The notes under the pieces are model-generated. The model did not search any database. It saw nothing but the letters and a program-made list of their open reading frames with translations, and was not told where the DNA came from. A stretch of DNA of 64,000 bases from Leptotrichia buccalis C-1013-b (GTDB taxonomy: Bacteria > Fusobacteriota > Fusobacteriia > Fusobacteriales > Leptotrichiaceae): positions 1,922,001 through 1,986,000 of the forward strand of contig NC_013192.1 of NCBI RefSeq assembly GCF_000023905.1, written 5' to 3'. Below are positions 1 to 64,000 of this stretch, one piece after another. Numbering within the stretch: the stretch's first letter is position 1; each line of letters begins with the position of its first letter. A program made the position numbers and the translations under genes.

Positions 1-305
1 GCCTGCACAGCCCCAGTCGTTCCACTTACCATAAAATAAGCCTCTTTTGCCCCAAAAGCCTCCGCCGCTATATCCTGTGCCTCTTTAATAACCGAAGTTG
101 GATGGCATAAATTATCAAGTGGCTTCATCGAATTAACATCCATCTGCATTGCATCCAGCCCAATAAAATCCCGAAACTCCTTATTTCCACGCCCTCCTTT
201 ATGCCCCGGTACATCAAATCTCACAACTCTGTTAGAAAGATGATTTTTTAATGCATCAAAAAGAACAGTCTTATTCTGTCTATCTTTATCAATATTTTTC
301 CCCAT
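1..305 (-). CDS. Orn/Lys/Arg decarboxylase, N-terminal part (cut by window edge)
   Basis: Only the first 101 codons or so are present; the rest lies before base 1. The reading contains FDVPGHKGGRGN, then GLDAMQMDVNSMKPLDNL and MVSGTTGAVQ. These are hallmarks of the PLP-dependent basic amino acid decarboxylases of fold type I (the short Bacillus SpeA/Cad-like group), which decarboxylate arginine, lysine or ornithine. The start at 305 is chosen over the in-frame ATG at 323 because GGAG lies 8 nt before it. Beside speD, a role in polyamine synthesis is likely, which favours arginine or ornithine as substrate, but the substrate cannot be read from this fragment. Confidence 0.85.
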   Translation of the reverse strand, partial: MGKNIDKDRQNKTVLFDALKNHLSNRVVRFDVPGHKGGRGNKEFRDFIGLDAMQMDVNSMKPLDNLCHPTSVIKEAQDIAAEAFGAKEAYFMVSGTTGAVQ

Positions 306-1081
306 TTCTTCAACTCCTTCCATATTTTTTAATTTATTTATAATTTTAAATCCCAAAATTTTTTATTAAACATTTAGACAAGTTACGTTTACATTTTGAT
401 TAGTAACTATTTTTTTGTAATTTATATGTTTTTTCTTTTTCTTAAAGCAAAGGGGAACAATCGCCATCCCCTTTTATTTCGCAATATTAGTTATTTCAAT
501 TTCTTCAAATTATAATATCTGAAGATTTTGGCGAAAGTGCTACGCACTAATCCCCGCTCGTCTAAGCATTTTTTGAAAACAAAAATTAAACTCACTTCGC
601 TCACTTTCGCAAATAAAAATTGATAAAACTTTACAAAATAAATTTATTATAAAGATTATGGCGAAAGAAACACATAAATGTGTTTAGTAATTTTTATTTC
701 CAAAAAATCACGACATTTCTGATTCAATTATAACAATTATTTTACTTAATTATTTTCATGAATATAATTAAAAAATTTTTTATAAATTTCCGAGATTTTA
801 ATTTTTCAGTAAAAGACAACTTGTTTGAGCTTTTCTGTTATATTTGAATTAAATAACGATCTTATGAAATTAAAATAACTTTTGTTAAAAGCGAGTTTTG
901 TCTTTTGCTGTAAAATTGAAATTCGAGAAGCGGGAGTGCAGAGGTATGGCGTTTGATACCTCTACTTTAAAAAAAATTAATATAAATAAAAATAAGAGAA
1001 ATACTATTATTAATCAAAATACTTTAGAAACCAAAATATAAAAAATATTTTTTTGATATTTAATTTAAGTGTAGAATGATT
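306..1081. other. 776-bp non-coding spacer rich in inverted repeats
   Basis: No convincing gene lies between the decarboxylase and speD. Visible structures are: a hairpin at 449-474 (AAAGGGGA/TCCCCTTT); a block at 531-610 with GCGAAAGTG at one end and CACTTTCGC at the other; a second GGCGAAAG motif near 660; a long-range inverted repeat AAAAGACAA (811-819) / TTGTCTTTT (898-906); and a hairpin at 940-963 (AGAGGTAT/ATACCTCT). None of the short hairpins is followed by a clean T run on either strand, so they are not called terminators. A short stretch near 925-955 could be translated, but it is too short to identify. Confidence 0.5.
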
Positions 1082-1936
1082 TTAATAAATATTCATTCCG
1101 CTATAAATTTCAATCATTTCCTTCCTTAGCCTATCCGTAATTTCCAGCCTTTTTTTTGGTGCAATTTCATAGACATCCTGATTAAAGAGATAATTTTTCA
1201 GCTCTATTTCCTTTATAAGCATTTTTGTATGAAAAATGTTGGACTGGTACACATTTACATCTATCGCATCATAAATTTTCAGCTTTTCAGGATCAATATA
1301 GTCCTGAATAGAAGTTATATTGTGATCTGTAAAAAATTTCTTTCCTGAAATATCTCTTGTAAATCCACGTATTCTGTAATCAATCGTAATTATATCCGAA
1401 TCAAAGCTGTCTATCAAATAGTTCAGCGTATTTAATGGCGAAATTTCCCCACAAGTTGCAATGTCAATGTCCACTCTGAAAGTAGAAATTGAATTATCTG
1501 GATGATATTCTGGAAAAGTATGCACTGTTATATGGCTTTTATCCAAATGTGCATGAACTGTATCAGTGTCTTGACTTGTATTTCCCTTTTTCATATTCTC
1601 TTTATCTATCCCAATTTCCTCGAAGAACGGCTTTCCTTGATTACAAGATTTATCAATATTCTCAGGACTTATTCTTTCTTCTGCAATCAAAACATTTACA
1701 GAGGCTCCTTGTGGCTCGTAATCCTGTTTTGATATATTCAAAACTTGTGCTCCTATCATTTCTGCAACACGAATAAGTATTTTTGTAAGCCTTTCTGAAT
1801 TATATTGCTCATCAATATATGCAATATAGTCCTTCTGCTCCCTCTCTGTTTCCGCATAGCAAATATCATAAATATTAAAACTTAATGTTTTTGTTAAATT
1901 ATTGAATCCATATAGCTTAATTTTATAGTTTTCCAA
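1082..1936 (-). CDS. speD: S-adenosylmethionine decarboxylase proenzyme
   Basis: This cytosolic enzyme makes decarboxylated SAM, the aminopropyl donor for spermidine synthesis. The 284-residue product matches the long (E. coli-type) SpeD class. The self-cleavage site is visible as HLDKSHITVHTFPEYHP, with Lys133-Ser134 as the expected cut that leaves a pyruvoyl group on the serine. It is followed by TFRVDIDIATCGEISPLN. The start is a TTG at 1936, since no in-frame ATG fits and a purine-rich AGGAAAGGAAG stretch lies just upstream. With the basic amino acid decarboxylase downstream on the same strand, it indicates a spermidine pathway; speE and speB homologues are not in the window. Confidence 0.93.
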   Translation of the reverse strand: MENYKIKLYGFNNLTKTLSFNIYDICYAETEREQKDYIAYIDEQYNSERLTKILIRVAEMIGAQVLNISKQDYEPQGASVNVLIAEERISPENIDKSCNQGKPFFEEIGIDKENMKKGNTSQDTDTVHAHLDKSHITVHTFPEYHPDNSISTFRVDIDIATCGEISPLNTLNYLIDSFDSDIITIDYRIRGFTRDISGKKFFTDHNITSIQDYIDPEKLKIYDAIDVNVYQSNIFHTKMLIKEIELKNYLFNQDVYEIAPKKRLEITDRLRKEMIEIYSGMNIY

Positions 1937-1969
1937 CTCATTCCCACTTCCTTTCCTGTTTCTTTCATA

Positions 1970-2065
1970 TTATATTCGAACTTTTTAAAATCGAACTGAA
2001 TAAAAACTTAAATAAATTTAACGTTTGAATAGAATAGTCACAACTTTTATGTTCGACTTTAAAAT
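1970..2065 (-). repeat. Dispersed ~100-bp intergenic repeat, copy 1
   Basis: Read on the minus strand, this stretch starts TTTAAAGTCGAAC and ends GTTCGAATATAA. It aligns over its whole length with copies at 15.9, 23.7, 45.5 and 52.8 kb. Shared blocks include TGACTATT followed by TTCAAAC, and GTTCGATTTTAAA near the right end. The ends are inverted repeats of each other. It lies just upstream of speD, in the same orientation as that gene. Confidence 0.75.
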
Positions 2066-2255
2066 ATATTCATAGTTTTAAGACTTTATTTATTTTCCCC
2101 ATATTTTTATTCACTTTTTTGACTTATTTTTTCGCCAAATTATAACATTTATATATAATTTTTACAATTAAAATTACAAAATGAATTTTCAAAAAAATTT
2201 AAATTTATTAAAAAATCACAGCTAAATTAATAACTGCGATTGTAAATAAAATATT
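2066..2255. other. AT-rich intergenic stretch
   Basis: This is the rest of the spacer between speD and the next minus-strand gene. No gene, clear terminator or promoter is visible. With the repeat copy at 1970-2065 it makes up the whole 319-bp gap. Confidence 0.4.
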
Positions 2256-3125
2256 TTAAACCATCCTATACTTAACTATCCTATTTTCACATCCAAGCAC
2301 ATATATTTCATTATCAATTACACATATTTTCATAATTCTGTCTTTTAAAACTTTTTTCTTTTTCAAAAGATTAAATTTATTATCTGTGATTATCAATTCC
2401 CCATTTTCAAATCCAATAAAATATTTGCCTTCAAATTCTTCTATGTAAGTTATTTTTAAGTCTGAAATTTTTATAGAATTGTATAGTTCCTGATCCAAGA
2501 TATTCCATATTTCTACTTCTCCATCTTCCGTTCCTGCAAAATATTGAAGTCCGACTATTTTTGAATAAGTGTGATTATTTTCAGTTTTTATTTCAAATAT
2601 TTTTTTTAATTTATTTTCAAAAATGCTTATAGTATTTATCTGCTTGTGATCTTCCCTAAATTTGATTATAACGTTTTCTCCGCTTGTGAAAATTTTATAA
2701 TTTCCATTTTTTTTATTTTTTATTTTTGTGGAAATTAATTCATTTGTATCTACATCGTATGAAAAAAGATTGCTGTTTTCAATATACACAATTCTGCCGT
2801 TTGTTATAAAATTCATAACTTTTATTACATCGCCCATATCAAAGACAAGCTCCACTATTCTCTTTTTATTTCCATCACATTTATATACTTTTCCGTACGG
2901 AGTTGAAACAAAAAACATACTTGAAACAAAAAGCTGGTTTTTTTCCTTTATATATTTTATAATTTCACAATTTTTTACTTTCCCGCCACTTTCCTTTTCA
3001 AATTTTTTATTTCTATAATATATCAATTTCTGTCCAGTTGTTATAATCCGCTTATTGACAGGTTCTACTCCAAAGTCATTTATTTTCGTCTTATACACAA
3101 TGTCTTCTTCTAAAATTAATTCCAT
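2256..3125 (-). CDS. Uncharacterised beta-propeller (WD40-like) protein
   Basis: No specific function is recognised. The 289-residue protein is built of repeated short beta-strand segments ending in hydrophobic-Trp or Tyr motifs. The clearest is GTEDGEVEIWNILDQELYN, near residues 200-218, which resembles a WD40 blade; IGFENGELIITDNKF near 232-246 looks like another. There is no signal peptide or membrane segment, so a cytosolic binding or scaffold role is possible. The start has GGGAG 5 nt upstream. It follows a small secreted-protein gene by 12 bp and is probably co-transcribed with it. Confidence 0.65.
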   Translation of the reverse strand: MELILEEDIVYKTKINDFGVEPVNKRIITTGQKLIYYRNKKFEKESGGKVKNCEIIKYIKEKNQLFVSSMFFVSTPYGKVYKCDGNKKRIVELVFDMGDVIKVMNFITNGRIVYIENSNLFSYDVDTNELISTKIKNKKNGNYKIFTSGENVIIKFREDHKQINTISIFENKLKKIFEIKTENNHTYSKIVGLQYFAGTEDGEVEIWNILDQELYNSIKISDLKITYIEEFEGKYFIGFENGELIITDNKFNLLKKKKVLKDRIMKICVIDNEIYVLGCENRIVKYRMV

Positions 3126-3137
3126 TTTTCTCCCTGC

Positions 3138-3671
3138 TTAATACATAATATCTTCTGTGGGATCATATCCACTTCTTTTTAAAATTTCCAATATTTCATT
3201 GCCTGCTTCTGAAAAAATTTCATTATTATAGTACATTTTCCAATCTTCATTAGTTGTACTCGTATCTAAAATATATTTAAAAAGCATAAAAGTATCTTTT
3301 TTATTTTCATCAAAAATATAAAGTCTATAAGTATAATACTTAGGCATATTTTTTTTATTCTTTTTAGGAATATTATTTGGAATTAATTTCAAAATGTCAT
3401 TTTCAAAATCACTTATTAAGTTAGAAATATTTTCATAATTTAACTTCCCCTTCATATTATAAACTAAACCAACTTCTAAATTATCTATTCCAACATAATA
3501 AGTCATAAAATCGTGTTCTAAATCACAGTAAACTTTTCCTTTTAAATTCGATTTTTTTATTAATTCAATTTCTTTAGTTACAAATATATTTGGTTTTTTT
3601 ATCCATTTACAAGTATCTGAAAACGATATTCCTGATACCAATAAAAGAAGCAACATTATTAATTTTTTCAC
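3138..3671 (-). CDS. Small secreted protein, function unknown
   Basis: The product is 177 residues with a clear signal peptide (MKKLIMLLLLLVSGISFS, predicted cleavage near residue 18) and no lipobox cysteine. The mature part has three scattered cysteine-free beta/alpha-like stretches and ends in GYDPTEDIMY; no family is recognised. The start is GTG at 3671, preceded by a strong GGAGG. It lies 12 bp upstream of the propeller-like gene, so the two may form a two-gene operon. Confidence 0.7.
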   Translation of the reverse strand: MKKLIMLLLLLVSGISFSDTCKWIKKPNIFVTKEIELIKKSNLKGKVYCDLEHDFMTYYVGIDNLEVGLVYNMKGKLNYENISNLISDFENDILKLIPNNIPKKNKKNMPKYYTYRLYIFDENKKDTFMLFKYILDTSTTNEDWKMYYNNEIFSEAGNEILEILKRSGYDPTEDIMY

Positions 3672-3916
3672 TTTTTCCTCCTTTTTAAAACATTTTTTAT
3701 TAAAATTATTTCAAAACTCTTTTTATATTATGTATTTTAACTTTTTATTAATTTTGTTTTATCAATAAAAGTTTACCATATTTTCCTATTAATTTCAAGA
3801 TACTACCAGTTTCTTCAAAAGTAACACTGACTTTAAAATTATCTTTTCAAAAACTGAATAATATAAAACTTGAAAAAAAAGAAAACCAAATTAATGATTT
3901 TCTAAATTCTTTATTT
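3672..3916. other. Intergenic stretch with no gene
   Basis: These 245 bp of very AT-rich sequence lie between the secreted-protein gene and the permease. No coding frame, clear terminator or RNA gene is visible. Upstream signals for the secreted-protein gene must lie here, but no good -35/-10 pair stands out. Confidence 0.4.
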
Positions 3917-4879
3917 TTAAATATGTATAATATTCAAAATACTCATTAACAGTGGCACAACTAGTATAAATAAAATTGTACTTGTAGTAACTACATTTGT
4001 AGAATACCCAATATCTCCTTTTGTCTCATTTGTTAAAATTGGTAAAGCCGCAAATACTGGAGCTGCTGCCTGAATTACAAAAGTTTTTATTTCCAATGGA
4101 TCAAGTTTTACAAAACGTCCTGCGATTTTTAAAAGTACAATCATGACAACTGAAGAAAATACAAATCTTCCAAGTAGAGCCAAATTTGTATCCAAATCAA
4201 ACCTAATACTGTGAAGTCCTGCATCCGCCAAAACGATTCCAATATAAAGTAAAGCAAGTGGTGTTACAACACTTCCAAGATATTTTGTAGTTTCCACAAT
4301 TGGAGTTATAACTCTTATTCCTGATAACAGTACAGCAAAAGCAATTACAAATGCAATAAGTGGCGGCGATAATAATTTTTTCAAATCAAATCCACCTTTT
4401 GCATCTCCGCTATTTTCCATAGGGTCACTTGCCAAAAGCATATAGCCCAAAGTCCAAATTGACACAGTATTTGTAATATAGTACATCAAATAATATTTTG
4501 AAGCCGCTTCTCCAAAAAGTGCCATATTTAACGGAAGACCAATAAAAATAGTATTTGCATTAACTACTGCATTATAAAATACTCCACGTCGCCCTTCCCG
4601 CATTTTTACCAACTTTATTACAAAAAAAGCCGCGACATATCCGATAATGACAGAAGCAAATGTAAAAATCAGCCGATTCGACACTTCCTTCAAGGCTTCC
4701 ATATTTAAATATTTTAAAACTGAATAAAATATTGAGCAAGGCAATGCCACATTTGTAATAAGTTTTGATACATTTTCACTAAACGTATGATGAAACCAGT
4801 GTCTTTTTTTCAAAATATATCCGATTGAAATCATAACAATTATCGGGAAAATACTTCCCAGTGACTTTAAAAAAATCAT
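3917..4879 (-). CDS. AEC-family permease (auxin efflux carrier/malate permease type)
   Basis: An inner-membrane transporter of 320 residues with about ten hydrophobic helices in two halves separated by a short charged loop near residues 150-170. The first half has PIIVMISIGYILKKRHW, then a TNVALPCSIFYS motif with the buried proline. The second half has APVFAALPILTNETKGD near the C-terminus. These are typical of the AEC family, whose bacterial members export or import organic acids such as malate, or other small anions. The substrate cannot be told from sequence. It is a single gene with GGAAAG upstream of the start. Confidence 0.85.
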   Translation of the reverse strand: MIFLKSLGSIFPIIVMISIGYILKKRHWFHHTFSENVSKLITNVALPCSIFYSVLKYLNMEALKEVSNRLIFTFASVIIGYVAAFFVIKLVKMREGRRGVFYNAVVNANTIFIGLPLNMALFGEAASKYYLMYYITNTVSIWTLGYMLLASDPMENSGDAKGGFDLKKLLSPPLIAFVIAFAVLLSGIRVITPIVETTKYLGSVVTPLALLYIGIVLADAGLHSIRFDLDTNLALLGRFVFSSVVMIVLLKIAGRFVKLDPLEIKTFVIQAAAPVFAALPILTNETKGDIGYSTNVVTTSTILFILVVPLLMSILNIIHI

Positions 4880-4984
4880 TTTCCAACTTTCCTTTCTTTG
4901 AAGTTACAATAATTATATTTCAAACTCTGTTAAATAAGTTCGATTTTAAAGTTTTTTTGCATAAAAATTTTTTTACAAATTAAA

Positions 4985-5008
4985 GCAAGGACTTCTAAAA
5001 GTCCCTGC
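4985..5008 (-). terminator. Terminator-like hairpin downstream of glnN
   Basis: On the minus strand, GCAGGGACTT pairs with AAGTCCTTGC across a 4-nt loop, 18 bases past the glnN stop codon. The following sequence is T-rich but broken (TTTAATTTG), so termination may be incomplete. Confidence 0.7.
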
Positions 5009-5025
5009 ACTTTCCTATTTATTCT

Positions 5026-7131
5026 CTATAGTTTAAACAATAAATCCGTATATGTAGGAAAATTCCAAAATTCCTCATCAACAATTTTTTCCAAATTATC
5101 ACAAGGAACTCTCAATGCTTCCAGACCTGTCACTAATTTTTCTTTTGCTAAATCAGTCTGTTTGTCTAATTTTGATTCATTTTTAACTCTATTAATTTCT
5201 TTTTCAAGAGATTTTACCTCTTTTCTTAAAGCAGTAATATTTGCCAAAACTTCTTTTAACAGTTCTTCCTGTTCCTTTATAAACGCTTTTCCATATTTTG
5301 AATTTTTTTCAATATGGTCAGCCAGTAAATTTGCAAATTTTATTCCAGATGGTAAAATATTTTTGTTGGCAATATTAATCAGAGTTCTTGATTCTATGCT
5401 TAATTGTGTTACATATCTTTCGGCATAGGCATTGTATCTTGCGATTGATTCTTGCTCAGACAGCATTCCAATTTCCTGTGTCAATTCAAGCACATCTTTA
5501 TCTATCATTTTTCTAAGTGCCGTATTTGAAGCTTCTTCGCTTGCAAGTCCTCTTTTTCTAGCTTCTTTCACCCATTCATCACTATATCCATTTCCATTGA
5601 AAATGATTCTGTGGTGCTTTTTATATGAATTTGCAATAATTTCATTTATTACTTTTGGTAAAGATTTTTCAGTCGCTTTTTCCAGTTTATCTGCATATTC
5701 AGACAAAACTTTCCCTACCATCGCATTTATAACTGCCGCAGTAGTTGCAGGCGTAGAACTTGAACCTGGCATTCTAAATTCAAATTTATTTCCAGTAAAC
5801 GCAAATGGAGAAGTTCTATTTCTATCGCCAGCATCCATATTAAACGTTGGCAATACATCAACTGATAAATTTACTTTTGATGATTCAGAAACTGGAGCAT
5901 CTTTTTTATATGCAATATTGTTAAAAATTGTTGTCAACTCATCTCCTAAAAAAATTGAGATAATTGTTGGCGGAGCTTCATGTCCTCCTAGTCTATGGTC
6001 ATTTGTAGCAGTTGCTGTCGCATATCTCAACATTGGATAATATCTGTCAACTGCTTCAATTACCGCAGCTACAAAAATTAGGAATTGAGTATTTGTTTTT
6101 GGGTCTTTTCCAGGACTGAACAAGTTTTTGCCCTCATCTGTTGCCAATGACCAGTTATTATGTTTTCCTGAACCATTTACTCCAGCAAACGGCTTTTCGT
6201 GAAGCAATGCCACTAAATCGTGTCTTAATGCTGTTTTTTCAATAGTTTCCATTATTATCTGATTTTGGTCTGAAGCTAAGTTTGCTACAGAAAATAAAGG
6301 TGCGACTTCAAACTGATTTGGTGCGACTTCGTTGTGTCTAGTTTTCGACGGAATACCTAGTTTCCACAATTCAACGTCAACATCACTCATAAAGTTAATT
6401 ACTTTTTCCTTAATTTTTCCAAAATAATGGTCGCTCAGTTCCTGTCCCTTTGGTGCAGACGCTCCAAATAACGTTCTTCCTGTAAGCAACAAGTCGTCCC
6501 TTGCTTCAAACATATCTTTTTTTACAAGAAAATATTCCTGCTCTACTCCCAAAGTGTTAAATACATGCTCCGAGGTTTTATTTCCTAAAACTCTCAAAAC
6601 TCTTAGTGATTGCTCACTTATATATTTCATTGTTCTTAATAAAGGTACTTTTTTGTCCAACGCTTCACCGGTAAATGAAATAAAGGCTGTAGGAATATAC
6701 AATGTAACTCCGTTTTTATTTTCTCTTATAAACGGATATGAACTTGTATCCCAGATTGTGTATCCTCTTGCTTCAAATGTGCTACGTAATCCTCCATTTG
6801 GAAACGATGAAGCATCTGATTCACCTTTTATCAAATTTTTTCCAGAAAATTTATAAATAAGTTCTTCACTTTCTGTTGGTTCTAAGAATGAGTCGTGTTT
6901 TTCTGCCGTCAAGTCTGTCAATGGCTGGAACCAGTGGCAATAGTGAGTTGCTCCTCTTTTTGTCGCCCAATCTTTTATAGCGTTCGCAATAACTTCGGCA
7001 GCTCCCTTTGATAATTCCGTTTTACCTAGCTGTGATGCCTTAAATTCCTTAAAAACGTCCTTGGAAACTCTTTTTTTCAAGTTACTGTCTCTAAAGACAT
7101 TCTCTCCAAAACTTTTCATAGCGTTTTCCAT
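5026..7131 (-). CDS. glnN: Glutamine synthetase type III
   Basis: This enzyme catalyses ATP-dependent ligation of ammonia to glutamate and is the main entry of nitrogen into glutamine. The 701-residue length and the motif series mark the GSIII family rather than the roughly 450-residue GlnA type: NEVAPNQFEVAPLFSVAN, FAGVNGSGKHNNWSLATDEG, NDHRLGGHEAPPTIIS and SPFAFTGNKFEFRMPGSS. GSIII enzymes form double hexamers and are common in Bacteroidetes, cyanobacteria and anaerobes. A strong promoter lies 78 bp upstream (7209-7237). The gene stands alone, and no GlnR or PII homologue is nearby. Confidence 0.96.
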   Translation of the reverse strand: MENAMKSFGENVFRDSNLKKRVSKDVFKEFKASQLGKTELSKGAAEVIANAIKDWATKRGATHYCHWFQPLTDLTAEKHDSFLEPTESEELIYKFSGKNLIKGESDASSFPNGGLRSTFEARGYTIWDTSSYPFIRENKNGVTLYIPTAFISFTGEALDKKVPLLRTMKYISEQSLRVLRVLGNKTSEHVFNTLGVEQEYFLVKKDMFEARDDLLLTGRTLFGASAPKGQELSDHYFGKIKEKVINFMSDVDVELWKLGIPSKTRHNEVAPNQFEVAPLFSVANLASDQNQIIMETIEKTALRHDLVALLHEKPFAGVNGSGKHNNWSLATDEGKNLFSPGKDPKTNTQFLIFVAAVIEAVDRYYPMLRYATATATNDHRLGGHEAPPTIISIFLGDELTTIFNNIAYKKDAPVSESSKVNLSVDVLPTFNMDAGDRNRTSPFAFTGNKFEFRMPGSSSTPATTAAVINAMVGKVLSEYADKLEKATEKSLPKVINEIIANSYKKHHRIIFNGNGYSDEWVKEARKRGLASEEASNTALRKMIDKDVLELTQEIGMLSEQESIARYNAYAERYVTQLSIESRTLINIANKNILPSGIKFANLLADHIEKNSKYGKAFIKEQEELLKEVLANITALRKEVKSLEKEINRVKNESKLDKQTDLAKEKLVTGLEALRVPCDNLEKIVDEEFWNFPTYTDLLFKL

Positions 7132-7208
7132 AAATTTTTACCTCTTTCTTAATTATCATTTATCATTGAATTGGCTATTATTTCACCAAATTCACTTTAA
7201 TATAATTT

Positions 7209-7237
7209 ATTATACAATGTGTAAAAATATAAGTCAA
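7209..7237 (-). promoter_or_regulatory. Predicted promoter of glnN
   Basis: On the minus strand, TTGACT (7237-7232) is followed after exactly 17 bp by TATAAT (7214-7209). It lies 78 bp upstream of the glnN start codon. Confidence 0.8.
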
Positions 7238-7289
7238 ACAAAATTTTTCAATATTGTTTTAACATTAAATTATGCTATTTTATTTAAAT

Positions 7290-7751
7290 TCACTTCGTCA
7301 ACTGACTTTTATGAATATATCCAGCCGTACCACCTTCATAACTGACCAAATACCAATTTCCTTCTTTACTTATAAATTTTACACTTACACCATTAGGCAA
7401 TTTTTTCACGATTTTTGAATCTTTACCAGGTGTTTCTCTCACATTAACTGACGTTTTATTCGTTGACCTCGTTACAAATAATGCATCTTTTAACGACTGT
7501 GGATTTTCAGTATCACTTTGATTATTATTTCGTATTTGTAATTTTTGTGGCTGCACTGATTTTATAGAAGCCATACTTTGCATATTTTGAATCTCCTGCT
7601 CCCTTCTCATACGCTCCTGCTGTTCTCTTCTTAATTTTATTGTTTTATGCTGTGTAGCCACAACATGAGAATATCCAACAGTCAATAAAATTAGCACAGC
7701 TATTATTCCAAATATAATTTTTACCACTATATTGTGATTTTTTTTTCTCAT
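7290..7751 (-). CDS. Membrane-anchored SH3-domain protein, paralogue 1
   Basis: The product is 153 residues. One N-terminal membrane helix (about residues 9-30) is followed by a charged, probably coiled-coil stretch (LRREQQERMRREQEIQNMQS) and a low-complexity linker. A C-terminal bacterial SH3 domain (about 90-153) has the pattern SVNVRETPGKDSKIVKKL, GNWYLVSY and GYIHKSQL. Such SH3b domains usually bind cell-wall peptides, so a periplasmic, envelope-attached role is likely. It is the last of three adjacent paralogues and the shortest, with a linker not rich in glutamine. No enzymatic domain is attached. Confidence 0.85.
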   Translation of the reverse strand: MRKKNHNIVVKIIFGIIAVLILLTVGYSHVVATQHKTIKLRREQQERMRREQEIQNMQSMASIKSVQPQKLQIRNNNQSDTENPQSLKDALFVTRSTNKTSVNVRETPGKDSKIVKKLPNGVSVKFISKEGNWYLVSYEGGTAGYIHKSQLTK

Positions 7752-7795
7752 TTCAAATATCTCCTTTAATTTAATCCTATAAAATTTTTTTTAAT

Positions 7796-7992
7796 CTAAT
7801 ACTATTTCCCGTTTAAATAGCGAACGTTTAATAAATTTTGAATTACATACTATATTTAGTAAAGAATTAAAACTTTTTGTCCTTAATATAGTTTCTATTT
7901 TATAATGAAATTTAGTATTAGATTATTTTATTTTATCCTTTGTTAAAAAAGTTTGTAATAAATTCGTTATTTAAATGGGGTTTAGTATAAAT
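7796..7992. repeat. Long imperfect palindrome between SH3 genes
   Basis: The left arm (around 7800-7840, with CCCGTTTAAATAGCGAACG) and the right arm (around 7950-7990, with CGTTATTTAAATGGGG) are inverted copies of each other with scattered mismatches. They enclose about 110 bp that also contain smaller inverted pieces. It fills much of the 446-bp gap between paralogues 1 and 2. It resembles a decayed miniature element or a large hairpin; no coding sequence is present. Confidence 0.55.
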
Positions 7993-8118
7993 TAATTATA
8001 TTAATTCTTAAAAAATTTATCTTTCCTTCCAAAAACTAATACTAGTATATCACATTTCCAGTTTTTATGAACAAAAAATTTACATTTTTTAACAAAAATA
8101 TTCAATTTTTCCAAACAA

Positions 8119-8150
8119 AAAACCTGCTCCTTTAGTTAGAACAGGTTTTA
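8119..8150 (-). terminator. Rho-independent terminator of the SH3 pair
   Basis: On the minus strand, AAAACCTGTTC pairs with GAGCAGGTTTT and is followed by TTTTTTG. It lies about 50 bp past the stop codon of paralogue 2, so paralogue 1 is probably transcribed separately. Confidence 0.85.
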
Positions 8151-8197
8151 TAGATGCATTTGTCATTTTTTATCTTTAAAATTTAAATTAATTATTT

Positions 8198-8821
8198 TTA
8201 TTCACCGCTATCATCATCATCTTGTTTAGCAGGTTTACTTTGGTTTCTTTGTAATTGGCTTTTATGAATATATCCTTTGTTTCCTTTAGAATCTTGAACT
8301 CTGTACCAATCTCCATTTTTTCCTGTTACTCTTACTTTTTCGTTATCATCTAACTCATTTACTATAGCTGATTTTGAATTTGGATCTTTTCTTACATTTA
8401 CTAGATCTAAATCTGTTGATTTTGTTATAAGTGTTCTTTCTTTAGTTGGTACTGTTTGATTAGTTTGGTTAGTATTTTTGCTGCTCTTATTTGTATTTGT
8501 TCTGCTTACAGTTCTTTGCGGTGCTGGATTGGCAGCTTGTTGTTGCACCACTTGTCCTTGTTGTTGTTGCTGTTGTAATGCCGCTTGCTGTTGTGGATCT
8601 GTTACTACTGTTCCATCTGGCTGTAATTGTTGTGGTGGTGTCTGAACATTAGCTATATTTTGAATTTCTGCTTGTTCTTTTTTCTCTTTCTCCAATTTTG
8701 CTATTTTATTTTTGGCTCTAAAAATAAAAAATATTCCTGTACCAAATAAAATTAATGCAAGTACTCCGATTACTGCTCCTAATATAACCTTTACTATTGC
8801 ATCATTATTCTGTCTAGCCAT
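8198..8821 (-). CDS. Membrane-anchored SH3-domain protein, paralogue 2
   Basis: The product is 207 residues with the same layout as its neighbours. There is a membrane helix (about 9-33), a KIAKLEKEKKEQAEIQN charged segment, and a long glutamine-, proline- and threonine-rich linker (about 55-130) with runs of Q. A C-terminal SH3b domain has LVNVRKDPNSKSAIVNEL, GDWYRVQD and GYIHKSQLQRN. It ends in an acidic tail (DDDDSGE). The linker would let the SH3 domain reach across the periplasm to the wall. It is followed by a strong terminator and preceded by paralogue 3 at 108 bp. Confidence 0.87.
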   Translation of the reverse strand: MARQNNDAIVKVILGAVIGVLALILFGTGIFFIFRAKNKIAKLEKEKKEQAEIQNIANVQTPPQQLQPDGTVVTDPQQQAALQQQQQQGQVVQQQAANPAPQRTVSRTNTNKSSKNTNQTNQTVPTKERTLITKSTDLDLVNVRKDPNSKSAIVNELDDNEKVRVTGKNGDWYRVQDSKGNKGYIHKSQLQRNQSKPAKQDDDDSGE

Positions 8822-8929
8822 TTTAATTCCTCCTTTATATTTTTAAACTTTTTTCTAAAAATGACAAATTAATTATAATAATGTCTTATTATTACCTAAA
8901 ATTTTAATAAACAATTTTATTTCTAAAAA

Positions 8930-9445
8930 TTATCGTTTCAATCCACTTTTAGGAACATAACCTGTCCCACCGTCATATTTAACATAGTACCAGTCTCCTT
9001 TTCTTCCCAAATATTCTACAGGTTCTCCGTTTGATAAGTCAGCTATGAGTTCTGATCCTTCTTTTGGTTCTAGTCTTACGCTGACTATTCCATCTTCATC
9101 TCCACTTCCATCTATATAAAATATTACAGGCTCTGATGACTGAGAATTTTTTTCTGTATTTTGAGTTTTTTTAGGTTCTTTTTTTACTGGCTGTGATTGC
9201 TGCTGTTGAACTGGTTGTGGCTGTAATTGGGGTACTGTTTGAACCGAAGCCATATTTTGTGCTTCTAGTTGTCTTTTTATTACTTCCTGCTGTTCCTTTT
9301 CCAATTTTGCTATTTTAGTCTGCATACTAACAATATAAATTATCGCAATTGCAAATAAAACTAGCGAAAAAAATCCAATTACTGCTGCTAATACAATTTT
9401 TACTACATTATTATTGCTGTTATTAATATTATTTTGTTCCATCAT
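8930..9445 (-). CDS. Membrane-anchored SH3-domain protein, paralogue 3
   Basis: The product is 171 residues. It has an asparagine-rich N-terminus, a membrane helix (about 14-38), TKIAKLEKEQQEVIKRQ, and the shared NMASVQT.PQLQPQ block also seen in paralogue 2. A Q/S-rich linker precedes a C-terminal SH3b domain (VSVRLEPKEGSELIADL, GDWYYVKYDGGTGYVPKSGL). It is the upstream gene of the three. The same sequence blocks in all three show that the cluster arose by gene duplication. Confidence 0.87.
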   Translation of the reverse strand: MMEQNNINNSNNNVVKIVLAAVIGFFSLVLFAIAIIYIVSMQTKIAKLEKEQQEVIKRQLEAQNMASVQTVPQLQPQPVQQQQSQPVKKEPKKTQNTEKNSQSSEPVIFYIDGSGDEDGIVSVRLEPKEGSELIADLSNGEPVEYLGRKGDWYYVKYDGGTGYVPKSGLKR

Positions 9446-10062
9446 TCAAAATTCTCCTTTCTACTTAATTACAATTTCAACACTTCCTATTCTATTCAAG
9501 AATTAATAATTTATTTCAACAAACTTCTAACTATAGTTAATTTTTTCACTATTCAATTTATACATTTTAAACTATGTTAATAGAAGTCTAATATATTATA
9601 CCACATTTTTAGTATTAGCCAAATAAAATGTTAAATTTTTCATTCTTTATTAAATATAAAGTATTTTAGAAATTTTCTTACTCACAAAAAAGTATGCTAT
9701 TCTCATTAGATAAAATAAGTCTTAAAATATGAATTGTAGAAAAAGAGAGAGTGAATAAAAATAAAAACTTTGACAAAAGGAAACGAACTGAAAACAATAA
9801 TTTATTTTTCCTTATCAGTTTTAATATAAAATTTATTTCAGCAAATTTACAATATTCCAAACACAATTATTGCAGTAATTTTAAATAGTATCTTAGATAT
9901 ATTTTTTGTGGCAATACTGAATTAGGATTTATCATTATTCAAATTCTAGTAAGCAATTTTAGGTACACTTCAATGACTAAAAATCTATAATCTTTATTTG
10001 TAATATCCTAAAAAATATGTTAAAATATTAATAGAAATAAAATTACTAAAGGAGTGATTATT
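9446..10062. other. 617-bp intergenic stretch between divergent genes
   Basis: This AT-rich region separates the SH3 cluster (minus strand) from a plus-strand gene. It holds the promoter of the plus-strand gene (9998-10026). A 62-codon open frame at 9678-9866 on the minus strand has no ribosome binding site and an unlikely composition, and is not accepted as a gene. Nothing else is recognised. Confidence 0.45.
9998..10026 (+). promoter_or_regulatory. Predicted promoter of the 216-residue secreted-protein gene
   Basis: TTGTAA (9998-10003) and TAAAAT (10021-10026) are separated by 17 bp and lie 37 bp upstream of the start codon. Confidence 0.6.
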
Positions 10063-10713
10063 ATGAAAAAAGTACTAACTTTTCTTTTACTAACAATGTC
10101 AATTCAACTATTTTCCGCCAATTACAAAGTTGTTCTTAAAAAAGGGGTTACTTTATCACAACAGGAAATCAATAAGAATAACAAGGAAATAGAAATTGCC
10201 GCTAAAAGGGACTTTGATTTAATTATGAATGCTACTATGCAAGGAGCAAATTCTATGGTTTCCGAAATGATGAATGGGCAGATGCCGTTAAGTTCATCTG
10301 ATAAAAAATTTGAAAAAAAGATGAAATCATTTTACAACGATTTATTTAATATTATGATGAAAAAAAGTAAGACTAATATTGAAAAAATAAGATATGTTAA
10401 AAATGATGTTGCAGAAATAACTTTAGAATTTAAAATTCCTAATACAACAGAAAATTTCCAAAAATACACAGAATCAATGATTACTGAGCTTCTTTCTAAT
10501 AAAAATTTAGATAAGATGTCAGAAAATGAGTTTATGGAAAAATTTATGACAAAAATGTTTAATGATATGAAAAAAATGTACGAAAATACAAACAGCTATA
10601 TGTCTGTAAAAGGATCAATTTATCTGGAAAAAGACAACGGAAAATGGGCAGTTGCAGAATTGGATGAAAAATTAAGAAATTACAAAGAAATGTATAAAAT
10701 TACAAAAGAATAA
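10063..10713 (+). CDS. Secreted protein of unknown function
   Basis: The start is the ATG at 10063, preceded by AGGAG; a GTG at 10054 lies inside that ribosome binding site and is rejected. The 216-residue product has a signal peptide (MKKVLTFLLLTMSIQLFSA) ending in an AN cleavage context. Its mature part is rich in lysine, methionine and asparagine, helical in the middle, and ends with a strand pair (VKGSIYLEKDNGKWAVAEL). The last segment resembles the small periplasmic lipoprotein-like domains in which a beta sheet packs on helices, but no family can be named. It is a lone gene between a promoter and a terminator. Confidence 0.75.
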   Translation: MKKVLTFLLLTMSIQLFSANYKVVLKKGVTLSQQEINKNNKEIEIAAKRDFDLIMNATMQGANSMVSEMMNGQMPLSSSDKKFEKKMKSFYNDLFNIMMKKSKTNIEKIRYVKNDVAEITLEFKIPNTTENFQKYTESMITELLSNKNLDKMSENEFMEKFMTKMFNDMKKMYENTNSYMSVKGSIYLEKDNGKWAVAELDEKLRNYKEMYKITKE

Positions 10714-10719
10714 TTTAAA

Positions 10720-10753
10720 AGGGCTTCCATTTTTAGGTAGCCCTGTATTTTTT
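10720..10753 (+). terminator. Terminator between convergent genes
   Basis: AGGGCTTCC pairs with GGTAGCCCT around a short T-rich loop and is followed by GTATTTTTTAT on the plus strand. It lies between the stop of the secreted-protein gene and the end of the oppositely oriented ABC ATPase gene. Its T-rich tail overlaps the last bases of that gene. Confidence 0.8.
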
Positions 10754-11471
10754 ATAATACTTTTAAGAAATTTTGAGTTCTTTCGTGCTGTGGATTCAAA
10801 AATACGTCATTTGGACTTCCTTGCTCCACAATTTCTCCATCAGCCATAAAAATTACCCTGTCGCACACTTCCCTTGCAAATCCCATTTCATGCGTTACAA
10901 CAACCATTGTCATTCCGTCTTTTGCCAGCGATTTCATTACTTGCAGCACTTCTCCTACCATTTCAGGATCTAGAGCTGAAGTTGGCTCGTCAAATAATAT
11001 TGCTTCAGGATTCATTGCCAATGCTCTTGCTATTGCAACTCTTTGTTTTTGCCCTCCAGACAAACTGGATGGATAAAAATCCGCCTTTTCTTCAAGCCCT
11101 ACTTTTTTTAGAAGTTCTTTAGCTTTGACTTTAGCTTCTTCTTTGCTCATTTTTTTTAATGTAACTGGGGCTAAAATAATATTTTCCAAAACTGTTAAAT
11201 GTGGAAATAAATTAAACGACTGGAAAACCATTCCTATTTTTTCTCTCAATTTATCAATATTCAAATTTTTATCAGCCATATCCTCATTATCTACCAAAAT
11301 ATGTCCTCCGTCAAATTCCTCAAGTCCATTTATACATCTTAAAAATGTACTTTTTCCTGATCCAGAAGGCCCAATTACACTTATAACTTCCCCTTTTTCT
11401 ATTGCTACACTTATATCTTTCAAAACAACGTTATTTCCAAATTGTTTTTTTAAATTTTTTACTTTTATCAT
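10752..11471 (-). CDS. Polar amino acid ABC transporter, ATPase subunit
   Basis: This cytoplasmic ATPase of a polar amino acid importer (GlnQ/ArtP type) is 239 residues. Walker A is GPSGSGKST (about 34-42), the Q-loop is in [18 protein letters not shown], the ABC signature is LSGGQKQR, Walker B is [14 protein letters not shown], and the switch histidine is in [25 protein letters not shown] and the [14 protein letters not shown] run are typical of this subfamily. The gene overlaps the permease gene by 4 bp, showing translational coupling. The amino acid carried is not certain. Confidence 0.93.
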
Positions 11472-12181
11472 ACTTTTAGCTTCCCTTCTATTTTCTTGAA
11501 TAAAGTTGACAGAATTTTGATTACAAGATAATAAATTAATGCGATAATTAACATTGTTTCAAAAGTCTTATAATTAGTTTTGAATGCAATTTGCCCTTTC
11601 CCCATCAAATCAGCAACTCCTATTACCATCAGTAATGATGTGTCTTTTAACGACGTAATGAATTGATTTAAAATTGCGGGTATCATATTTTTTATCGCCT
11701 GTGGTAAAATGACTTTTCTCATTGCTTTTCCAAAAGATAATCCCAAACTTCTGGCAGCTTCCATTTGCCCTGTGTCAATTGCCTGTATTCCTCCTCTAAA
11801 AATTTCAGCCAGAAATGCACCAGCATTCAAGCTTATTATAATAACTCCAGCAATTTCAGGCGACATCTGCTGTCCGTTTAGGAAAGCCTTATTTATAATC
11901 GGAACAACTCCAAAATAAAAGAATATCGCTTGCACTAATAACGGCGTTCCTCTTATAAGGTCAATATATTCCTTCCCAATCCACTGCAAAGTTTTAATCA
12001 GATAAAAATTAAAATTCTTCTTTTTCGTAGGCACAAAATTTATATATCCTACACCAATACCAATCAGCACGGCAAAAAATAACGATATTGCCGCTATCAA
12101 AAGTGTCGTGCCTAATCCAATTAAAAATTCTATTTTATATTCTGATAATATTTCAACATAAGTTTTTAAATAATTCAGCAT
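11468..12181 (-). CDS. Polar amino acid ABC transporter, permease subunit
   Basis: The inner-membrane subunit of the same importer is 237 residues with about five to six membrane helices. The EAA loop that docks on the ATPase reads [29 protein letters not shown]. Upstream features include [18 protein letters not shown] and [15 protein letters not shown], both typical of the HisM/GlnP group. It begins 107 bp after the binding-protein gene. A single permease gene in the operon suggests a homodimeric channel. Confidence 0.93.
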
Positions 12182-12288
12182 ATTTTTCCCTTTCTAAAAC
12201 TCAAAAATTTAACTTAAAAAAGCAAATCAGTCCTAGAATTTTATATTTACGCTATGATGTAAAAGAACCTTTTGCTTTTTTATTTTTA

Positions 12289-13044
12289 TTATTTTGTATA
12301 TTTATCCACTATTTTTTGATATTCTCCATTTTCTTTTAATGTTTTCAATCCTTTGTTGAATTTTTCCAATAATTCCTTATTTTCTCCTTTTTTAACCATG
12401 AATCCGTATTCATTGTTTGTCAATTTTTCTGTTCCTATTTTAACATTTAAGTTTGGATTTACTTTTATTGTATAGGCAATTACTGGATAATCTTCAAATG
12501 CCGCATCTGCCTGATTATTTTCTACTGCCTTTAATGTAGAAGCTGAATCTTCAAATACTCTTATAGTAGCTTTCCCTTTTAAATTATCTTCTGCGAATTT
12601 TGCTCCAGCTGTACCATTTTTTACAACTAGTCTTTTTCCTTCCAAATCTTTTACAGTTTTAATAGTACTGTTACCCTTGTTAACTAAGGCAACTAGCCCT
12701 GATTCATAATATGGATCAGAAAAATCTACAGATTTCTTTCTTTCTTCAGTAATGCTCGCTCCTGCAATTACTCCATCAAGCTGTCCTGACTGTAACGCTG
12801 GAATCAATCCCCCAAAATCCATTGGCTTAAATTCCACTTCAAATCCTTCTAGTTTCCCAATCGCTTGCAACAATTCTATATCAATTCCAGTATATTTGCT
12901 ATCCTTTTTATATTCAAATGGCGGAAAACTTGTGTCTATTCCAATTGTATATTTTTTCTTGCCATCTGCCGATTTACTTCCACATGCCATTGTTAACATA
13001 AATACTGTCACTAACATAATCATTTTTAACATTTTAGATTTCAT
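12289..13044 (-). CDS. Polar amino acid ABC transporter, substrate-binding lipoprotein
   Basis: The 251-residue solute-binding protein belongs to family 3. The lipoprotein signal peptide ends in the lipobox LTMACGS, so Cys21 would be lipidated and the protein membrane-tethered. Family motifs include YTIGIDTSFPPFEYKKD and YTGIDIELLQAIGKLEGF, then FGGLIPALQSGQLDGVIAG. An aspartate in QADAAFEDYPV sits near the ligand-binding cleft. The start has GGAGG 8 nt upstream. A near-perfect promoter and a leader hairpin precede it (13077-13148). The ligand may be arginine, glutamine or cystine; the sequence alone does not decide. Confidence 0.92.
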   Translation of the reverse strand: MKSKMLKMIMLVTVFMLTMACGSKSADGKKKYTIGIDTSFPPFEYKKDSKYTGIDIELLQAIGKLEGFEVEFKPMDFGGLIPALQSGQLDGVIAGASITEERKKSVDFSDPYYESGLVALVNKGNSTIKTVKDLEGKRLVVKNGTAGAKFAEDNLKGKATIRVFEDSASTLKAVENNQADAAFEDYPVIAYTIKVNPNLNVKIGTEKLTNNEYGFMVKKGENKELLEKFNKGLKTLKENGEYQKIVDKYTK

Positions 13045-13076
13045 AAAAATTATCCTCCAAATTTTAGATTTTATTT

Positions 13077-13103
13077 CTTAAATTGCTTTTTTGCATTTAA
13101 GAA
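13077..13103 (-). promoter_or_regulatory. Leader hairpin/operator-like palindrome upstream of amino acid ABC operon
   Basis: TCTTAAATTGC and GCATTTAAGA form a near-perfect inverted repeat around a T-run. It lies between the predicted -10 box and the start codon of the binding-protein gene. It could be a repressor operator or an RNA hairpin in the 5' leader. Confidence 0.55.
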
Positions 13104-13119
13104 TATTCGTTATAAAAAA

Positions 13120-13148
13120 AGTCTAGCACAAAAAAAAATTATTGTCAA
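13120..13148 (-). promoter_or_regulatory. Predicted promoter of amino acid ABC operon
   Basis: On the minus strand, a consensus TTGACA (13148-13143) is followed after 17 bp by TAGACT (13125-13120). It lies 76 bp upstream of the binding-protein start codon. Confidence 0.75.
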
Positions 13149-13302
13149 AATTTTTAAATTTTTCATATTTTTCCATTTTTTTACTAAATTTTTCACAAAT
13201 TTTAGAAAAAAAATCTTGTTTTTCCCTTAATTTTAATTGCTATTCGCCATATAAATTACTTTTTTTCACTAATAACTCAAATTATAATTTACACATAATA
13301 AA

Positions 13303-13332
13303 AAAAGAGCCATCATTTTTTGGATAACTCTT
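13303..13332 (-). terminator. Rho-independent terminator after the helical-repeat protein gene
   Basis: On the minus strand, AAGAGTTATC pairs with GATGGCTCTT with one internal mismatch region and runs into TTTTTTTA. It begins about 15 bp past the stop codon of the gene at 13347-14525. Confidence 0.85.
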
Positions 13333-13346
13333 AATTTTTTAAAATT

Positions 13347-14525
13347 CTAATACATTATTTTGGGCGGAATATATTGTACTACTTTTGAATTTTTAGATTT
13401 TATTTGTTGTTTTATACCATTAAACATTGACTCATTAATTTTAGTTATATCTTGTTCAGAAATACTATTTATAATTTTCTCAGCTTTATTAAATTTACCT
13501 AAACGTCTGTTAGCTTCTGCTTTTATTAATAAAGCATCCCCTCTTTCTTCTCTTCGCTGCTTTAAAGTTGCATAATCTTTACTCTTTTGTGATTTTTTTA
13601 TTTCATTGTCTAAATTGGCAATTACCTTATCAATATAATTTATGGATTTTGTAAGTTCATTATTTGTTGAAAGACTTTGTTCATTGTAGACGTATCCTAA
13701 AAAATTTTCAGGTTCATCCATATAAAATAAGCTCACAGCTTTATAATATTTTTTATCTAGTTTAGCAAATAAACGGTCTATTTTTGTTTTTTCACCTAAT
13801 TCACGATATAATTTAGCTTGTTGTAATAATTGCTCTTCAGTTATTTCTTTCTTGTCTTCAGCTATTTCTCTTTGTAAAAATTTAAGTGCCTTATTTACAA
13901 TCATCCGTTTATCATTTTTATCTTGAATTTTGTTTTTGAAACGTTCAAAACCATTGCTTAACTCAATACCTGTCAAATCATAATAAAAATTTGCCGCCTT
14001 TTGTAAATCTTTTGATGAAACACTCTCCAGTATTTTATTCATTTTCTCATATTCTTTATTTTCAGCATACAAATTTAATAATTTCCAAGGTATTTCTTCC
14101 TTTTTAGCTTCAAATGATTTTTCCAAATAATTTATTCCCTTTTGCAATGCTTCTTTTGTTATCGCCTGATTTTCTGAATGGTCAAAATAATACGAATTAT
14201 AATAAGCTTCTCCAATTTCCTTATCCGAAAATTCTTTTGTTAATTCATAAAATCTTCCTAAATAATAATATTTTCCCGCCTCTTTGGAAATTTCACGATA
14301 ATCTTTTCCATTAATAATTTTTTCGTATTTTTTTAATTCTGCATTGGTAAATTTTTCCTTAAACATTACAAATTTATTTCCAGGACATTGTGGTATATGA
14401 AAATCTACAAATTTTTCTCCACCAATAGGACAAACATACGGTGTTCTTATCGCAGGGGTTCCAAAAATATTTAAATTTCCAATAATAATTCCTCCCAAAA
14501 TTATTACTCCAACTTTTAACTTCAT
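13347..14525 (-). CDS. Secreted helical-repeat (TPR-like) protein, unknown function
   Basis: The product is 392 residues with an N-terminal signal sequence (about 1-22, VGVIILGGIIIGNLNIFG). A short cysteine-containing segment follows, YVCPIGGEKFVDFHIPQCPG, with two CP motifs about 16 residues apart that could hold a metal or a disulfide. The rest is made of repeated 30-40 residue helical hairpins with Tyr, Leu and Ala at regular spacing (for example LKFLQREIAEDKKEITEEQ and LLIKAEANRRLGKFNKAEKI), as in TPR proteins. No enzyme signature is seen. It is a lone gene closed by a strong terminator; a role as a periplasmic scaffold is inference. Confidence 0.72.
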   Translation of the reverse strand: MKLKVGVIILGGIIIGNLNIFGTPAIRTPYVCPIGGEKFVDFHIPQCPGNKFVMFKEKFTNAELKKYEKIINGKDYREISKEAGKYYYLGRFYELTKEFSDKEIGEAYYNSYYFDHSENQAITKEALQKGINYLEKSFEAKKEEIPWKLLNLYAENKEYEKMNKILESVSSKDLQKAANFYYDLTGIELSNGFERFKNKIQDKNDKRMIVNKALKFLQREIAEDKKEITEEQLLQQAKLYRELGEKTKIDRLFAKLDKKYYKAVSLFYMDEPENFLGYVYNEQSLSTNNELTKSINYIDKVIANLDNEIKKSQKSKDYATLKQRREERGDALLIKAEANRRLGKFNKAEKIINSISEQDITKINESMFNGIKQQIKSKNSKVVQYIPPKIMY

Positions 14526-14660
14526 TTTTCCACACTCCTTTTAAAAATATAGTCAAATCTCTTTAATACTATAAAAACTAATAATATCTTACCTATAATT
14601 AATTATAACATCAAAACCTTTAATTAAACTTAAAATAAGCCAACAAAAAATAATAAACCT

Positions 14661-14697
14661 GCTCTTTTCTTAACTTTAAGATTAAAAGCAGGTTTAC
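14661..14697 (-). terminator. Rho-independent terminator of the butanediol dehydrogenase gene
   Basis: On the minus strand, AAACCTGCT pairs with AGCAGGTTT, with further AT pairing in the loop, then ATTATTTTTTG. It lies 36 bp past the stop codon. Confidence 0.85.
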
Positions 14698-14732
14698 CAA
14701 ATATATACTTAATTTTTAGACTCTCAATTTAA

Positions 14733-15782
14733 TTATTTAGGCGATACCAAAATCTTAACTTGGCTCTTTTCTTTAACTAATGCCTCAAATCCTTCATTTA
14801 CAATATCTTCCAATTTAATTCTTTTTGTTACTAATAAATCTTTTGAAAAATATCCTTGTTTCATCAGTTCCAATGTTTTAGGGAATACATCACGGTATGC
14901 GATAACTCCTTTTATTGTTCTTTCTTGAATTACCACTTCGTTAGGCTGAATCGGTGCTTCTGTTTCCCAGATACTTACAACCATTAATTCTCCATCTTTT
15001 TCAGCGGCTTCCAAAGATTGCTGCAATACAGCAGGAACTCCTGTCACTTCATAAGACACATTTACTCCGCCATTTGTTTTCTCTTTTATAAATTCAACTG
15101 AATTTACTTTTGTTGGATCTACAATTATTGCTCCTAATTTTTTAGCGATTTCCTGTCTTTCAGGCGAAACTTCCACAGCATAAATTTCTGTTGCTCCAGA
15201 TGCTCTCAATGCGTCAATGATAAGAAGCCCGATTGGTCCACAGCCGAAGACTGCGGCTGTATCTCCTGTATTGAATTTGCTTTGTCTAACTGCGTAAACT
15301 GCCACTGCTGCTGGTTCTGTCAATGCTCCTTGCTCAAAGTCAATTTCATCAGGTAATTTATGAGCCTGATCTTCATTTACAACTACAAATTCAGAGAATC
15401 CTCCACCTCCACCAGCAAGTCCGATAAAGTTCAAGTTAGGATCTAGATTATATTTTCCAACTAATCCATTTTTTGCCAAAATCGGCTCAACTGTAACTCT
15501 ATCCCCAACTTTAAATTTAGTAATTCCATTTCCAATTTCTATAACTTCTCCACAAAATTCGTGTCCCATTGTGATAGGCGCTTTTTCATTAGTATAAGGA
15601 TGTGGAGTATCTGCTGGAATAAAAATAGGACCTCCTAAATATTCATGCAAATCACTTCCACAAATTCCAGCATATTTTACTGCGATTTTAATTTGATTTT
15701 CTCTTGTAATTTCTGGAATTTCTACTTCTTCAACTCTTACATCTTTTCTGTTATGCCATCTTGCAGCCTTCATTGTTCCCAT
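14733..15782 (-). CDS. bdhA: 2,3-butanediol dehydrogenase, zinc-dependent MDR family
   Basis: This zinc alcohol dehydrogenase interconverts acetoin and 2,3-butanediol with NAD(H), acting as a fermentative redox valve. At 349 residues it closely follows the Bacillus BdhA pattern: MKAARWHNRKDVRVEEVEIP, CGSDLHEYLGGPIFIP, the zinc/proton relay segment TMGHEFCGEVIEIG, then FIGLAGGGGGFSEFV. The NAD site is AAVFGCGPIGLLIIDALRA. The extended LAGGGGGFSE loop and HEYLGGPIFIP distinguish this group from sorbitol and threonine dehydrogenases. GGGAGG lies 9 nt before the start. Acetolactate synthase and decarboxylase genes are not in the window, so the substrate assignment rests on similarity. Confidence 0.88.
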   Translation of the reverse strand: MGTMKAARWHNRKDVRVEEVEIPEITRENQIKIAVKYAGICGSDLHEYLGGPIFIPADTPHPYTNEKAPITMGHEFCGEVIEIGNGITKFKVGDRVTVEPILAKNGLVGKYNLDPNLNFIGLAGGGGGFSEFVVVNEDQAHKLPDEIDFEQGALTEPAAVAVYAVRQSKFNTGDTAAVFGCGPIGLLIIDALRASGATEIYAVEVSPERQEIAKKLGAIIVDPTKVNSVEFIKEKTNGGVNVSYEVTGVPAVLQQSLEAAEKDGELMVVSIWETEAPIQPNEVVIQERTIKGVIAYRDVFPKTLELMKQGYFSKDLLVTKRIKLEDIVNEGFEALVKEKSQVKILVSPK

Positions 15783-15940
15783 TTTTGCTTTCCTCCCAAA
15801 TTGTTGTTAATTATATCATTTAAATTTAAAATTTCTGTTTCTATACTTTATTAGTATACCCCAATTTTTTTTAAAATCAATACTAATTTCTGAATTTATT
15901 TTTTATTTTAAATATTTTTTATATCAATATAGTAAAACGT

Positions 15941-16040
15941 CTTTAAAACCGAACTCAAAATCTATGACTATTTTACTCAAACCCTAAATTTATATAATTT
16001 TTAGTAGTTCAATTTTAAATGGGTTCGAGTATATAATAAA
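15941..16040 (+). repeat. Dispersed ~100-bp intergenic repeat, copy 2
   Basis: This is the clearest copy. Left-end TTTAAAACCGAACT is inverted relative to AGTTCAATTTTAAA, and internal ACTCAAACCC is inverted relative to right-end GGGTTCGAGT. The two pairings cross each other in order. It lies between the bdhA start and the accA terminator. Confidence 0.8.
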
Positions 16041-16048
16041 AATTGTCA

Positions 16049-16083
16049 AAAAAATAAGGCAAGTTAATTTATGCCTTATAAAA
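16049..16083 (-). terminator. Rho-independent terminator of the acc genes
   Basis: On the minus strand, ATAAGGCA pairs with TGCCTTAT across a loop of about 12 nt and is followed directly by TTTTTTG. It lies about 20 bp past the accA stop codon. Confidence 0.88.
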
Positions 16084-16102
16084 ATATTTTTTTATTGCTT
16101 GA

Positions 16103-17050
16103 CTATTCTTCAAAGAAATCTCCAATTTTTCTATATTTCTCATATCTTCTTCTTAATAATTCTCGAAGTGAATACTTATCTATCCGTTTAAATTCCTTTA
16201 CAACTGCTTCTTTCAAATTCTGCGCTGTTTCTTCAAAATTTCGATGAGCTCCACCCAAAGGTTCTTTTATAATTTCATCTATTACTCCTAGACTTTTTAA
16301 ACTGATTGCATCCATTTTCAGACTTTTTGCCGCTTCCGCTGCTTTTGTTGAATCATTAAAAAGAATCGAAGCGCAGCCTTCTGGAGAAATAACAGAATAT
16401 ACACTATTTTCAAGCATTAAAATAGAATCTGCCACACCAATTCCTAATGCTCCTCCACTTCCACCTTCTCCAATTACTACTGATACAATTGGCACTCGAA
16501 ATCCAAACATTTCTGCCAAATTTTTAGCAATAGCTTCTCCTTGCCCTTTTTCCTCAGCTTCAATTCCAGGATATGCTCCAGCTGTGTCAATTAACGTTAA
16601 AATTGGTAATTTAAAACGTTCTGCCATTCTCATCAGTCTTAGAGCCTTTCTATAACCTTCTGGACTTGCCATACCAAAATTCCTGAAAATATTCGAATCT
16701 ATATCTCTTCCCTTCTGCTGTCCGATAATCATTATTTTATATCCATCAATTGAGGCTAATCCACCTACAATAGCATGATCGTCTTTTGATAGCCTATCTC
16801 CGTGAAGCTCTACAAAATCTTGAGTCAATTCATTTATATAATCCAATGTATATGGTCTTTTAGGATCTCTTGAAATCTGAATTCTATTCCATGCATCCAG
16901 TTCATTTTCTTCAAAATCTTTATATTTACTTTCCAATTTTTTTTCCAGTTCTACTATTTGAGCAGAAAAATCAATATTTTTTTCATCTGAAAATGACTTT
17001 AATTCCGATATTGCCTCTTCTAGTTCCTTAATTTCATCTTTTATACTCAT
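16103..17050 (-). CDS. accA: Acetyl-CoA carboxylase carboxyltransferase subunit alpha
   Basis: This subunit works with AccD to move the carboxyl group from biotin to acetyl-CoA, giving malonyl-CoA, the first committed step of fatty-acid synthesis. At 315 residues it has the usual length. An N-terminal coiled-coil helical part is followed by the crotonase-like core with WNRIQISRDPKRPYTLDYI, GQQKGRDIDSNIFRNFGM, TLIDTAGAYPGIEAEEKGQ and the oxyanion region IGEGGSGGALGIGVAD. It lies 33 bp after accD and the two are co-transcribed, then stopped by a strong terminator. accB and accC must lie elsewhere. Confidence 0.97.
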   Translation of the reverse strand: MSIKDEIKELEEAISELKSFSDEKNIDFSAQIVELEKKLESKYKDFEENELDAWNRIQISRDPKRPYTLDYINELTQDFVELHGDRLSKDDHAIVGGLASIDGYKIMIIGQQKGRDIDSNIFRNFGMASPEGYRKALRLMRMAERFKLPILTLIDTAGAYPGIEAEEKGQGEAIAKNLAEMFGFRVPIVSVVIGEGGSGGALGIGVADSILMLENSVYSVISPEGCASILFNDSTKAAEAAKSLKMDAISLKSLGVIDEIIKEPLGGAHRNFEETAQNLKEAVVKEFKRIDKYSLRELLRRRYEKYRKIGDFFEE

Positions 17051-17083
17051 ATTCCTATCCTTTCATTTGAGAAATTTTTAAAT

Positions 17084-17935
17084 TTACACCAATTTTTCTA
17101 ATACTCTATAAATTGTTGTTTTCAAATCTTTTCTTTCTGAAATTATGTCAACCATTCCGTGTTCCAATAAAAATTCAGCTCTTTGGAAACCTTTTGGCAA
17201 TTTTTGATTTACAGTTTGTTCTATAACTCTTGGCCCTGCAAAGGCAATTAAAGCATTCGGCTCTGTTATTATTACATCTCCAAGCATTGCAAAAGAAGCT
17301 GTTACTCCACCTGTAGTCGGATCAACAGGAACTGAAATAAAAGGAATTCCCGCTTCATTTAATTTTTTTACTGCACCTGAAGTTTTTGCCATTTGCATAA
17401 GTGACAAAATTCCTTCCTGCATTCTGGCACCACCAGAACTTGAAACAATTACAACTGGTATTTTTTCTTTAAGCCCTAATTCAAGAGCTCTAGTAATTCT
17501 TTCACCAACAACAGAACCCATACTTCCACCCATAAAATTAAATTCCATTGCCGCAATACTTACTTTTATTCCATTAATTGTTCCTATCCCACTAATTACT
17601 CCGTCTAACATTCTACTTTTTTCACGTGCAATTTCTAATTTTTCTTCATATTCAGGAAAAGATAACACATTTTTAGAATTAAGCGTCATATCTTCTTCAA
17701 AAAATGTTCCTTCATCAATTAATAATTCAATTCTTTCAAATGCTGTTAATCTAAAATAATTCCCACATTTTGGACAAACATTCAAATTATTTTTTAAATC
17801 TTCATTATAGATAATCTCATTACACTGATTACATTTTTTCCACTTGTTATCATCCACAATGTCAACTGTCAACTTTGACTTAGATGTAAGTGTTGCATAT
17901 TTATTTTTTGATCTTTTACTTGAAAATAATCCCAT
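17084..17935 (-). CDS. accD: Acetyl-CoA carboxylase carboxyltransferase subunit beta
   Basis: This is the beta subunit of the carboxyltransferase. The ATG at 17935 is chosen as start because AGAGGTG sits 6 nt before it; the upstream GTG at 17944 lies inside that ribosome binding site. The 283-residue product has the N-terminal zinc ribbon CNQCNEIIY...CPKCGNYF, which covers the active site and can bind mRNA in E. coli. The core carries FNFMGGSMGSVVGERITRA, SSSGGARMQEGILSLMQM and DPTTGGVTASFAMLGDV. It lies 87 bp downstream of the pseudouridine synthase gene and may begin a new transcription unit. Confidence 0.97.
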   Translation of the reverse strand: MGLFSSKRSKNKYATLTSKSKLTVDIVDDNKWKKCNQCNEIIYNEDLKNNLNVCPKCGNYFRLTAFERIELLIDEGTFFEEDMTLNSKNVLSFPEYEEKLEIAREKSRMLDGVISGIGTINGIKVSIAAMEFNFMGGSMGSVVGERITRALELGLKEKIPVVIVSSSGGARMQEGILSLMQMAKTSGAVKKLNEAGIPFISVPVDPTTGGVTASFAMLGDVIITEPNALIAFAGPRVIEQTVNQKLPKGFQRAEFLLEHGMVDIISERKDLKTTIYRVLEKLV

Positions 17936-18031
17936 TCTCTTCACCTCTTGTTTAAAATTAAATAACAGATGTTATAATACTCTATATAATACCTTATCTA
18001 TATTAGAAATAACTTTGATAAATATGTATTT

Positions 18032-18994
18032 TTAAAGAAACACTTTATTTAAAATTGAAAATTTATAATTATCAAACGAAAGGAAATAACAGCAAAGGAA
18101 AAATTTATTACTTCCATCCTGTATCCCATACTTTTTATCGCCCACAATTGGAATTTTTTGATGTGCTAACTGTGCTCTTATTTGATGTTTTCTTCCTGTA
18201 ACCAAATCAACATCCAAAAGAAAAACATTTTTATTATTTTTTTCTAGTAAATCTAATATTTTTTTTGTATTTTTTAACTCGCTAATCAAAATTTTTTTAA
18301 AATTTGTAATACTTTTTTTTGAATCTTTTGAAATAGGATTTTCTGAAACAATAACTTTATTTTCTGTTGTTGTTAAATAATTTTCAATTTTAAAAATTTT
18401 AGATTCAATATTATTTTTTATATTATGCACAATTGCAAAATATTTTTTTTGTATTTCATTATCTCGAATTTTTTGAGAAATATATCTTAAAAATTTTAAA
18501 TTCTTGCAGCCAATTACAAGTCCTGATGTTTCAAAATCAAGTCTATTAGCAAAATTAATATTTTCATTTTTAAAAATTTCCTTAAAAACTTCGGCAAGTC
18601 CATATTTATGCCCTGTTCCCTTATGCATCGGAATTTTTTCACTTTTATTGACAATAAAAAAATCTTCATTTTCAAAAATTATCATTTTTTTATATTTTTC
18701 CAAATCACTTTTCTGTATTTGAATTTTTTTCAGATTATTTTTTTCAAAACTTTTTTTATTATCAAAGTTTTCTGAAAATAAATTTTTTATAACAATTGTA
18801 TCATTTAATGCAAGTCTATAATTTTCCTTTGACTTTTTTCCATTAACCTTAACATCTCCAGCTCTTATTGCTCCAAAAATTCTACTTAACGGCTCATCCT
18901 TAAAATTTTTTCTCAAATACCTGTCAAGACGCATTCCTTCCATTTCCGAATCTACAACAACTTCTTTACTTTTCAAAAATTTTCTCCTATTCAA
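18032..18994 (-). CDS. RluC/RluD-family rRNA pseudouridine synthase
   Basis: This 320-residue enzyme isomerises uridine in RNA, probably 23S rRNA. An N-terminal S4 RNA-binding domain (about 15-70, MRLDRYLRKNFKDEPLSRIF) is followed by the catalytic domain with the key aspartate in NRLDFETSGLVIG and the C-terminal block DVDLVTGRKHQIRAQLAHQKIPIVGDKKYG. The usual HRLD motif reads NRLD here. The spacer between S4 and catalytic parts is lysine- and asparagine-rich. It starts 7 bp after rodA and is co-transcribed with it. The exact target uridine is not assigned. Confidence 0.88.
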   Translation of the reverse strand: MNRRKFLKSKEVVVDSEMEGMRLDRYLRKNFKDEPLSRIFGAIRAGDVKVNGKKSKENYRLALNDTIVIKNLFSENFDNKKSFEKNNLKKIQIQKSDLEKYKKMIIFENEDFFIVNKSEKIPMHKGTGHKYGLAEVFKEIFKNENINFANRLDFETSGLVIGCKNLKFLRYISQKIRDNEIQKKYFAIVHNIKNNIESKIFKIENYLTTTENKVIVSENPISKDSKKSITNFKKILISELKNTKKILDLLEKNNKNVFLLDVDLVTGRKHQIRAQLAHQKIPIVGDKKYGIQDGSNKFFLCCYFLSFDNYKFSILNKVFL

Positions 18995-19001
18995 CTTACT
19001 T

Positions 19002-20108
19002 TTACTTATTATGAACTTTTACACTTTCCACTATTCCTATCATTATAAATGAAGCCAAAAATGAACTTCCTCCATAACTCATAAACAATAACGGTTTTCC
19101 TGTAACAGGTACAAGTCCGATTGTCATTCCCACATTTACAATTACGTGCATAAAAATTACTGCTGCCATACCATAGAGTATGAGTCGCCCAAAATCATCT
19201 TGTATAATCCGCGATATCCTCATTATTTCATAAATCAGCCCAAAATATAGAAGTAAGACTAGTGAAGAGCCTAAAAATCCTAATTCTTCAGACAATACTG
19301 AAAAAATAAAGTCTGTTTGTGCTTCTGGCAAAAATTCCAATCTGCTTTGGCTTCCTTGTAAAACCCCCTTTCCTAATGCTCCTCCCGCACCAACGGAAAT
19401 TTTTGATTGAATTACGTGCCACCCGCTTCCTTTTCTATCTGTTTCAGGATGTAAAAATGTCTCCACACGTGTTCTCTGGTAGCTACTTAAAACAAATCTG
19501 TAAACAGGATAAACTGACAACAATACAACAAGTCCAATTATCCAGATTGGTTTCATATCAGCTCCATATAGAAATATCATAAATAAGAATGCTGAAACCG
19601 TTATTAATGTTGTTCCTAGGTCAGGCTGTATCAAAACTAATAAAATAAGTGGCATCGTTGGTAAAATTGAGCCAATAATGTCTTGCAGATTGTTAATACC
19701 GTCTTTATACTTTGTTACAATCCAATAAGCGATTATTATAATAATTCCCACTTTTACAAATTCTGAAGGCTGCAATTGAAATGGTCCCAAGGAAATCCAA
19801 CGCTGTGCTCCCAGAGTCTTTTTTCCTGCAAAACGCACAATCAATAACAAAGTAACACCTATACCATAAATATGCCAAACATATCTTTTCAGATTTCTAT
19901 AATCCATATATGACAACAACAAAACTAATATAGAACCTACTGCAATCCACAGAATATTCTTTATAACCATTCCACTTTGTCTTGTTGCACTATATACGAA
20001 AACTGTACTGATTGTTACAAGTGCATAGACTATTAATAAAATCATCTTGTCCATCCGAAAAATATTATTTTTTATTTCTTCTATCATTAATTTTTGGTTT
20101 CGAAACAT
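19002..20108 (-). CDS. rodA: SEDS-family peptidoglycan glycosyltransferase RodA
   Basis: This inner-membrane SEDS polymerase extends glycan strands during sidewall growth with a class B PBP. The 368-residue protein has about ten helices. Motifs are GAQRWISLGPFQLQPSEFVKV, LLVLIQPDLGTTLITVSAF, the large loop with GSGWHVIQSKISVGAGGALGKG and SRLEFLPEAQTDFIFSVLSEELGFLGS, and PVTGKPLLFMSYGGSSF. The short loop and lack of an extended N-terminus favour RodA over FtsW. The start has AGGAG. It sits among envelope genes (lptF, lptG, M16 peptidase). Confidence 0.92.
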   Translation of the reverse strand: MFRNQKLMIEEIKNNIFRMDKMILLIVYALVTISTVFVYSATRQSGMVIKNILWIAVGSILVLLLSYMDYRNLKRYVWHIYGIGVTLLLIVRFAGKKTLGAQRWISLGPFQLQPSEFVKVGIIIIIAYWIVTKYKDGINNLQDIIGSILPTMPLILLVLIQPDLGTTLITVSAFLFMIFLYGADMKPIWIIGLVVLLSVYPVYRFVLSSYQRTRVETFLHPETDRKGSGWHVIQSKISVGAGGALGKGVLQGSQSRLEFLPEAQTDFIFSVLSEELGFLGSSLVLLLYFGLIYEIMRISRIIQDDFGRLILYGMAAVIFMHVIVNVGMTIGLVPVTGKPLLFMSYGGSSFLASFIMIGIVESVKVHNK

Positions 20109-20178
20109 TTCCTTCTCCTAATTTTAATTTTTTATTTCCCCTCAATTAACTTCATTAACCTTTACTGCTTTATTTTTT

Positions 20179-21399
20179 CTATACGTTAATATTCCCCAAA
20201 ACTGTAATATTTTCTTCCAGATATTTCATTCTTGCAAAATTATTCACATCTTCAAGTCTTACTGTATTTACTTCATTTTTCAATTTCTCTGTATCTAGAA
20301 TTTCATTTTTTCTAATATAATAATTTCCTAAAATTCCCATTCTTGAACGTGGATTTTCCATAGCAAATGAAATTCTACTTATATATTTATTTTTTGATTT
20401 TTGAAGCTCCTCTTCCGTCACTCCATTCTCACGTAATTTCTTAAATTCTAAAAGTGTAATTTCTATAGCTTTTTCATAACTTTCCAAATTAGTTCCAATA
20501 TATGTTGAAGTTAAACCTCCAGAAAGATAATACTGGTTATATGTATAAACAGAATAGGCTAGTCCATTTTTCTCACGAATTTCCTGAAAAAGTCTAGAAC
20601 TCATTGAACCTCCTATAATATTTGACAAAATATCTGTATATACTTTTTTTTCACTGTTATAATCTTCACTTTTATGAGAAATGCAGATATTTACCTGATT
20701 TATATCTTTTGAAACTGTTCTTTTCCCTGCATTAAATGAAAAATCAATTTTTTCACGTCTATCAACTTTTGTATCAGCCAGTTTTCCAAAATACTCATTT
20801 ATTTTCTGAATAATTTCATCTTTATCAAAATTTCCTGAAACTACAACTAGAATATTATCCTTTGTATATCTTTCCCTATAATATTTTCTAATCTCTTCTG
20901 CTGTAAATCCTTTTACACTTTCTTCTGTCCCAATAATCGGCTTTCCATATTGTCCATTTATACAATCTGCATAATTTGTTTCAAATACAAGGTCATCTGG
21001 CGAATCCTTATACATCTTGATTTCTTCCACAATTACATCTTTTTCCTTTTCCAGTTCTTTTTCATCAATTGTAGAATTTGTAACAATATCAAACAAAATA
21101 TCCACAGATTTTCCTAAAAATTGTGTCAAAGCGTTTATATAAAAAACTGTTTCTTCCTTTGTTGTATGTGCATTCACATTTGCTCCAAGATAGTCAATCT
21201 CTTCTGAAATTTCAAAATAGCTTCTTGTTGGTGTCCCTTTAAAAATCATATGTTCCAGCACGTGTGAAATTCCTTCTTCCGTATCACTTTCATCTCGTGA
21301 ACCTGTTTTTACAAATACTCCGACCGAACAAGTGGAAATACTTTCTAATTTGTCAAAAATAACTTCTATTCCCGTATCCGTTTTTATTTTTTCTATCAT
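20179..21399 (-). CDS. M16-family zinc metallopeptidase
   Basis: The product is 406 residues. The inverted zinc motif HxxEH appears as ISHVLEHMIFKGTPTRS, with the third ligand glutamate about 75 residues later in the E-rich segment EKDVIVEEIKMYKDSPDD. The C-terminal inactive-like half has ISRLFQEIREKNGLAYSVYTY-type features. It resembles Bacillus MlpA/PqqL-like single-chain M16 peptidases, which are generally cytosolic; no signal peptide is seen. It lies between lptG and rodA with short gaps (27 and 70 bp) and is likely part of that operon. The physiological substrate is unknown. Confidence 0.9.
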   Translation of the reverse strand: MIEKIKTDTGIEVIFDKLESISTCSVGVFVKTGSRDESDTEEGISHVLEHMIFKGTPTRSYFEISEEIDYLGANVNAHTTKEETVFYINALTQFLGKSVDILFDIVTNSTIDEKELEKEKDVIVEEIKMYKDSPDDLVFETNYADCINGQYGKPIIGTEESVKGFTAEEIRKYYRERYTKDNILVVVSGNFDKDEIIQKINEYFGKLADTKVDRREKIDFSFNAGKRTVSKDINQVNICISHKSEDYNSEKKVYTDILSNIIGGSMSSRLFQEIREKNGLAYSVYTYNQYYLSGGLTSTYIGTNLESYEKAIEITLLEFKKLRENGVTEEELQKSKNKYISRISFAMENPRSRMGILGNYYIRKNEILDTEKLKNEVNTVRLEDVNNFARMKYLEENITVLGNINV

Positions 21400-21426
21400 T
21401 CTAATCCTTTCTCTTCTAAAATAATT

Positions 21427-22503
21427 TTAATATTCTGCATCTTTAAACAATTTTATTCCAACAACAAGGAATATTATTAATGGAACAAAACAGGCAACAT
21501 AAATTGGAACTGTTCCAGAAACTGCCATTGAACGTAAAATTGTGCTGACTCCATAATACGCATAACCAATTATTACAGACAATCCAATATTTACAGCAGC
21601 TCCTCCTCTAACATATCTACTCCCTAGTGAAAGCCCTATTAAAGACATTACAAGCGAAGATAATGCAAAAGATATTCTATAATAAAATTCTATTCTTAAA
21701 TTTAACGAATCTGCTCCAACTCTTGTAAAATAAACTGTTTTTTCACGTAATTCTGGCATTGTCAAATTTTTAGCTTTTACCGCACTTGCGAGTACATCTT
21801 CCATCGAAGCCACAAATTTAAATTTTTTTGTATCAAACGGTTTTGTTACATTTGTTTTGCTGTCATATTCCTTTAAATCTTTAAAAGTCCATTCATTAGT
21901 TTTAGGATTAATTTTAGCAAAAGAAGCTGTATACATTTTTCTTATTACTTTAAATCCATTTTCAAATTTTAGAATTGTAACATAGTTCATTGTTCCGTTA
22001 TTTTTATTTGCATGCCCACTAAAGAGAACTGTTCTTTTATCAATTTTCACGAATACAAAATCCTTTTCTGATCTGACAGGCTCTTTATTGTCAATTTTCA
22101 ATGTCTTCAAATCTTCCTTTTTTGTATTTGCTCTCCCAAGATAATCATAATTTAACCAAAACACTCCCAAACTTACTAAAGCTGAAAATAAAATGGGAAA
22201 TAATGCAACTCTTGCAAAACTTATCCCGCTTGTCTTCATTGCGGCAACTTCCAGCTGTTTTGCCATTTTACTTATACATAGGAGACTTCCTAACAATACT
22301 CCAAGAGGAGCTGTGTTTGTTACAATTTCAGGTATCCCGTATCTTAAATATTTTAAAGCTTCAGAGCCTTTCAGTTTTCCATCCATAAGCCAACCTGTCA
22401 ATGTAATACTTTCGGCTAGCAAAAATATTAGAAAGAACATCATCATACCTAAAATAAAACTTTTTACATAATTTACAATTATATATTTATCTAATTTATT
22501 CAT
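21427..22503 (-). CDS. lptG: LPS export permease, LptG-like (YjgP/YjgQ family)
   Basis: An inner-membrane permease subunit of the LptB2FG exporter, which extracts lipopolysaccharide and passes it to the periplasmic bridge. The 358-residue protein has the family layout: three N-terminal helices (one with LLAESITLTGWLMDG), a periplasmic beta-jellyroll domain (about 130-250) and three C-terminal helices. GGAGGAGC precedes the ATG. It begins 13 bp after lptF. Which of the pair is F and which is G is assigned by gene order and length only. Confidence 0.85.
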   Translation of the reverse strand: MNKLDKYIIVNYVKSFILGMMMFFLIFLLAESITLTGWLMDGKLKGSEALKYLRYGIPEIVTNTAPLGVLLGSLLCISKMAKQLEVAAMKTSGISFARVALFPILFSALVSLGVFWLNYDYLGRANTKKEDLKTLKIDNKEPVRSEKDFVFVKIDKRTVLFSGHANKNNGTMNYVTILKFENGFKVIRKMYTASFAKINPKTNEWTFKDLKEYDSKTNVTKPFDTKKFKFVASMEDVLASAVKAKNLTMPELREKTVYFTRVGADSLNLRIEFYYRISFALSSLVMSLIGLSLGSRYVRGGAAVNIGLSVIIGYAYYGVSTILRSMAVSGTVPIYVACFVPLIIFLVVGIKLFKDAEY

Positions 22504-22516
22504 GCTCCTCCTTTCG

Positions 22517-23614
22517 CTAATTTCCTTTATATTTTTTTATTGAAAAAAATATGCACAATATAAATAAAACAAAATTAGGAACCCACATTGCAATACTAGC
22601 TGGTACATCATTTTTTAAAACCATAATTTTAGCATAGCTTGCCATTCCTATATATCCAAATATAACTATTAAACTTATTCCAAAACTTATTCCTCTTCCA
22701 CTTCTTCTATGCCCCACAGAAAGTAAAACTCCTAGCCAGCATAAAAAAGTACTTGCAAGAGGTCCTATAATTCTTTGGTAAATTTCTACTTGTGCTTTTA
22801 ATGCTGCTTCCTTTTCTTCAGGATTTTTTATATTTGCTTTATAAAATTTTTCCAGCTCCTTTAAATTCATTTCCTTACGACTCTTCTTCAACTCTTGTTT
22901 CTTTTCCCTAAAAAAAGTGGAAATCGGTATCTCCTGCTCCTGATATTCAGCTGATACTTGACTGCTTCCAGTTTTATCAAAGGCGTATCCCTTTACCTTC
23001 TTTAATCTTATAATTCCTGGATCAAACTTTGCATCTTCAGCTAGAAATACTATTGGATACGGATTATCTCCACGTTTATTTATAATTAGGAAATTTTTAG
23101 CTGTAGCCTTATCGTTACTCACTTCGTCTATATAAAATCCAAAGCCTTTTTCTTCATTTGACAAAAAGACTTTTTCTTCTGTAAGTGAACTTGGTCTTGA
23201 AGCTAAAATCTGCTTTGTCTGAGCATTAATATTTTTTAATGCACGTGGATTTACATAAAGCTCAAGCCCTAATCCAATAAGAGTAAGTATCACTCCAAAA
23301 ATAAATGCAGGTCTGATTATTCTAAAAAGCCCGACTCCAGAACCTTCCATTGCAACAATTTCATTTGTTTCAGAAAGTCCACCATAAACAAGCATCACTC
23401 CAAGAAATGCTCCCATCGGTATCGTCTGCACTAAAACTCCCGGCATTGCATAAAATAAATAGTCAATTATTGATATAAATGGCAAATCACTCGCAAATAA
23501 TCTTTCCATAACTTCCATTACAACATTTAACATCATAATAAATGTAAATATGCTAATTCCAAATACCGATGGCAGAATAAGTGAATTGTAGATATATTTG
23601 TCAATTATTTTCAT
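22517..23614 (-). CDS. lptF: LPS export permease, LptF-like (YjgP/YjgQ family)
   Basis: This is the partner permease of the LptB2FG exporter. The ATG at 23614 is used, giving 365 residues from MKIIDKYIYNSLILPSVFG. A longer reading that starts upstream runs into the dispersed repeat at 23663-23753 and adds an unlikely N-terminus. It has helices at the N-terminus, TIPMGAFLGVMLVYGGLSETNEIVAMEGSG (the coupling region that meets LptB), a central periplasmic domain, and three C-terminal helices. AGGAAAA lies upstream of the start. With LptG and the LptB at 32 kb it shows that the organism has an LPS-type outer membrane. Confidence 0.87.
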   Translation of the reverse strand: MKIIDKYIYNSLILPSVFGISIFTFIMMLNVVMEVMERLFASDLPFISIIDYLFYAMPGVLVQTIPMGAFLGVMLVYGGLSETNEIVAMEGSGVGLFRIIRPAFIFGVILTLIGLGLELYVNPRALKNINAQTKQILASRPSSLTEEKVFLSNEEKGFGFYIDEVSNDKATAKNFLIINKRGDNPYPIVFLAEDAKFDPGIIRLKKVKGYAFDKTGSSQVSAEYQEQEIPISTFFREKKQELKKSRKEMNLKELEKFYKANIKNPEEKEAALKAQVEIYQRIIGPLASTFLCWLGVLLSVGHRRSGRGISFGISLIVIFGYIGMASYAKIMVLKNDVPASIAMWVPNFVLFILCIFFSIKKYKGN

Positions 23615-23662
23615 TTTTATCAGTTTTCCTTTTTTAATTATAATTTTTGATAAGCAATACCA

Positions 23663-23753
23663 TTTTAAAACTAAACTCAAAAGTTTGAAAACCTCTATTT
23701 TAAAGATATTCAATTTTTCAGTTCAATTTTAAAAAGGTTTGAATATTATTCTA
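23663..23753 (+). repeat. Dispersed ~100-bp intergenic repeat, copy 3
   Basis: This copy starts TTTTAAAACTAAACT, has AGTTCAATTTTAAAA further along and ends in GGTTTGAATATTA. It is more diverged in the centre than the copies at 15.9 and 52.8 kb. It fills most of the gap between cvpA and lptF. Confidence 0.65.
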
Positions 23754-23773
23754 AAATGTTATTTTTAAATGTT

Positions 23774-24355
23774 CTAATCTGCAGTTCGACTATTCTTAAA
23801 TTCTTCTGTCTCTAATTTTTTATAATTACTTAAAATATCATTTATTATTTGATTTTCCCTTTTTTTTACAGCATAATTTTCTACATCATTTTTTATAAAA
23901 TTTGGAAAAGAATCTAAATATTTTAATGCATATTTTGTCATAAATTGGGCAGAAACACTTTCATCTCTTATATTTCTTATTTTTTTACTATTTAACGAAC
24001 CCGTAATAATGACAATATAAATAATAATTGAAACAAAAAATATTTTAAATATTCCAAAAATTATTCCAGAAAATTTATCAAATCTTTTTATTTTTATAGT
24101 TTTCAAGAACTTCCCATTCATTATTAAAATAACAGAATAAACAATATACTGGATTACAACCATAATAATAAATATCTTCAATTGATTTCTCGATTTTATT
24201 TTTTCTGAATCAAAAAAAAATTTATAAATATAATTCGTAATAAAAATAATCAAAATATATTTAAACATATTAAAGAATTCCAATGAAAATCCCCTTTTAT
24301 ATCCAAGAAGAATAAATATTATCAGCAATATTATAAATCCAATATCCAGTATCAT
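23774..24355 (-). CDS. cvpA: CvpA-family membrane protein
   Basis: The product is 193 residues with four hydrophobic helices in the first 130 residues and a charged cytosolic tail. The start MILDIGFIILLIIFILLGYK, with GFSLEFF next, matches the CvpA (colicin V production) family, in which the first helix is followed by a G-rich turn and KRG. In enterobacteria CvpA is needed for envelope integrity and colicin V export; its molecular role is unsettled. It lies 11 bp after alr and is likely co-transcribed. Sequence is divergent, so the assignment is moderate. Confidence 0.75.
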   Translation of the reverse strand: MILDIGFIILLIIFILLGYKRGFSLEFFNMFKYILIIFITNYIYKFFFDSEKIKSRNQLKIFIIMVVIQYIVYSVILIMNGKFLKTIKIKRFDKFSGIIFGIFKIFFVSIIIYIVIITGSLNSKKIRNIRDESVSAQFMTKYALKYLDSFPNFIKNDVENYAVKKRENQIINDILSNYKKLETEEFKNSRTAD

Positions 24356-24366
24356 TTTTCCTACCT

Positions 24367-25464
24367 CTATTTTTCCACATAAATTCTAGGCACTCTTTGA
24401 CTTATTCCACACATAATTTCATACGAAATTGTATTACATAAATCAGCAACTTCCACAACACTTATATTTTCCCCAAAAAATTCCACAATATCACCTTTTT
24501 TAGCCATATCTTTCAATTCATCAGGAAGTAAAATCATAAGCTGATCCATACAGACACGTCCTACAATTTCACATTTATGCCCTTTGTAAAAAACATAGCC
24601 TTTGTTTGACAAATCACGCCTTACTCCGTCAGCATATCCAATAGAAACTGTCGCATAAGTTCCTCCAGCTTTTCCTTTATACGTGTTTCCATAACTTATA
24701 AAACTGTCTTCCTTTAATGTTTTTATGTAACTAATTTTTGCCAAAAGAGACATTACTGGCTTAAATTTATATGGAAACGTTTCTTCATCTATAACTCCTC
24801 CATAAAGTATAATTCCCACTCTTACAAAATCTTCTATGCTGTCCTGAAATTTTAAAGTTCCAAAGCTATTGTGCAAATGTCTATATTTTATTGATGGTAT
24901 CCCACTTGATATTTTTTCACACATTGCTTTAAATTTGCTTTCCTGCAATTTTGTATAGTCTTTGTCACTGTCTGATGATGAAAAATGCGAGAAAATTCCT
25001 ATTGGATTAATATGGCTAGAATTTTTTAAGATTTTATTCAAATCTTCCACTTCACTTTCCTGAAACCCTACACGTCCCATTCCTGTATCTATCTTTATAA
25101 ATACATCTGTAGTTTTTCCTTTTTTTCCCCCAGTTTTTTCCAAATATTCTATTTCCTCAAAATCTGTCACCATAAAATAAATATTTTTATCAGCAATTAA
25201 ATCCATATACTCATTTTCCACAGGACCTAGTATAAGCACCATAATATCATTGTGAAGCTCCTTAATTTTAAGTGCTTCGTCACTCGTAGCAACTGCAAAG
25301 TTCTTTATTCCCTTTTTTATCAAAGCATCACATATTTTAAGCATTCCATGCCCATAGGCATCTGCCTTTATAACTGCTATTATTTTATCTTTTGCTACAA
25401 TTTTTTCAATTTCATCAATATTGCTATATAAATTATTTATATTTATTTCTGCCCAGCATCGCAT
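24367..25464 (-). CDS. alr: Alanine racemase
   Basis: This PLP-dependent cytosolic enzyme makes D-alanine for peptidoglycan. At 365 residues it has normal length. The PLP lysine is in IAVIKADAYGHGM (about Lys34) within the N-terminal barrel. HLHNSFGTLKF and VRVGIILYGG line the active site. The catalytic tyrosine lies in the C-terminal domain in ISYGNTYKGKAGGTYATVSIG, and GRVCMDQLMI follows. It stands between secF and cvpA with short gaps. Confidence 0.95.
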   Translation of the reverse strand: MRCWAEININNLYSNIDEIEKIVAKDKIIAVIKADAYGHGMLKICDALIKKGIKNFAVATSDEALKIKELHNDIMVLILGPVENEYMDLIADKNIYFMVTDFEEIEYLEKTGGKKGKTTDVFIKIDTGMGRVGFQESEVEDLNKILKNSSHINPIGIFSHFSSSDSDKDYTKLQESKFKAMCEKISSGIPSIKYRHLHNSFGTLKFQDSIEDFVRVGIILYGGVIDEETFPYKFKPVMSLLAKISYIKTLKEDSFISYGNTYKGKAGGTYATVSIGYADGVRRDLSNKGYVFYKGHKCEIVGRVCMDQLMILLPDELKDMAKKGDIVEFFGENISVVEVADLCNTISYEIMCGISQRVPRIYVEK

Positions 25465-25529
25465 TTTTCAATTCACCTTCTAAATTTATCATTTTTTATT
25501 TATTATCAAATATATTTTTTGTTTTTCAA

Positions 25530-26501
25530 TTAAACTAATACTTTATCTTTTTCATCATATCCATTTACTGTTTTACCAGAACTTTTTATAACATCTTTAG
25601 ATTTTGGCTCATTTTTACCTTTTTTCATTATGTAAACCAAAGGGCTTGCCACAAATACTGATGAATAAGTTCCAACAAGCATTCCTATAAACAGAGTCAT
25701 ACTAAACGTTTTTAATGTATCTCCACCTAAAATTAAAAGAACAATTACTGAAAACAGAGTTGTCAATGAAGTATAAATTGATCTTGTAAACACTTGATTT
25801 ATTGATTTTTCTATTACTTCACCAAATGATTGTGTAACTTTATTTCTTCCTTCCCTGTTTCTTTTAATATTTTCACGAATCCTGTCAAATACAACAATCG
25901 TATCGTTAATCGAATATCCTAAAATTGTAAGAATTGCAGCAATAAATGGTGTATCTATCTCATATTTAAGCATTGCAATAACTCCAAAGGCAATAATAAC
26001 ATCATGAATTAATGCCACAATTCCTGCTACCGCATAAATAAATTCAAATCTTACTGTAATATAAATAATAATTAAAATACTTCCAATTAAGAGTGCCTGA
26101 ATTGCATTAGATGTTAATTCCTTACCAATTACGGCACCTACAGTTTCATTTTTCACAACTTCATATTTCCCAGTTTTTTGGCTCAATTCTGACATTACTT
26201 TTGCTTTTTGTGTATCTTTTAATTGTTCAGTTCTTATAATAACAGTATTATCTGTGTCTGAAAATTGCACTCTTTTAGCTTTCATTTGTGGTATTTCTCC
26301 AACTAAACCACTTAATGTACTGTTTACTGCATTCTGGTCAATTTTTTTCTCATATTTTAACTGAATTAACTCTCCACCTTTAAAATCTACACCAAGATTT
26401 AACTTTATTGCAAATAATGAAACTAGCGAAACTATAACCATTACTGCCGAAATTCCCAAATAAAGTTTTCTACGCTCTATTACTTTTAAATTAATCTTCA
26501 T
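25530..26501 (-). CDS. secF: Protein translocase subunit SecF
   Basis: This is the membrane partner of SecD, which uses the proton-motive force to pull exported proteins across the inner membrane. The 323-residue protein has a first helix, a periplasmic P4-like domain beginning KLNLGVDFKGGELIQLKYEK, then five helices with GYSINDTIVVFDRIREN and SFGEVIEKSINQVFTRSIYTS, the classic SecF signature. It overlaps the end of secD by 11 bp. The C-terminal tail is charged and short. Confidence 0.95.
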   Translation of the reverse strand: MKINLKVIERRKLYLGISAVMVIVSLVSLFAIKLNLGVDFKGGELIQLKYEKKIDQNAVNSTLSGLVGEIPQMKAKRVQFSDTDNTVIIRTEQLKDTQKAKVMSELSQKTGKYEVVKNETVGAVIGKELTSNAIQALLIGSILIIIYITVRFEFIYAVAGIVALIHDVIIAFGVIAMLKYEIDTPFIAAILTILGYSINDTIVVFDRIRENIKRNREGRNKVTQSFGEVIEKSINQVFTRSIYTSLTTLFSVIVLLILGGDTLKTFSMTLFIGMLVGTYSSVFVASPLVYIMKKGKNEPKSKDVIKSSGKTVNGYDEKDKVLV

Positions 26502-27705
26502 TCAAAGCTCCTTTCCAGAACAACTGCTCTCTTTTTATGTTAAATGTTTTTATAAATAACTTTAATATTACTTTTGAAACAAATACTCCTGTAATTATAG
26601 TAGCCACTACCCCAAGCGACAATGTTACAGCAAATCCTTTAATTGGTCCAGTTCCAAGAAAGAACAATACCGCTGCCACGAGTAATGTTGTTATATTTCC
26701 ATCAATTATGGCAGGAAAGGCATTTTCATAACCTCTTTCAACCGCATCGTGAAGCGATTCTCCAAGCCGCAATTCTTCTTTTATTCTCTCATAAGTAATT
26801 ACATTTGAATCAACTGCCATACCAAGTGTAAGGATAAATCCTGCAATCCCTGGAAGTGTCAAAGCCGCACCAATACCGCTAAGAAGTCCTAAAACTAAAA
26901 CTCCGTTTATTAAAAGTGCAATATCAGCAACAATTCCTGGTATTTTATAAATAGCAATCATAAATACTGAGATTACACCTAAGGCAATTAGCCCAGCTAT
27001 TCCAGTCTGTTTTATTGAATCTACACCAAGTGTCGCTCCAACTGTTCTATTTTCAACAATTTTAATTTCCACAGGCAATGCCCCTGATTTTAACAGATTT
27101 GCAAGATTGTTTGCTTCTTCCATTGAAAATCTTCCAGTTATAATTCCGCTTCCACCGTTAATTTCACTGTTAATTGTAGGAGCTGACTGTTCTTTATTAT
27201 CAAGCATTATTGCCAATTGCTTCCCAATATTTTCCCTTGTAATCTTAGCAAAAGTATTTGCTCCCTGTGAATTTAATTCAAAACTTACAGAAGGCATTCC
27301 AACCTGATCCCTAGAAACTCCTGCTGATTTTAATGCAGAACCTTCCAATAAAACAGGCCCATAAGAACCATCCTTATTTTTTATTCTAAACTCAAGTTTT
27401 GCTGTCGTACCAATCAATTCAATAGCCTTTTGAGGATCTTTTATCCCCGCAAGCTCCACTATCAATTTATCATTTCCACTAAGCTGAATAACAGGCTCAG
27501 CTACCCCAATACTATTTACCCGTCTTTCAATAATATTTCTAACCTTACTCATTGTATCAGCCTCTATTTTCCCCTGTGCCTGTAATACAACTGATGTTCC
27601 ACCACGTAAATCAAGTCCCAGTTTTACTTTATTAAAGTACAAAATAAGAGCTGGAACAAAAATTACTAAAAATAACCAAATATAATGTGATTTTTTATTT
27701 TGCAT
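26491..27705 (-). CDS. secD: Protein translocase subunit SecD
   Basis: The 404-residue subunit is short compared with E. coli SecD (615) because the periplasmic P1 head is reduced, as in many Clostridia and Fusobacteria. Features in order are: N-terminal helix, LGLDLRGGTSVVLQAQGK, RNIIERRVNSIGVAEPVIQ, the hinge GRFSMEEANNLANLLKSGALPVEI, then the RND-like helices with LTLGMAVDSNVITYERIKEEL and GYENAFPAIIDGNITTL. The membrane aspartate and arginine positions for proton coupling appear intact. secF follows with an 11-bp overlap. Confidence 0.95.
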   Translation of the reverse strand: MQNKKSHYIWLFLVIFVPALILYFNKVKLGLDLRGGTSVVLQAQGKIEADTMSKVRNIIERRVNSIGVAEPVIQLSGNDKLIVELAGIKDPQKAIELIGTTAKLEFRIKNKDGSYGPVLLEGSALKSAGVSRDQVGMPSVSFELNSQGANTFAKITRENIGKQLAIMLDNKEQSAPTINSEINGGSGIITGRFSMEEANNLANLLKSGALPVEIKIVENRTVGATLGVDSIKQTGIAGLIALGVISVFMIAIYKIPGIVADIALLINGVLVLGLLSGIGAALTLPGIAGFILTLGMAVDSNVITYERIKEELRLGESLHDAVERGYENAFPAIIDGNITTLLVAAVLFFLGTGPIKGFAVTLSLGVVATIITGVFVSKVILKLFIKTFNIKREQLFWKGALNED

Positions 27706-27746
27706 TTTTTCATCCTTTCTTTTTTGTTTTATTTAAATATCTATTC

Positions 27747-28163
27747 TTAAGGCAATGTGTCGAGATATTTTTGCAAAATTATTGACGCTGCAACCATATC
27801 TACTACTTTCCTACGTTCTTTTCCATTCTTTTTGGAATAGTTTTTTAGATAATGCTCAGCCTCTGTTGTTGTGTAACGCTCATCTACAAAGATAATCTGA
27901 ATATTTGAAATACTCTTTTTCAATTCTTCCACAAATTCCTCCACTTTTTCCACCTGACGTTTTTTCGTGCCGTCAAGACTTTTTGGCATTCCCACTACAA
28001 CTTTTTTTGTACCTTCATCATCTAGTATTTCCTTTATTCTTTCAACAGGATTTGTCTTTGTTCTGTCAATCACTTCGAGAGCAGTCGCAAGAATTCCCAA
28101 AGGATCGCATTTGGCAACCCCAATTCTGACATCTCCCACATCTAATCCAATAAATTTTTTCAT
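27747..28163 (-). CDS. ruvX: YqgF/RuvX-family RNase H-fold nuclease
   Basis: The product is 138 residues. The family start GLDVGDVRIGVAKCDPLG carries the first catalytic aspartate, VVVGMPKSLDGTKKRQ is the central motif, and FVDERYTTTEAEHYL holds the acidic residue at the end of the fold. YqgF acts in the 5' processing of pre-16S rRNA in E. coli and is also listed as a putative Holliday junction resolvase. It lies downstream of alaS, as in many Firmicutes, and precedes secD by 41 bp. Confidence 0.92.
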   Translation of the reverse strand: MKKFIGLDVGDVRIGVAKCDPLGILATALEVIDRTKTNPVERIKEILDDEGTKKVVVGMPKSLDGTKKRQVEKVEEFVEELKKSISNIQIIFVDERYTTTEAEHYLKNYSKKNGKERRKVVDMVAASIILQKYLDTLP

Positions 28164-28267
28164 TTTTTATTTCTCATTTCTTAAACAATTTACTATTTTA
28201 TAGACTTAATAAAATTATTTTTTATAAAGTTAAGTTTTACTTAATCAAATATAATTTTAGATTGTCT

Positions 28268-28292
28268 TGAAAGGGGGAGATTACCCCCTTAC
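28268..28292 (-). terminator. Hairpin downstream of alaS (possible terminator)
   Basis: AAGGGGG and CCCCCTT pair around a 6-nt loop between the alaS stop and the ruvX start. On the minus strand it is followed only by TTT then CAAG, so termination is doubtful; it may be a processing or attenuation hairpin. Confidence 0.5.
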
Positions 28293-28347
28293 TTAATAAT
28301 ATCTGCTTTAGTAAAAATCTAAACCTGTATATCTAAAAGTGAATCTA

Positions 28348-30963
28348 TTATAATTTTTCAGTCACAAACTCAAATGCCTTTTCAACGGCTTCTTTTACAG
28401 CGCTTCCATTTTTTCCACCAGCCTGTGCAAAGTCAGGACGTCCTCCACCATTTCCGCCAGCAACTTGAGCCGCAACTTTTACTATTTCTCCAGCTTTCAC
28501 TTTTGAAATCAAGTCTTTTGTAACTCCAACTACAAAAACTGCCTTTCCATTGTTATTTGTTCCCAAAATAACGATTCCAGACTGCATTTTTTCTTTTCCT
28601 CTGTCTACAATCTCTTTTAGCTCATCAACATTTTTATCAACAAATGATCTTTTTAACACTTTCACACCATTTACTGTTTCCACATTTTCAAGCATTTCAT
28701 TGATTTCATATTTTACCAGTTTTGTCTGCATTTCTTCATGCACTTTTACTGCTGCTCTCATATCTCCAATATATTTTTCGATAATATCGACAACATTTTT
28801 TTCATCTGTTCTAAAAATATCAGATATTTCCTTTATTTTTTCTTCAAGTCTGTTTACATAATTCAAACTCTTATGTCCAGTTGTAGCTGTAATTCTACGT
28901 GTTCCTGAAGCAATTCCATTTTCAGATTCGATATTGAATAATCCTATTTCTCCAGTTGATTTAACATGTGTTCCTCCGCAAAGCTCGATAGAATATCCGT
29001 CAATTTCAACAACACGAACTATATCTCCATATTTGTCTGAAAATAATGCCATCGCCCCTCTTGCTTTTGCATCTTCAATATTTTCATAATTTATTTTTAC
29101 TTGTAAATTTGATAAAATAATGTCATTTACACCTTTTTCAATTTTTTCAATCATTTCTGGACTGATTGCTTCGTAATGTGAAAAGTCAAATCTTAATTTT
29201 TCATCATCCACAAGCGATCCAGACTGCTCTACATGTGTTCCTAGATTTTCTCTTAAAACTTTGTGTAAAATGTGTGTAGCTGTATGATTTCTCTGAATAT
29301 CTTTTCTACGGTTTACATCAATTTGCATTTTCACTTCCACGCCTACAGCCGGAGCAATTCCTCTTATGATTTCAACCTGATGAATAAAGACATCGTGTTT
29401 TTTAACCACATTTACAACTTTTCCTTCAAATTCTCCAGAAGTGATAATTCCTGTATCAGCAACTTGCCCTCCAGATTCAGCATAAAACGGAGTTTTGTCA
29501 AAAATCATCTCATATCCTGAAATTCCTTCACTTTTGGCAATATGTAAAAGTTTACTTTTTTCTTCATAGTTTTGCAAATATCCAGTAAATTCTGTTTTTC
29601 CGTGCTTTTCAAAAAATTCATCTATAAATTCATCTTTTATCATATCGGAAATTGTTGTTCTGCTGTCTTTTGAACGCTGTACCTGTTCTGCCAGCTTTTT
29701 CTCAAATTCTTCTTCTGATGCTTCAAATCCTTGATTTTCCAAGATTAATTTTGTAAGTTCAAACGGGAATCCAAAAGTATCATACAGTTTGAAAGTCAGT
29801 TCAGCTGGCAATTCCTTCTGATTTTCCCCTTTTAATTTTTGAATTTCTTCTTCCAGCATTTCAGTTCCATTTTTCAAAGTTGTTGCAAATCTTTCTTCTT
29901 CCAGTCTTATAACTTTTTCAATATATTCCTGCTTTTCAGCTAATTCGGGATATGCTTCATTCATTGTTTCAAGAACGTAAGGCACTAATTTATAAAGAAA
30001 TATATCTTCTTTTTCAAAAACCTTCTGTTTTGCGGCGCTTCCAGCTCCAAAGGCACGTCTTATAATTTTTCTTAAAATATATCCACGCCCTTCATTTGAC
30101 GGCAATACTCCATCTCCAATCAAAAATACTGAAGCTCTTACGTGATCGGCAATAATTTTTATTGCTTCCTCATTTTCATTTCCTTGAATTTCAAGTACAG
30201 ATTTTATACCTTTTGTAATATTTGTAAACAAATCAGTGTCAAAGTTGTTATCCTTGTTTTGTACAACTGAAGCAATTCTCTCAAGTCCTGCCCCTGTGTC
30301 AATATTTTTTTCTGGAAGCGGCACAAGTGAACCGTCTTCAAGCCTGTTCCATTCAGTAAATACCAGATTCCAGATTTCTAAAAATCTATCTCCGTCATCT
30401 CCTGGCTTTCTGTCAGCCTCTTCGTTATTTTTCCCCATATTCTGAGTATCGTAATAAATCTCGCTGCAAGGCCCGCAAGATCCCACAGGTCCTGCCGCCC
30501 ACCAGTTGTCCTCTTCTCCAAGCCTAACAATTCTTTCTGCCGGCACTCCAATTTCCTTGTTCCAGATTTCATAAGCCTCATCATCTGTTTTATACACAGA
30601 TACCCAAAGTCTGTCCTCTTCCAGTTTCAATACTTTTGTTATATACTCCCAAGACCACTCAATAGCTTCCTTTTTAAAATAATCTCCAAATGAAAAATTA
30701 CCTAACATTTCAAAAAATGTATGGTGTCTAGGCGTTCTCCCAACATTTTCCAAATCATTAGTTCTGATACATTTCTGATAAGTCGTAATTCTTTTAAATG
30801 GTGCCTCCTTTTCTCCCAAAAAGAATGGCTTAAACGGTACCATTCCTGCTACAGTCAGCAATAAGCTCTTATCATCCGGTATAAGCGACGCACTTTCAAA
30901 ATGTTTATGCTCTTTCGATTTAAAAAAATCTACAAAACTTTTTCTTATTTCATTTCCTGTCAT
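28348..30963 (-). CDS. alaS: Alanyl-tRNA synthetase
   Basis: This enzyme charges tRNA-Ala and edits mischarged serine and glycine. The 871-residue length is complete. The class II catalytic core has LLLTVAGMVPFKPFFLGE and GRTPRHHTFFEMLGNFSFGDYFK. The editing domain carries HTATHILHKVLRENLG, with the zinc-binding histidines, and IELCGGTHVKSTGEIG. The C-terminal C-Ala domain ends with AGGNGGGRPDFAQAGGK. The ATG is preceded by GGAG about 33 nt away, with a small hairpin in between (see separate entry); no T-box leader is visible. Confidence 0.97.
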   Translation of the reverse strand: MTGNEIRKSFVDFFKSKEHKHFESASLIPDDKSLLLTVAGMVPFKPFFLGEKEAPFKRITTYQKCIRTNDLENVGRTPRHHTFFEMLGNFSFGDYFKKEAIEWSWEYITKVLKLEEDRLWVSVYKTDDEAYEIWNKEIGVPAERIVRLGEEDNWWAAGPVGSCGPCSEIYYDTQNMGKNNEEADRKPGDDGDRFLEIWNLVFTEWNRLEDGSLVPLPEKNIDTGAGLERIASVVQNKDNNFDTDLFTNITKGIKSVLEIQGNENEEAIKIIADHVRASVFLIGDGVLPSNEGRGYILRKIIRRAFGAGSAAKQKVFEKEDIFLYKLVPYVLETMNEAYPELAEKQEYIEKVIRLEEERFATTLKNGTEMLEEEIQKLKGENQKELPAELTFKLYDTFGFPFELTKLILENQGFEASEEEFEKKLAEQVQRSKDSRTTISDMIKDEFIDEFFEKHGKTEFTGYLQNYEEKSKLLHIAKSEGISGYEMIFDKTPFYAESGGQVADTGIITSGEFEGKVVNVVKKHDVFIHQVEIIRGIAPAVGVEVKMQIDVNRRKDIQRNHTATHILHKVLRENLGTHVEQSGSLVDDEKLRFDFSHYEAISPEMIEKIEKGVNDIILSNLQVKINYENIEDAKARGAMALFSDKYGDIVRVVEIDGYSIELCGGTHVKSTGEIGLFNIESENGIASGTRRITATTGHKSLNYVNRLEEKIKEISDIFRTDEKNVVDIIEKYIGDMRAAVKVHEEMQTKLVKYEINEMLENVETVNGVKVLKRSFVDKNVDELKEIVDRGKEKMQSGIVILGTNNNGKAVFVVGVTKDLISKVKAGEIVKVAAQVAGGNGGGRPDFAQAGGKNGSAVKEAVEKAFEFVTEKL

Positions 30964-30974
30964 TATTTGTTTGA

Positions 30975-31003
30975 GATTGTTGAAACAATCCCGCTCCTTT
31001 CCT
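30975..31003 (-). promoter_or_regulatory. Hairpin between ribosome binding site and start codon of alaS
   Basis: On the minus strand, AGGAAAGGAGC is followed by GATTGTTTCAACAATC, a 6-bp stem with a tetraloop, and then by TCAAACAAATA and the alaS ATG. The purine-rich site is too far from the ATG when unfolded, and folding of the hairpin brings it closer. No closer in-frame start codon is present. Confidence 0.5.
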
Positions 31004-31012
31004 ATTGTATCT

Positions 31013-31627
31013 TTATTTTATTATTGTAAAATTATTATTTTCAACCAATATTGCTTCTTTATTATTAATCAATTTCAAATCCAATTTATCTTTATATAAT
31101 TCAACAGTTTTTCTCGAACCTTCCACAAAAGGCTCTTCCTCAAAATGAGGAACTATGCAAAAATCTACTAGATTTAATCCTGCATAACCATCTAATTCTG
31201 TTGCCACTGTCTTATCGTCAATTACAGAAGCATACTCTATATCAGGAGCCGCTATTACTGAACCTGCTGATTCTCCAATATATAGCAGTCCATTTTCTAT
31301 TCTTTCCTTTAAATAAGATGTTAAATTTTTTCTTTTTAATTCTTGCAATAAATAGAAAGTATTTCCACCAGAAATAAAAACTATTTTCGCTTCTGATAAT
31401 TTCTCTTTTGCAGTCTTTTCTGAAAAAATAGAAACATCAAAATTCTCCACTTCATAACCAAAATCTTCAAATGCCTTTTGAGTAAGATGTATGTATTTTT
31501 TATATTCGTCTACATTAGTTGCTGTGGGAATAAATAGTATTTTTTTACTTTCAGTATTTTTATCTAAAAATTTTTTTACAAGTTCTATACTTTCGTATAA
31601 AGACGATGTTAAAATCACATTTTTCAA
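31013..31627 (-). CDS. S51-family peptidase (dipeptidase E-like)
   Basis: A cytosolic serine peptidase-like protein of about 204 residues. The nucleophile elbow is YIGESAGSVIAAPDIEYA, with the expected Ser, and FISGGNTFYLLQEL supports the S51 fold. PepE members cleave Asp-X dipeptides; other S51 members such as cyanophycinase differ, so the substrate is not fixed. The start is taken as the TTG at 31627, which has GAGAGG at a proper distance. The ATG at 31636 directly abuts that site and is less likely. It follows lptB by a few bases, so the two are coupled. Confidence 0.82.
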   Translation of the reverse strand: MKNVILTSSLYESIELVKKFLDKNTESKKILFIPTATNVDEYKKYIHLTQKAFEDFGYEVENFDVSIFSEKTAKEKLSEAKIVFISGGNTFYLLQELKRKNLTSYLKERIENGLLYIGESAGSVIAAPDIEYASVIDDKTVATELDGYAGLNLVDFCIVPHFEEEPFVEGSRKTVELYKDKLDLKLINNKEAILVENNNFTIIK

Positions 31628-31641
31628 AAAAATCATCCTCT

Positions 31642-32376
31642 CTAATCAAGTTTGAAGTTATCCCCTAGATACACTCTTCTCGCTGTTTCGTCATTTGCAA
31701 TCTGCTGTCCTGTTCCTGCAATCAGAATTGTACCTTCTGCCATTATGTAGGCTCTTTCGGTAATCCTCAACGTTTCACGCACATTATGATCGGTAATCAA
31801 TATCCCAAGCCCACGTTCCTTTAACTGCATTATTATATTCTGAATATCCTCAACTGCAATCGGATCTACTCCCGCAAAAGGCTCATCCAGCAGTATGAAG
31901 TCTGGATTTGTAGAAATAGTTCTAGCAATCTCCACACGTCTACGTTCCCCTCCAGAAAGTGCATATCCCAAACTTTTTGCTACATGTGACAATTTAAATT
32001 CCTCAATCAAATTCTGCATTGTGGCAATTCTTTCTTTTTTCTTAACTCCTCGCATTTCCAAAACTGACACAATATTTTCTTCCACAGTCAAATTCCTAAA
32101 AACAGATGCTTCCTGTGGCAAATAACCAAGCCCAAGCCTAGCTCTCTTATACATAGGCAAATTTGTAATTTCCTCTCCATTGTACATAACTCTTCCATAA
32201 TTTGGTCTTACAATCCCTGTGATCATATAAAAAGTAGTCGTCTTTCCCGCTCCATTTGGTCCAAGAAGTCCCACAACTTCACCTTTTTCCATAGACAGAC
32301 TCACACTTTTTACAACTTCCCTTTTTTTATATATCTTTTTCAAGCTATCAGCCTCTATACTAATTTTCCTAGCCAT
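31642..32376 (-). CDS. lptB: LPS export system ATPase LptB
   Basis: This cytosolic ATPase drives the LptB2FG exporter. Its 244 residues carry Walker [10 protein letters not shown], the Q-loop and [20 protein letters not shown] (the LptB-specific region), the signature [16 protein letters not shown], Walker [17 protein letters not shown], and [20 protein letters not shown]. The [10 protein letters not shown] run is a good LptB marker against LivG-like ATPases. The permeases are about 8 kb away on the same strand (21.4-23.6 kb). GGGAG lies upstream of the start. Confidence 0.94.
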
Positions 32377-33328
32377 TTTTTTCTCCCATTTAAATAAAAA
32401 TTAACTAGAGAACCCTCTAGAATCATTGTACAATTTTTATAATATTCCAAAATTAGAAACTCTAAATTTGTGTTACTTTTAAGATTTTTTGATTTTATGA
32501 ATTAATAAAATTACGATAAAATCAATCTCCATTATTTCTGATTTTGAAAAAATTTGTTATTTATTTAAAAGATTTTATTATTATTCAAATTATTATGCTT
32601 TAATACTTCCAAAAATTAAATCAGCAATTATAATTCTAATATTTCTATCTAAAAATAATTTTACTATATTATAAATCATTTTTACTTTTTTTTCTACTTT
32701 TTTTTTAAATTTTGACAGAGATGTATTGGATAATCAGGTGTAACACTAAAACCTATTGAAAAAAATAGTAAAATAATACACTAATATCTCTCACAAAATT
32801 AGAAATGCTCATTCTTGCTATGCTAAATAATAACACAACTTCACAAAAAAGTCACTACAAACTTCAGCTAGATAATAAATTTGCGTTTATAGAACAGATT
32901 TAATAACAAGCCATGAAAATAAAACTTCTGACACTGATTCATAATTTACCAAACTTACAAAGCTGGAAAGTATAAATATAAAAGTATATTTTCTCCTACG
33001 AACATAGCACAAATAAAAATGGACTAATAAAGTAGCTTATATCAAAAAGGAAGGGCATAAATTAAACAGAGAAGGAAATATACTTGAATACAAAAACTTT
33101 CAGATGAGAAATGAAAAACAATATCGAATTACCATTTAGCCATGTATTTATGAACTAATATTAAACTCCATTTAAATAACAAATTTATTAAACATTCCCT
33201 ATTTAAGCTAGAAATAATATAAAAATACAATAGAATTAAGAATAAATTTGTTAATTAAGATTAAAAAATAACTAACTGTAAGTGATATGCTATGAAGTGA
33301 AATTACAGGAAAGAAAAATAAAAAAAAA
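32377..33328. other. 952-bp intergenic region between lptB and the tRNA-Asn end of the rRNA operon
   Basis: No intact gene is present. It holds an old copy of the MITE-like element (32453-32580). An open stretch of about 40 codons lies at 33017-33139 on the plus strand, with VAYIKKEGHKLNREGNILEY, but it has stops on both sides and no start; it may be a coding remnant. The rRNA operon terminator should lie near 33250-33328, but no strong hairpin with a T run is obvious there. Confidence 0.45.
32453..32580 (+). mobile_element. Decayed MITE-like copy, lptB side of rRNA operon
   Basis: This stretch aligns with the element at 38583-38733 over about 120 bp in the same orientation. Shared blocks include TTTTTTGATTTTAT, then GATAAAATCA and TTATTTCTGATTTTG followed by AAAAATTTGTTA. 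Its terminal repeats are no longer recognisable, so it is an older copy. Confidence 0.65.
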
Positions 33329-33405
33329 TGGCGTCCCCGGTTGGACTCGAACCAACGACCCTCTGATTAACAGTCAGATGCTCTAACCGGCTGAGCTACG
33401 GAGAC
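33329..33405 (-). tRNA. tRNA-Asn (GTT)
   Basis: A 77-nt cloverleaf on the minus strand. The acceptor GTCTCCG pairs with CGGGGAC, the anticodon loop CTGTTAA gives GUU, the T-arm is GGTTCGAACC, and CCA is encoded. It is the last gene of the rRNA operon, 16 bp after 5S. Confidence 0.97.
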
Positions 33406-33420
33406 ACACAAAAGAAAAAA

Positions 33421-33534
33421 GTTTGGCAACTACCTATTTTCCCGGGACGAATCCAAGTATTTTAGGCGTAAACAGACTTAACTGCCGGGTTCGAAATGTA
33501 ACCGGGTGTATCCCTGCTGCTAACATCACCAAAC
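33421..33534 (-). rRNA. 5S ribosomal RNA
   Basis: About 114 nt on the minus strand. The ends GTTTGGTGATG and GCCAAAC pair, and the conserved CCCGGCAGTTAAG and loop-E region GGGAAAATAGGTAG are present. It lies 66 nt after the 23S 3' end and before tRNA-Asn. Confidence 0.95.
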
Positions 33535-33599
33535 TTCAAGAATTAAATTGTCAAGTTAAGACAATGAGAAATAAATAGTAGTAGTAAAAGATTAACTAA

Positions 33600-36503
<2,904 letters not shown>

Positions 36504-36573
36504 AGAATAACTTTTACTCTAGTTTATTGTAATCTTTTACCTACTATTCATTTCCCATTGTCCTAAATATAAT

Positions 36574-36649
36574 TGGTGGAGATAAGCGGGTTCGAACCGC
36601 TGACCTCTGCCTTGCAAGGGCAGCGCTCTCCCAACTGAGCTATATCCCC
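36574..36649 (-). tRNA. tRNA-Ala (TGC)
   Basis: A 76-nt cloverleaf on the minus strand. The acceptor GGGGATA pairs with TATCTCC, the anticodon is TGC in CTTGCAA, and CCA is encoded. It lies in the 16S-23S spacer, downstream of tRNA-Ile. Confidence 0.97.
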
Positions 36650-36665
36650 AAGACTTTAATTAATA

Positions 36666-36742
<77 letters not shown>

Positions 36743-36778
36743 AAAAGACATAAGAAGAAGCAGTGTTTGTTACTCCTT

Positions 36779-38292
<1,514 letters not shown>

Positions 38293-38448
38293 ATATATTT
38301 TACATATATTTAATTTTCACCTTTTGTCTTGACGAGAATCTTATCTTATAGACAAGAGTTCTTGACATTAATATTTATCTTTTACACTTATTGCTTCTTC
38401 TATTCTTATATCATTGTCCTTTGATACCTTTTTGTATCGACAAGATAT

Positions 38449-38477
38449 ATGTTATCATAATTAAATTTATTTGTCAA
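38449..38477 (-). promoter_or_regulatory. Predicted rRNA operon promoter
   Basis: On the minus strand, consensus TTGACA (38477-38472) is followed after 17 bp by TAACAT (38454-38449), about 157 bp before the mature 16S 5' end. A hairpin-forming GATAC/GTATC pair lies in the leader at about 38422-38440. Confidence 0.75.
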
Positions 38478-38582
38478 CTACTTTTTTCAACTTTTTTCTT
38501 GTTTTAAGTTTTTCAATCTTAAAAAGCCTAACAAAACCTTTTAAAAATTGTGTTTTTAGAGTGGTTTTATTTTTTTATATTA

Positions 38583-38733
38583 GGCTGTGTCTGAAAACTT
38601 AAAATCTATGTTATTTTTAATGTTTTTTTGATTTTATAAATTATACAAATCATGATAAAATCAGTGTTTATTATTTTTGATTTTGGAAAAATTTGTTAAA
38701 AATTCATCATTTGGAGAATTTTCAGACACGCGC
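38583..38733 (+). mobile_element. MITE-like element with TA target duplication
   Basis: A 151-bp non-coding element whose ends are inverted: GGCTGTGTCTGAAAA on the left, and GCGCGTGTCTGAAAA when the right end is read inward. TA flanks both sides (38581-38582 and 38734-38735). The interior is AT-rich with an internal TGATTTTAT/ATAAAATCA palindrome. Size, ends and TA duplication suit a MITE mobilised by an IS630- or IS5-type transposase supplied elsewhere; no transposase is in the window. It sits between the nadR stop and the rRNA promoter. Confidence 0.75.
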
Positions 38734-38754
38734 TAAACAATCTCGCTAAACAAT

Positions 38755-39831
38755 CTATTTAGTTTTTAAATAATTATTTATGATATCTATACTTTTTATA
38801 TAGTTTTTAGTCAAGCTGATACTGTTTTTATAAGATAATTTCATAAATTTTTGATTATTTTTTTTCAATAAGGATTGCAATATATTATCAAATTTAGACA
38901 TTTTATTATAGTTATTTGTTGTATTTTGAATATTTGATTCCTTTTCTATGTATATTAACACATCGAAATTGGTATGTTTGACAAAATCTTCTATTACTGG
39001 ATGCTTTTCTTCGTTTTGAATTATTGAAAAAGTCTGCAAAGAATAGAAATCCGTATCTATGAATGTTAATTTATCGGCGTTTTTTATGGATTTTAGGATT
39101 CTTCTATTATGTTCATAAGCTATATTACTGTAATCATCATATTGTAAATTTTCTATCTTATTTTGTAATTCCTCTTTTACATATTCTTTTTTGTATTCTT
39201 TTACATAGGTTGTATTGTAATAATTTGCTAATTTATGAGTCAAATTAGTTTTTCCTGAATGTTCAGAGCCAATTATTGCTACTTTTAGGACAAAAAATTC
39301 TCTTACATATTTTGGGATAAAGAACCAATTCTCATAGGGATTTTTTCTTATTTCTGTTGCACTGATATGAAAATTATTTCTTTTTACATCTATTACTTTT
39401 ATTTCTAAATTTTTATTAAAAGATTTTTCAAAATTTGGTAATGTTAGGAAATTATCTTTATAATTTTGTATATCTTGAGTTTCATTTGTAAAAATTATAT
39501 CAATTTTTATATTATTTGTTAAAAGAATTTCCTGCACTCGTTCGCTCCATAGTTTCCAGCCGTTTGGATAAAATGGAATTCCGTCTTCTGCCATATGTAT
39601 GACTTTTATATTTTTTTGATGTTTGAAAGTTTTTTCCACAAATCTGATTCTGTCTTTTATAGTTGGCATCTTTTTCATTTTTGATTCTTCAAAAAGTTTT
39701 TTATCTCTTTCATTGTCACTACAGACAAAAATGTATAGATTATCTACAAAACCACTGGCTCTTTGAATAAAATCTACATGTCCTATATGAAGAGGGTAAA
39801 ATTTCCCAAATATTATTCCATTTTTTGACAT
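38755..39831 (-). CDS. nadR: NadR-type NMN adenylyltransferase / ribosylnicotinamide kinase
   Basis: A bifunctional NAD salvage enzyme of 358 residues. The N-terminal nucleotidyltransferase has GIIFGKFYPLHIGHVDFI (HxGH) and NNFHISATEIRKNPYENW (ISxTxxR). The C-terminal kinase domain begins at AIIGSEHSGKTNLTHKLA (Walker A). It phosphorylates nicotinamide riboside and then adenylates NMN. It lacks the N-terminal helix-turn-helix of the E. coli regulator, so it is an enzyme only. It starts 34 bp after rmuC. A pnuC-type uptake gene is not nearby. Confidence 0.9.
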   Translation of the reverse strand: MSKNGIIFGKFYPLHIGHVDFIQRASGFVDNLYIFVCSDNERDKKLFEESKMKKMPTIKDRIRFVEKTFKHQKNIKVIHMAEDGIPFYPNGWKLWSERVQEILLTNNIKIDIIFTNETQDIQNYKDNFLTLPNFEKSFNKNLEIKVIDVKRNNFHISATEIRKNPYENWFFIPKYVREFFVLKVAIIGSEHSGKTNLTHKLANYYNTTYVKEYKKEYVKEELQNKIENLQYDDYSNIAYEHNRRILKSIKNADKLTFIDTDFYSLQTFSIIQNEEKHPVIEDFVKHTNFDVLIYIEKESNIQNTTNNYNKMSKFDNILQSLLKKNNQKFMKLSYKNSISLTKNYIKSIDIINNYLKTK

Positions 39832-39865
39832 TCTTTGCTCCTGTCTGTTTTTTTTTGTTTATTTA

Positions 39866-41272
39866 TTATTCTTCAACTAGAATTTTTAAATTTTTAATAT
39901 TATTACTTTCTTTTTTTTCTTCAAATTTTACATTTGAGATTTCTGTAAATCTTTTACTTATTTTATTTGAAGTTGTATTAATTTCTTTTACATCCTTTGA
40001 AACTTTTTCGATATTTTTTTGCAAATTATCCCAACGAGTGCGGTATCTTGTAAATTCGAGGTTCAATTTTTCCAGTTCTTGCTGAATTATATTGGCATAT
40101 TTATTTCTTTCTAAATTTATCATCATAACCTGAATTACAGTTAATACTGAAATTAATGTTGTAGGTGAGGCAATTCGGACATTTTTCTTGTAAGCATATT
40201 CAATGATGTCTGTGTGATAGGCATTTATTTCGGCGAAAATTGCTTCAGCTGGTAAAAATAATATTGCTTGTTCGCTTGTTTCATTTTTTATAATATATTT
40301 TGAAGAAATTGTATCTATGTGCTTTTTCAAATCATTTGAAAAATCTTTTTTAGCATTTTCTCTTTCAGGTTGCGATAATTCACTACTGTACATTCTTCTA
40401 TAATTTTCTAATGGAAATTTTGAGTCAATTGCAATATTTCCGAGAGGTTCTGGAGTAAAAATGATGGAATCAGCGATTGTTCCATTTGAAAGTTTGTACT
40501 GCTTTTGATAAAGTTTGTCATTTTTTTCTCCAAAAACTGAAGATAAAATTTGGTAAAGCTGTACTTCTCCAAAAATTCCACGGCTTTTTTTATCTGTTAA
40601 AATATCCTGAAGAGAAACAACATTGCTTGATAATGTTTCAATTTTTTTCTGAGCTTCATCAATTTTTCCCAATCTTTCCAGTACATTTCCAAAAGTTTTC
40701 GTTGTTTCTTCAAAGCCTTTTGATAACCTTTCTTCTACTTTCATATTCATTAAATCAAGTCTATTTTCAACTTTTTGACTTAATTTTTCAAAATTCTCAT
40801 TTAAATTTTGAGTAAGACTATCCTTAAACTCATTTATATTTTTGGTCAAATCCTGATTATTCTCATTTAATCTAACTGATAACTTTTGAATGTTGTTATT
40901 CATATTTGAAGTTAAGAGTTGATTATTTTCTGTATTATTTTTAAATAGCAACTGATTATTTTCATTCATTGTACTACTTAAATTTTGTCCAAGTCCATTA
41001 AATTTCAAAAGTAGTTTTTCATTATTTTCAGATAAAATTGTCCCTAAATTGCCTATTCCTTCCAATAAATTATTTTTTGTGTTTAAATTTATGCTTTTTT
41101 CAATTTCGTCAAATTTTTTTTTATTCTCTTCAAAATTTTGTTTATTATTTTCATTAAGCTGACTTAATAGCTCTTTTTCCCCTTTTTCATTATTTTTTTT
41201 ATTAATGAAACTAATTGTAGCTATAATTGTAATAATATTAACTATTGCAATAATTATTATTATTAATCCCAT
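39866..41272 (-). CDS. rmuC: RmuC-family protein
   Basis: The product is 468 residues. An N-terminal membrane helix (about 3-22) is followed by a long coiled-coil region (about 30-220) with repeated NNENNQLL-like asparagine-rich heptads, then the RmuC nuclease-like domain with KSRGIFGEVQLYQILSSV and DSKFPLENYRRMYSSE. ILFLPAEAIFAEINAYH and VRIASPTTLISVLTVIQVMM close the core. RmuC limits inverted-repeat recombination in E. coli. The coiled coil is unusually rich in Asn compared with typical members. It lies between the YihY and nadR genes on one strand. Confidence 0.9.
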   Translation of the reverse strand: MGLIIIIIAIVNIITIIATISFINKKNNEKGEKELLSQLNENNKQNFEENKKKFDEIEKSINLNTKNNLLEGIGNLGTILSENNEKLLLKFNGLGQNLSSTMNENNQLLFKNNTENNQLLTSNMNNNIQKLSVRLNENNQDLTKNINEFKDSLTQNLNENFEKLSQKVENRLDLMNMKVEERLSKGFEETTKTFGNVLERLGKIDEAQKKIETLSSNVVSLQDILTDKKSRGIFGEVQLYQILSSVFGEKNDKLYQKQYKLSNGTIADSIIFTPEPLGNIAIDSKFPLENYRRMYSSELSQPERENAKKDFSNDLKKHIDTISSKYIIKNETSEQAILFLPAEAIFAEINAYHTDIIEYAYKKNVRIASPTTLISVLTVIQVMMINLERNKYANIIQQELEKLNLEFTRYRTRWDNLQKNIEKVSKDVKEINTTSNKISKRFTEISNVKFEEKKESNNIKNLKILVEE

Positions 41273-41299
41273 TTATAATGTTCTCCTTTAATTTGAAAT

Positions 41300-42871
41300 T
41301 TAAAAGAACTTCCAACTTCCATCTTCATATTTTGCTTTTTTTCCGTTACTTTCAAAATGTTCATAATTTATTTTTACATCTTCTGTTTCACTTTCATCTA
41401 TCTGATTTTGAATCTCTTCTTCATTTTCATTAGCTTCCTCATCATTTTGAAATATTTCTTCAGGCTCATTTTCATAAAAATTTTCTTTTAGTTCCTTATC
41501 TTTTTTAGAAATTTGAAAATCTATTGTCAAATCATCAGATTTTCTATGTTTCTCAGAGTTTTGAAAAATCTCAACTTTATCTTCCGTTTCTTCAGAAGTT
41601 GATTCCTTTTTAGACATTTCAGCTTCTGTATCAGATTCTTCAATTTTTTTCATTGCCAGTTTTTCTCTTATTTTTTCAAGAATGCTTTGATCTTCTTCAT
41701 TTAAATTATCAAAAATATCTTCATAATACTCTATATTTTTAGTATCAAATTTTTTCATATATTCTCTGATTGTTATAGATTCAGGACTGTAAGCAACCTG
41801 ATATTGACTGTCAGAATTTTTATCATAAAATACTTCATTGATAAATCCCATTTTTTCTAGGTCTGATAAAATCTCTTTTATAAAAAATACTTCCATTCCA
41901 AGTCTGTCTGTCAATTCTTGATATGTAAACGCTTCTTTTTTTTCAACAAAATTTTTAATAATTAATGATAAAATCAAAACTCCAGCTTCTCTTTTAACTT
42001 TTATCGGCATTTCAATTTTTTCATTGTATAAAAATTCATCTGATGTCTGTATTGAAAACGCTATCTGTGCTCCCAGTAAAATTGTTACCCAGACATATTG
42101 AACCCAAATTAAAAAAATAGGAATTAATGCTAGACTTCCATAAATTATATTGTATTTTGTAATAGAGGACTGAAGCAGCAAAAATAGTAATTTCCATCCA
42201 AAAGTTAGAACTGTCGTTACAACTCCCGCAAAAACAGCAGGCTTAATTTTGACATTTGTGTTTGGAATAATGTAAAATAAATAACTGAACAAAATAATAT
42301 ACGTAGCAGGCCCCAAAAGTCCGACAACCAAATTTATTAAAATTGGATTATTTGGAAAATTTCTTATAACTTCATCGGCAACAAATGAATTTAATGTTGA
42401 TAATAATACAAAAAATATTGGCCCTAAAAATATAATTGCAACATAGTCAATAACTCTTCTTGTCATTGATCTTTTTTTATTTATTTTCCAAATTTTATTG
42501 AATGAATTTTCCAGCATTATCAAAACCTTTACTGCCGAATAAATCAATATAATAATTCCCACACTTGTTAATATACTACTTTCTGTAGACAACAATAATC
42601 TTTGAGCCACATCTATGATTACTTTTAAGATTCCATTATTTCCTGGCCATAATTCAAAAAATTTCTGTATAAACAGCTTGTCCAGTCCAAATCCCTTTGT
42701 AATTCCCAGAATAAGTGCAACGACTGGAAATATTGCCAAAAGGGAATAATATGTCAAGGAAATCGCAAGTATCTGTGTTTCTCCATCTCGATAATTTCTA
42801 TAAATTAAATAAATTATTCGCTTCATTTCATCTATTCTTTTTTTTATACTTCCTTCTTTTTTTTCTTTCAT
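41300..42871 (-). CDS. YihY/BrkB-family membrane protein with acidic C-terminal tail
   Basis: The product is 523 residues. Six membrane helices occupy about residues 25-285, with the family motifs ISLTYYSLLAIFPVVALILG, VRILIYSAVKVLIMLENSFN-type segments and SSITKYNIIYGSLALIPIFL. A winged-helix-like region (about 290-400) includes FTYQELTDRLGMEVFFIKEI. The last roughly 125 residues are a highly acidic, low-complexity tail ending GKKAKYEDGSWKFF. The family was once called RNase BN, a mistaken name; its function is unknown, though it is linked to envelope and virulence traits. It starts 119 bp after thiI. Confidence 0.88.
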   Translation of the reverse strand: MKEKKEGSIKKRIDEMKRIIYLIYRNYRDGETQILAISLTYYSLLAIFPVVALILGITKGFGLDKLFIQKFFELWPGNNGILKVIIDVAQRLLLSTESSILTSVGIIILIYSAVKVLIMLENSFNKIWKINKKRSMTRRVIDYVAIIFLGPIFFVLLSTLNSFVADEVIRNFPNNPILINLVVGLLGPATYIILFSYLFYIIPNTNVKIKPAVFAGVVTTVLTFGWKLLFLLLQSSITKYNIIYGSLALIPIFLIWVQYVWVTILLGAQIAFSIQTSDEFLYNEKIEMPIKVKREAGVLILSLIIKNFVEKKEAFTYQELTDRLGMEVFFIKEILSDLEKMGFINEVFYDKNSDSQYQVAYSPESITIREYMKKFDTKNIEYYEDIFDNLNEEDQSILEKIREKLAMKKIEESDTEAEMSKKESTSEETEDKVEIFQNSEKHRKSDDLTIDFQISKKDKELKENFYENEPEEIFQNDEEANENEEEIQNQIDESETEDVKINYEHFESNGKKAKYEDGSWKFF

Positions 42872-42990
42872 AAATTTTCTCCATTTTCTTTTTTATTATT
42901 TTATTTTATTAAATGTTCTAATGCATACAATTATTATAAATTATAAACTAAAATACATTTATTTTAGATTATTTAATCAAATACACGAAT

Positions 42991-44181
42991 TTATCCGAAA
43001 TTAAAATATTCCCTTTCTTCAAAGATTTCATTCATAATTTCATCATAATTTTCGATTTTAGCTTCTTCAGCCAAAACATCTTCCAATTTAGGATTTGTAA
43101 CTGGATGTTTAGGAGCAAAAATCACACATGAATCTTCATACGGCTCAATGGACTTTTCATAAGTCTCAATTTCTTTTGCAATCTCAATTATTTCAGTTTT
43201 ATCCATTCCAATAAGCGGTCTAAATACTGGCAGCTTTTCAACAGAGGCATTCGTACATGTAAGCCCGCCCATCGTTTGTGAAGCTACTTGTCCTAGACTT
43301 TCCCCTGTAATTAAAGCCTGATACTGCATTACGCCAGATAATCTTTCAGCTAGACGCATCATAGCTCGTCGTGTCAAAATTGTAGCTAAATCTTTTTTTG
43401 TCTGAATGTTTATCGCTTCCTGAATTTTTAGTATATTTAATGAATAAAGTCTCGTCTTTCCAACATAAAGTGATAAAATATCTGTTAATTCTTTTACTTT
43501 TTCCAGAGCCTGATGGCTTGTAAATGGAAAACTGTGAAAAGTGACAAAGTTTAATCTCATTCCTCTTTTTGCCATCATAAAGGATGCAACTGGACTGTCT
43601 ATTCCACCTGATAAAAGGACAAGTCCTTTTCCTGTTGAACCAAGCGGTAATCCTCCATAAGTTTTTATTCTGTCCGTATAAATATAAACATTTTTTCTAA
43701 TATCCACATTTATCATAATATCTGGATCTTTCATTTTAACTTGTTCAAATAAACTGTTTACAAGTACATGACCTCCTAATTCACGGGCATAGTCCATAGA
43801 TTTTTTCTCAAATCCCTTGTTACTTCTGTTAACTTTTATTTTAAAAGTTCTAGCTCCCTGTTCATAAGCATAATTCGCAAATTCCAATACCTTTTCCTTA
43901 ATAATTTCATCATTTCTTTCAACCTTTGCAGATTGATTAAGTCCTACAATTCCGAATACTTTTCTTAGTTTATCAGTAATTTCATCCAAATTTTCAGAAT
44001 TTATTAAAACATACAATTTCGACAAATCATCGAATAACTGATAATCAAATCCTTTTAACACCTTGTTAATCTTATTTCTCAATTTTTTCTCAAATTGTCC
44101 CCTGTTTTTACCTTTTAACGATAATTCTCCATAAGAAAGTCCTATTGTATTTAACAACTTTTTATCAGTATAATTACTCAT
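42991..44181 (-). CDS. thiI: tRNA 4-thiouridine synthase ThiI
   Basis: This sulfurtransferase makes 4-thiouridine at position 8 of tRNA and can supply sulfur for thiamine. The 396 residues comprise a ferredoxin-like plus THUMP region (about 1-165) and an adenylating PP-loop domain with LLSGGIDSPVASFMMAKRG. GESLGQVASQTMGGL and CVIFAPKHPVTNP follow. There is no C-terminal rhodanese domain, as in most Firmicutes-type ThiI. It is therefore expected to take sulfur directly from the dedicated desulfurase encoded 36 bp upstream. Confidence 0.94.
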   Translation of the reverse strand: MSNYTDKKLLNTIGLSYGELSLKGKNRGQFEKKLRNKINKVLKGFDYQLFDDLSKLYVLINSENLDEITDKLRKVFGIVGLNQSAKVERNDEIIKEKVLEFANYAYEQGARTFKIKVNRSNKGFEKKSMDYARELGGHVLVNSLFEQVKMKDPDIMINVDIRKNVYIYTDRIKTYGGLPLGSTGKGLVLLSGGIDSPVASFMMAKRGMRLNFVTFHSFPFTSHQALEKVKELTDILSLYVGKTRLYSLNILKIQEAINIQTKKDLATILTRRAMMRLAERLSGVMQYQALITGESLGQVASQTMGGLTCTNASVEKLPVFRPLIGMDKTEIIEIAKEIETYEKSIEPYEDSCVIFAPKHPVTNPKLEDVLAEEAKIENYDEIMNEIFEEREYFNFG

Positions 44182-44217
44182 TTCTTCCCTTTCCTTAAAT
44201 AAATTATAAATGCCATT

Positions 44218-45366
44218 TTATTTCATTTTTCTTATTTTTTGCACACTTTCCTTCAGCCTTTCCACAACTTCGCCAATTTCTTTTGTTGTATTATTCTTTG
44301 AAAAACTGAACCTTATCGCTCCATCCAGTTCTGACTGGTTAAGTCCCATAACTTCCAGTATTCTGCTGTTCCCCTTTTTCGATGAGCAAGCTGAGCCTGT
44401 AGAAACATAAATTTGATACATTCCTAAAAAATGTGTCAACACTTCACCTTTTGTTCTGTTAAACGATACATTCAGTACTTTTGGGCTGGATTTTTCAGGA
44501 TCGAGAGAAGAATTAAACTTAATATCTTCAATTTCTTCAGAAATTTTATTTGCTAGCATTTCTTTTAGCTTTTGTGAATGCTTCATTTCCTTTTTTTCTT
44601 CCTTTGCCAAAATTTCCACAGCTTTTGCGAATGCTAAAATTAATTCTGTTGGCATTGTTCTTTTTACAATTCCATTTTCAGCATTTGAACCATAAATCAC
44701 ATTTGTCAGTTTTACACCTTTGTTCACATAGATTGCCCCGATTCCTTTTGGTGCATAAATTTTATGTCCGCTTATTGTTATTGCATCTACAGGAATTTTA
44801 TCAAATTTTATATTTGTACATCCTAGTCCTTGCACAAAATCTGTATGGAAATATGTATTCTTATTTTTTCCCTTAATAATTTCAGAAATTTTCCTCAAAT
44901 CTTGAATTGCCCCTGTTTCGCTATTTACTGCTCCAACTGAAACTATCGCCGTATCTTCTCTAATAATGTCTTTTAGTTCTTCCAAATTCACAAATCCATC
45001 TTTATCTACATTTAGGTAATCTACTTCAAAGCCTATATTCTCATAATGTTTGAATACTTCGTAAACCGATGGATGCTCTATTTTTGTCGTGATCAGATGT
45101 TTTCTCATTCGTGAATTAACATTAATAATTCCTTGCAGGAGAAGATTATTTCCGTCTCCGCCTCCAGCCGTAAAAAAAATTCGCTCAGCTTCAACTTTCA
45201 AATAATCAGCTACTATCTTTTTGGCTTTTTTGATTTTTAATAGAATTTTATATGAGAAATCGTGGATAGCATCAGGATTTGCATACTCTTCTTCCATTGT
45301 CTGAATCAGCGTATCTATAACTTCTTTACGTGGTTTTGTACTTGCTGAGTTATCTAGGTAGATCAT
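44218..45366 (-). CDS. Cysteine desulfurase (NifZ-like partner of ThiI)
   Basis: This PLP enzyme of the NifS/IscS family, 382 residues, makes persulfide sulfur from cysteine. Seen are YLDNSASTKPRKEVIDTL at the N-terminus, FFTAGGGDGNNLLLQG, the PLP lysine in DAITISGHKIYAPKGIGAI, and the catalytic cysteine loop VSTGSACSSKKGNSRILEVMG. The usual GxTESNN motif reads GGGDGNN. It is directly upstream of thiI (36 bp). The Bacillus NifZ-ThiI pair has the same order, so the main job is likely tRNA thiolation. Confidence 0.92.
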   Translation of the reverse strand: MIYLDNSASTKPRKEVIDTLIQTMEEEYANPDAIHDFSYKILLKIKKAKKIVADYLKVEAERIFFTAGGGDGNNLLLQGIINVNSRMRKHLITTKIEHPSVYEVFKHYENIGFEVDYLNVDKDGFVNLEELKDIIREDTAIVSVGAVNSETGAIQDLRKISEIIKGKNKNTYFHTDFVQGLGCTNIKFDKIPVDAITISGHKIYAPKGIGAIYVNKGVKLTNVIYGSNAENGIVKRTMPTELILAFAKAVEILAKEEKKEMKHSQKLKEMLANKISEEIEDIKFNSSLDPEKSSPKVLNVSFNRTKGEVLTHFLGMYQIYVSTGSACSSKKGNSRILEVMGLNQSELDGAIRFSFSKNNTTKEIGEVVERLKESVQKIRKMK

Positions 45367-45542
45367 TCTTTCCTCCTTTTCTAAATTTTATTGTATTTTT
45401 TCAAAAATTATATAATATATTCCAATGTTTTTATTATACTATATTTTGTAAAATTTATCAAAAATAAAAGCAAACTTTAAAGAGATAAAAAATTACTGAA
45501 TAATAAAAGAAATTTTTAAAATTCAGATTTTTAATAATATCG

Positions 45543-45643
45543 CTTTAAAACGAAACATAACTCAACAAGTTGTTACCCATACTACAATTCCTAAAATTAT
45601 TTAATTTTACTGGTTCAATATTAAAGGTATTCAAGTATATAAT
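45543..45643 (+). repeat. Dispersed ~100-bp intergenic repeat, copy 4
   Basis: Left-end CTTTAAAACGAAAC is inverted relative to GGTTCAATATTAAAG. Internal ATACTACAATTCCT is inverted relative to right-end AGGTATTCAAGTAT. The second stem keeps its pairing while its bases differ from those of copy 2. It lies between the desulfurase start and the terminator of the DagK-PAP2 gene. Confidence 0.7.
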
Positions 45644-45649
45644 CAAAAA

Positions 45650-45687
45650 AGCAGCTAATAACCATTAATACAATTCTTAAGCTGCTC
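45650..45687 (-). terminator. Rho-independent terminator of the pgpH-ybeY-dgk operon
   Basis: On the minus strand, AGCAGCT pairs with AGCTGCT across an AT-rich loop and is followed by TTTTTTG. It lies 13 bp past the DagK-PAP2 stop codon. Confidence 0.87.
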
Positions 45688-45699
45688 TTAAATCTTTTA

Positions 45700-46530
45700 T
45701 CAGTTATATAAAATTCCAAATTTTAACATTACAAACAATATTATAAATGCTACTGAAAAACCTAGCAGTCCTCCAGCCAGAACTTCCCGAATACTATGAA
45801 TCCCAGATTTGACACGGCTTTGTGCCACTAAAGCAGCCATAAAGAAACCTAAAACTAAAATTCTTATATCTGATGTCATAAAAAGCAAAATCCCAAAAGC
45901 AGAAAAAGCTATTGCACTATGTCCACTAGGCATACCACCTTCAAGTGGAGTTCCCTTTTGAAAAAATGATTTTAATACGATAACTAAGATTGAAACCAAA
46001 ATTAGAATTAAAATTGCAATATTTCCCTTTCTTCCTGCAATAACATGCAACTTATTTTTTCCGTCAAAAATATCAAGCAATTTATCATAAAACAGCAGAT
46101 ATCCCACGCAAATGGCATTTATCGCAGCAACCAGTACAGCTCCAGCCGCAACATCCTTAGCCAGTTTTGCCAGCGGATGTCTTTCAGGCGAAATCAAATC
46201 AACAAGTGCCTCAACCGCTGTATTTATAAGTTCTGTAATTATTACAAAAGACACAGACAATGAAATTATAAGAATTTCCACTTTACTCGCATTTATTACA
46301 ATTGCCAGAATTACAATAATAATTGCAGAAAGTATGTGAACTTTCATATGTTTTTCATTCTGTAATGCCGAAATCATCCCCTCAATTGCAAAATTAAAAC
46401 TATCTACCAGTCTTTTGTCTCTTGCTCTCTCCTTTTTTATATCCCATTTATACCTATCTTTCCTATGAAACAAGGAAAATATTGATTTTCTCCCTTTTTT
46501 ATTTTCTCCATCTTTATTTTTTTTCGCCAA
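45700..46530 (-). CDS. DagK-type lipid kinase fused to PAP2 phosphatase domain
   Basis: The product is 276 residues. After a basic cytosolic head, residues 40-155 form a DgkA/undecaprenol kinase domain with three helices and the signature ITELINTAVEALVDLISPER, then KLAKDVAAGAVLVAA. Residues 165-276 form a PAP2 domain with PSGHSAIAFSA and SRVKSGIHSIREVLAGG. The PAP2 first motif reads Kx6TP instead of Kx6RP, and the last acid is Glu instead of Asp, so phosphatase activity is not assured. The start is TTG at 46530 with AGGAGC upstream. It is the last gene of the pgpH-ybeY operon and probably handles C55 lipid carriers or diacylglycerol. Confidence 0.88.
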   Translation of the reverse strand: MAKKNKDGENKKGRKSIFSLFHRKDRYKWDIKKERARDKRLVDSFNFAIEGMISALQNEKHMKVHILSAIIIVILAIVINASKVEILIISLSVSFVIITELINTAVEALVDLISPERHPLAKLAKDVAAGAVLVAAINAICVGYLLFYDKLLDIFDGKNKLHVIAGRKGNIAILILILVSILVIVLKSFFQKGTPLEGGMPSGHSAIAFSAFGILLFMTSDIRILVLGFFMAALVAQSRVKSGIHSIREVLAGGLLGFSVAFIILFVMLKFGILYN

Positions 46531-46552
46531 AACTTCTGCTCCTTTCTATTTT

Positions 46553-47014
46553 TTATCTTTTATAATTAAATTTACTCAAAATTTCTTCTTCCCGTTTTCT
46601 CATAACAACTTTGTCTTGCTCTTCAATATGATCGTATCCCAATAAATGTAACATTCCGTGACACAAAACATAATAAAATTCCCGCTCATCAGAATGTCCA
46701 TATTCACTAGATTGTTCTTTCACACGCTCGATTGAGATTACAATATCGCCAAGCATATTCACTGCTCCGAAATTTTCTGTTTCATTGTATGCAAAGGAAA
46801 TTACATCGGTTGGAGCATCTTTTTGACGGTATTCACAGTTTATTTCCTGAATTTGCTCATTTGTTGTAATTAATAATGATAAATAGTATTCATTTTTGTC
46901 AAATTCTTCCTTGTATTCGTCTTTTAAAATGTAACCAACAAATTCCTTTATTTTTTCTTCATCAAAGAAATTATCAATTTTTTCAATATCATAAGTTATA
47001 TCAATATCCAGCAT
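46553..47014 (-). CDS. ybeY: Endoribonuclease YbeY
   Basis: This zinc-dependent RNase acts in 16S rRNA 3' maturation and ribosome quality control. The zinc motif HGMLHLLGYDH (H3xH5xH form) is complete, and DVISFAYNE precedes it. The ATG at 47014 is preferred over the one at 47026 because GGAG lies inside the intervening codons at a good distance; this gives 153 residues. It lies between pgpH and the DagK-PAP2 gene, a widespread Gram-positive gene order. Confidence 0.94.
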   Translation of the reverse strand: MLDIDITYDIEKIDNFFDEEKIKEFVGYILKDEYKEEFDKNEYYLSLLITTNEQIQEINCEYRQKDAPTDVISFAYNETENFGAVNMLGDIVISIERVKEQSSEYGHSDEREFYYVLCHGMLHLLGYDHIEEQDKVVMRKREEEILSKFNYKR

Positions 47015-47035
47015 AGTTTTCTCCATTTTTTAGTT

Positions 47036-49084
47036 TTAATTTTTTTTCATTTTTTCATCCATTTTAGGATATTTTATTCTTTCGTGATAAACACCTTGTA
47101 ATGTATTTATAAATGATTGGACTACTTTTTCTATTTCTCCTAAAGTCAAGTCAGAATCACTTAGCTGCTTGTCGTCCATTTTTGATTTTACTAAATACCT
47201 TATAAAATTTTCAATTCCTTCCTTGCTTTTGTTTTCAAGCGTTCTTGTAGCGGCCTCCACCGTATCTGCCAACAAAATAATTCCTGATTCCTTCGTTCTA
47301 GGTTTAGGCCCGCTGTATCTGAAATTGCTTTCTACCACTTCTTCTCCGTTTTCCAACGCTTTATAATAAAAATACTGTGTTAAGGTTGTTCCGTGATGTT
47401 CCAGTATTACATCTAAAATCTCTTTTGGCAATTTATTTTCTTTTCCCATAATGTAGCCGTCTTTTGTATGCGAAGTCAGAATTAATGCACTTAACGACGG
47501 TTTTATCTTATTATGTGGATTTACTCCATCTCGCTGATTTTCTACAAAAAATTCTGGACGTTTCATTTTACCTATATCATGATAATATGAAGCAATCCTT
47601 GCAAATGTAGCATTTGCACCAATACTCTCAGCCGCTCCTTCCGCCAGCGCTCCAACCATTATACTATGATGAAAAGTTCCAGGAGCCTTCATAAGCATCT
47701 GTTTAAGCAATGTATGTGAAAAATCGCTCAGTTCCAGCAATTTCATCGTTGTAAGAATTTCAAAGTAATCTTCAAAATACGGCAATACCGCAAGTGACAA
47801 CATTCCAGTCAAAACACCTGAAAATACTGAAAATACTATCATTAACATCATCAGCCCAAAGCTTGACTGGTTAACAAGTCCATAACTAAATGACATCAAA
47901 GCCTGAAATATCCCCAAAAAGAAACTTAATTTTACAATATCACTTCTGCTTACAAGGCTTGCAGCTTTATAAATCGCAACTAATGAAACTGCTATTGTAA
48001 CTAAAAACCAGGATTCTTCCCGCGATAAAATAATCATATTGGAAAATGTCATTATAATTGCGTAAACTCTATTTCCTAGAATTGTAGAAATAATCGGAAG
48101 CATTGCAAATGGAAGTAAATAAATAAAAAATTCATTGTTCAAAAACAAAATATAGATGGTGTTTACAAACATTATTGTGAGAAGTGTCGGATAAAACGCT
48201 TTCGATTCTACAACTTTTTTCGCGTTTTTTCTGAGTAAATAATAAATTAAAATCATAAGAAGCGAAAATGTAGCAGCAAGTCCAACTATTTTTCTGAACT
48301 TGTCTCCATTTCTTACCAGATTTAACTTTTCCAGCTTTAAAAGCGCATCTGAATCAATCGTCTCGCCTTTTTTTACAATAATGTCTCCTTTATAAATCTT
48401 AATTTCCTTATCCCTTAACGACATCATATTATCTGCAATTTTTTTCTTTGTAGCCTCTTCATTAATAACCAGATTTGGCTTTATAAAATTTTGCAGCACT
48501 TTCATATCCAGATTATCAGCTTTTATATCTTTTTTTCGTATTATTTTTGACAGATTTTCCATTTTATAAATTCCATCACTATAAATTTCTGATATAATGT
48601 CCGTCAGATTTACAGAATACTCAACATTTTCAGTTCTTGCCTTTATTTCCTTAATATCCTCAACCGAAAACGTGTACTTATTATCTTTTATATACCCTTT
48701 AATCGCTGCATCATCAGATAAATTTCGTACATCACGTAAAAATTTGTTAAGCGAAATTATAGTTTCTCTATTCACATCCTTCAGTTTATCAAATTCAGGC
48801 TGTGTCGTTTTCATTATTTTTTCTTCAATGCTGTCATCTAAAATATCCACAAAATAAGATACATTTTTATATGCTACAATATCAGATTTTGCAATGCTTC
48901 CAACAACATAATTAACATTTAATCTTGACATTTCAATAACTACACCAAATATCATAAATGTTATTGTCAAAATAATAAACCTGAAAGTAAATCTGTTTTT
49001 GATGTTAAATTGAGTTTCCTTAGTTTTTGCATTTTTTTCTTTTACTTCAAAAACGAATTCCCTCCCTAATACATCTAATCTCAT
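47036..49084 (-). CDS. pgpH: 7TM-HD domain phosphohydrolase, PgpH family
   Basis: The product is 682 residues. There is one N-terminal helix (about 32-52), an extracytoplasmic 7TMR-HDED domain (about 53-260), seven membrane helices (about 265-440) and a cytosolic HD domain. The HD domain has APGTFHHSIMVGALAEGAAE, ARIASYYHDIGKMKRPEFF, LILTSHTKDG and ILEHHGTTL. Listeria PgpH and Bacillus YqfF of this layout hydrolyse cyclic di-AMP. The HD residues look intact, so the same activity is likely. It heads the pgpH-ybeY-dgk operon. Confidence 0.92.
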   Translation of the reverse strand: MRLDVLGREFVFEVKEKNAKTKETQFNIKNRFTFRFIILTITFMIFGVVIEMSRLNVNYVVGSIAKSDIVAYKNVSYFVDILDDSIEEKIMKTTQPEFDKLKDVNRETIISLNKFLRDVRNLSDDAAIKGYIKDNKYTFSVEDIKEIKARTENVEYSVNLTDIISEIYSDGIYKMENLSKIIRKKDIKADNLDMKVLQNFIKPNLVINEEATKKKIADNMMSLRDKEIKIYKGDIIVKKGETIDSDALLKLEKLNLVRNGDKFRKIVGLAATFSLLMILIYYLLRKNAKKVVESKAFYPTLLTIMFVNTIYILFLNNEFFIYLLPFAMLPIISTILGNRVYAIIMTFSNMIILSREESWFLVTIAVSLVAIYKAASLVSRSDIVKLSFFLGIFQALMSFSYGLVNQSSFGLMMLMIVFSVFSGVLTGMLSLAVLPYFEDYFEILTTMKLLELSDFSHTLLKQMLMKAPGTFHHSIMVGALAEGAAESIGANATFARIASYYHDIGKMKRPEFFVENQRDGVNPHNKIKPSLSALILTSHTKDGYIMGKENKLPKEILDVILEHHGTTLTQYFYYKALENGEEVVESNFRYSGPKPRTKESGIILLADTVEAATRTLENKSKEGIENFIRYLVKSKMDDKQLSDSDLTLGEIEKVVQSFINTLQGVYHERIKYPKMDEKMKKN

Positions 49085-49136
49085 TTTTCCTTTCCTTTCC
49101 TAAATTTTATAAAACTCCCTTTTTTATTAAAACTTT

Positions 49137-51605
49137 CTATTTCATTCTTTTTAAAATATTACTTTTACTTTCGATCACCTTGTTTTGTGGCAAAACCGTC
49201 AAAAACTTCTTCCCATACATTTTTTTTATTATCCTGTTATCAAGAATTATAATATTCCCGCTGTCAGTTTTACTTCGTATAAGCCTTCCAACTCCCTGCT
49301 TAAACTTAATTACAGCTTGCGGAACCTGATAGTCATTAAACGGATTTTGTCCATTTTTTCTAATATTTTCAATAATTGCCTCAGTTACAGGATCATTTGG
49401 CACTTTAAACGGCAATTTTGTAATAATTACTGATTTCAGCTGTTCTCCCTGCACATCGACACCTTCCCAAAAGCTGTCTGTCCCAAATAATATTGGATTT
49501 TTAGAATTTTTAAATATTTCTATCATTTCATGTCGTGGAAAGTCATTTTGCTTTATAAGCGTATATTCCTTTTCTGAAAAATGTGATTTTAACTGGTTGT
49601 ACAAAAAGTTCAAGGCACTGTATGAAGTAAATAATAAAAAACAATGTCCTTTTGTACTTCTTATAGCCTCTTCAATAAATCCAGTTAAATCCCTCATAAA
49701 TTCAATATTTGTTGGATCGAGTGCATCTTCTGGAATATAAACTTTCATTTGTTTTTCATAATTAAATGGAGATTTTACAATTCTTTCATCTATTTTCCTT
49801 CGATTTTCCTTCATAAGCCCAATACTTTTTTTATAATAGTCAAACTTATTGTCAACAGCAAGTGTTGCTGAAGTAAAAACCATCCTATCCATTTTTGTAA
49901 ACAAATTATCATTCAGTTCATCCGAAATATCAAAAGGCGTTGCATATAATTTTACATTTGGACGGACTGTAGTAACATTAGCCCAGTAAACATACCCTTC
50001 TTCTTTCCCTTCCAAAATAAACTCAAATTTCTTATAATACTGCTTCAATCTTTCATAGTATCTTGAAAATTCAAATAAAAAACCCTCTTTGTCTTCTAAA
50101 TTATAATTGCTCACAGTATTTAAAAACTTGTTAATTCTTATAACTAAATTTCCATAACTTTCCTTAAATTGTCTGTTAATTTCCATAACTTCACGAAAAT
50201 CCTTGTTACTTCGCATTTTCTGCTTATCAATCTTTATCTTGATTTCCCTGTTGTCATTATTTTCCGAAAAAAGATAAATCAATTTATCAAAAATATCTAT
50301 CCCTTTATCGTAAAATACGTTTAATTCCGCAATAACATCTTCCTTCAATTCATCAACTTTTTCATATTCTTCACTTGAAAGACTTTCATTCAAATAAGTC
50401 ATTAACCTAACAATAGCCCCACCATTGCTGGAATTTACGACACGTCTATTATAAATATTCCCCATAAGCCGTCCAAATGATATTTTTGACGTTTCAAAAG
50501 TAAAATAATTTCGAGCCGTATCTTCTATATTGTGAGCCTCATCAAAAACAACAATATCATAATTTGGCAAAATTGAATAATTTGTATAAAATCCTGTCTG
50601 ATTTCTAATTGCTAAATCTGCAAAGAACATATGATGATTAACAATAAGAAGTGTTGCATCCGCAATATTTTTTCTAGCATTAAAAAAGTGGCATTTTGAA
50701 TAATACGGACACTTTACTCCTTTACACATATCCGCTTCACTATTCACTTTTTCCCAGATACTGTTTGAAATTTCGTATTTTAGCTCATTCCTGTCACCTG
50801 TTCTTGTAACATTTTTATCCCAGTCAATAAGATTTCTTATAATATTTTTTTCAGTTTTTTCCTCTTCCGTATCTGTTTCCTTCTCTGTAACATCTATATT
50901 GTAAAGTTTTCTCTTACAAAGATAATTCCCTCGTCCCTTTACAATCTGATAATTAAAGTCCTCATCAATAATTTTCTTTAAAAGCGGAATATCCTTATTA
51001 ATAAGCTGTTCCTGCAAGTTAATCGTATTTGTGGAAACAATCACCTTTAGATTATTTTCAATGGCATAAAGCAATGTTGGCAACAAATAGGCAATCGTCT
51101 TTCCCGTCCCAGTTCCAGCCTCTACTATAAGTTTCTTATTCTCATTCATACTATTTTCAATAAACTTAGCCATCTCATACTGCTCACGTCGTACCTCAAA
51201 TTTTCCAAAATTCTTATGAATAGCCCCATTTTCACCAAAATATTCATCCACATCTATTTTTATAAATTCTTTTAAAGGTACAATCACATAAATATCATCC
51301 ACAGCATTATTCACAATGTATGAAGCTCCGCCAACTTCCCCATACATGCTGGAAATACTCACATCTTCATCAGAAGGAATTAGCACTCCAGACGGATGAT
51401 TATGTATTATAACTTCATTTTTTCTCATCATATTTAATAATGCAGCAACAGAACTGGAATTTCCTCTCGCAATAACTTCGACTGCAGAAACAAGCCCCTC
51501 TCCATCAGGAATCCCTCTGAAAAAGACTTCATTCCCGCCAGATTCACTGATTTCCAAACGCATATCTTCCATTGCCTTTGCACTAATAAATTCAGCAACT
51601 TTCAT
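49137..51605 (-). CDS. DinG-family helicase with N-terminal JAB (RadC-like) domain
   Basis: The start is the ATG at 51605 with AGGAGG just upstream, giving 822 residues. Residues 1-115 form a JAB/MPN-type domain with Glu26, then IIHNHPSGVLIPSDEDVS, a full E/HxH/SxxD metalloprotease motif as in RadC. Residues 135-822 form a DinG/XPD-type superfamily 2 helicase: Walker A VEAGTGTGKT, cysteines in YLCKRKLY and MCKGVKCPYYSKC (likely Fe-S cluster), VFDEAHNIEDTA, and GVGRLIRSKTDSGNIIILD. DinG unwinds DNA and R-loops. Bacillus DinG carries a DnaQ-like exonuclease at this end instead. It precedes pgpH by 52 bp. Confidence 0.92.
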   Translation of the reverse strand: MKVAEFISAKAMEDMRLEISESGGNEVFFRGIPDGEGLVSAVEVIARGNSSSVAALLNMMRKNEVIIHNHPSGVLIPSDEDVSISSMYGEVGGASYIVNNAVDDIYVIVPLKEFIKIDVDEYFGENGAIHKNFGKFEVRREQYEMAKFIENSMNENKKLIVEAGTGTGKTIAYLLPTLLYAIENNLKVIVSTNTINLQEQLINKDIPLLKKIIDEDFNYQIVKGRGNYLCKRKLYNIDVTEKETDTEEEKTEKNIIRNLIDWDKNVTRTGDRNELKYEISNSIWEKVNSEADMCKGVKCPYYSKCHFFNARKNIADATLLIVNHHMFFADLAIRNQTGFYTNYSILPNYDIVVFDEAHNIEDTARNYFTFETSKISFGRLMGNIYNRRVVNSSNGGAIVRLMTYLNESLSSEEYEKVDELKEDVIAELNVFYDKGIDIFDKLIYLFSENNDNREIKIKIDKQKMRSNKDFREVMEINRQFKESYGNLVIRINKFLNTVSNYNLEDKEGFLFEFSRYYERLKQYYKKFEFILEGKEEGYVYWANVTTVRPNVKLYATPFDISDELNDNLFTKMDRMVFTSATLAVDNKFDYYKKSIGLMKENRRKIDERIVKSPFNYEKQMKVYIPEDALDPTNIEFMRDLTGFIEEAIRSTKGHCFLLFTSYSALNFLYNQLKSHFSEKEYTLIKQNDFPRHEMIEIFKNSKNPILFGTDSFWEGVDVQGEQLKSVIITKLPFKVPNDPVTEAIIENIRKNGQNPFNDYQVPQAVIKFKQGVGRLIRSKTDSGNIIILDNRIIKKMYGKKFLTVLPQNKVIESKSNILKRMK

Positions 51606-51674
51606 CTTTCCTCCTATAGTAAAGATTTTACTATATAATAGGCTTTTTTTCAACTTTTCTTTTTAAAAATATAG

Positions 51675-51722
51675 AAAAAAGCCATTTAATATAATTTTAA
51701 AAATTATATAAACAGCTTTTTT
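51675..51722 (-). terminator. Rho-independent terminator of the lysozyme-inhibitor gene
   Basis: On the minus strand, AAAAAAGC pairs with GCTTTTTT, with extended inner AT pairing (TATATAATT/AATTATAT), giving a strong stem that ends in a T run. It lies about 40 bp past the stop codon. Confidence 0.85.
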
Positions 51723-51761
51723 AAATTTAGTTTTTAATTGTTAATTTCAATTTTTTAGGCT

Positions 51762-52379
51762 TTATTCGTTAATTGAACCATTCCCAGAGCTTTGAAGACT
51801 GCAGCTTTTATCTTTTCCATTTTCTGTATAGACAGCTTCATTTCCTTTCATATGGATAGAAATATTTCCATTTGAATATCTTTCTCCACTACCAGATGTT
51901 GCTGAACTTAAAGTGTGAATTCCACCATAACCGTCAGCTACTTTTACTTTGTCTGTAGAAACATTTTCAACTGTTATATCTTGATAACCGTCACAGCTGT
52001 ATTTTCTCAATAAATTACTGCTAGAACTTTGGTTGTTGCTGCTTGAGTTTCCATTTTCTGTCATATAGCAACTTTCATCACTTCCTGCTTTTGTGAAGAC
52101 TGCGTCATTTCCTTTTATGTGGATAGAAACTCCTCCACCTGTGTACTCTTCTCCACTACCAGATTTTGTTAGTTTCAAATTGTATACTTTTCCATTACTG
52201 TCTGTCAATCTTACCTTGTTTGTTGAAAGATTTTCTACAGTTACACTACTGCTGCTGCAGCTAAATTGTCTTGTCAAAGTTGACTTGTTTGATACTTTTC
52301 CTTTTGAATAGCCGATGGAGCTAAACGCTAAAACTCCAATTAAAGCTGTCAAAAGCATTCTTCTTGTTGATTTCATCAT
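51762..52379 (-). CDS. Secreted lysozyme inhibitor with two MliC domains
   Basis: From the ATG at 52379 the product is 205 residues. The signal peptide is MMKSTRRMLLTALIGVLAFSSIGYSKG, with no lipobox. Two MliC/PliC domains follow: about 37-106 and 125-194. Each starts with a Phe/Tyr-Ser-Cys, has VTVENLSTNKVRL or ITVENVSTDKVKV, a SGSGEEY or SGSGERY motif, an IHIKGNDAVF or IHMKGNEAVY motif, and a closing cysteine. The Ser of SGSG and the Lys of KG correspond to residues that plug the lysozyme active site in known MliC proteins. A role against host lysozyme is likely. It is a single gene. Confidence 0.86.
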   Translation of the reverse strand: MMKSTRRMLLTALIGVLAFSSIGYSKGKVSNKSTLTRQFSCSSSSVTVENLSTNKVRLTDSNGKVYNLKLTKSGSGEEYTGGGVSIHIKGNDAVFTKAGSDESCYMTENGNSSSNNQSSSSNLLRKYSCDGYQDITVENVSTDKVKVADGYGGIHTLSSATSGSGERYSNGNISIHMKGNEAVYTENGKDKSCSLQSSGNGSINE

Positions 52380-52439
52380 ACTCACTCTCTTTTCTTCAGA
52401 TTTATTTCTATTATATTCCAAACTCCTAAAATGAACCAT

Positions 52440-52943
52440 AGAAATTATGTGAACTCATTAATACAGCTCAAAAATTTATAAGCTCTCTTCTTAAGTAATT
52501 GGCTATAACGATATTAGAAATTTTAAACTCCTCTAAAATTTCGACACAAGTATACCACAATTTTTTCTTCATTTCAATAGCCTATAAAAAATTTTTTTTA
52601 TATATGTTTTAATTGCGACAATCCTTTATTTTAGCGGGAAAACTAAATATTTAAAATCAAAATTCATTATTTAATTCATATATTTATTAAAAATATTATA
52701 AAAAATATTAAATATTTACACATAAATTTGAAATAATTACAAAATTAAAAGATAAAATAAAGAAATATCATGTATAATTCTATAGCAAGATTACTTTAAA
52801 ACTGATCTCAAAAGTTATGACTATTTCACTTAAGCCCTAACACTATTTAATTTTATCAATCTAACTATTAAAAGGGTTTAAGCATATAGCAAAGGAGTAT
52901 GCGTTCTCCTAAATTAACGTAAATTTTTTATAAAGGAGCTTTT
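52440..52943. other. 504-bp intergenic region between divergent genes
   Basis: The strand of coding switches here from minus to plus. The region carries repeat copy 5 (52794-52893) and a TATAAT-like box near 52773-52780, but no clear -35 partner. No gene is visible in the rest. Confidence 0.45.
52794..52893 (+). repeat. Dispersed ~100-bp intergenic repeat, copy 5
   Basis: This copy is close to the one at 15941. It has TTTAAAACTGATCTCAAAAG, then TATGACTATTTCACTTAAGC, and at the right end AAAGGGTTTAAGCATATAG. Internal CTTAAGCCCT pairs with right-end AGGGTTTAAG. It lies in the divergent region, 50 bp upstream of the YitT start. Confidence 0.78.
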
Positions 52944-53801
52944 ATGAGAAAAAAAACAATTTTGACATTAATTAAGGAATATTTTTTTATTGGACTAGGA
53001 ACTTTTATCCTGGCATTTGGATTACATTTTTTCTTTTTCCAGAACAAAATAGCAAGTGGGGGAGTAACTGGACTGGCGTTGGTTGTAAACAGCATTTTTG
53101 GGATTTCAACGGGACTATTTGTTGCGATTAGCAATTTTATTCTATTTGCACTTGCATTTATTGTAATCAGCGGACAATTTGGCGTAAAGAGCATTTATGC
53201 TACGGTACTTTTATCAGTTTTTCTTTCATATTTTGAAAAATTTTATCCTAGCTACACTCTTACAAAAGACTTGATTTTAGCCACAATCTTTGGTAGTGCA
53301 ATATGTGCTTTAGGAATAACGATTATTTATTTTTATGAAGCTTCTACTGGCGGTACTTCAATCATTGCGAGAATCCTTACAAAATATTGCCACATCAGTT
53401 ACGGAATGTCTAGCTTCATCGTAGACGCAATTGTTACTCTTTTAGCGATTTTCGCTTTTGGAGTTGAACTGGGACTTGTGGGACTTTTAAGTGTCTATGT
53501 AACGGGATTTATCATTGACAAGTTTATTGAAGGATTTAATTCACGTAAGCAAATTATGATTATCACTTCAAACAAGGACATCGTGCTAAACTACATTTTA
53601 AAGGACTTTGACAGAGGTTGTACTGTACTTAAAGCCGTTGGAGGATATTCTGGTGCTGAAAAAGATATTTTATTAACAATTATTGAAAGAAGACAATTCA
53701 TCCGATTGAGAAAATTTCTGAAAACTCACGATCCTACTTCATTTGTAACAGTTACAGATACAACTAAAGTTTTTGGAGAAGGTTTTGACCAGCTGCATTA
53801 A
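52944..53801 (+). CDS. YitT-family membrane protein
   Basis: The product is 285 residues. Five to six helices occupy about 10-195, with FGLHFFFFQNKIASGGVTGLALV and YFYEASTGGTSIIARIL, the paired G-rich motifs of the DUF161/YitT family. A C-terminal DUF2179 domain follows, with RKQIMIITSNKDIVLNYIL, GCTVLKAVGGYSGAEKDILLTI and a final VTDTTKVFGEGF. The function is unknown; the C-terminal part looks ligand-binding. AAGGAGC precedes the ATG. It is the first plus-strand gene after the switch point and the terminator-like pair ACTTCT/AGAAGT follows it at 53827-53856. Confidence 0.9.
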   Translation: MRKKTILTLIKEYFFIGLGTFILAFGLHFFFFQNKIASGGVTGLALVVNSIFGISTGLFVAISNFILFALAFIVISGQFGVKSIYATVLLSVFLSYFEKFYPSYTLTKDLILATIFGSAICALGITIIYFYEASTGGTSIIARILTKYCHISYGMSSFIVDAIVTLLAIFAFGVELGLVGLLSVYVTGFIIDKFIEGFNSRKQIMIITSNKDIVLNYILKDFDRGCTVLKAVGGYSGAEKDILLTIIERRQFIRLRKFLKTHDPTSFVTVTDTTKVFGEGFDQLH

Positions 53802-53816
53802 TTTTAAAAATAAATA

Positions 53817-53846
53817 TTGATAAAAACTTCTGTTTTTTGATATAAT
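53817..53846 (+). promoter_or_regulatory. Predicted promoter of hisS
   Basis: TTGATA (53817-53822) and a consensus TATAAT (53841-53846) are separated by 18 bp, 70 bp before the hisS start. An ACTTCT/AGAAGT inverted repeat followed by ATTTTTT overlaps it and could end upstream transcripts. Confidence 0.7.
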
Positions 53847-53915
53847 AATAGAAGTAGATTTTTTAATTAACTAAAAGGAAAAAAAATCATAAGAAACGAA
53901 AGGACAAAATTAAGA

Positions 53916-55169
53916 ATGATTAGTGTTTTAAAGGGAATGAAAGATAGATATTCTGATGATGTAAAAAAATATGATTTAATTGTTGACACAGCAAAAAGTG
54001 TATTTGAAAAATATGGATTTGAACGAATTATAACGCCTATTCTGGAAGAAACTGAGCTTTTTAGACGTGGTGTTGGAGATGAAACAGATGTTGTTTCAAA
54101 GGAAATGTACGAATTTGTAGATAAAGGTAATAGAAATGTTACGATGCGTCCAGAAGGTACTGCTGGAGTCGTGCGTGCCTATTTGGAAGCTGGTTTCCAC
54201 AAATCCTCTCCGATTGTAAAATGGTTTTATCATGGTCCAATGTACCGTTACGAAGCCCCACAAAAAGGAAGATTCAGGGAATTCCACCAAATGGGTATTG
54301 AAATGTTTGGAGTCCGTTCTGCTTACCTTGATGCAGAAATCATCCGAATGGGATGTGAATTTCTTGAAAAACTTGGAATTACTGGCTTAGTTGTGGAAAT
54401 AAACAGTCTAGGAAATATTGAATCAAGAAAAAAATACATTGATGATTTAAAAGCATTTATGGAAAAGAGACTGGATAAACTTAGTGATGATTCAAAACGA
54501 AGATACACAACAAATCCTCTAAGAGCCTTGGATTCAAAAGACAAAGGCGATCAAGAACAATTTATCAATGCTCCAAAATTATACGATTATCTTGATGAGG
54601 AAAGTAAAAATTATTTTGAAAATACAAAGAGATACCTTGAATTAATGAATATTAATTATGTGGTAAATGACAAGCTAGTGCGTGGACTTGACTATTACTC
54701 AGATACAGTATTTGAAATAAAATCTAATAAATTAGGCTCACAGGCAACTGTGCTGGCTGGAGGACGTTACGACAGACTTCTTGAAATACTTGGAAATGCA
54801 AAAGTGCCAGGAATAGGTTTTGCCGCTGGAATGGAAAGAATTGCAATGCTTATGGATGAAAATTTGATTGCAAAAAAAGAAAACAAAATTTATGTTATTT
54901 ATTTTGATGAAACAAAAGAATATTTTGTAAAAATAGTAGAAGAACTACGAAAAAATGGAATAAAAGTCAACTTTGACTACAATCCAAAAAGTTTTGGAGC
55001 CCAAATGAAAAAGGCAAACCGTGAAAATGCAGACTATGTATTGATTTTAGGAGAAGATGAACAAAAAGAAAATGTAATTACAATGAAGAAATTTAGTACC
55101 GGAGAGCAGGAAAAATACAGTTTTGAGCAAGTTTTGAAACATTTTGAAAGAAAGAGTCTTGAAAAATAG
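53916..55169 (+). CDS. hisS: Histidyl-tRNA synthetase
   Basis: This class II synthetase charges tRNA-His. At 417 residues it is complete. Motif 2 is MYRYEAPQKGRFREFHQMG; the histidine-specific motifs are LVRGLDYYSDTVFEI and AGGRYDRLLEILG; then GFAAGMERIAML and a C-terminal anticodon-binding domain. No T-box leader is visible in the 114 bp upstream. It is followed after 8 bp by the DUF554 gene, and then by aspS, the usual hisS-aspS neighbour. Confidence 0.96.
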   Translation: MISVLKGMKDRYSDDVKKYDLIVDTAKSVFEKYGFERIITPILEETELFRRGVGDETDVVSKEMYEFVDKGNRNVTMRPEGTAGVVRAYLEAGFHKSSPIVKWFYHGPMYRYEAPQKGRFREFHQMGIEMFGVRSAYLDAEIIRMGCEFLEKLGITGLVVEINSLGNIESRKKYIDDLKAFMEKRLDKLSDDSKRRYTTNPLRALDSKDKGDQEQFINAPKLYDYLDEESKNYFENTKRYLELMNINYVVNDKLVRGLDYYSDTVFEIKSNKLGSQATVLAGGRYDRLLEILGNAKVPGIGFAAGMERIAMLMDENLIAKKENKIYVIYFDETKEYFVKIVEELRKNGIKVNFDYNPKSFGAQMKKANRENADYVLILGEDEQKENVITMKKFSTGEQEKYSFEQVLKHFERKSLEK

Positions 55170-55177
55170 GGGGGGGT

Positions 55178-55876
55178 ATGGGAAATTTAATAAATTTTTT
55201 AGCTATTATTTTGGGTAGTTTGATAGGATTTTTCATAGGCCATAAATTTAAAAATGAAATGAAAGATCTTATAATGGAGTGTGCCGGACTATTTATAATA
55301 GTTGCTGGTTTGAAAAGCACGATAAATTCAAATCGAGATATTATTGTTTTAATTTATCTGATTATCGGTTCGATAATTGGACAAATCATAGATATTGATT
55401 TAAAATTAAAAAATTTGGGATTATTTTTGGAAAAAAAACTTAATTTTGCTATCAAAAATCCAGAAACTAATGATACTGAAAAAAGTTTTGCAAAAGGCTT
55501 TTCAACTGCTACAATTTTATTTTGTACAGGAGCAATGGCAATTGTAGGAGCAATAAACAGCGGACTTACAGGTGACGATACAACGTTAAAGATAAAAGCA
55601 ATTTTAGATGGAGTAATTTCCATCGTTATAACATCTCTATATGGAATAGGCGTTATGTTTTCAGCTGTTTCAGTTTTTATTTACCAAGGATTTTTCTATC
55701 TTTTTGCCAATTATCTAAAACCATATTTAACTGAAAAAACAATTTCAGATATAAATTTTCTTGGTGGAATAATGGTTATGGCAATCGGAGTAAATTTATT
55801 ATTAAAAAAAGAAATAAAAATTGCAAATATGTTGCCGGCATTATTTATACCAATTATTTTAGAGATTTTTATATAA
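55178..55876 (+). CDS. DUF554-family membrane protein
   Basis: The product is 232 residues with about six helices. It begins MGNLINFLAIILGSLIGFFIG and contains LFCTGAMAIVGAINSGLTGD, ISVIVITSLYGIGVMFSAVSVF-like segments and FLGGIMVMAIGVNLLL; the family is of unknown function (YdfK-like). It starts 8 bp after hisS. The ribosome binding site is a run of eight G residues ending only one base before the ATG, which is unusually tight. The gene is inserted between hisS and aspS, which are otherwise often adjacent. Confidence 0.88.
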   Translation: MGNLINFLAIILGSLIGFFIGHKFKNEMKDLIMECAGLFIIVAGLKSTINSNRDIIVLIYLIIGSIIGQIIDIDLKLKNLGLFLEKKLNFAIKNPETNDTEKSFAKGFSTATILFCTGAMAIVGAINSGLTGDDTTLKIKAILDGVISIVITSLYGIGVMFSAVSVFIYQGFFYLFANYLKPYLTEKTISDINFLGGIMVMAIGVNLLLKKEIKIANMLPALFIPIILEIFI

Positions 55877-55916
55877 ATAAATTAAAAGAAATTTGAATAT
55901 AAGGAAAGGAAATAAA

Positions 55917-57692
55917 ATGTACAGAAATTATAAATTAAATGAATTAAAAATGGAAAACATCGGAGAAGAAGTTGTTTTATCTGGATGGGTTTCAAAAGTT
56001 AGGGATTTGGGGCATTTCACATTCATTGATTTGCGAGATAGATATGGAATTACTCAAATTTTAGTGAATGAAGAAGTTTCAGGAAAAGAGCTTTTTGAGG
56101 AAGCTAGAAAATTAAAAAATGAGTGGGTTATAAAAGTTACTGGAAAAGTGGCTGAAAGAAGCAGCAAAAATAAAAATATTCCTACTGGAGATATTGAAGT
56201 TGAAGCCAAAAATATTGAGATTTTGAGCCGTTCTAAGCAATTGCCATTTGAAATTGATGAAACAGGCAATCTTAATGAAAATATGCGGCTAACTTACAGA
56301 TATTTAGATATAAGACGCCCAAGAATGTTAAATAACATTATAAAAAGAAATGATATGCTGTTTTCAATTAGAAAATTTATGAATGAAAATGGATTCTTGG
56401 ACATTGACACTCCTATTCTAGCGAAAGCCACTCCCGAAGGAGCAAGAGATTTTATAGTTCCAAGCCGAATAAACAAAGGTGACTTTTACGCCTTGCCACA
56501 ATCTCCACAGCTATTTAAGCAAATCCTTATGGTATCAGGTGTTGATAAATATTACCAGCTTGCAAAATGTTTTAGAGACGAGGATTTAAGAGCCGACAGA
56601 CAGCCTGAATTTACACAATTGGACTTCGAAATGTCGTTTGTTGAACAGGAAGATATTTTAAATGTGACAGAATCACTTGCAAAACAAGTGTTTAAAGATG
56701 TTACAGGCATTGAAATTACTGAAAACTTTGAAAGAATGAGCTATGATGATGCAATGAATTTTTATGGTTCAGATAAGCCTGATCTAAGATTTGACATGAA
56801 ATTGATTGATTTATCCAAAGAAACACAAAATTGTGGATTCGGAGTATTTGAAAATGCAGTAAAAGATGGTGGAAGCGTAAAAGCAATTGTCGCTCCAAAT
56901 GCTGAAAAATTTTCAAGAAAATACATTAAAGATTTAGAAGACTTTGTAAAAACATATTTTAAAGCAAAAGGACTGGCTTATATCAAAATCAACGAAAATG
57001 GCGAAATTAATTCTCCAATTGCAAAATTTTTTACCGAAGAAAAATTAGCTGAAATTACTCAAAAATTAGGAATAAAAAATAATGAAATTGCTTTAATTTT
57101 AGCTGATAAATACAAAATTGTCCACGATGGACTAGGAGCATTAAGGCTAAAACTGGGAGAAGAGCTGGAATTAATTAACAAAGATTCATTCAAATTCCTA
57201 TGGGTAGTTGATTTCCCAATGTTTGAATGGAGTGAAGAAGAAAACAGATACAAGGCTCAACATCATCCGTTTACTTCAATAAAGCAGGAAGACAGAAAAT
57301 ATCTTGATTCAAATGAACTTGATAAAATAAAGACAGATTCCTACGATATTGTTCTAAACGGTTATGAAATCGGTGGAGGAAGTATCAGAATTCATGAAGA
57401 GGAATTACAGGAAAAAGTGTTTGAAAAATTAGGGCTTAGCAAAGAAGAACAGCAAGATAAATTTGGCTTCTTTCTGGAAGTTCTGAAATATGGAGTACCA
57501 CCACACGGAGGGCTTGCCTTTGGAATAGACAGATGGCTTATGGCAATGCTAAAGGAAAACTCTATAAAAGAAGTAATTCCATTCCCTAAAACAAATAAAG
57601 GACAGGATTTAATGACTGGAGCTCCTGCTGAAATCGAAGAAAATATACTTGCAGAAGATTTAAGAATAAAATTATTGAAAGTTGAAGAATAA
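55917..57692 (+). CDS. aspS: Aspartyl-tRNA synthetase
   Basis: This class II synthetase is 591 residues from the ATG at 55917, which has AGGAAAGG at a good distance; an upstream in-frame start at 55893 has none. The N-terminal OB-fold is [23 protein letters not shown]. The core has [46 protein letters not shown] and the bacterial GAD insertion. It ends in [15 protein letters not shown]. The bacterial-type length suggests it may serve tRNA-Asp only or both tRNA-Asp and tRNA-Asn; the sequence alone does not tell. Confidence 0.96.
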
Positions 57693-57709
57693 AATCAGGA
57701 GAGATTAAC

Positions 57710-57922
57710 ATGATATTATTATTTGGTACAAAAACTCTGACAAAACATTTAGGAAAACTGGAAAATTGCTACTGTGAAAGATGCCACAATACGTCTGATT
57801 GGAATTTTCTCGAATACAGACATTGGTTTACCTTATTTTTTATCCCCGTTTTCCCCATAAGTAAAAGGTTCGAACTTTTGCAATGCCCTATTTGTAGACA
57901 AAGTTACGAAGTTCCAAATTAA
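57710..57922 (+). CDS. Small zinc-ribbon protein
   Basis: The product is 70 residues. Cysteines at 20, 22 and 25 (CYCERC) and at 59 and 62 (CPIC) form a likely zinc ribbon. Between them, HWFTLFFIPVFPISKRFELL is hydrophobic and could insert in a membrane or form the core. Such small zinc-ribbon proteins are common and uncharacterised. AGGAGA lies 7 nt before the ATG, and the gene is 17 bp after aspS, so it is the last gene of that operon. Confidence 0.82.
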   Translation: MILLFGTKTLTKHLGKLENCYCERCHNTSDWNFLEYRHWFTLFFIPVFPISKRFELLQCPICRQSYEVPN

Positions 57923-57937
57923 AAAAGCCACATAATA

Positions 57938-57983
57938 CTGCACCTGTATCTTGGATATAAGATTGAAGGTGTAGTTTTTTTTA
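57938..57983 (+). terminator. Rho-independent terminator of the hisS-aspS operon
   Basis: CTGCACCT pairs with AGGTGTAG, and the inner ATCTT pairs with AAGAT. Eight T residues follow directly. It is 16 bp past the zinc-ribbon gene. Confidence 0.9.
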
Positions 57984-58269
57984 TTAATATAAAGAAAATA
58001 AAACTAGAGAATTTTTTTTGTGAACAAGGAAAATCAGCAGGTAAAGATACTTTAATTTTATATATTTTTTATAACAAATGTTTGACATCTGTACAAAATA
58101 TTCTCAATTTTTTATCATTTTAAAATTGAAAAAATTCTAAAAATATGCTACAATATCAAGCGATATAAAAGATGCATTAACAAAAGCGAGCTTTAGAAAA
58201 TTAACAAAAATAGCAAAATAAAAATGCTATTAAAATAAAAACAGAAAAAAAATTAGGAGTTGAAATTAG
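57984..58269. other. Intergenic leader region of prfA
   Basis: The region holds the prfA promoter and a TCAATTTT/AAAATTGA hairpin just upstream of its -35 box. No gene is visible. Confidence 0.45.
58126..58154 (+). promoter_or_regulatory. Predicted promoter of prfA-prmC
   Basis: TTGAAA (58126-58131) and TACAAT (58149-58154) are separated by 17 bp. They give a leader of about 110 nt before the prfA ATG. Confidence 0.75.
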
Positions 58270-59352
58270 ATGTTTCAAAAATTAGACGATGTTGTCTTAA
58301 AGCATAAGGAACTTACAGAATTGCTTATGGATCCTGAAGTTGTTTCAGATCCAAAGAAAATTATGGAGTACAATAAGGCTTTAAACAGTATTGATGAAGT
58401 TGTTCAAAAATATACATATTACAAAAATCGTAAAGAGGAAATGGAAAGCCTAAAAGAAGATTTGAAAACTGAAAAAGATGCGGAAATGAAAGAAATGATG
58501 CTTGAAGAAATTCATTCAATTGAAGAAGAAATTCCAAATCTTGAAGAAGAATTAAAAATTCTTTTACTTCCAAAAGATCCTAACGATGATAAAAATGTTA
58601 TTATGGAAATCCGGGCTGGAGCGGGTGGAGATGAAGCAGCGTTATTTGCAGCTGATATTTTCAGAATGTTTACAAGATATGCAGAAAGAAACCGTTGGAA
58701 AACTGAAATCATCGACAAAAGCGAAATCGGTGTCGGTGGACTGAAGGAAGTAACATTCTTGATTAAAGGACATGGTGCTTATTCAAGATTAAAATTTGAA
58801 AGCGGAGTTCATCGTGTACAGAGAGTTCCGGCTACTGAATCTTCTGGAAGAGTTCATACATCTACAATTACAGTTGCGGTATTGCCTGAAATAGACGATG
58901 TAAGTGAAGTTGAAATTAATCCAAGTGATTTAAAGATTGACACATACAGATCAAGCGGAGCGGGTGGACAGCACGTAAATACTACTGATTCTGCTGTAAG
59001 AATTACTCATTTACCAACTGGACTTGTAGTAACTTCACAGGATGGACGTTCACAAATAAAAAATAGAGAAGCTGCAATGAAAGTATTGGCTTCTAAATTA
59101 TACGAGATGGAATACGAAAAACAAAGAAGTGCAGTTGAAAGCGAAAGACGTTCGCAAGTTGGAAGTGGAGACAGATCTGAAAAAATCAGAACTTATAACT
59201 TCCCGCAAGGAAGAGTTACGGATCATAGAATTAAATTGACACTTCATAGACTTGAAGGCGTTCTAGATGGAGATTTGGACGAAATGATTGATGCCTTGAT
59301 TGCTTATGAGCAGGCGGAATTATTAAAAGAAGTTGGAAATAGTAATGAATAA
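58270..59352 (+). CDS. prfA: Peptide chain release factor 1
   Basis: RF1 reads UAA and UAG stops. At 360 residues it is complete. The GGQ motif lies in [20 protein letters not shown]. The tripeptide anticodon region follows [20 protein letters not shown] and ends in the domain that carries the PxT-type recognition loop. [20 protein letters not shown] closes domain 3. GGAGTTG precedes the start. Its last codons overlap the start of prmC by 8 bp, so the methyltransferase that modifies its GGQ glutamine is made in step with it. Confidence 0.97.
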
Positions 59353-60484
59353 TTTGCTTGATATTTTGAATAAATCAGTTAATTATTTGGAGAAAAAAAA
59401 TATAAAAAATGCACGATTGGTAGCAGAAAGTATTATATCTGAAGTAATGGGAATGGAAAGAATTATGCTTTATGCTGAATTTGAGCATTTAATGTCAGAA
59501 GATGAATTGACAAAAATCAGAAAAAAATTAAATGAAACAGTAAATAAAATATCTGAAAAAGATATTTTTGAAAATATGGAAAAATCTAAAAAGCAATTAA
59601 AATTTTTACTTGATAAAAGTATTTCCTATTTGGAAAAAAATAATATTAATGAAAGCAAGTTAATTGCGGAAATTGTATTTTCACATATTCTAGAAATTGA
59701 CAGAATGATGCTTTTTACAAAATATAGAAATGAAATTGAAGATGAGAAGATTGAAAAAATCAGATATTTTATAAAAAAAATTGGGCAGGAAAAATTTCCA
59801 GTTCAATATTTATTAAATGAGCAGGAATTTTTTGGAAGAAAATTTTATGTCGATAAAGGAGTTTTAATTCCACGCCAAGATACAGAAGTTCTAGTTGAAA
59901 AGGCAATTGAAATTTTGAAAAATGATACTCTGAAAAAAAACATTTCAGAAAAAAATTCAAAAAATCGAAAAAAAATACTTGATATTGGCGCTGGAAGTGG
60001 TATAATAGGAATATCAGTTGCATTAGAAATAAAAGATTCTTATGTACTAGGAATAGATATTTCAGAAAAAGCTCTTGAAACTTCAGAGAAAAATAAAGAG
60101 ATTTTGAATGTTAAAAATATAAAATTCTTAAAATCCAATTTATTTGAAAATATCGAGTTTAAAGAGTTTGATATGATAATATCAAATCCACCTTACATTT
60201 CTTTTAATGAGGTTGGTATTATGTCAGATGACACTTTATTGCACGAGCCAAGTGATGCACTTTTTGCAGAAAATGACGGATTATATTTTTACTATGAAAT
60301 TTGTCAGAATGCACTTGACTATTTAGCTGATTCTGGATATTTGTTATTTGAAATTGGCTATAAACAAGGTAATAATGTTGCAGAAATCATGACAAGTTCA
60401 GGTTTTAAAAATGTGGAAGTTATAAAAGATTTAACTGGATTGGATAGAGTTGTTGTAGGACAAAAAATTAAAAATAAAATTTAA
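59345..60484 (+). CDS. prmC: Release factor glutamine methyltransferase with duplicated N-terminal domain
   Basis: PrmC N5-methylates the glutamine of the GGQ motif in release factors. The ATG at 59345 overlaps the prfA end; an upstream TTG is rejected. The 379 residues exceed the usual roughly 280. The extra length is a second copy of the N-terminal helical substrate-binding domain: [20 protein letters not shown] (about 5-65) and [19 protein letters not shown] (about 86-145) are clearly related. The SAM-binding domain follows with [17 protein letters not shown], and the catalytic NPPY is in [15 protein letters not shown]. Confidence 0.94.
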
Positions 60485-60555
60485 AGATAAAAAAAATGAT
60501 TAAGTATCTTTATTTTTTAAAAGTTATTTAATTGAAAAAGAATGGAGATGAATTG

Positions 60556-61629
60556 ATGATTAGTGATAGGAGATTTTTTAAAAGGACAGGAATATTATTG
60601 TTAGGGTTAACACATTCAGTAGTATCATTTGGAAATGAAATTAAGGAGGTAGCATTATCGAAAGAAAATGTTTCAACTGTAACTACGCAAAAAACTGAAC
60701 CAACAATAACAGCTTCAGCAAAAACTGATAAATCTAAATTGGAACAATTAATCAAAAATCAGTATAATAATAAAAATATTGACTTAAATGTAAATACAAG
60801 CTTAAAAAATATGCGTGACAGCGGAAGTTATGAAAGACCAAACACAAATGAATATACTGCAAACAGAAAAACACAGCAAGGAACACCTGATATGAAATTA
60901 TCAAAAGAACAATTATTATCTGTGGCAGAGAAAATTTTCCAAAACGAAACAGGTGGAGTAAGAAATAATTTAGTTGACTGGAATGATGGGGAAAACTTTC
61001 CGTCGCTTGGAATAGGACATTTCACTTGGTTTAAGGCTAGTGGTGGAAGAAGTGATTTTGGTGACAGTTTGCCTGATATGATAGCTTATTATAAGCAAAA
61101 AGGAATTGAATTGCCAAAATTGTTAGCAGAGTCTAGATATTCACCTTGGAAAAGTAAATCAGAATTAATGGCTAAAAAAGCGAATGGAGATAAAGATATT
61201 CAGGAGTTAATCGCATTTTTTGATAACACGAGAGATATTCAGGTAATGTTTATTTATGACAGGTTAAAAGATTCTCTTAGTAAAATGATAGAGGCTTCTT
61301 CAAATAAAGAAAACTTAAAAAATCAATTTGAAAGAATGGTAAATACTCCTAATGGACTTTATGCTTTAATCGATTATGTAAATTTTAAAGGAGAAGGGTT
61401 AAAAGGCGTTTCTTCATATAACAATATAGCTTGGGGATTAAGACAAGTATTGGAAAATATGAAAGGAACAGCAACTGGACAAAGTGCATTAGTAGAATTT
61501 AGTAATTCAGCTAAATATGTATTGGAAAAACGTGTACAAAATGCTCCAAGAAATGAAAGAAGATGGCTGCAAGGTTGGTATAACAGAGTAGACACATACA
61601 AAACATTTGAAATTGGAAAAGCATATTAA
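60556..61629 (+). CDS. Secreted protein of unrecognised family with NETGG motif
   Basis: The start at 60556 has GGAGA 8 nt upstream. The 357-residue product begins with a signal-like segment (MISDRRFFKRTGILLLGLTHSVVSFG). A low-complexity Thr/Asn/Lys linker to about residue 110 is followed by a compact domain with KIFQNETGGVRNNLVDWNDG, SLGIGHFTWF and PWKSKSELM, and a C-terminal GWYNRVDTYKTFEIG. The Glu of QNETGG followed by SLGIGHF recalls the active-site arrangement of lysozyme-like muramidases, but no family is confidently named. The gene is followed by a strong terminator. Confidence 0.75.
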   Translation: MISDRRFFKRTGILLLGLTHSVVSFGNEIKEVALSKENVSTVTTQKTEPTITASAKTDKSKLEQLIKNQYNNKNIDLNVNTSLKNMRDSGSYERPNTNEYTANRKTQQGTPDMKLSKEQLLSVAEKIFQNETGGVRNNLVDWNDGENFPSLGIGHFTWFKASGGRSDFGDSLPDMIAYYKQKGIELPKLLAESRYSPWKSKSELMAKKANGDKDIQELIAFFDNTRDIQVMFIYDRLKDSLSKMIEASSNKENLKNQFERMVNTPNGLYALIDYVNFKGEGLKGVSSYNNIAWGLRQVLENMKGTATGQSALVEFSNSAKYVLEKRVQNAPRNERRWLQGWYNRVDTYKTFEIGKAY

Positions 61630-61647
61630 TTTAAATAACAAATGTAG

Positions 61648-61680
61648 CAGGGAATTGTTAAAGATTCCCTGTTTCTTTTA
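61648..61680 (+). terminator. Rho-independent terminator of the NETGG-protein gene
   Basis: CAGGGAAT pairs with ATTCCCTG across an 8-nt loop and is followed by TTTCTTTTA. It is about 20 bp past the stop codon. Confidence 0.88.
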
Positions 61681-61721
61681 GAAAATAAAAAATAATAGGA
61701 AAGTGAGAAAAAATAATTCAA

Positions 61722-62744
61722 ATGAATATTTCAGATTTCGATTTTGAACTTCCCGAAGAACTGATAGCGCAACATGCTGTTGAACCAAGGGATCATTCAA
61801 AATTATTAGTATTAAATAAAGATAAAAAAACTTTGGAACATAAAAAGTTTTACAATATTATAGATTATTTAAAAAAGGACGATGTTCTTGTAATTAACCG
61901 CACAAAAGTCATTCCAGCAAGATTATTTGGACATAAGGAAAACGGAGTCGTATTAGAGTGCTTTTTGTTGAAAAGATATGATTTATACACTTGGGAAGTT
62001 TTACTTAAACCTGCCAAAAAATTAAAAATTGGACAGAAACTTATATTTTCAGATGGAATTTTGAAAGCAGAACTTTTGGAAATTAAGGAAGATGGAAATA
62101 GAATTATAAAATTTAATTTTGAAGGAAGATTTGAGGAAATTTTAGATAAACTGGGAGAAATGCCACTTCCACCGTACATTATGGAAAAATTGGAGGACAA
62201 AAACAGATATCAGACTGTTTATGCAAAAGAAGGTGAATCTGTGGCAGCTCCAACTGCAGGGCTTCATTTTACAAATGAATTATTAGAAAAAATTCGTGAA
62301 AAAGGAATAACTATTGCAGAAGTATTTTTGGATGTGGGACTTGGAACTTTTCGACCAGTACAGGTGGAAAATGTTTTAGATCATAAAATGCACAGTGAAA
62401 AATACCGAATACCAGAAGAAACGGCTAAAATTATTAATGAAGCTAAAAAAAAGGGAAATCGTGTAATTGCAGTAGGAACAACATCAGTAAGAACATTGGA
62501 ATCTTCAGTTGATGAAAATGGAAAATTAAAGGCATCAGAAGGTAATACAAATATTTTTATTTATGGAGATTATAAATTTAAAATTATTGATGCAATAATT
62601 ACAAACTTTCACTTGCCGAAATCAACTTTAATTATGTTAATTTCAGCATTTGGAGGAAAAGAATTTATTTTTGAGGCTTATAAGAAAGCTGTTGAAGAAA
62701 AATATAGGTTTTATAGTTTTGGAGATTCAATGTTTATTTATTAA
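61722..62744 (+). CDS. queA: tRNA preQ1(34) S-adenosylmethionine ribosyltransferase-isomerase
   Basis: QueA transfers the ribosyl part of SAM to preQ1 in tRNA to give epoxyqueuosine. The 340-residue protein is complete: [82 protein letters not shown] and [15 protein letters not shown]. Queuosine synthesis genes tgt and queG are not nearby. The ribosome binding site AGGAAAG is about 18 nt from the ATG, rather far. Confidence 0.96.
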
Positions 62745-62774
62745 AATAGTAATTTTGATGAGAAGCATAAAAAA

Positions 62775-62815
62775 ACTGTTTCATAAAATTTACAGAACTA
62801 AATCTATGAAACAGT
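62775..62815 (+). terminator. Rho-independent terminator of queA
   Basis: ACTGTTTCATA and TATGAAACAGT form an 11-bp perfect stem with a 19-nt loop, followed by TTCATTTAATT. It lies 31 bp past the queA stop codon. Confidence 0.85.
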
Positions 62816-62928
62816 TTCATTTAATTAAAATTATCATTTGTGTAGGATTATTAAATTACTAAAATTATAAAATATTAAATGTTGTTTATATTAAAATATT
62901 TAATAATTACAACTTGTAAATGAACTAT

Positions 62929-62950
62929 TCCCTATAGAAAAGGGAAACCT
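62929..62950 (-). terminator. Weak hairpin downstream of small secreted-protein gene
   Basis: On the minus strand, TTCCC and GGGAA pair around a T-rich loop about 13 bp past the stop of the gene at 62963-63328. There is no long T run, so this is a tentative call. Confidence 0.4.
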
Positions 62951-62962
62951 TTTACTAGTATT

Positions 62963-63328
62963 CTAGAATCTAACAATATATATGTTATAACCATATCTAG
63001 ATTTTGCTTCTCTTACTATTTCATCTGATGAATTAGTTACATCATATGCTCCTGCTGCTTTTAATCTTTGGTACATTGAGTAATCTCTTACATATAATTT
63101 TTCACCGTATAAATTAGATCGTATAGACTTAATATCCTCAAGTATTCCTTCTGAGCTTGAGGCATTAGATTTATATTTAATAATGTTCCAATCATTATCT
63201 ATGTAAATTGCATTTTTTGCATCAGAATCATTAAGAAATCTATTATTTTCTATATATGTTCTAGACATACTTGCTAATCCAATAACTGCAGTAGCTAAAA
63301 ATATAACCAATAATTTAAATTTTTTCAT
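62963..63328 (-). CDS. Small secreted protein, unknown function
   Basis: The product is 121 residues with a signal peptide (MKKFKLLVIFLATAVIGLASM). The mature part is short, polar and tyrosine-rich (NNRFLNDSDAKNAIYIDNDW and YGEKLYVRDYSMYQRLKAAG), with no cysteines or known motif. It is convergent with queA. A good GGAGG ribosome binding site lies upstream of the ATG. Confidence 0.7.
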   Translation of the reverse strand: MKKFKLLVIFLATAVIGLASMSRTYIENNRFLNDSDAKNAIYIDNDWNIIKYKSNASSSEGILEDIKSIRSNLYGEKLYVRDYSMYQRLKAAGAYDVTNSSDEIVREAKSRYGYNIYIVRF

Positions 63329-63726
63329 AATAAAGGCCTCCTTACAATAAACATTTAATAAAATTAATTTTAGATAATTAAGTTATGTCAAAATCTTTAT
63401 TTAAATAAACTTATTTCTTTTCAACATAAGTATACCTTAAAGATTGATAAAAAGCAATGTAATCAATGTTTTTTATTAAATTTTGTTCATTTATTATTAA
63501 TTTTTGGAAAAATCATTAATATTTCTATAATAAATTTAAAATATTTGATGTTAAGTTTATAAAATCAAGTAATTTTGAGTTTTTTTATTTTAAAAAATTA
63601 TTTAATTATTTTATTTTTAAAATTAGAAAATTTATAAAATAATAAAAAAATATTAAGATTACTAAAAAATATTCTTGAAAAATTAAAAAAAGTGTTATAC
63701 TATAAATAAAAGGAGATGAGATTGTT
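63329..63726. other. 398-bp intergenic region between divergent secreted-protein genes
   Basis: Extremely AT-rich sequence. It holds the promoter of the plus-strand gene (63675-63703). No other gene or clear structure is visible. Confidence 0.45.
63675..63703 (+). promoter_or_regulatory. Predicted promoter of the last gene
   Basis: TTGAAA (63675-63680) is followed after 17 bp by TACTAT (63698-63703), 23 bp before the start codon at 63727. Confidence 0.7.
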
Positions 63727-64000
63727 ATGAAAAGTAAACTTTTTAATAGAATGACGTTATTTTTAATATTTCTTATGATAGTTTTTACTGTCAGAGCAGA
63801 TAAGGAACATTCTTCTGGAATAGGTGTTCATCTTATGTCACTTTATGAATATCCAGTTAAAGGATATGAAAAATATGGAAAAATCAATAGAATTCGTTAT
63901 AAGAATGATTTTTATGATCCTGTTAATTATCCTGATCATGGGATAAAGTTTGTGGTTCATCAAAATGGAGTGAAAGTGAAAGTTGAACAAGTAGAATACA
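63727..64000 (+). CDS. Secreted protein, 5' part only (cut by window edge)
   Basis: Ninety-one codons are present. The ATG at 63727 has AGGAGATG upstream and a promoter at the right distance. A signal peptide (MKSKLFNRMTLFLIFLMIVF to about residue 25) is followed by tyrosine- and lysine-rich sequence with SLYEYPVKGYEKYGKINR and PDHGIKFVVHQNGVKVKVE. No family is recognised in this part; the frame is still open at the window edge. Confidence 0.7.
   Translation, partial: MKSKLFNRMTLFLIFLMIVFTVRADKEHSSGIGVHLMSLYEYPVKGYEKYGKINRIRYKNDFYDPVNYPDHGIKFVVHQNGVKVKVEQVEY

Follow-up and report, generated by a model that had tools for sequence, protein, structure and literature searches.

RadC is widespread in bacteria and has no agreed function. 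To our knowledge, no activity has been described for any RadC-type JAB domain, and the JAMM enzymes that have been characterised biochemically are peptidases. According to a published hypothesis, RadC-type JABs are nucleases, and a groove for a ubiquitin tail is judged unlikely in them (PMC5512222, PMC3482391). The idea covered both RadC and toxin JABs in 2012 (PMC3482391) and was drawn from positions resembling those of nuclease domains on DinG (PMC5512222). The combination of a JAB domain with DinG had been noted by 2017 (PMC5512222), and a 2025 review named the subgroup RadC-like DinG, gave Desulfuromonas soudanensis as the example, modelled zinc at the site and stated in its main text that no research had yet been done on it (PMC11981726). 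In the same main text, the JAB domain takes the position held by nuclease domains in ExoDinG and EndoDinG; YoaA, which has no JAB domain, works with HolC, whereas the examples given for RadC-like DinG come from genomes without a HolC partner; and pExoDinG shows, on a different fold, that an N-terminal enzyme domain on DinG can lose its metal site (PMC11981726).

We compared with these systems a gene from the window, which is the whole 64,000-nucleotide stretch of Leptotrichia buccalis DNA that was analysed. The architecture is already known, and the protein is a further member of RadC-like DinG: an N-terminal JAB domain with a centre of one E, two H and one D sits on a DinG helicase with four Fe-S cysteines, Walker A and a DEAH box. 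Domain order, JAB E/H/H/D and a full Fe-S helicase similar to YoaA all agree with the published description (PMC11981726), and related loci from Desulfuromonas and Geobacter were recovered in our analysis. The main text of the review makes no mention of Fusobacteriota, of dead or deleted JABs or of gene neighbours; we found neither the dead and deleted forms nor the co-loss map and neighbours described here in the available parts of PMC5512222, PMC3482391 and PMC11981726 (supplement of the last excluded), and a literature search for RadC, DinG and Fusobacterium together returned no paper. The features are given below, where dead lineages are those in which the JAB domain has lost its E/H/H residues.

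49137..51605, minus strand: JAB-DinG (RadC-like DinG) gene, 822 aa, ATG at 51605
51270..51605, minus strand: RadC-like JAB domain, residues 1-112 (end approximate), from the AlphaFold2 model, fold matches and a profile match to 2QLC
51528..51530, minus strand: E26, JAMM glutamate, invariant across phyla and gone in both dead lineages
51459..51470, minus strand: A46-R47-G48-N49 motif, a candidate part of the active site; it hardly varies in intact domains, and both dead lineages lack R47 and N49
51396..51404, minus strand: H68-N69-H70, JAMM HxH, putative metal ligands, from motif reading and cross-phylum alignments
51363..51374, minus strand: S78-x-x-D81, JAMM SxxD; dead lineages retain S78 and partly D81
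51096..51116, minus strand: Walker A GTGTGKT of the helicase, residues 164-170, from motif reading
50916..50918, minus strand: C230, first Fe-S cysteine, from motif reading
50691..50726, minus strand: C294, C299 and C305, remaining Fe-S cysteines, from motif reading
50532..50543, minus strand: DEAH box, residues 355-358, from motif reading
49185..49676, minus strand: Helicase_C_2 domain, residues 644-807, from Pfam
47036..49084, minus strand: neighbouring PgpH/YqfF-like HD-domain membrane protein, same strand, 52 bp downstream of the JAB-DinG gene, named from sequence reading
46553..47026, minus strand: neighbouring YbeY-like gene, named from sequence reading

An alternative frame begins with TTG at 51653, 48 bases upstream of the ATG, and is longer by 16 residues. 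A promoter and terminator scan gave no signals above those of shuffles. Elsewhere in the window, a 276-aa frame (45700-46530, minus strand) reads by eye as one protein that joins a DgkA-type kinase-like segment to a downstream PAP2-like phosphatase segment, and positions 33332-38292 (minus strand) hold a complete rRNA operon with 16S, two tRNAs, 23S, 5S and one tRNA. The closest matches of this 16S gene are Cetobacterium, Fusobacterium and Ilyobacter at 84-85%, in keeping with Fusobacteriota.

Residues 1 to about 112 are predicted to form a JAB/MPN fold nearest to RadC (2QLC) and Rpn11. AlphaFold2, supplied with 39 natural sequences, modelled the JAB core at a mean pLDDT of 88.2; Foldseek placed the 2QLC RadC chains best, followed by CSN5, Rpn11 and other JAMM proteins (PfJAMM1 among the nearest), and VIA-align superposed the model on Rpn11 (Z 9.7, 102-104 residues, rmsd 2.5-3.6) and on RadC (Z 9.2, 102 residues, rmsd 3.0). 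The predicted fold together with E/HxH/SxxD corresponds to the JAMM/MPN+ class. The initial annotation had claimed a JAB fold with a complete JAMM signature at this end, and both were borne out, with E26, H68, H70, S78 and D81 present and invariant across phyla. On the single sequence, PF04002 scores 19.6 bits (E=9e-4), under its cut-off of 22.1, which would favour a chance motif or a fused or misread frame. That reading is refuted by cross-phylum orthologues that share frame, fold and ligands, and we consider its probability negligible: a profile of ten such relatives reaches 2QLC, a RadC structure, at E=3e-7, and all ten match PF04002. With RadC (YicR; PF04002/TIGR00608) the domain shares the JAB fold, the HNHPSG...PS..D signature and its top Foldseek match. 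Unlike the window's protein, RadC has an N-terminal part of its own and no helicase, its JABs form a separate clade, and its structure carries an 8-residue insertion after the stretch corresponding to the ARGN motif. RadC models score 14.3 and 18.2 bits on the window's protein, below cut-offs of 133.85 (TIGR00608) and 180 (PRK00024).

The C-terminal ~690 residues of the 822-aa protein are unmistakably a complete Fe-S DinG/XPD helicase, as had been annotated. Walker A, the DEAH box and all four Fe-S cysteines are in place, and Pfam matched Helicase_C_2 (E=6e-50) as well as DEAD_2. The NCBIfam scores for YoaA (599 bits) and DinG (500/445 bits) all lie under the equivalog cut-offs of these families; the top-scoring helicase model, YoaA NF053712, reached 598.7 bits against a threshold of 680. 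The full-length predicted model (pLDDT 88.7, pTM 0.85) matched E. coli DinG 6FWR in Foldseek at E=3e-44, along with S. aureus DinG 9II8 and 8ZEF. Like ExoDinG (DnaQ-DinG; S. aureus 8ZEF/9II8, B. subtilis), the protein carries an accessory, putatively metal-dependent domain, and it does so at the same end of DinG, in agreement with the earlier comparison with the exonuclease of Bacillus and Staphylococcus DinG. The ExoDinG exonuclease has an unrelated DEDDh fold and ExoDinG helicases form their own clade; the N-terminal domain in the window, being a predicted JAB fold, is not a DnaQ-type exonuclease.

A phylum survey, queried with the whole protein and thus dominated in score by the helicase part, found a DinG-family match in 93 of 98 Fusobacteriota genomes, nearly always as one gene per genome; JAB-DinG is usually the sole close DinG relative. 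Judged at the aligned motif positions (E26 H68 H70 S78 D81), the domain is intact in 75 of 92 readable genomes, dead in six and missing from 11, so that 75 of the 81 domain-bearing proteins share all five residues. These counts leave out genome G074, whose gene is broken by stops, and include as intact the domain piece of G067, whose gene is split over two contigs. The expectation that the fusion would occur across Fusobacteriota with conserved JAMM residues thus held for most genomes and failed in the six proteins without E/H/H and the 11 genomes without the domain; non-conservation, which would have spoken against a functional unit, is confined to side branches, and the finding stands in qualified form. 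In the broken gene (G074:C1:943018-945454, L097, f4 g15) there are several stops.

Outside this phylum, a profile search detected the fused domain in 11 of about 98 genomes at 80-141 bits, where RadC proteins score below 30 bits, and E/HxH/SxxD never varies in the cross-phylum alignments. Scanning named genomes added 80 loci from many phyla, and those of readable length are DinG fusions; the scan was selected on HNHP, which biases HxH conservation there, and the phylum survey and profile search are less biased. Carriers of the fusion include Nitrospinota, Dadabacteria, Geobacteraceae/Desulfuromonadales, KSB1, Calditrichota, Hydrogenedentota, Acidobacteria and a spirochaete. Recent or Fusobacteriota-specific recruitment is therefore rejected, and the alternative module that the initial annotation took to be recruited belongs to an old, multi-phylum and already published fusion. 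Spread via phages or plasmids was also rejected: the phage collection contained no match to the JAB part, the plasmid collection a single one, in a chromosome-sized Fusobacterium record, and the viral contig matches were to RadC or to further proteins that lack the DinG Walker A. That record, the 2.1 Mb Fusobacterium vincentii "plasmid" NZ_CP084075.1 (L041), has five 16S-like places and a degenerate JAB-DinG, and looks like a chromosome. Viral contigs L098/L235 and L101 contain frames of 2808 and 3345 aa, giant multidomain proteins with a RadC-like HNHP near residue 1660, and three Fusobacteriota loci (G063:C20:14365, G064:C3:109440, G056:C84:7376; f4 g17) carry RadC domains in frames of 874-877 aa, possibly mobile-element polyvalent proteins.

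Trees of both parts are consistent with one old fusion. In the JAB tree, a branch with 100/100 support separates the fused JABs, as one clade, from RadC JABs. The helicase tree was rebuilt without four long rows, the version that included E. coli DinG and further long rows being unstable near the root. It gathers the 31 Fusobacteriota rows, JAB-bearing or not, into one clade (support 100) and places the other JAB-DinG rows on one side of a branch (99), as it does ExoDinG (99) and the YoaA-type helicases (69). Three changes of the JAB label are required, which fits a single fusion plus two deletions within Fusobacteriota; because the tree is unrooted, gain and loss outside this phylum are equivalent in it, as are the possible JAB ancestries relative to ExoDinG and YoaA-type helicases.

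Inside Fusobacteriota, the metal site died twice independently and the domain was deleted twice, with the helicase retained; this loss, set beside intact relatives in one phylum, distinguishes the series from pExoDinG. The six dead proteins belong to two lineages. Three genomes of the window gene's own genus have D/R/Y in place of E/H/H, and the g19 genus has S, then R or K, then T or A, with which F. vincentii (L041) agrees, so that both lineages carry R or K, a basic residue, in place of H68. Both dead lineages have lost the strongly conserved residues I19, N25, E26, F28, R47, N49, A55, H68, N69, H70, S72 and G73, and both retain E64, L75, P77, S78, D79 and I117. Since the same residues were lost twice, we infer from these alignments that R47 and N49 may be part of the active site. 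Genus g16, which lacks the domain, groups as sister of the dead genus g19 (support 100), which suggests that decay may have preceded deletion in this line. Walker A is intact in helicases whose JAB domain is dead or absent. One JAMM-dead gene of the window's genus (G006:C1:1357972-1360436, L033) is split into two overlapping frames, through real decay or sequencing error.

Dead domains still score 62-125 bits with the profile. Nei-Gojobori omega values for the JAB part, which are rough given the high dS and the short domain, were mostly 0.05-0.2 (up to 0.29) between intact pairs, 0.31-0.37 from intact to dead and 0.13-0.27 within dead groups, suggesting that constraint may have relaxed around the loss of the site and then continued. 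Because dead domains remain under purifying selection, part of the JAB role may be structural; because the domain was dispensable in two dead and two deleted lineages, its reaction is probably not essential. A standalone RadC occurs in 96 of 98 Fusobacteriota genomes, all JAMM-dead ones among them. Replacement of RadC by the fused JAB is thus rejected, and what the fused domain does is not just what RadC does.

The genes around the fusion differ between lineages. In Fusobacteriota, pgpH-like and ybeY-like genes commonly accompany JAB-DinG, with related genes in seven loci, and one genus (g27) has a full radC 2.2 kb upstream in the order radC, ricT, methyltransferase, JAB-dinG, pgpH-like, ybeY-like. 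At six Desulfuromonadales loci, RadC lies 0.65-2.1 kb downstream on the same strand (two tested, both over the cut-off); since a single ancestral arrangement probably accounts for all six, we reckon the RadC link at about two events. Ten loci, mostly KSB1/Calditrichota, have a gene for a TIGR04122-like MBL exonuclease immediately upstream of the fusion gene or overlapping it, on the same strand, and an eleventh has it at a distance of one gene; the two tested score 194-212 bits against TIGR04122, below the cut-off of 325. The MBL exonuclease and radC links are found in some lineages only, and neither was seen around the window's gene.

We infer that the JAB domain binds zinc, that it is catalytic, what type of substrate it takes and that it assists the helicase without powering it. 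The XPD-type Fe-S motor would move on single-stranded DNA, and the RadC-like JAB would act as a single-zinc hydrolase on what the motor exposes, most likely cleaving a nucleic acid or nucleotide linkage and standing in for the DnaQ-type exonuclease of ExoDinG. Our best guess is a nucleic acid substrate rather than a protein, and the chances that the domain is a zinc hydrolase whose substrate is nucleic acid laid bare by the helicase seem about even. We count in favour the fold and ligands, cross-phylum invariance, the single JAB clade, purifying selection, the ExoDinG/EndoDinG-like position, the MBL exonuclease and RadC neighbours and the retention of the helicase when the domain is dead or absent; against it count the restriction of known JAMM activity to peptidases, the lineage-limited neighbour links, the dispensability of the domain in dead and deleted lineages, the continued constraint on dead domains and the near-universal standalone RadC of Fusobacteriota. 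The initial annotation had called RadC a puzzle linked to DNA repair and competence; literature cited by PMC11981726 disputes the repair link. The annotation's metalloprotease is a putative label, the published hypothesis for RadC-type JABs being a nuclease (PMC5512222, PMC3482391), and the action on R-loops that it suggested is conjectural.

Alternatively, the domain could have genuine peptidase or isopeptidase activity and trim DNA-bound or DNA-crosslinked proteins that the helicase meets on its way, as its E/HxH/SxxD ligand set and the nearest solved folds besides RadC, the JAMM peptidases Rpn11, CSN5 and PfJAMM1, would allow. Its sequence is RadC-like (HNHPSG...PS..D), however, and belongs to the type of JAB in which a ubiquitin-tail groove is considered unlikely (PMC5512222, PMC3482391); the nameable recurrent neighbours also include DNA-processing genes, with no ubiquitin-like gene noticed among them, and we hold this account to be unlikely, if still worth serious attention. 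It is more doubtful again that the main task of the domain is to bind nucleic acid or a partner and to steer the helicase, with catalysis secondary or absent. Purifying selection that persists after loss of E/H/H in two lineages, the profile scores of dead domains and the parallel change of H68 to R or K are what such a role would leave, and binding has been proposed for the pseudo-exonuclease in the main text on pExoDinG (PMC11981726), yet in by far the most lineages and phyla the ligands never vary, a constancy that binding by itself would not require. As a tentative proposal, well short of even probability, the fused JAB would be a JAMM-fold nucleic-acid hydrolase with a zinc site and the unusual companions R47 and N49, cutting the helicase-exposed strand in a pathway shared with RadC and the MBL exonuclease, and would have decayed twice to a metal-free binding domain and been deleted twice in one phylum.

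The fused form ties a domain of the RadC kind to a helicase of known type. In Fusobacteriota, the series of intact domain, dead site and deleted domain, with the helicase always retained, supplies natural controls for the role of the JAB, and the losses shared by the dead lineages mark residues to mutate. Nucleic-acid hydrolysis is a reaction not established for the JAMM fold; if the JAB domain does cleave nucleic acid, this would be a new reaction class for the JAB fold and a candidate explanation for RadC.
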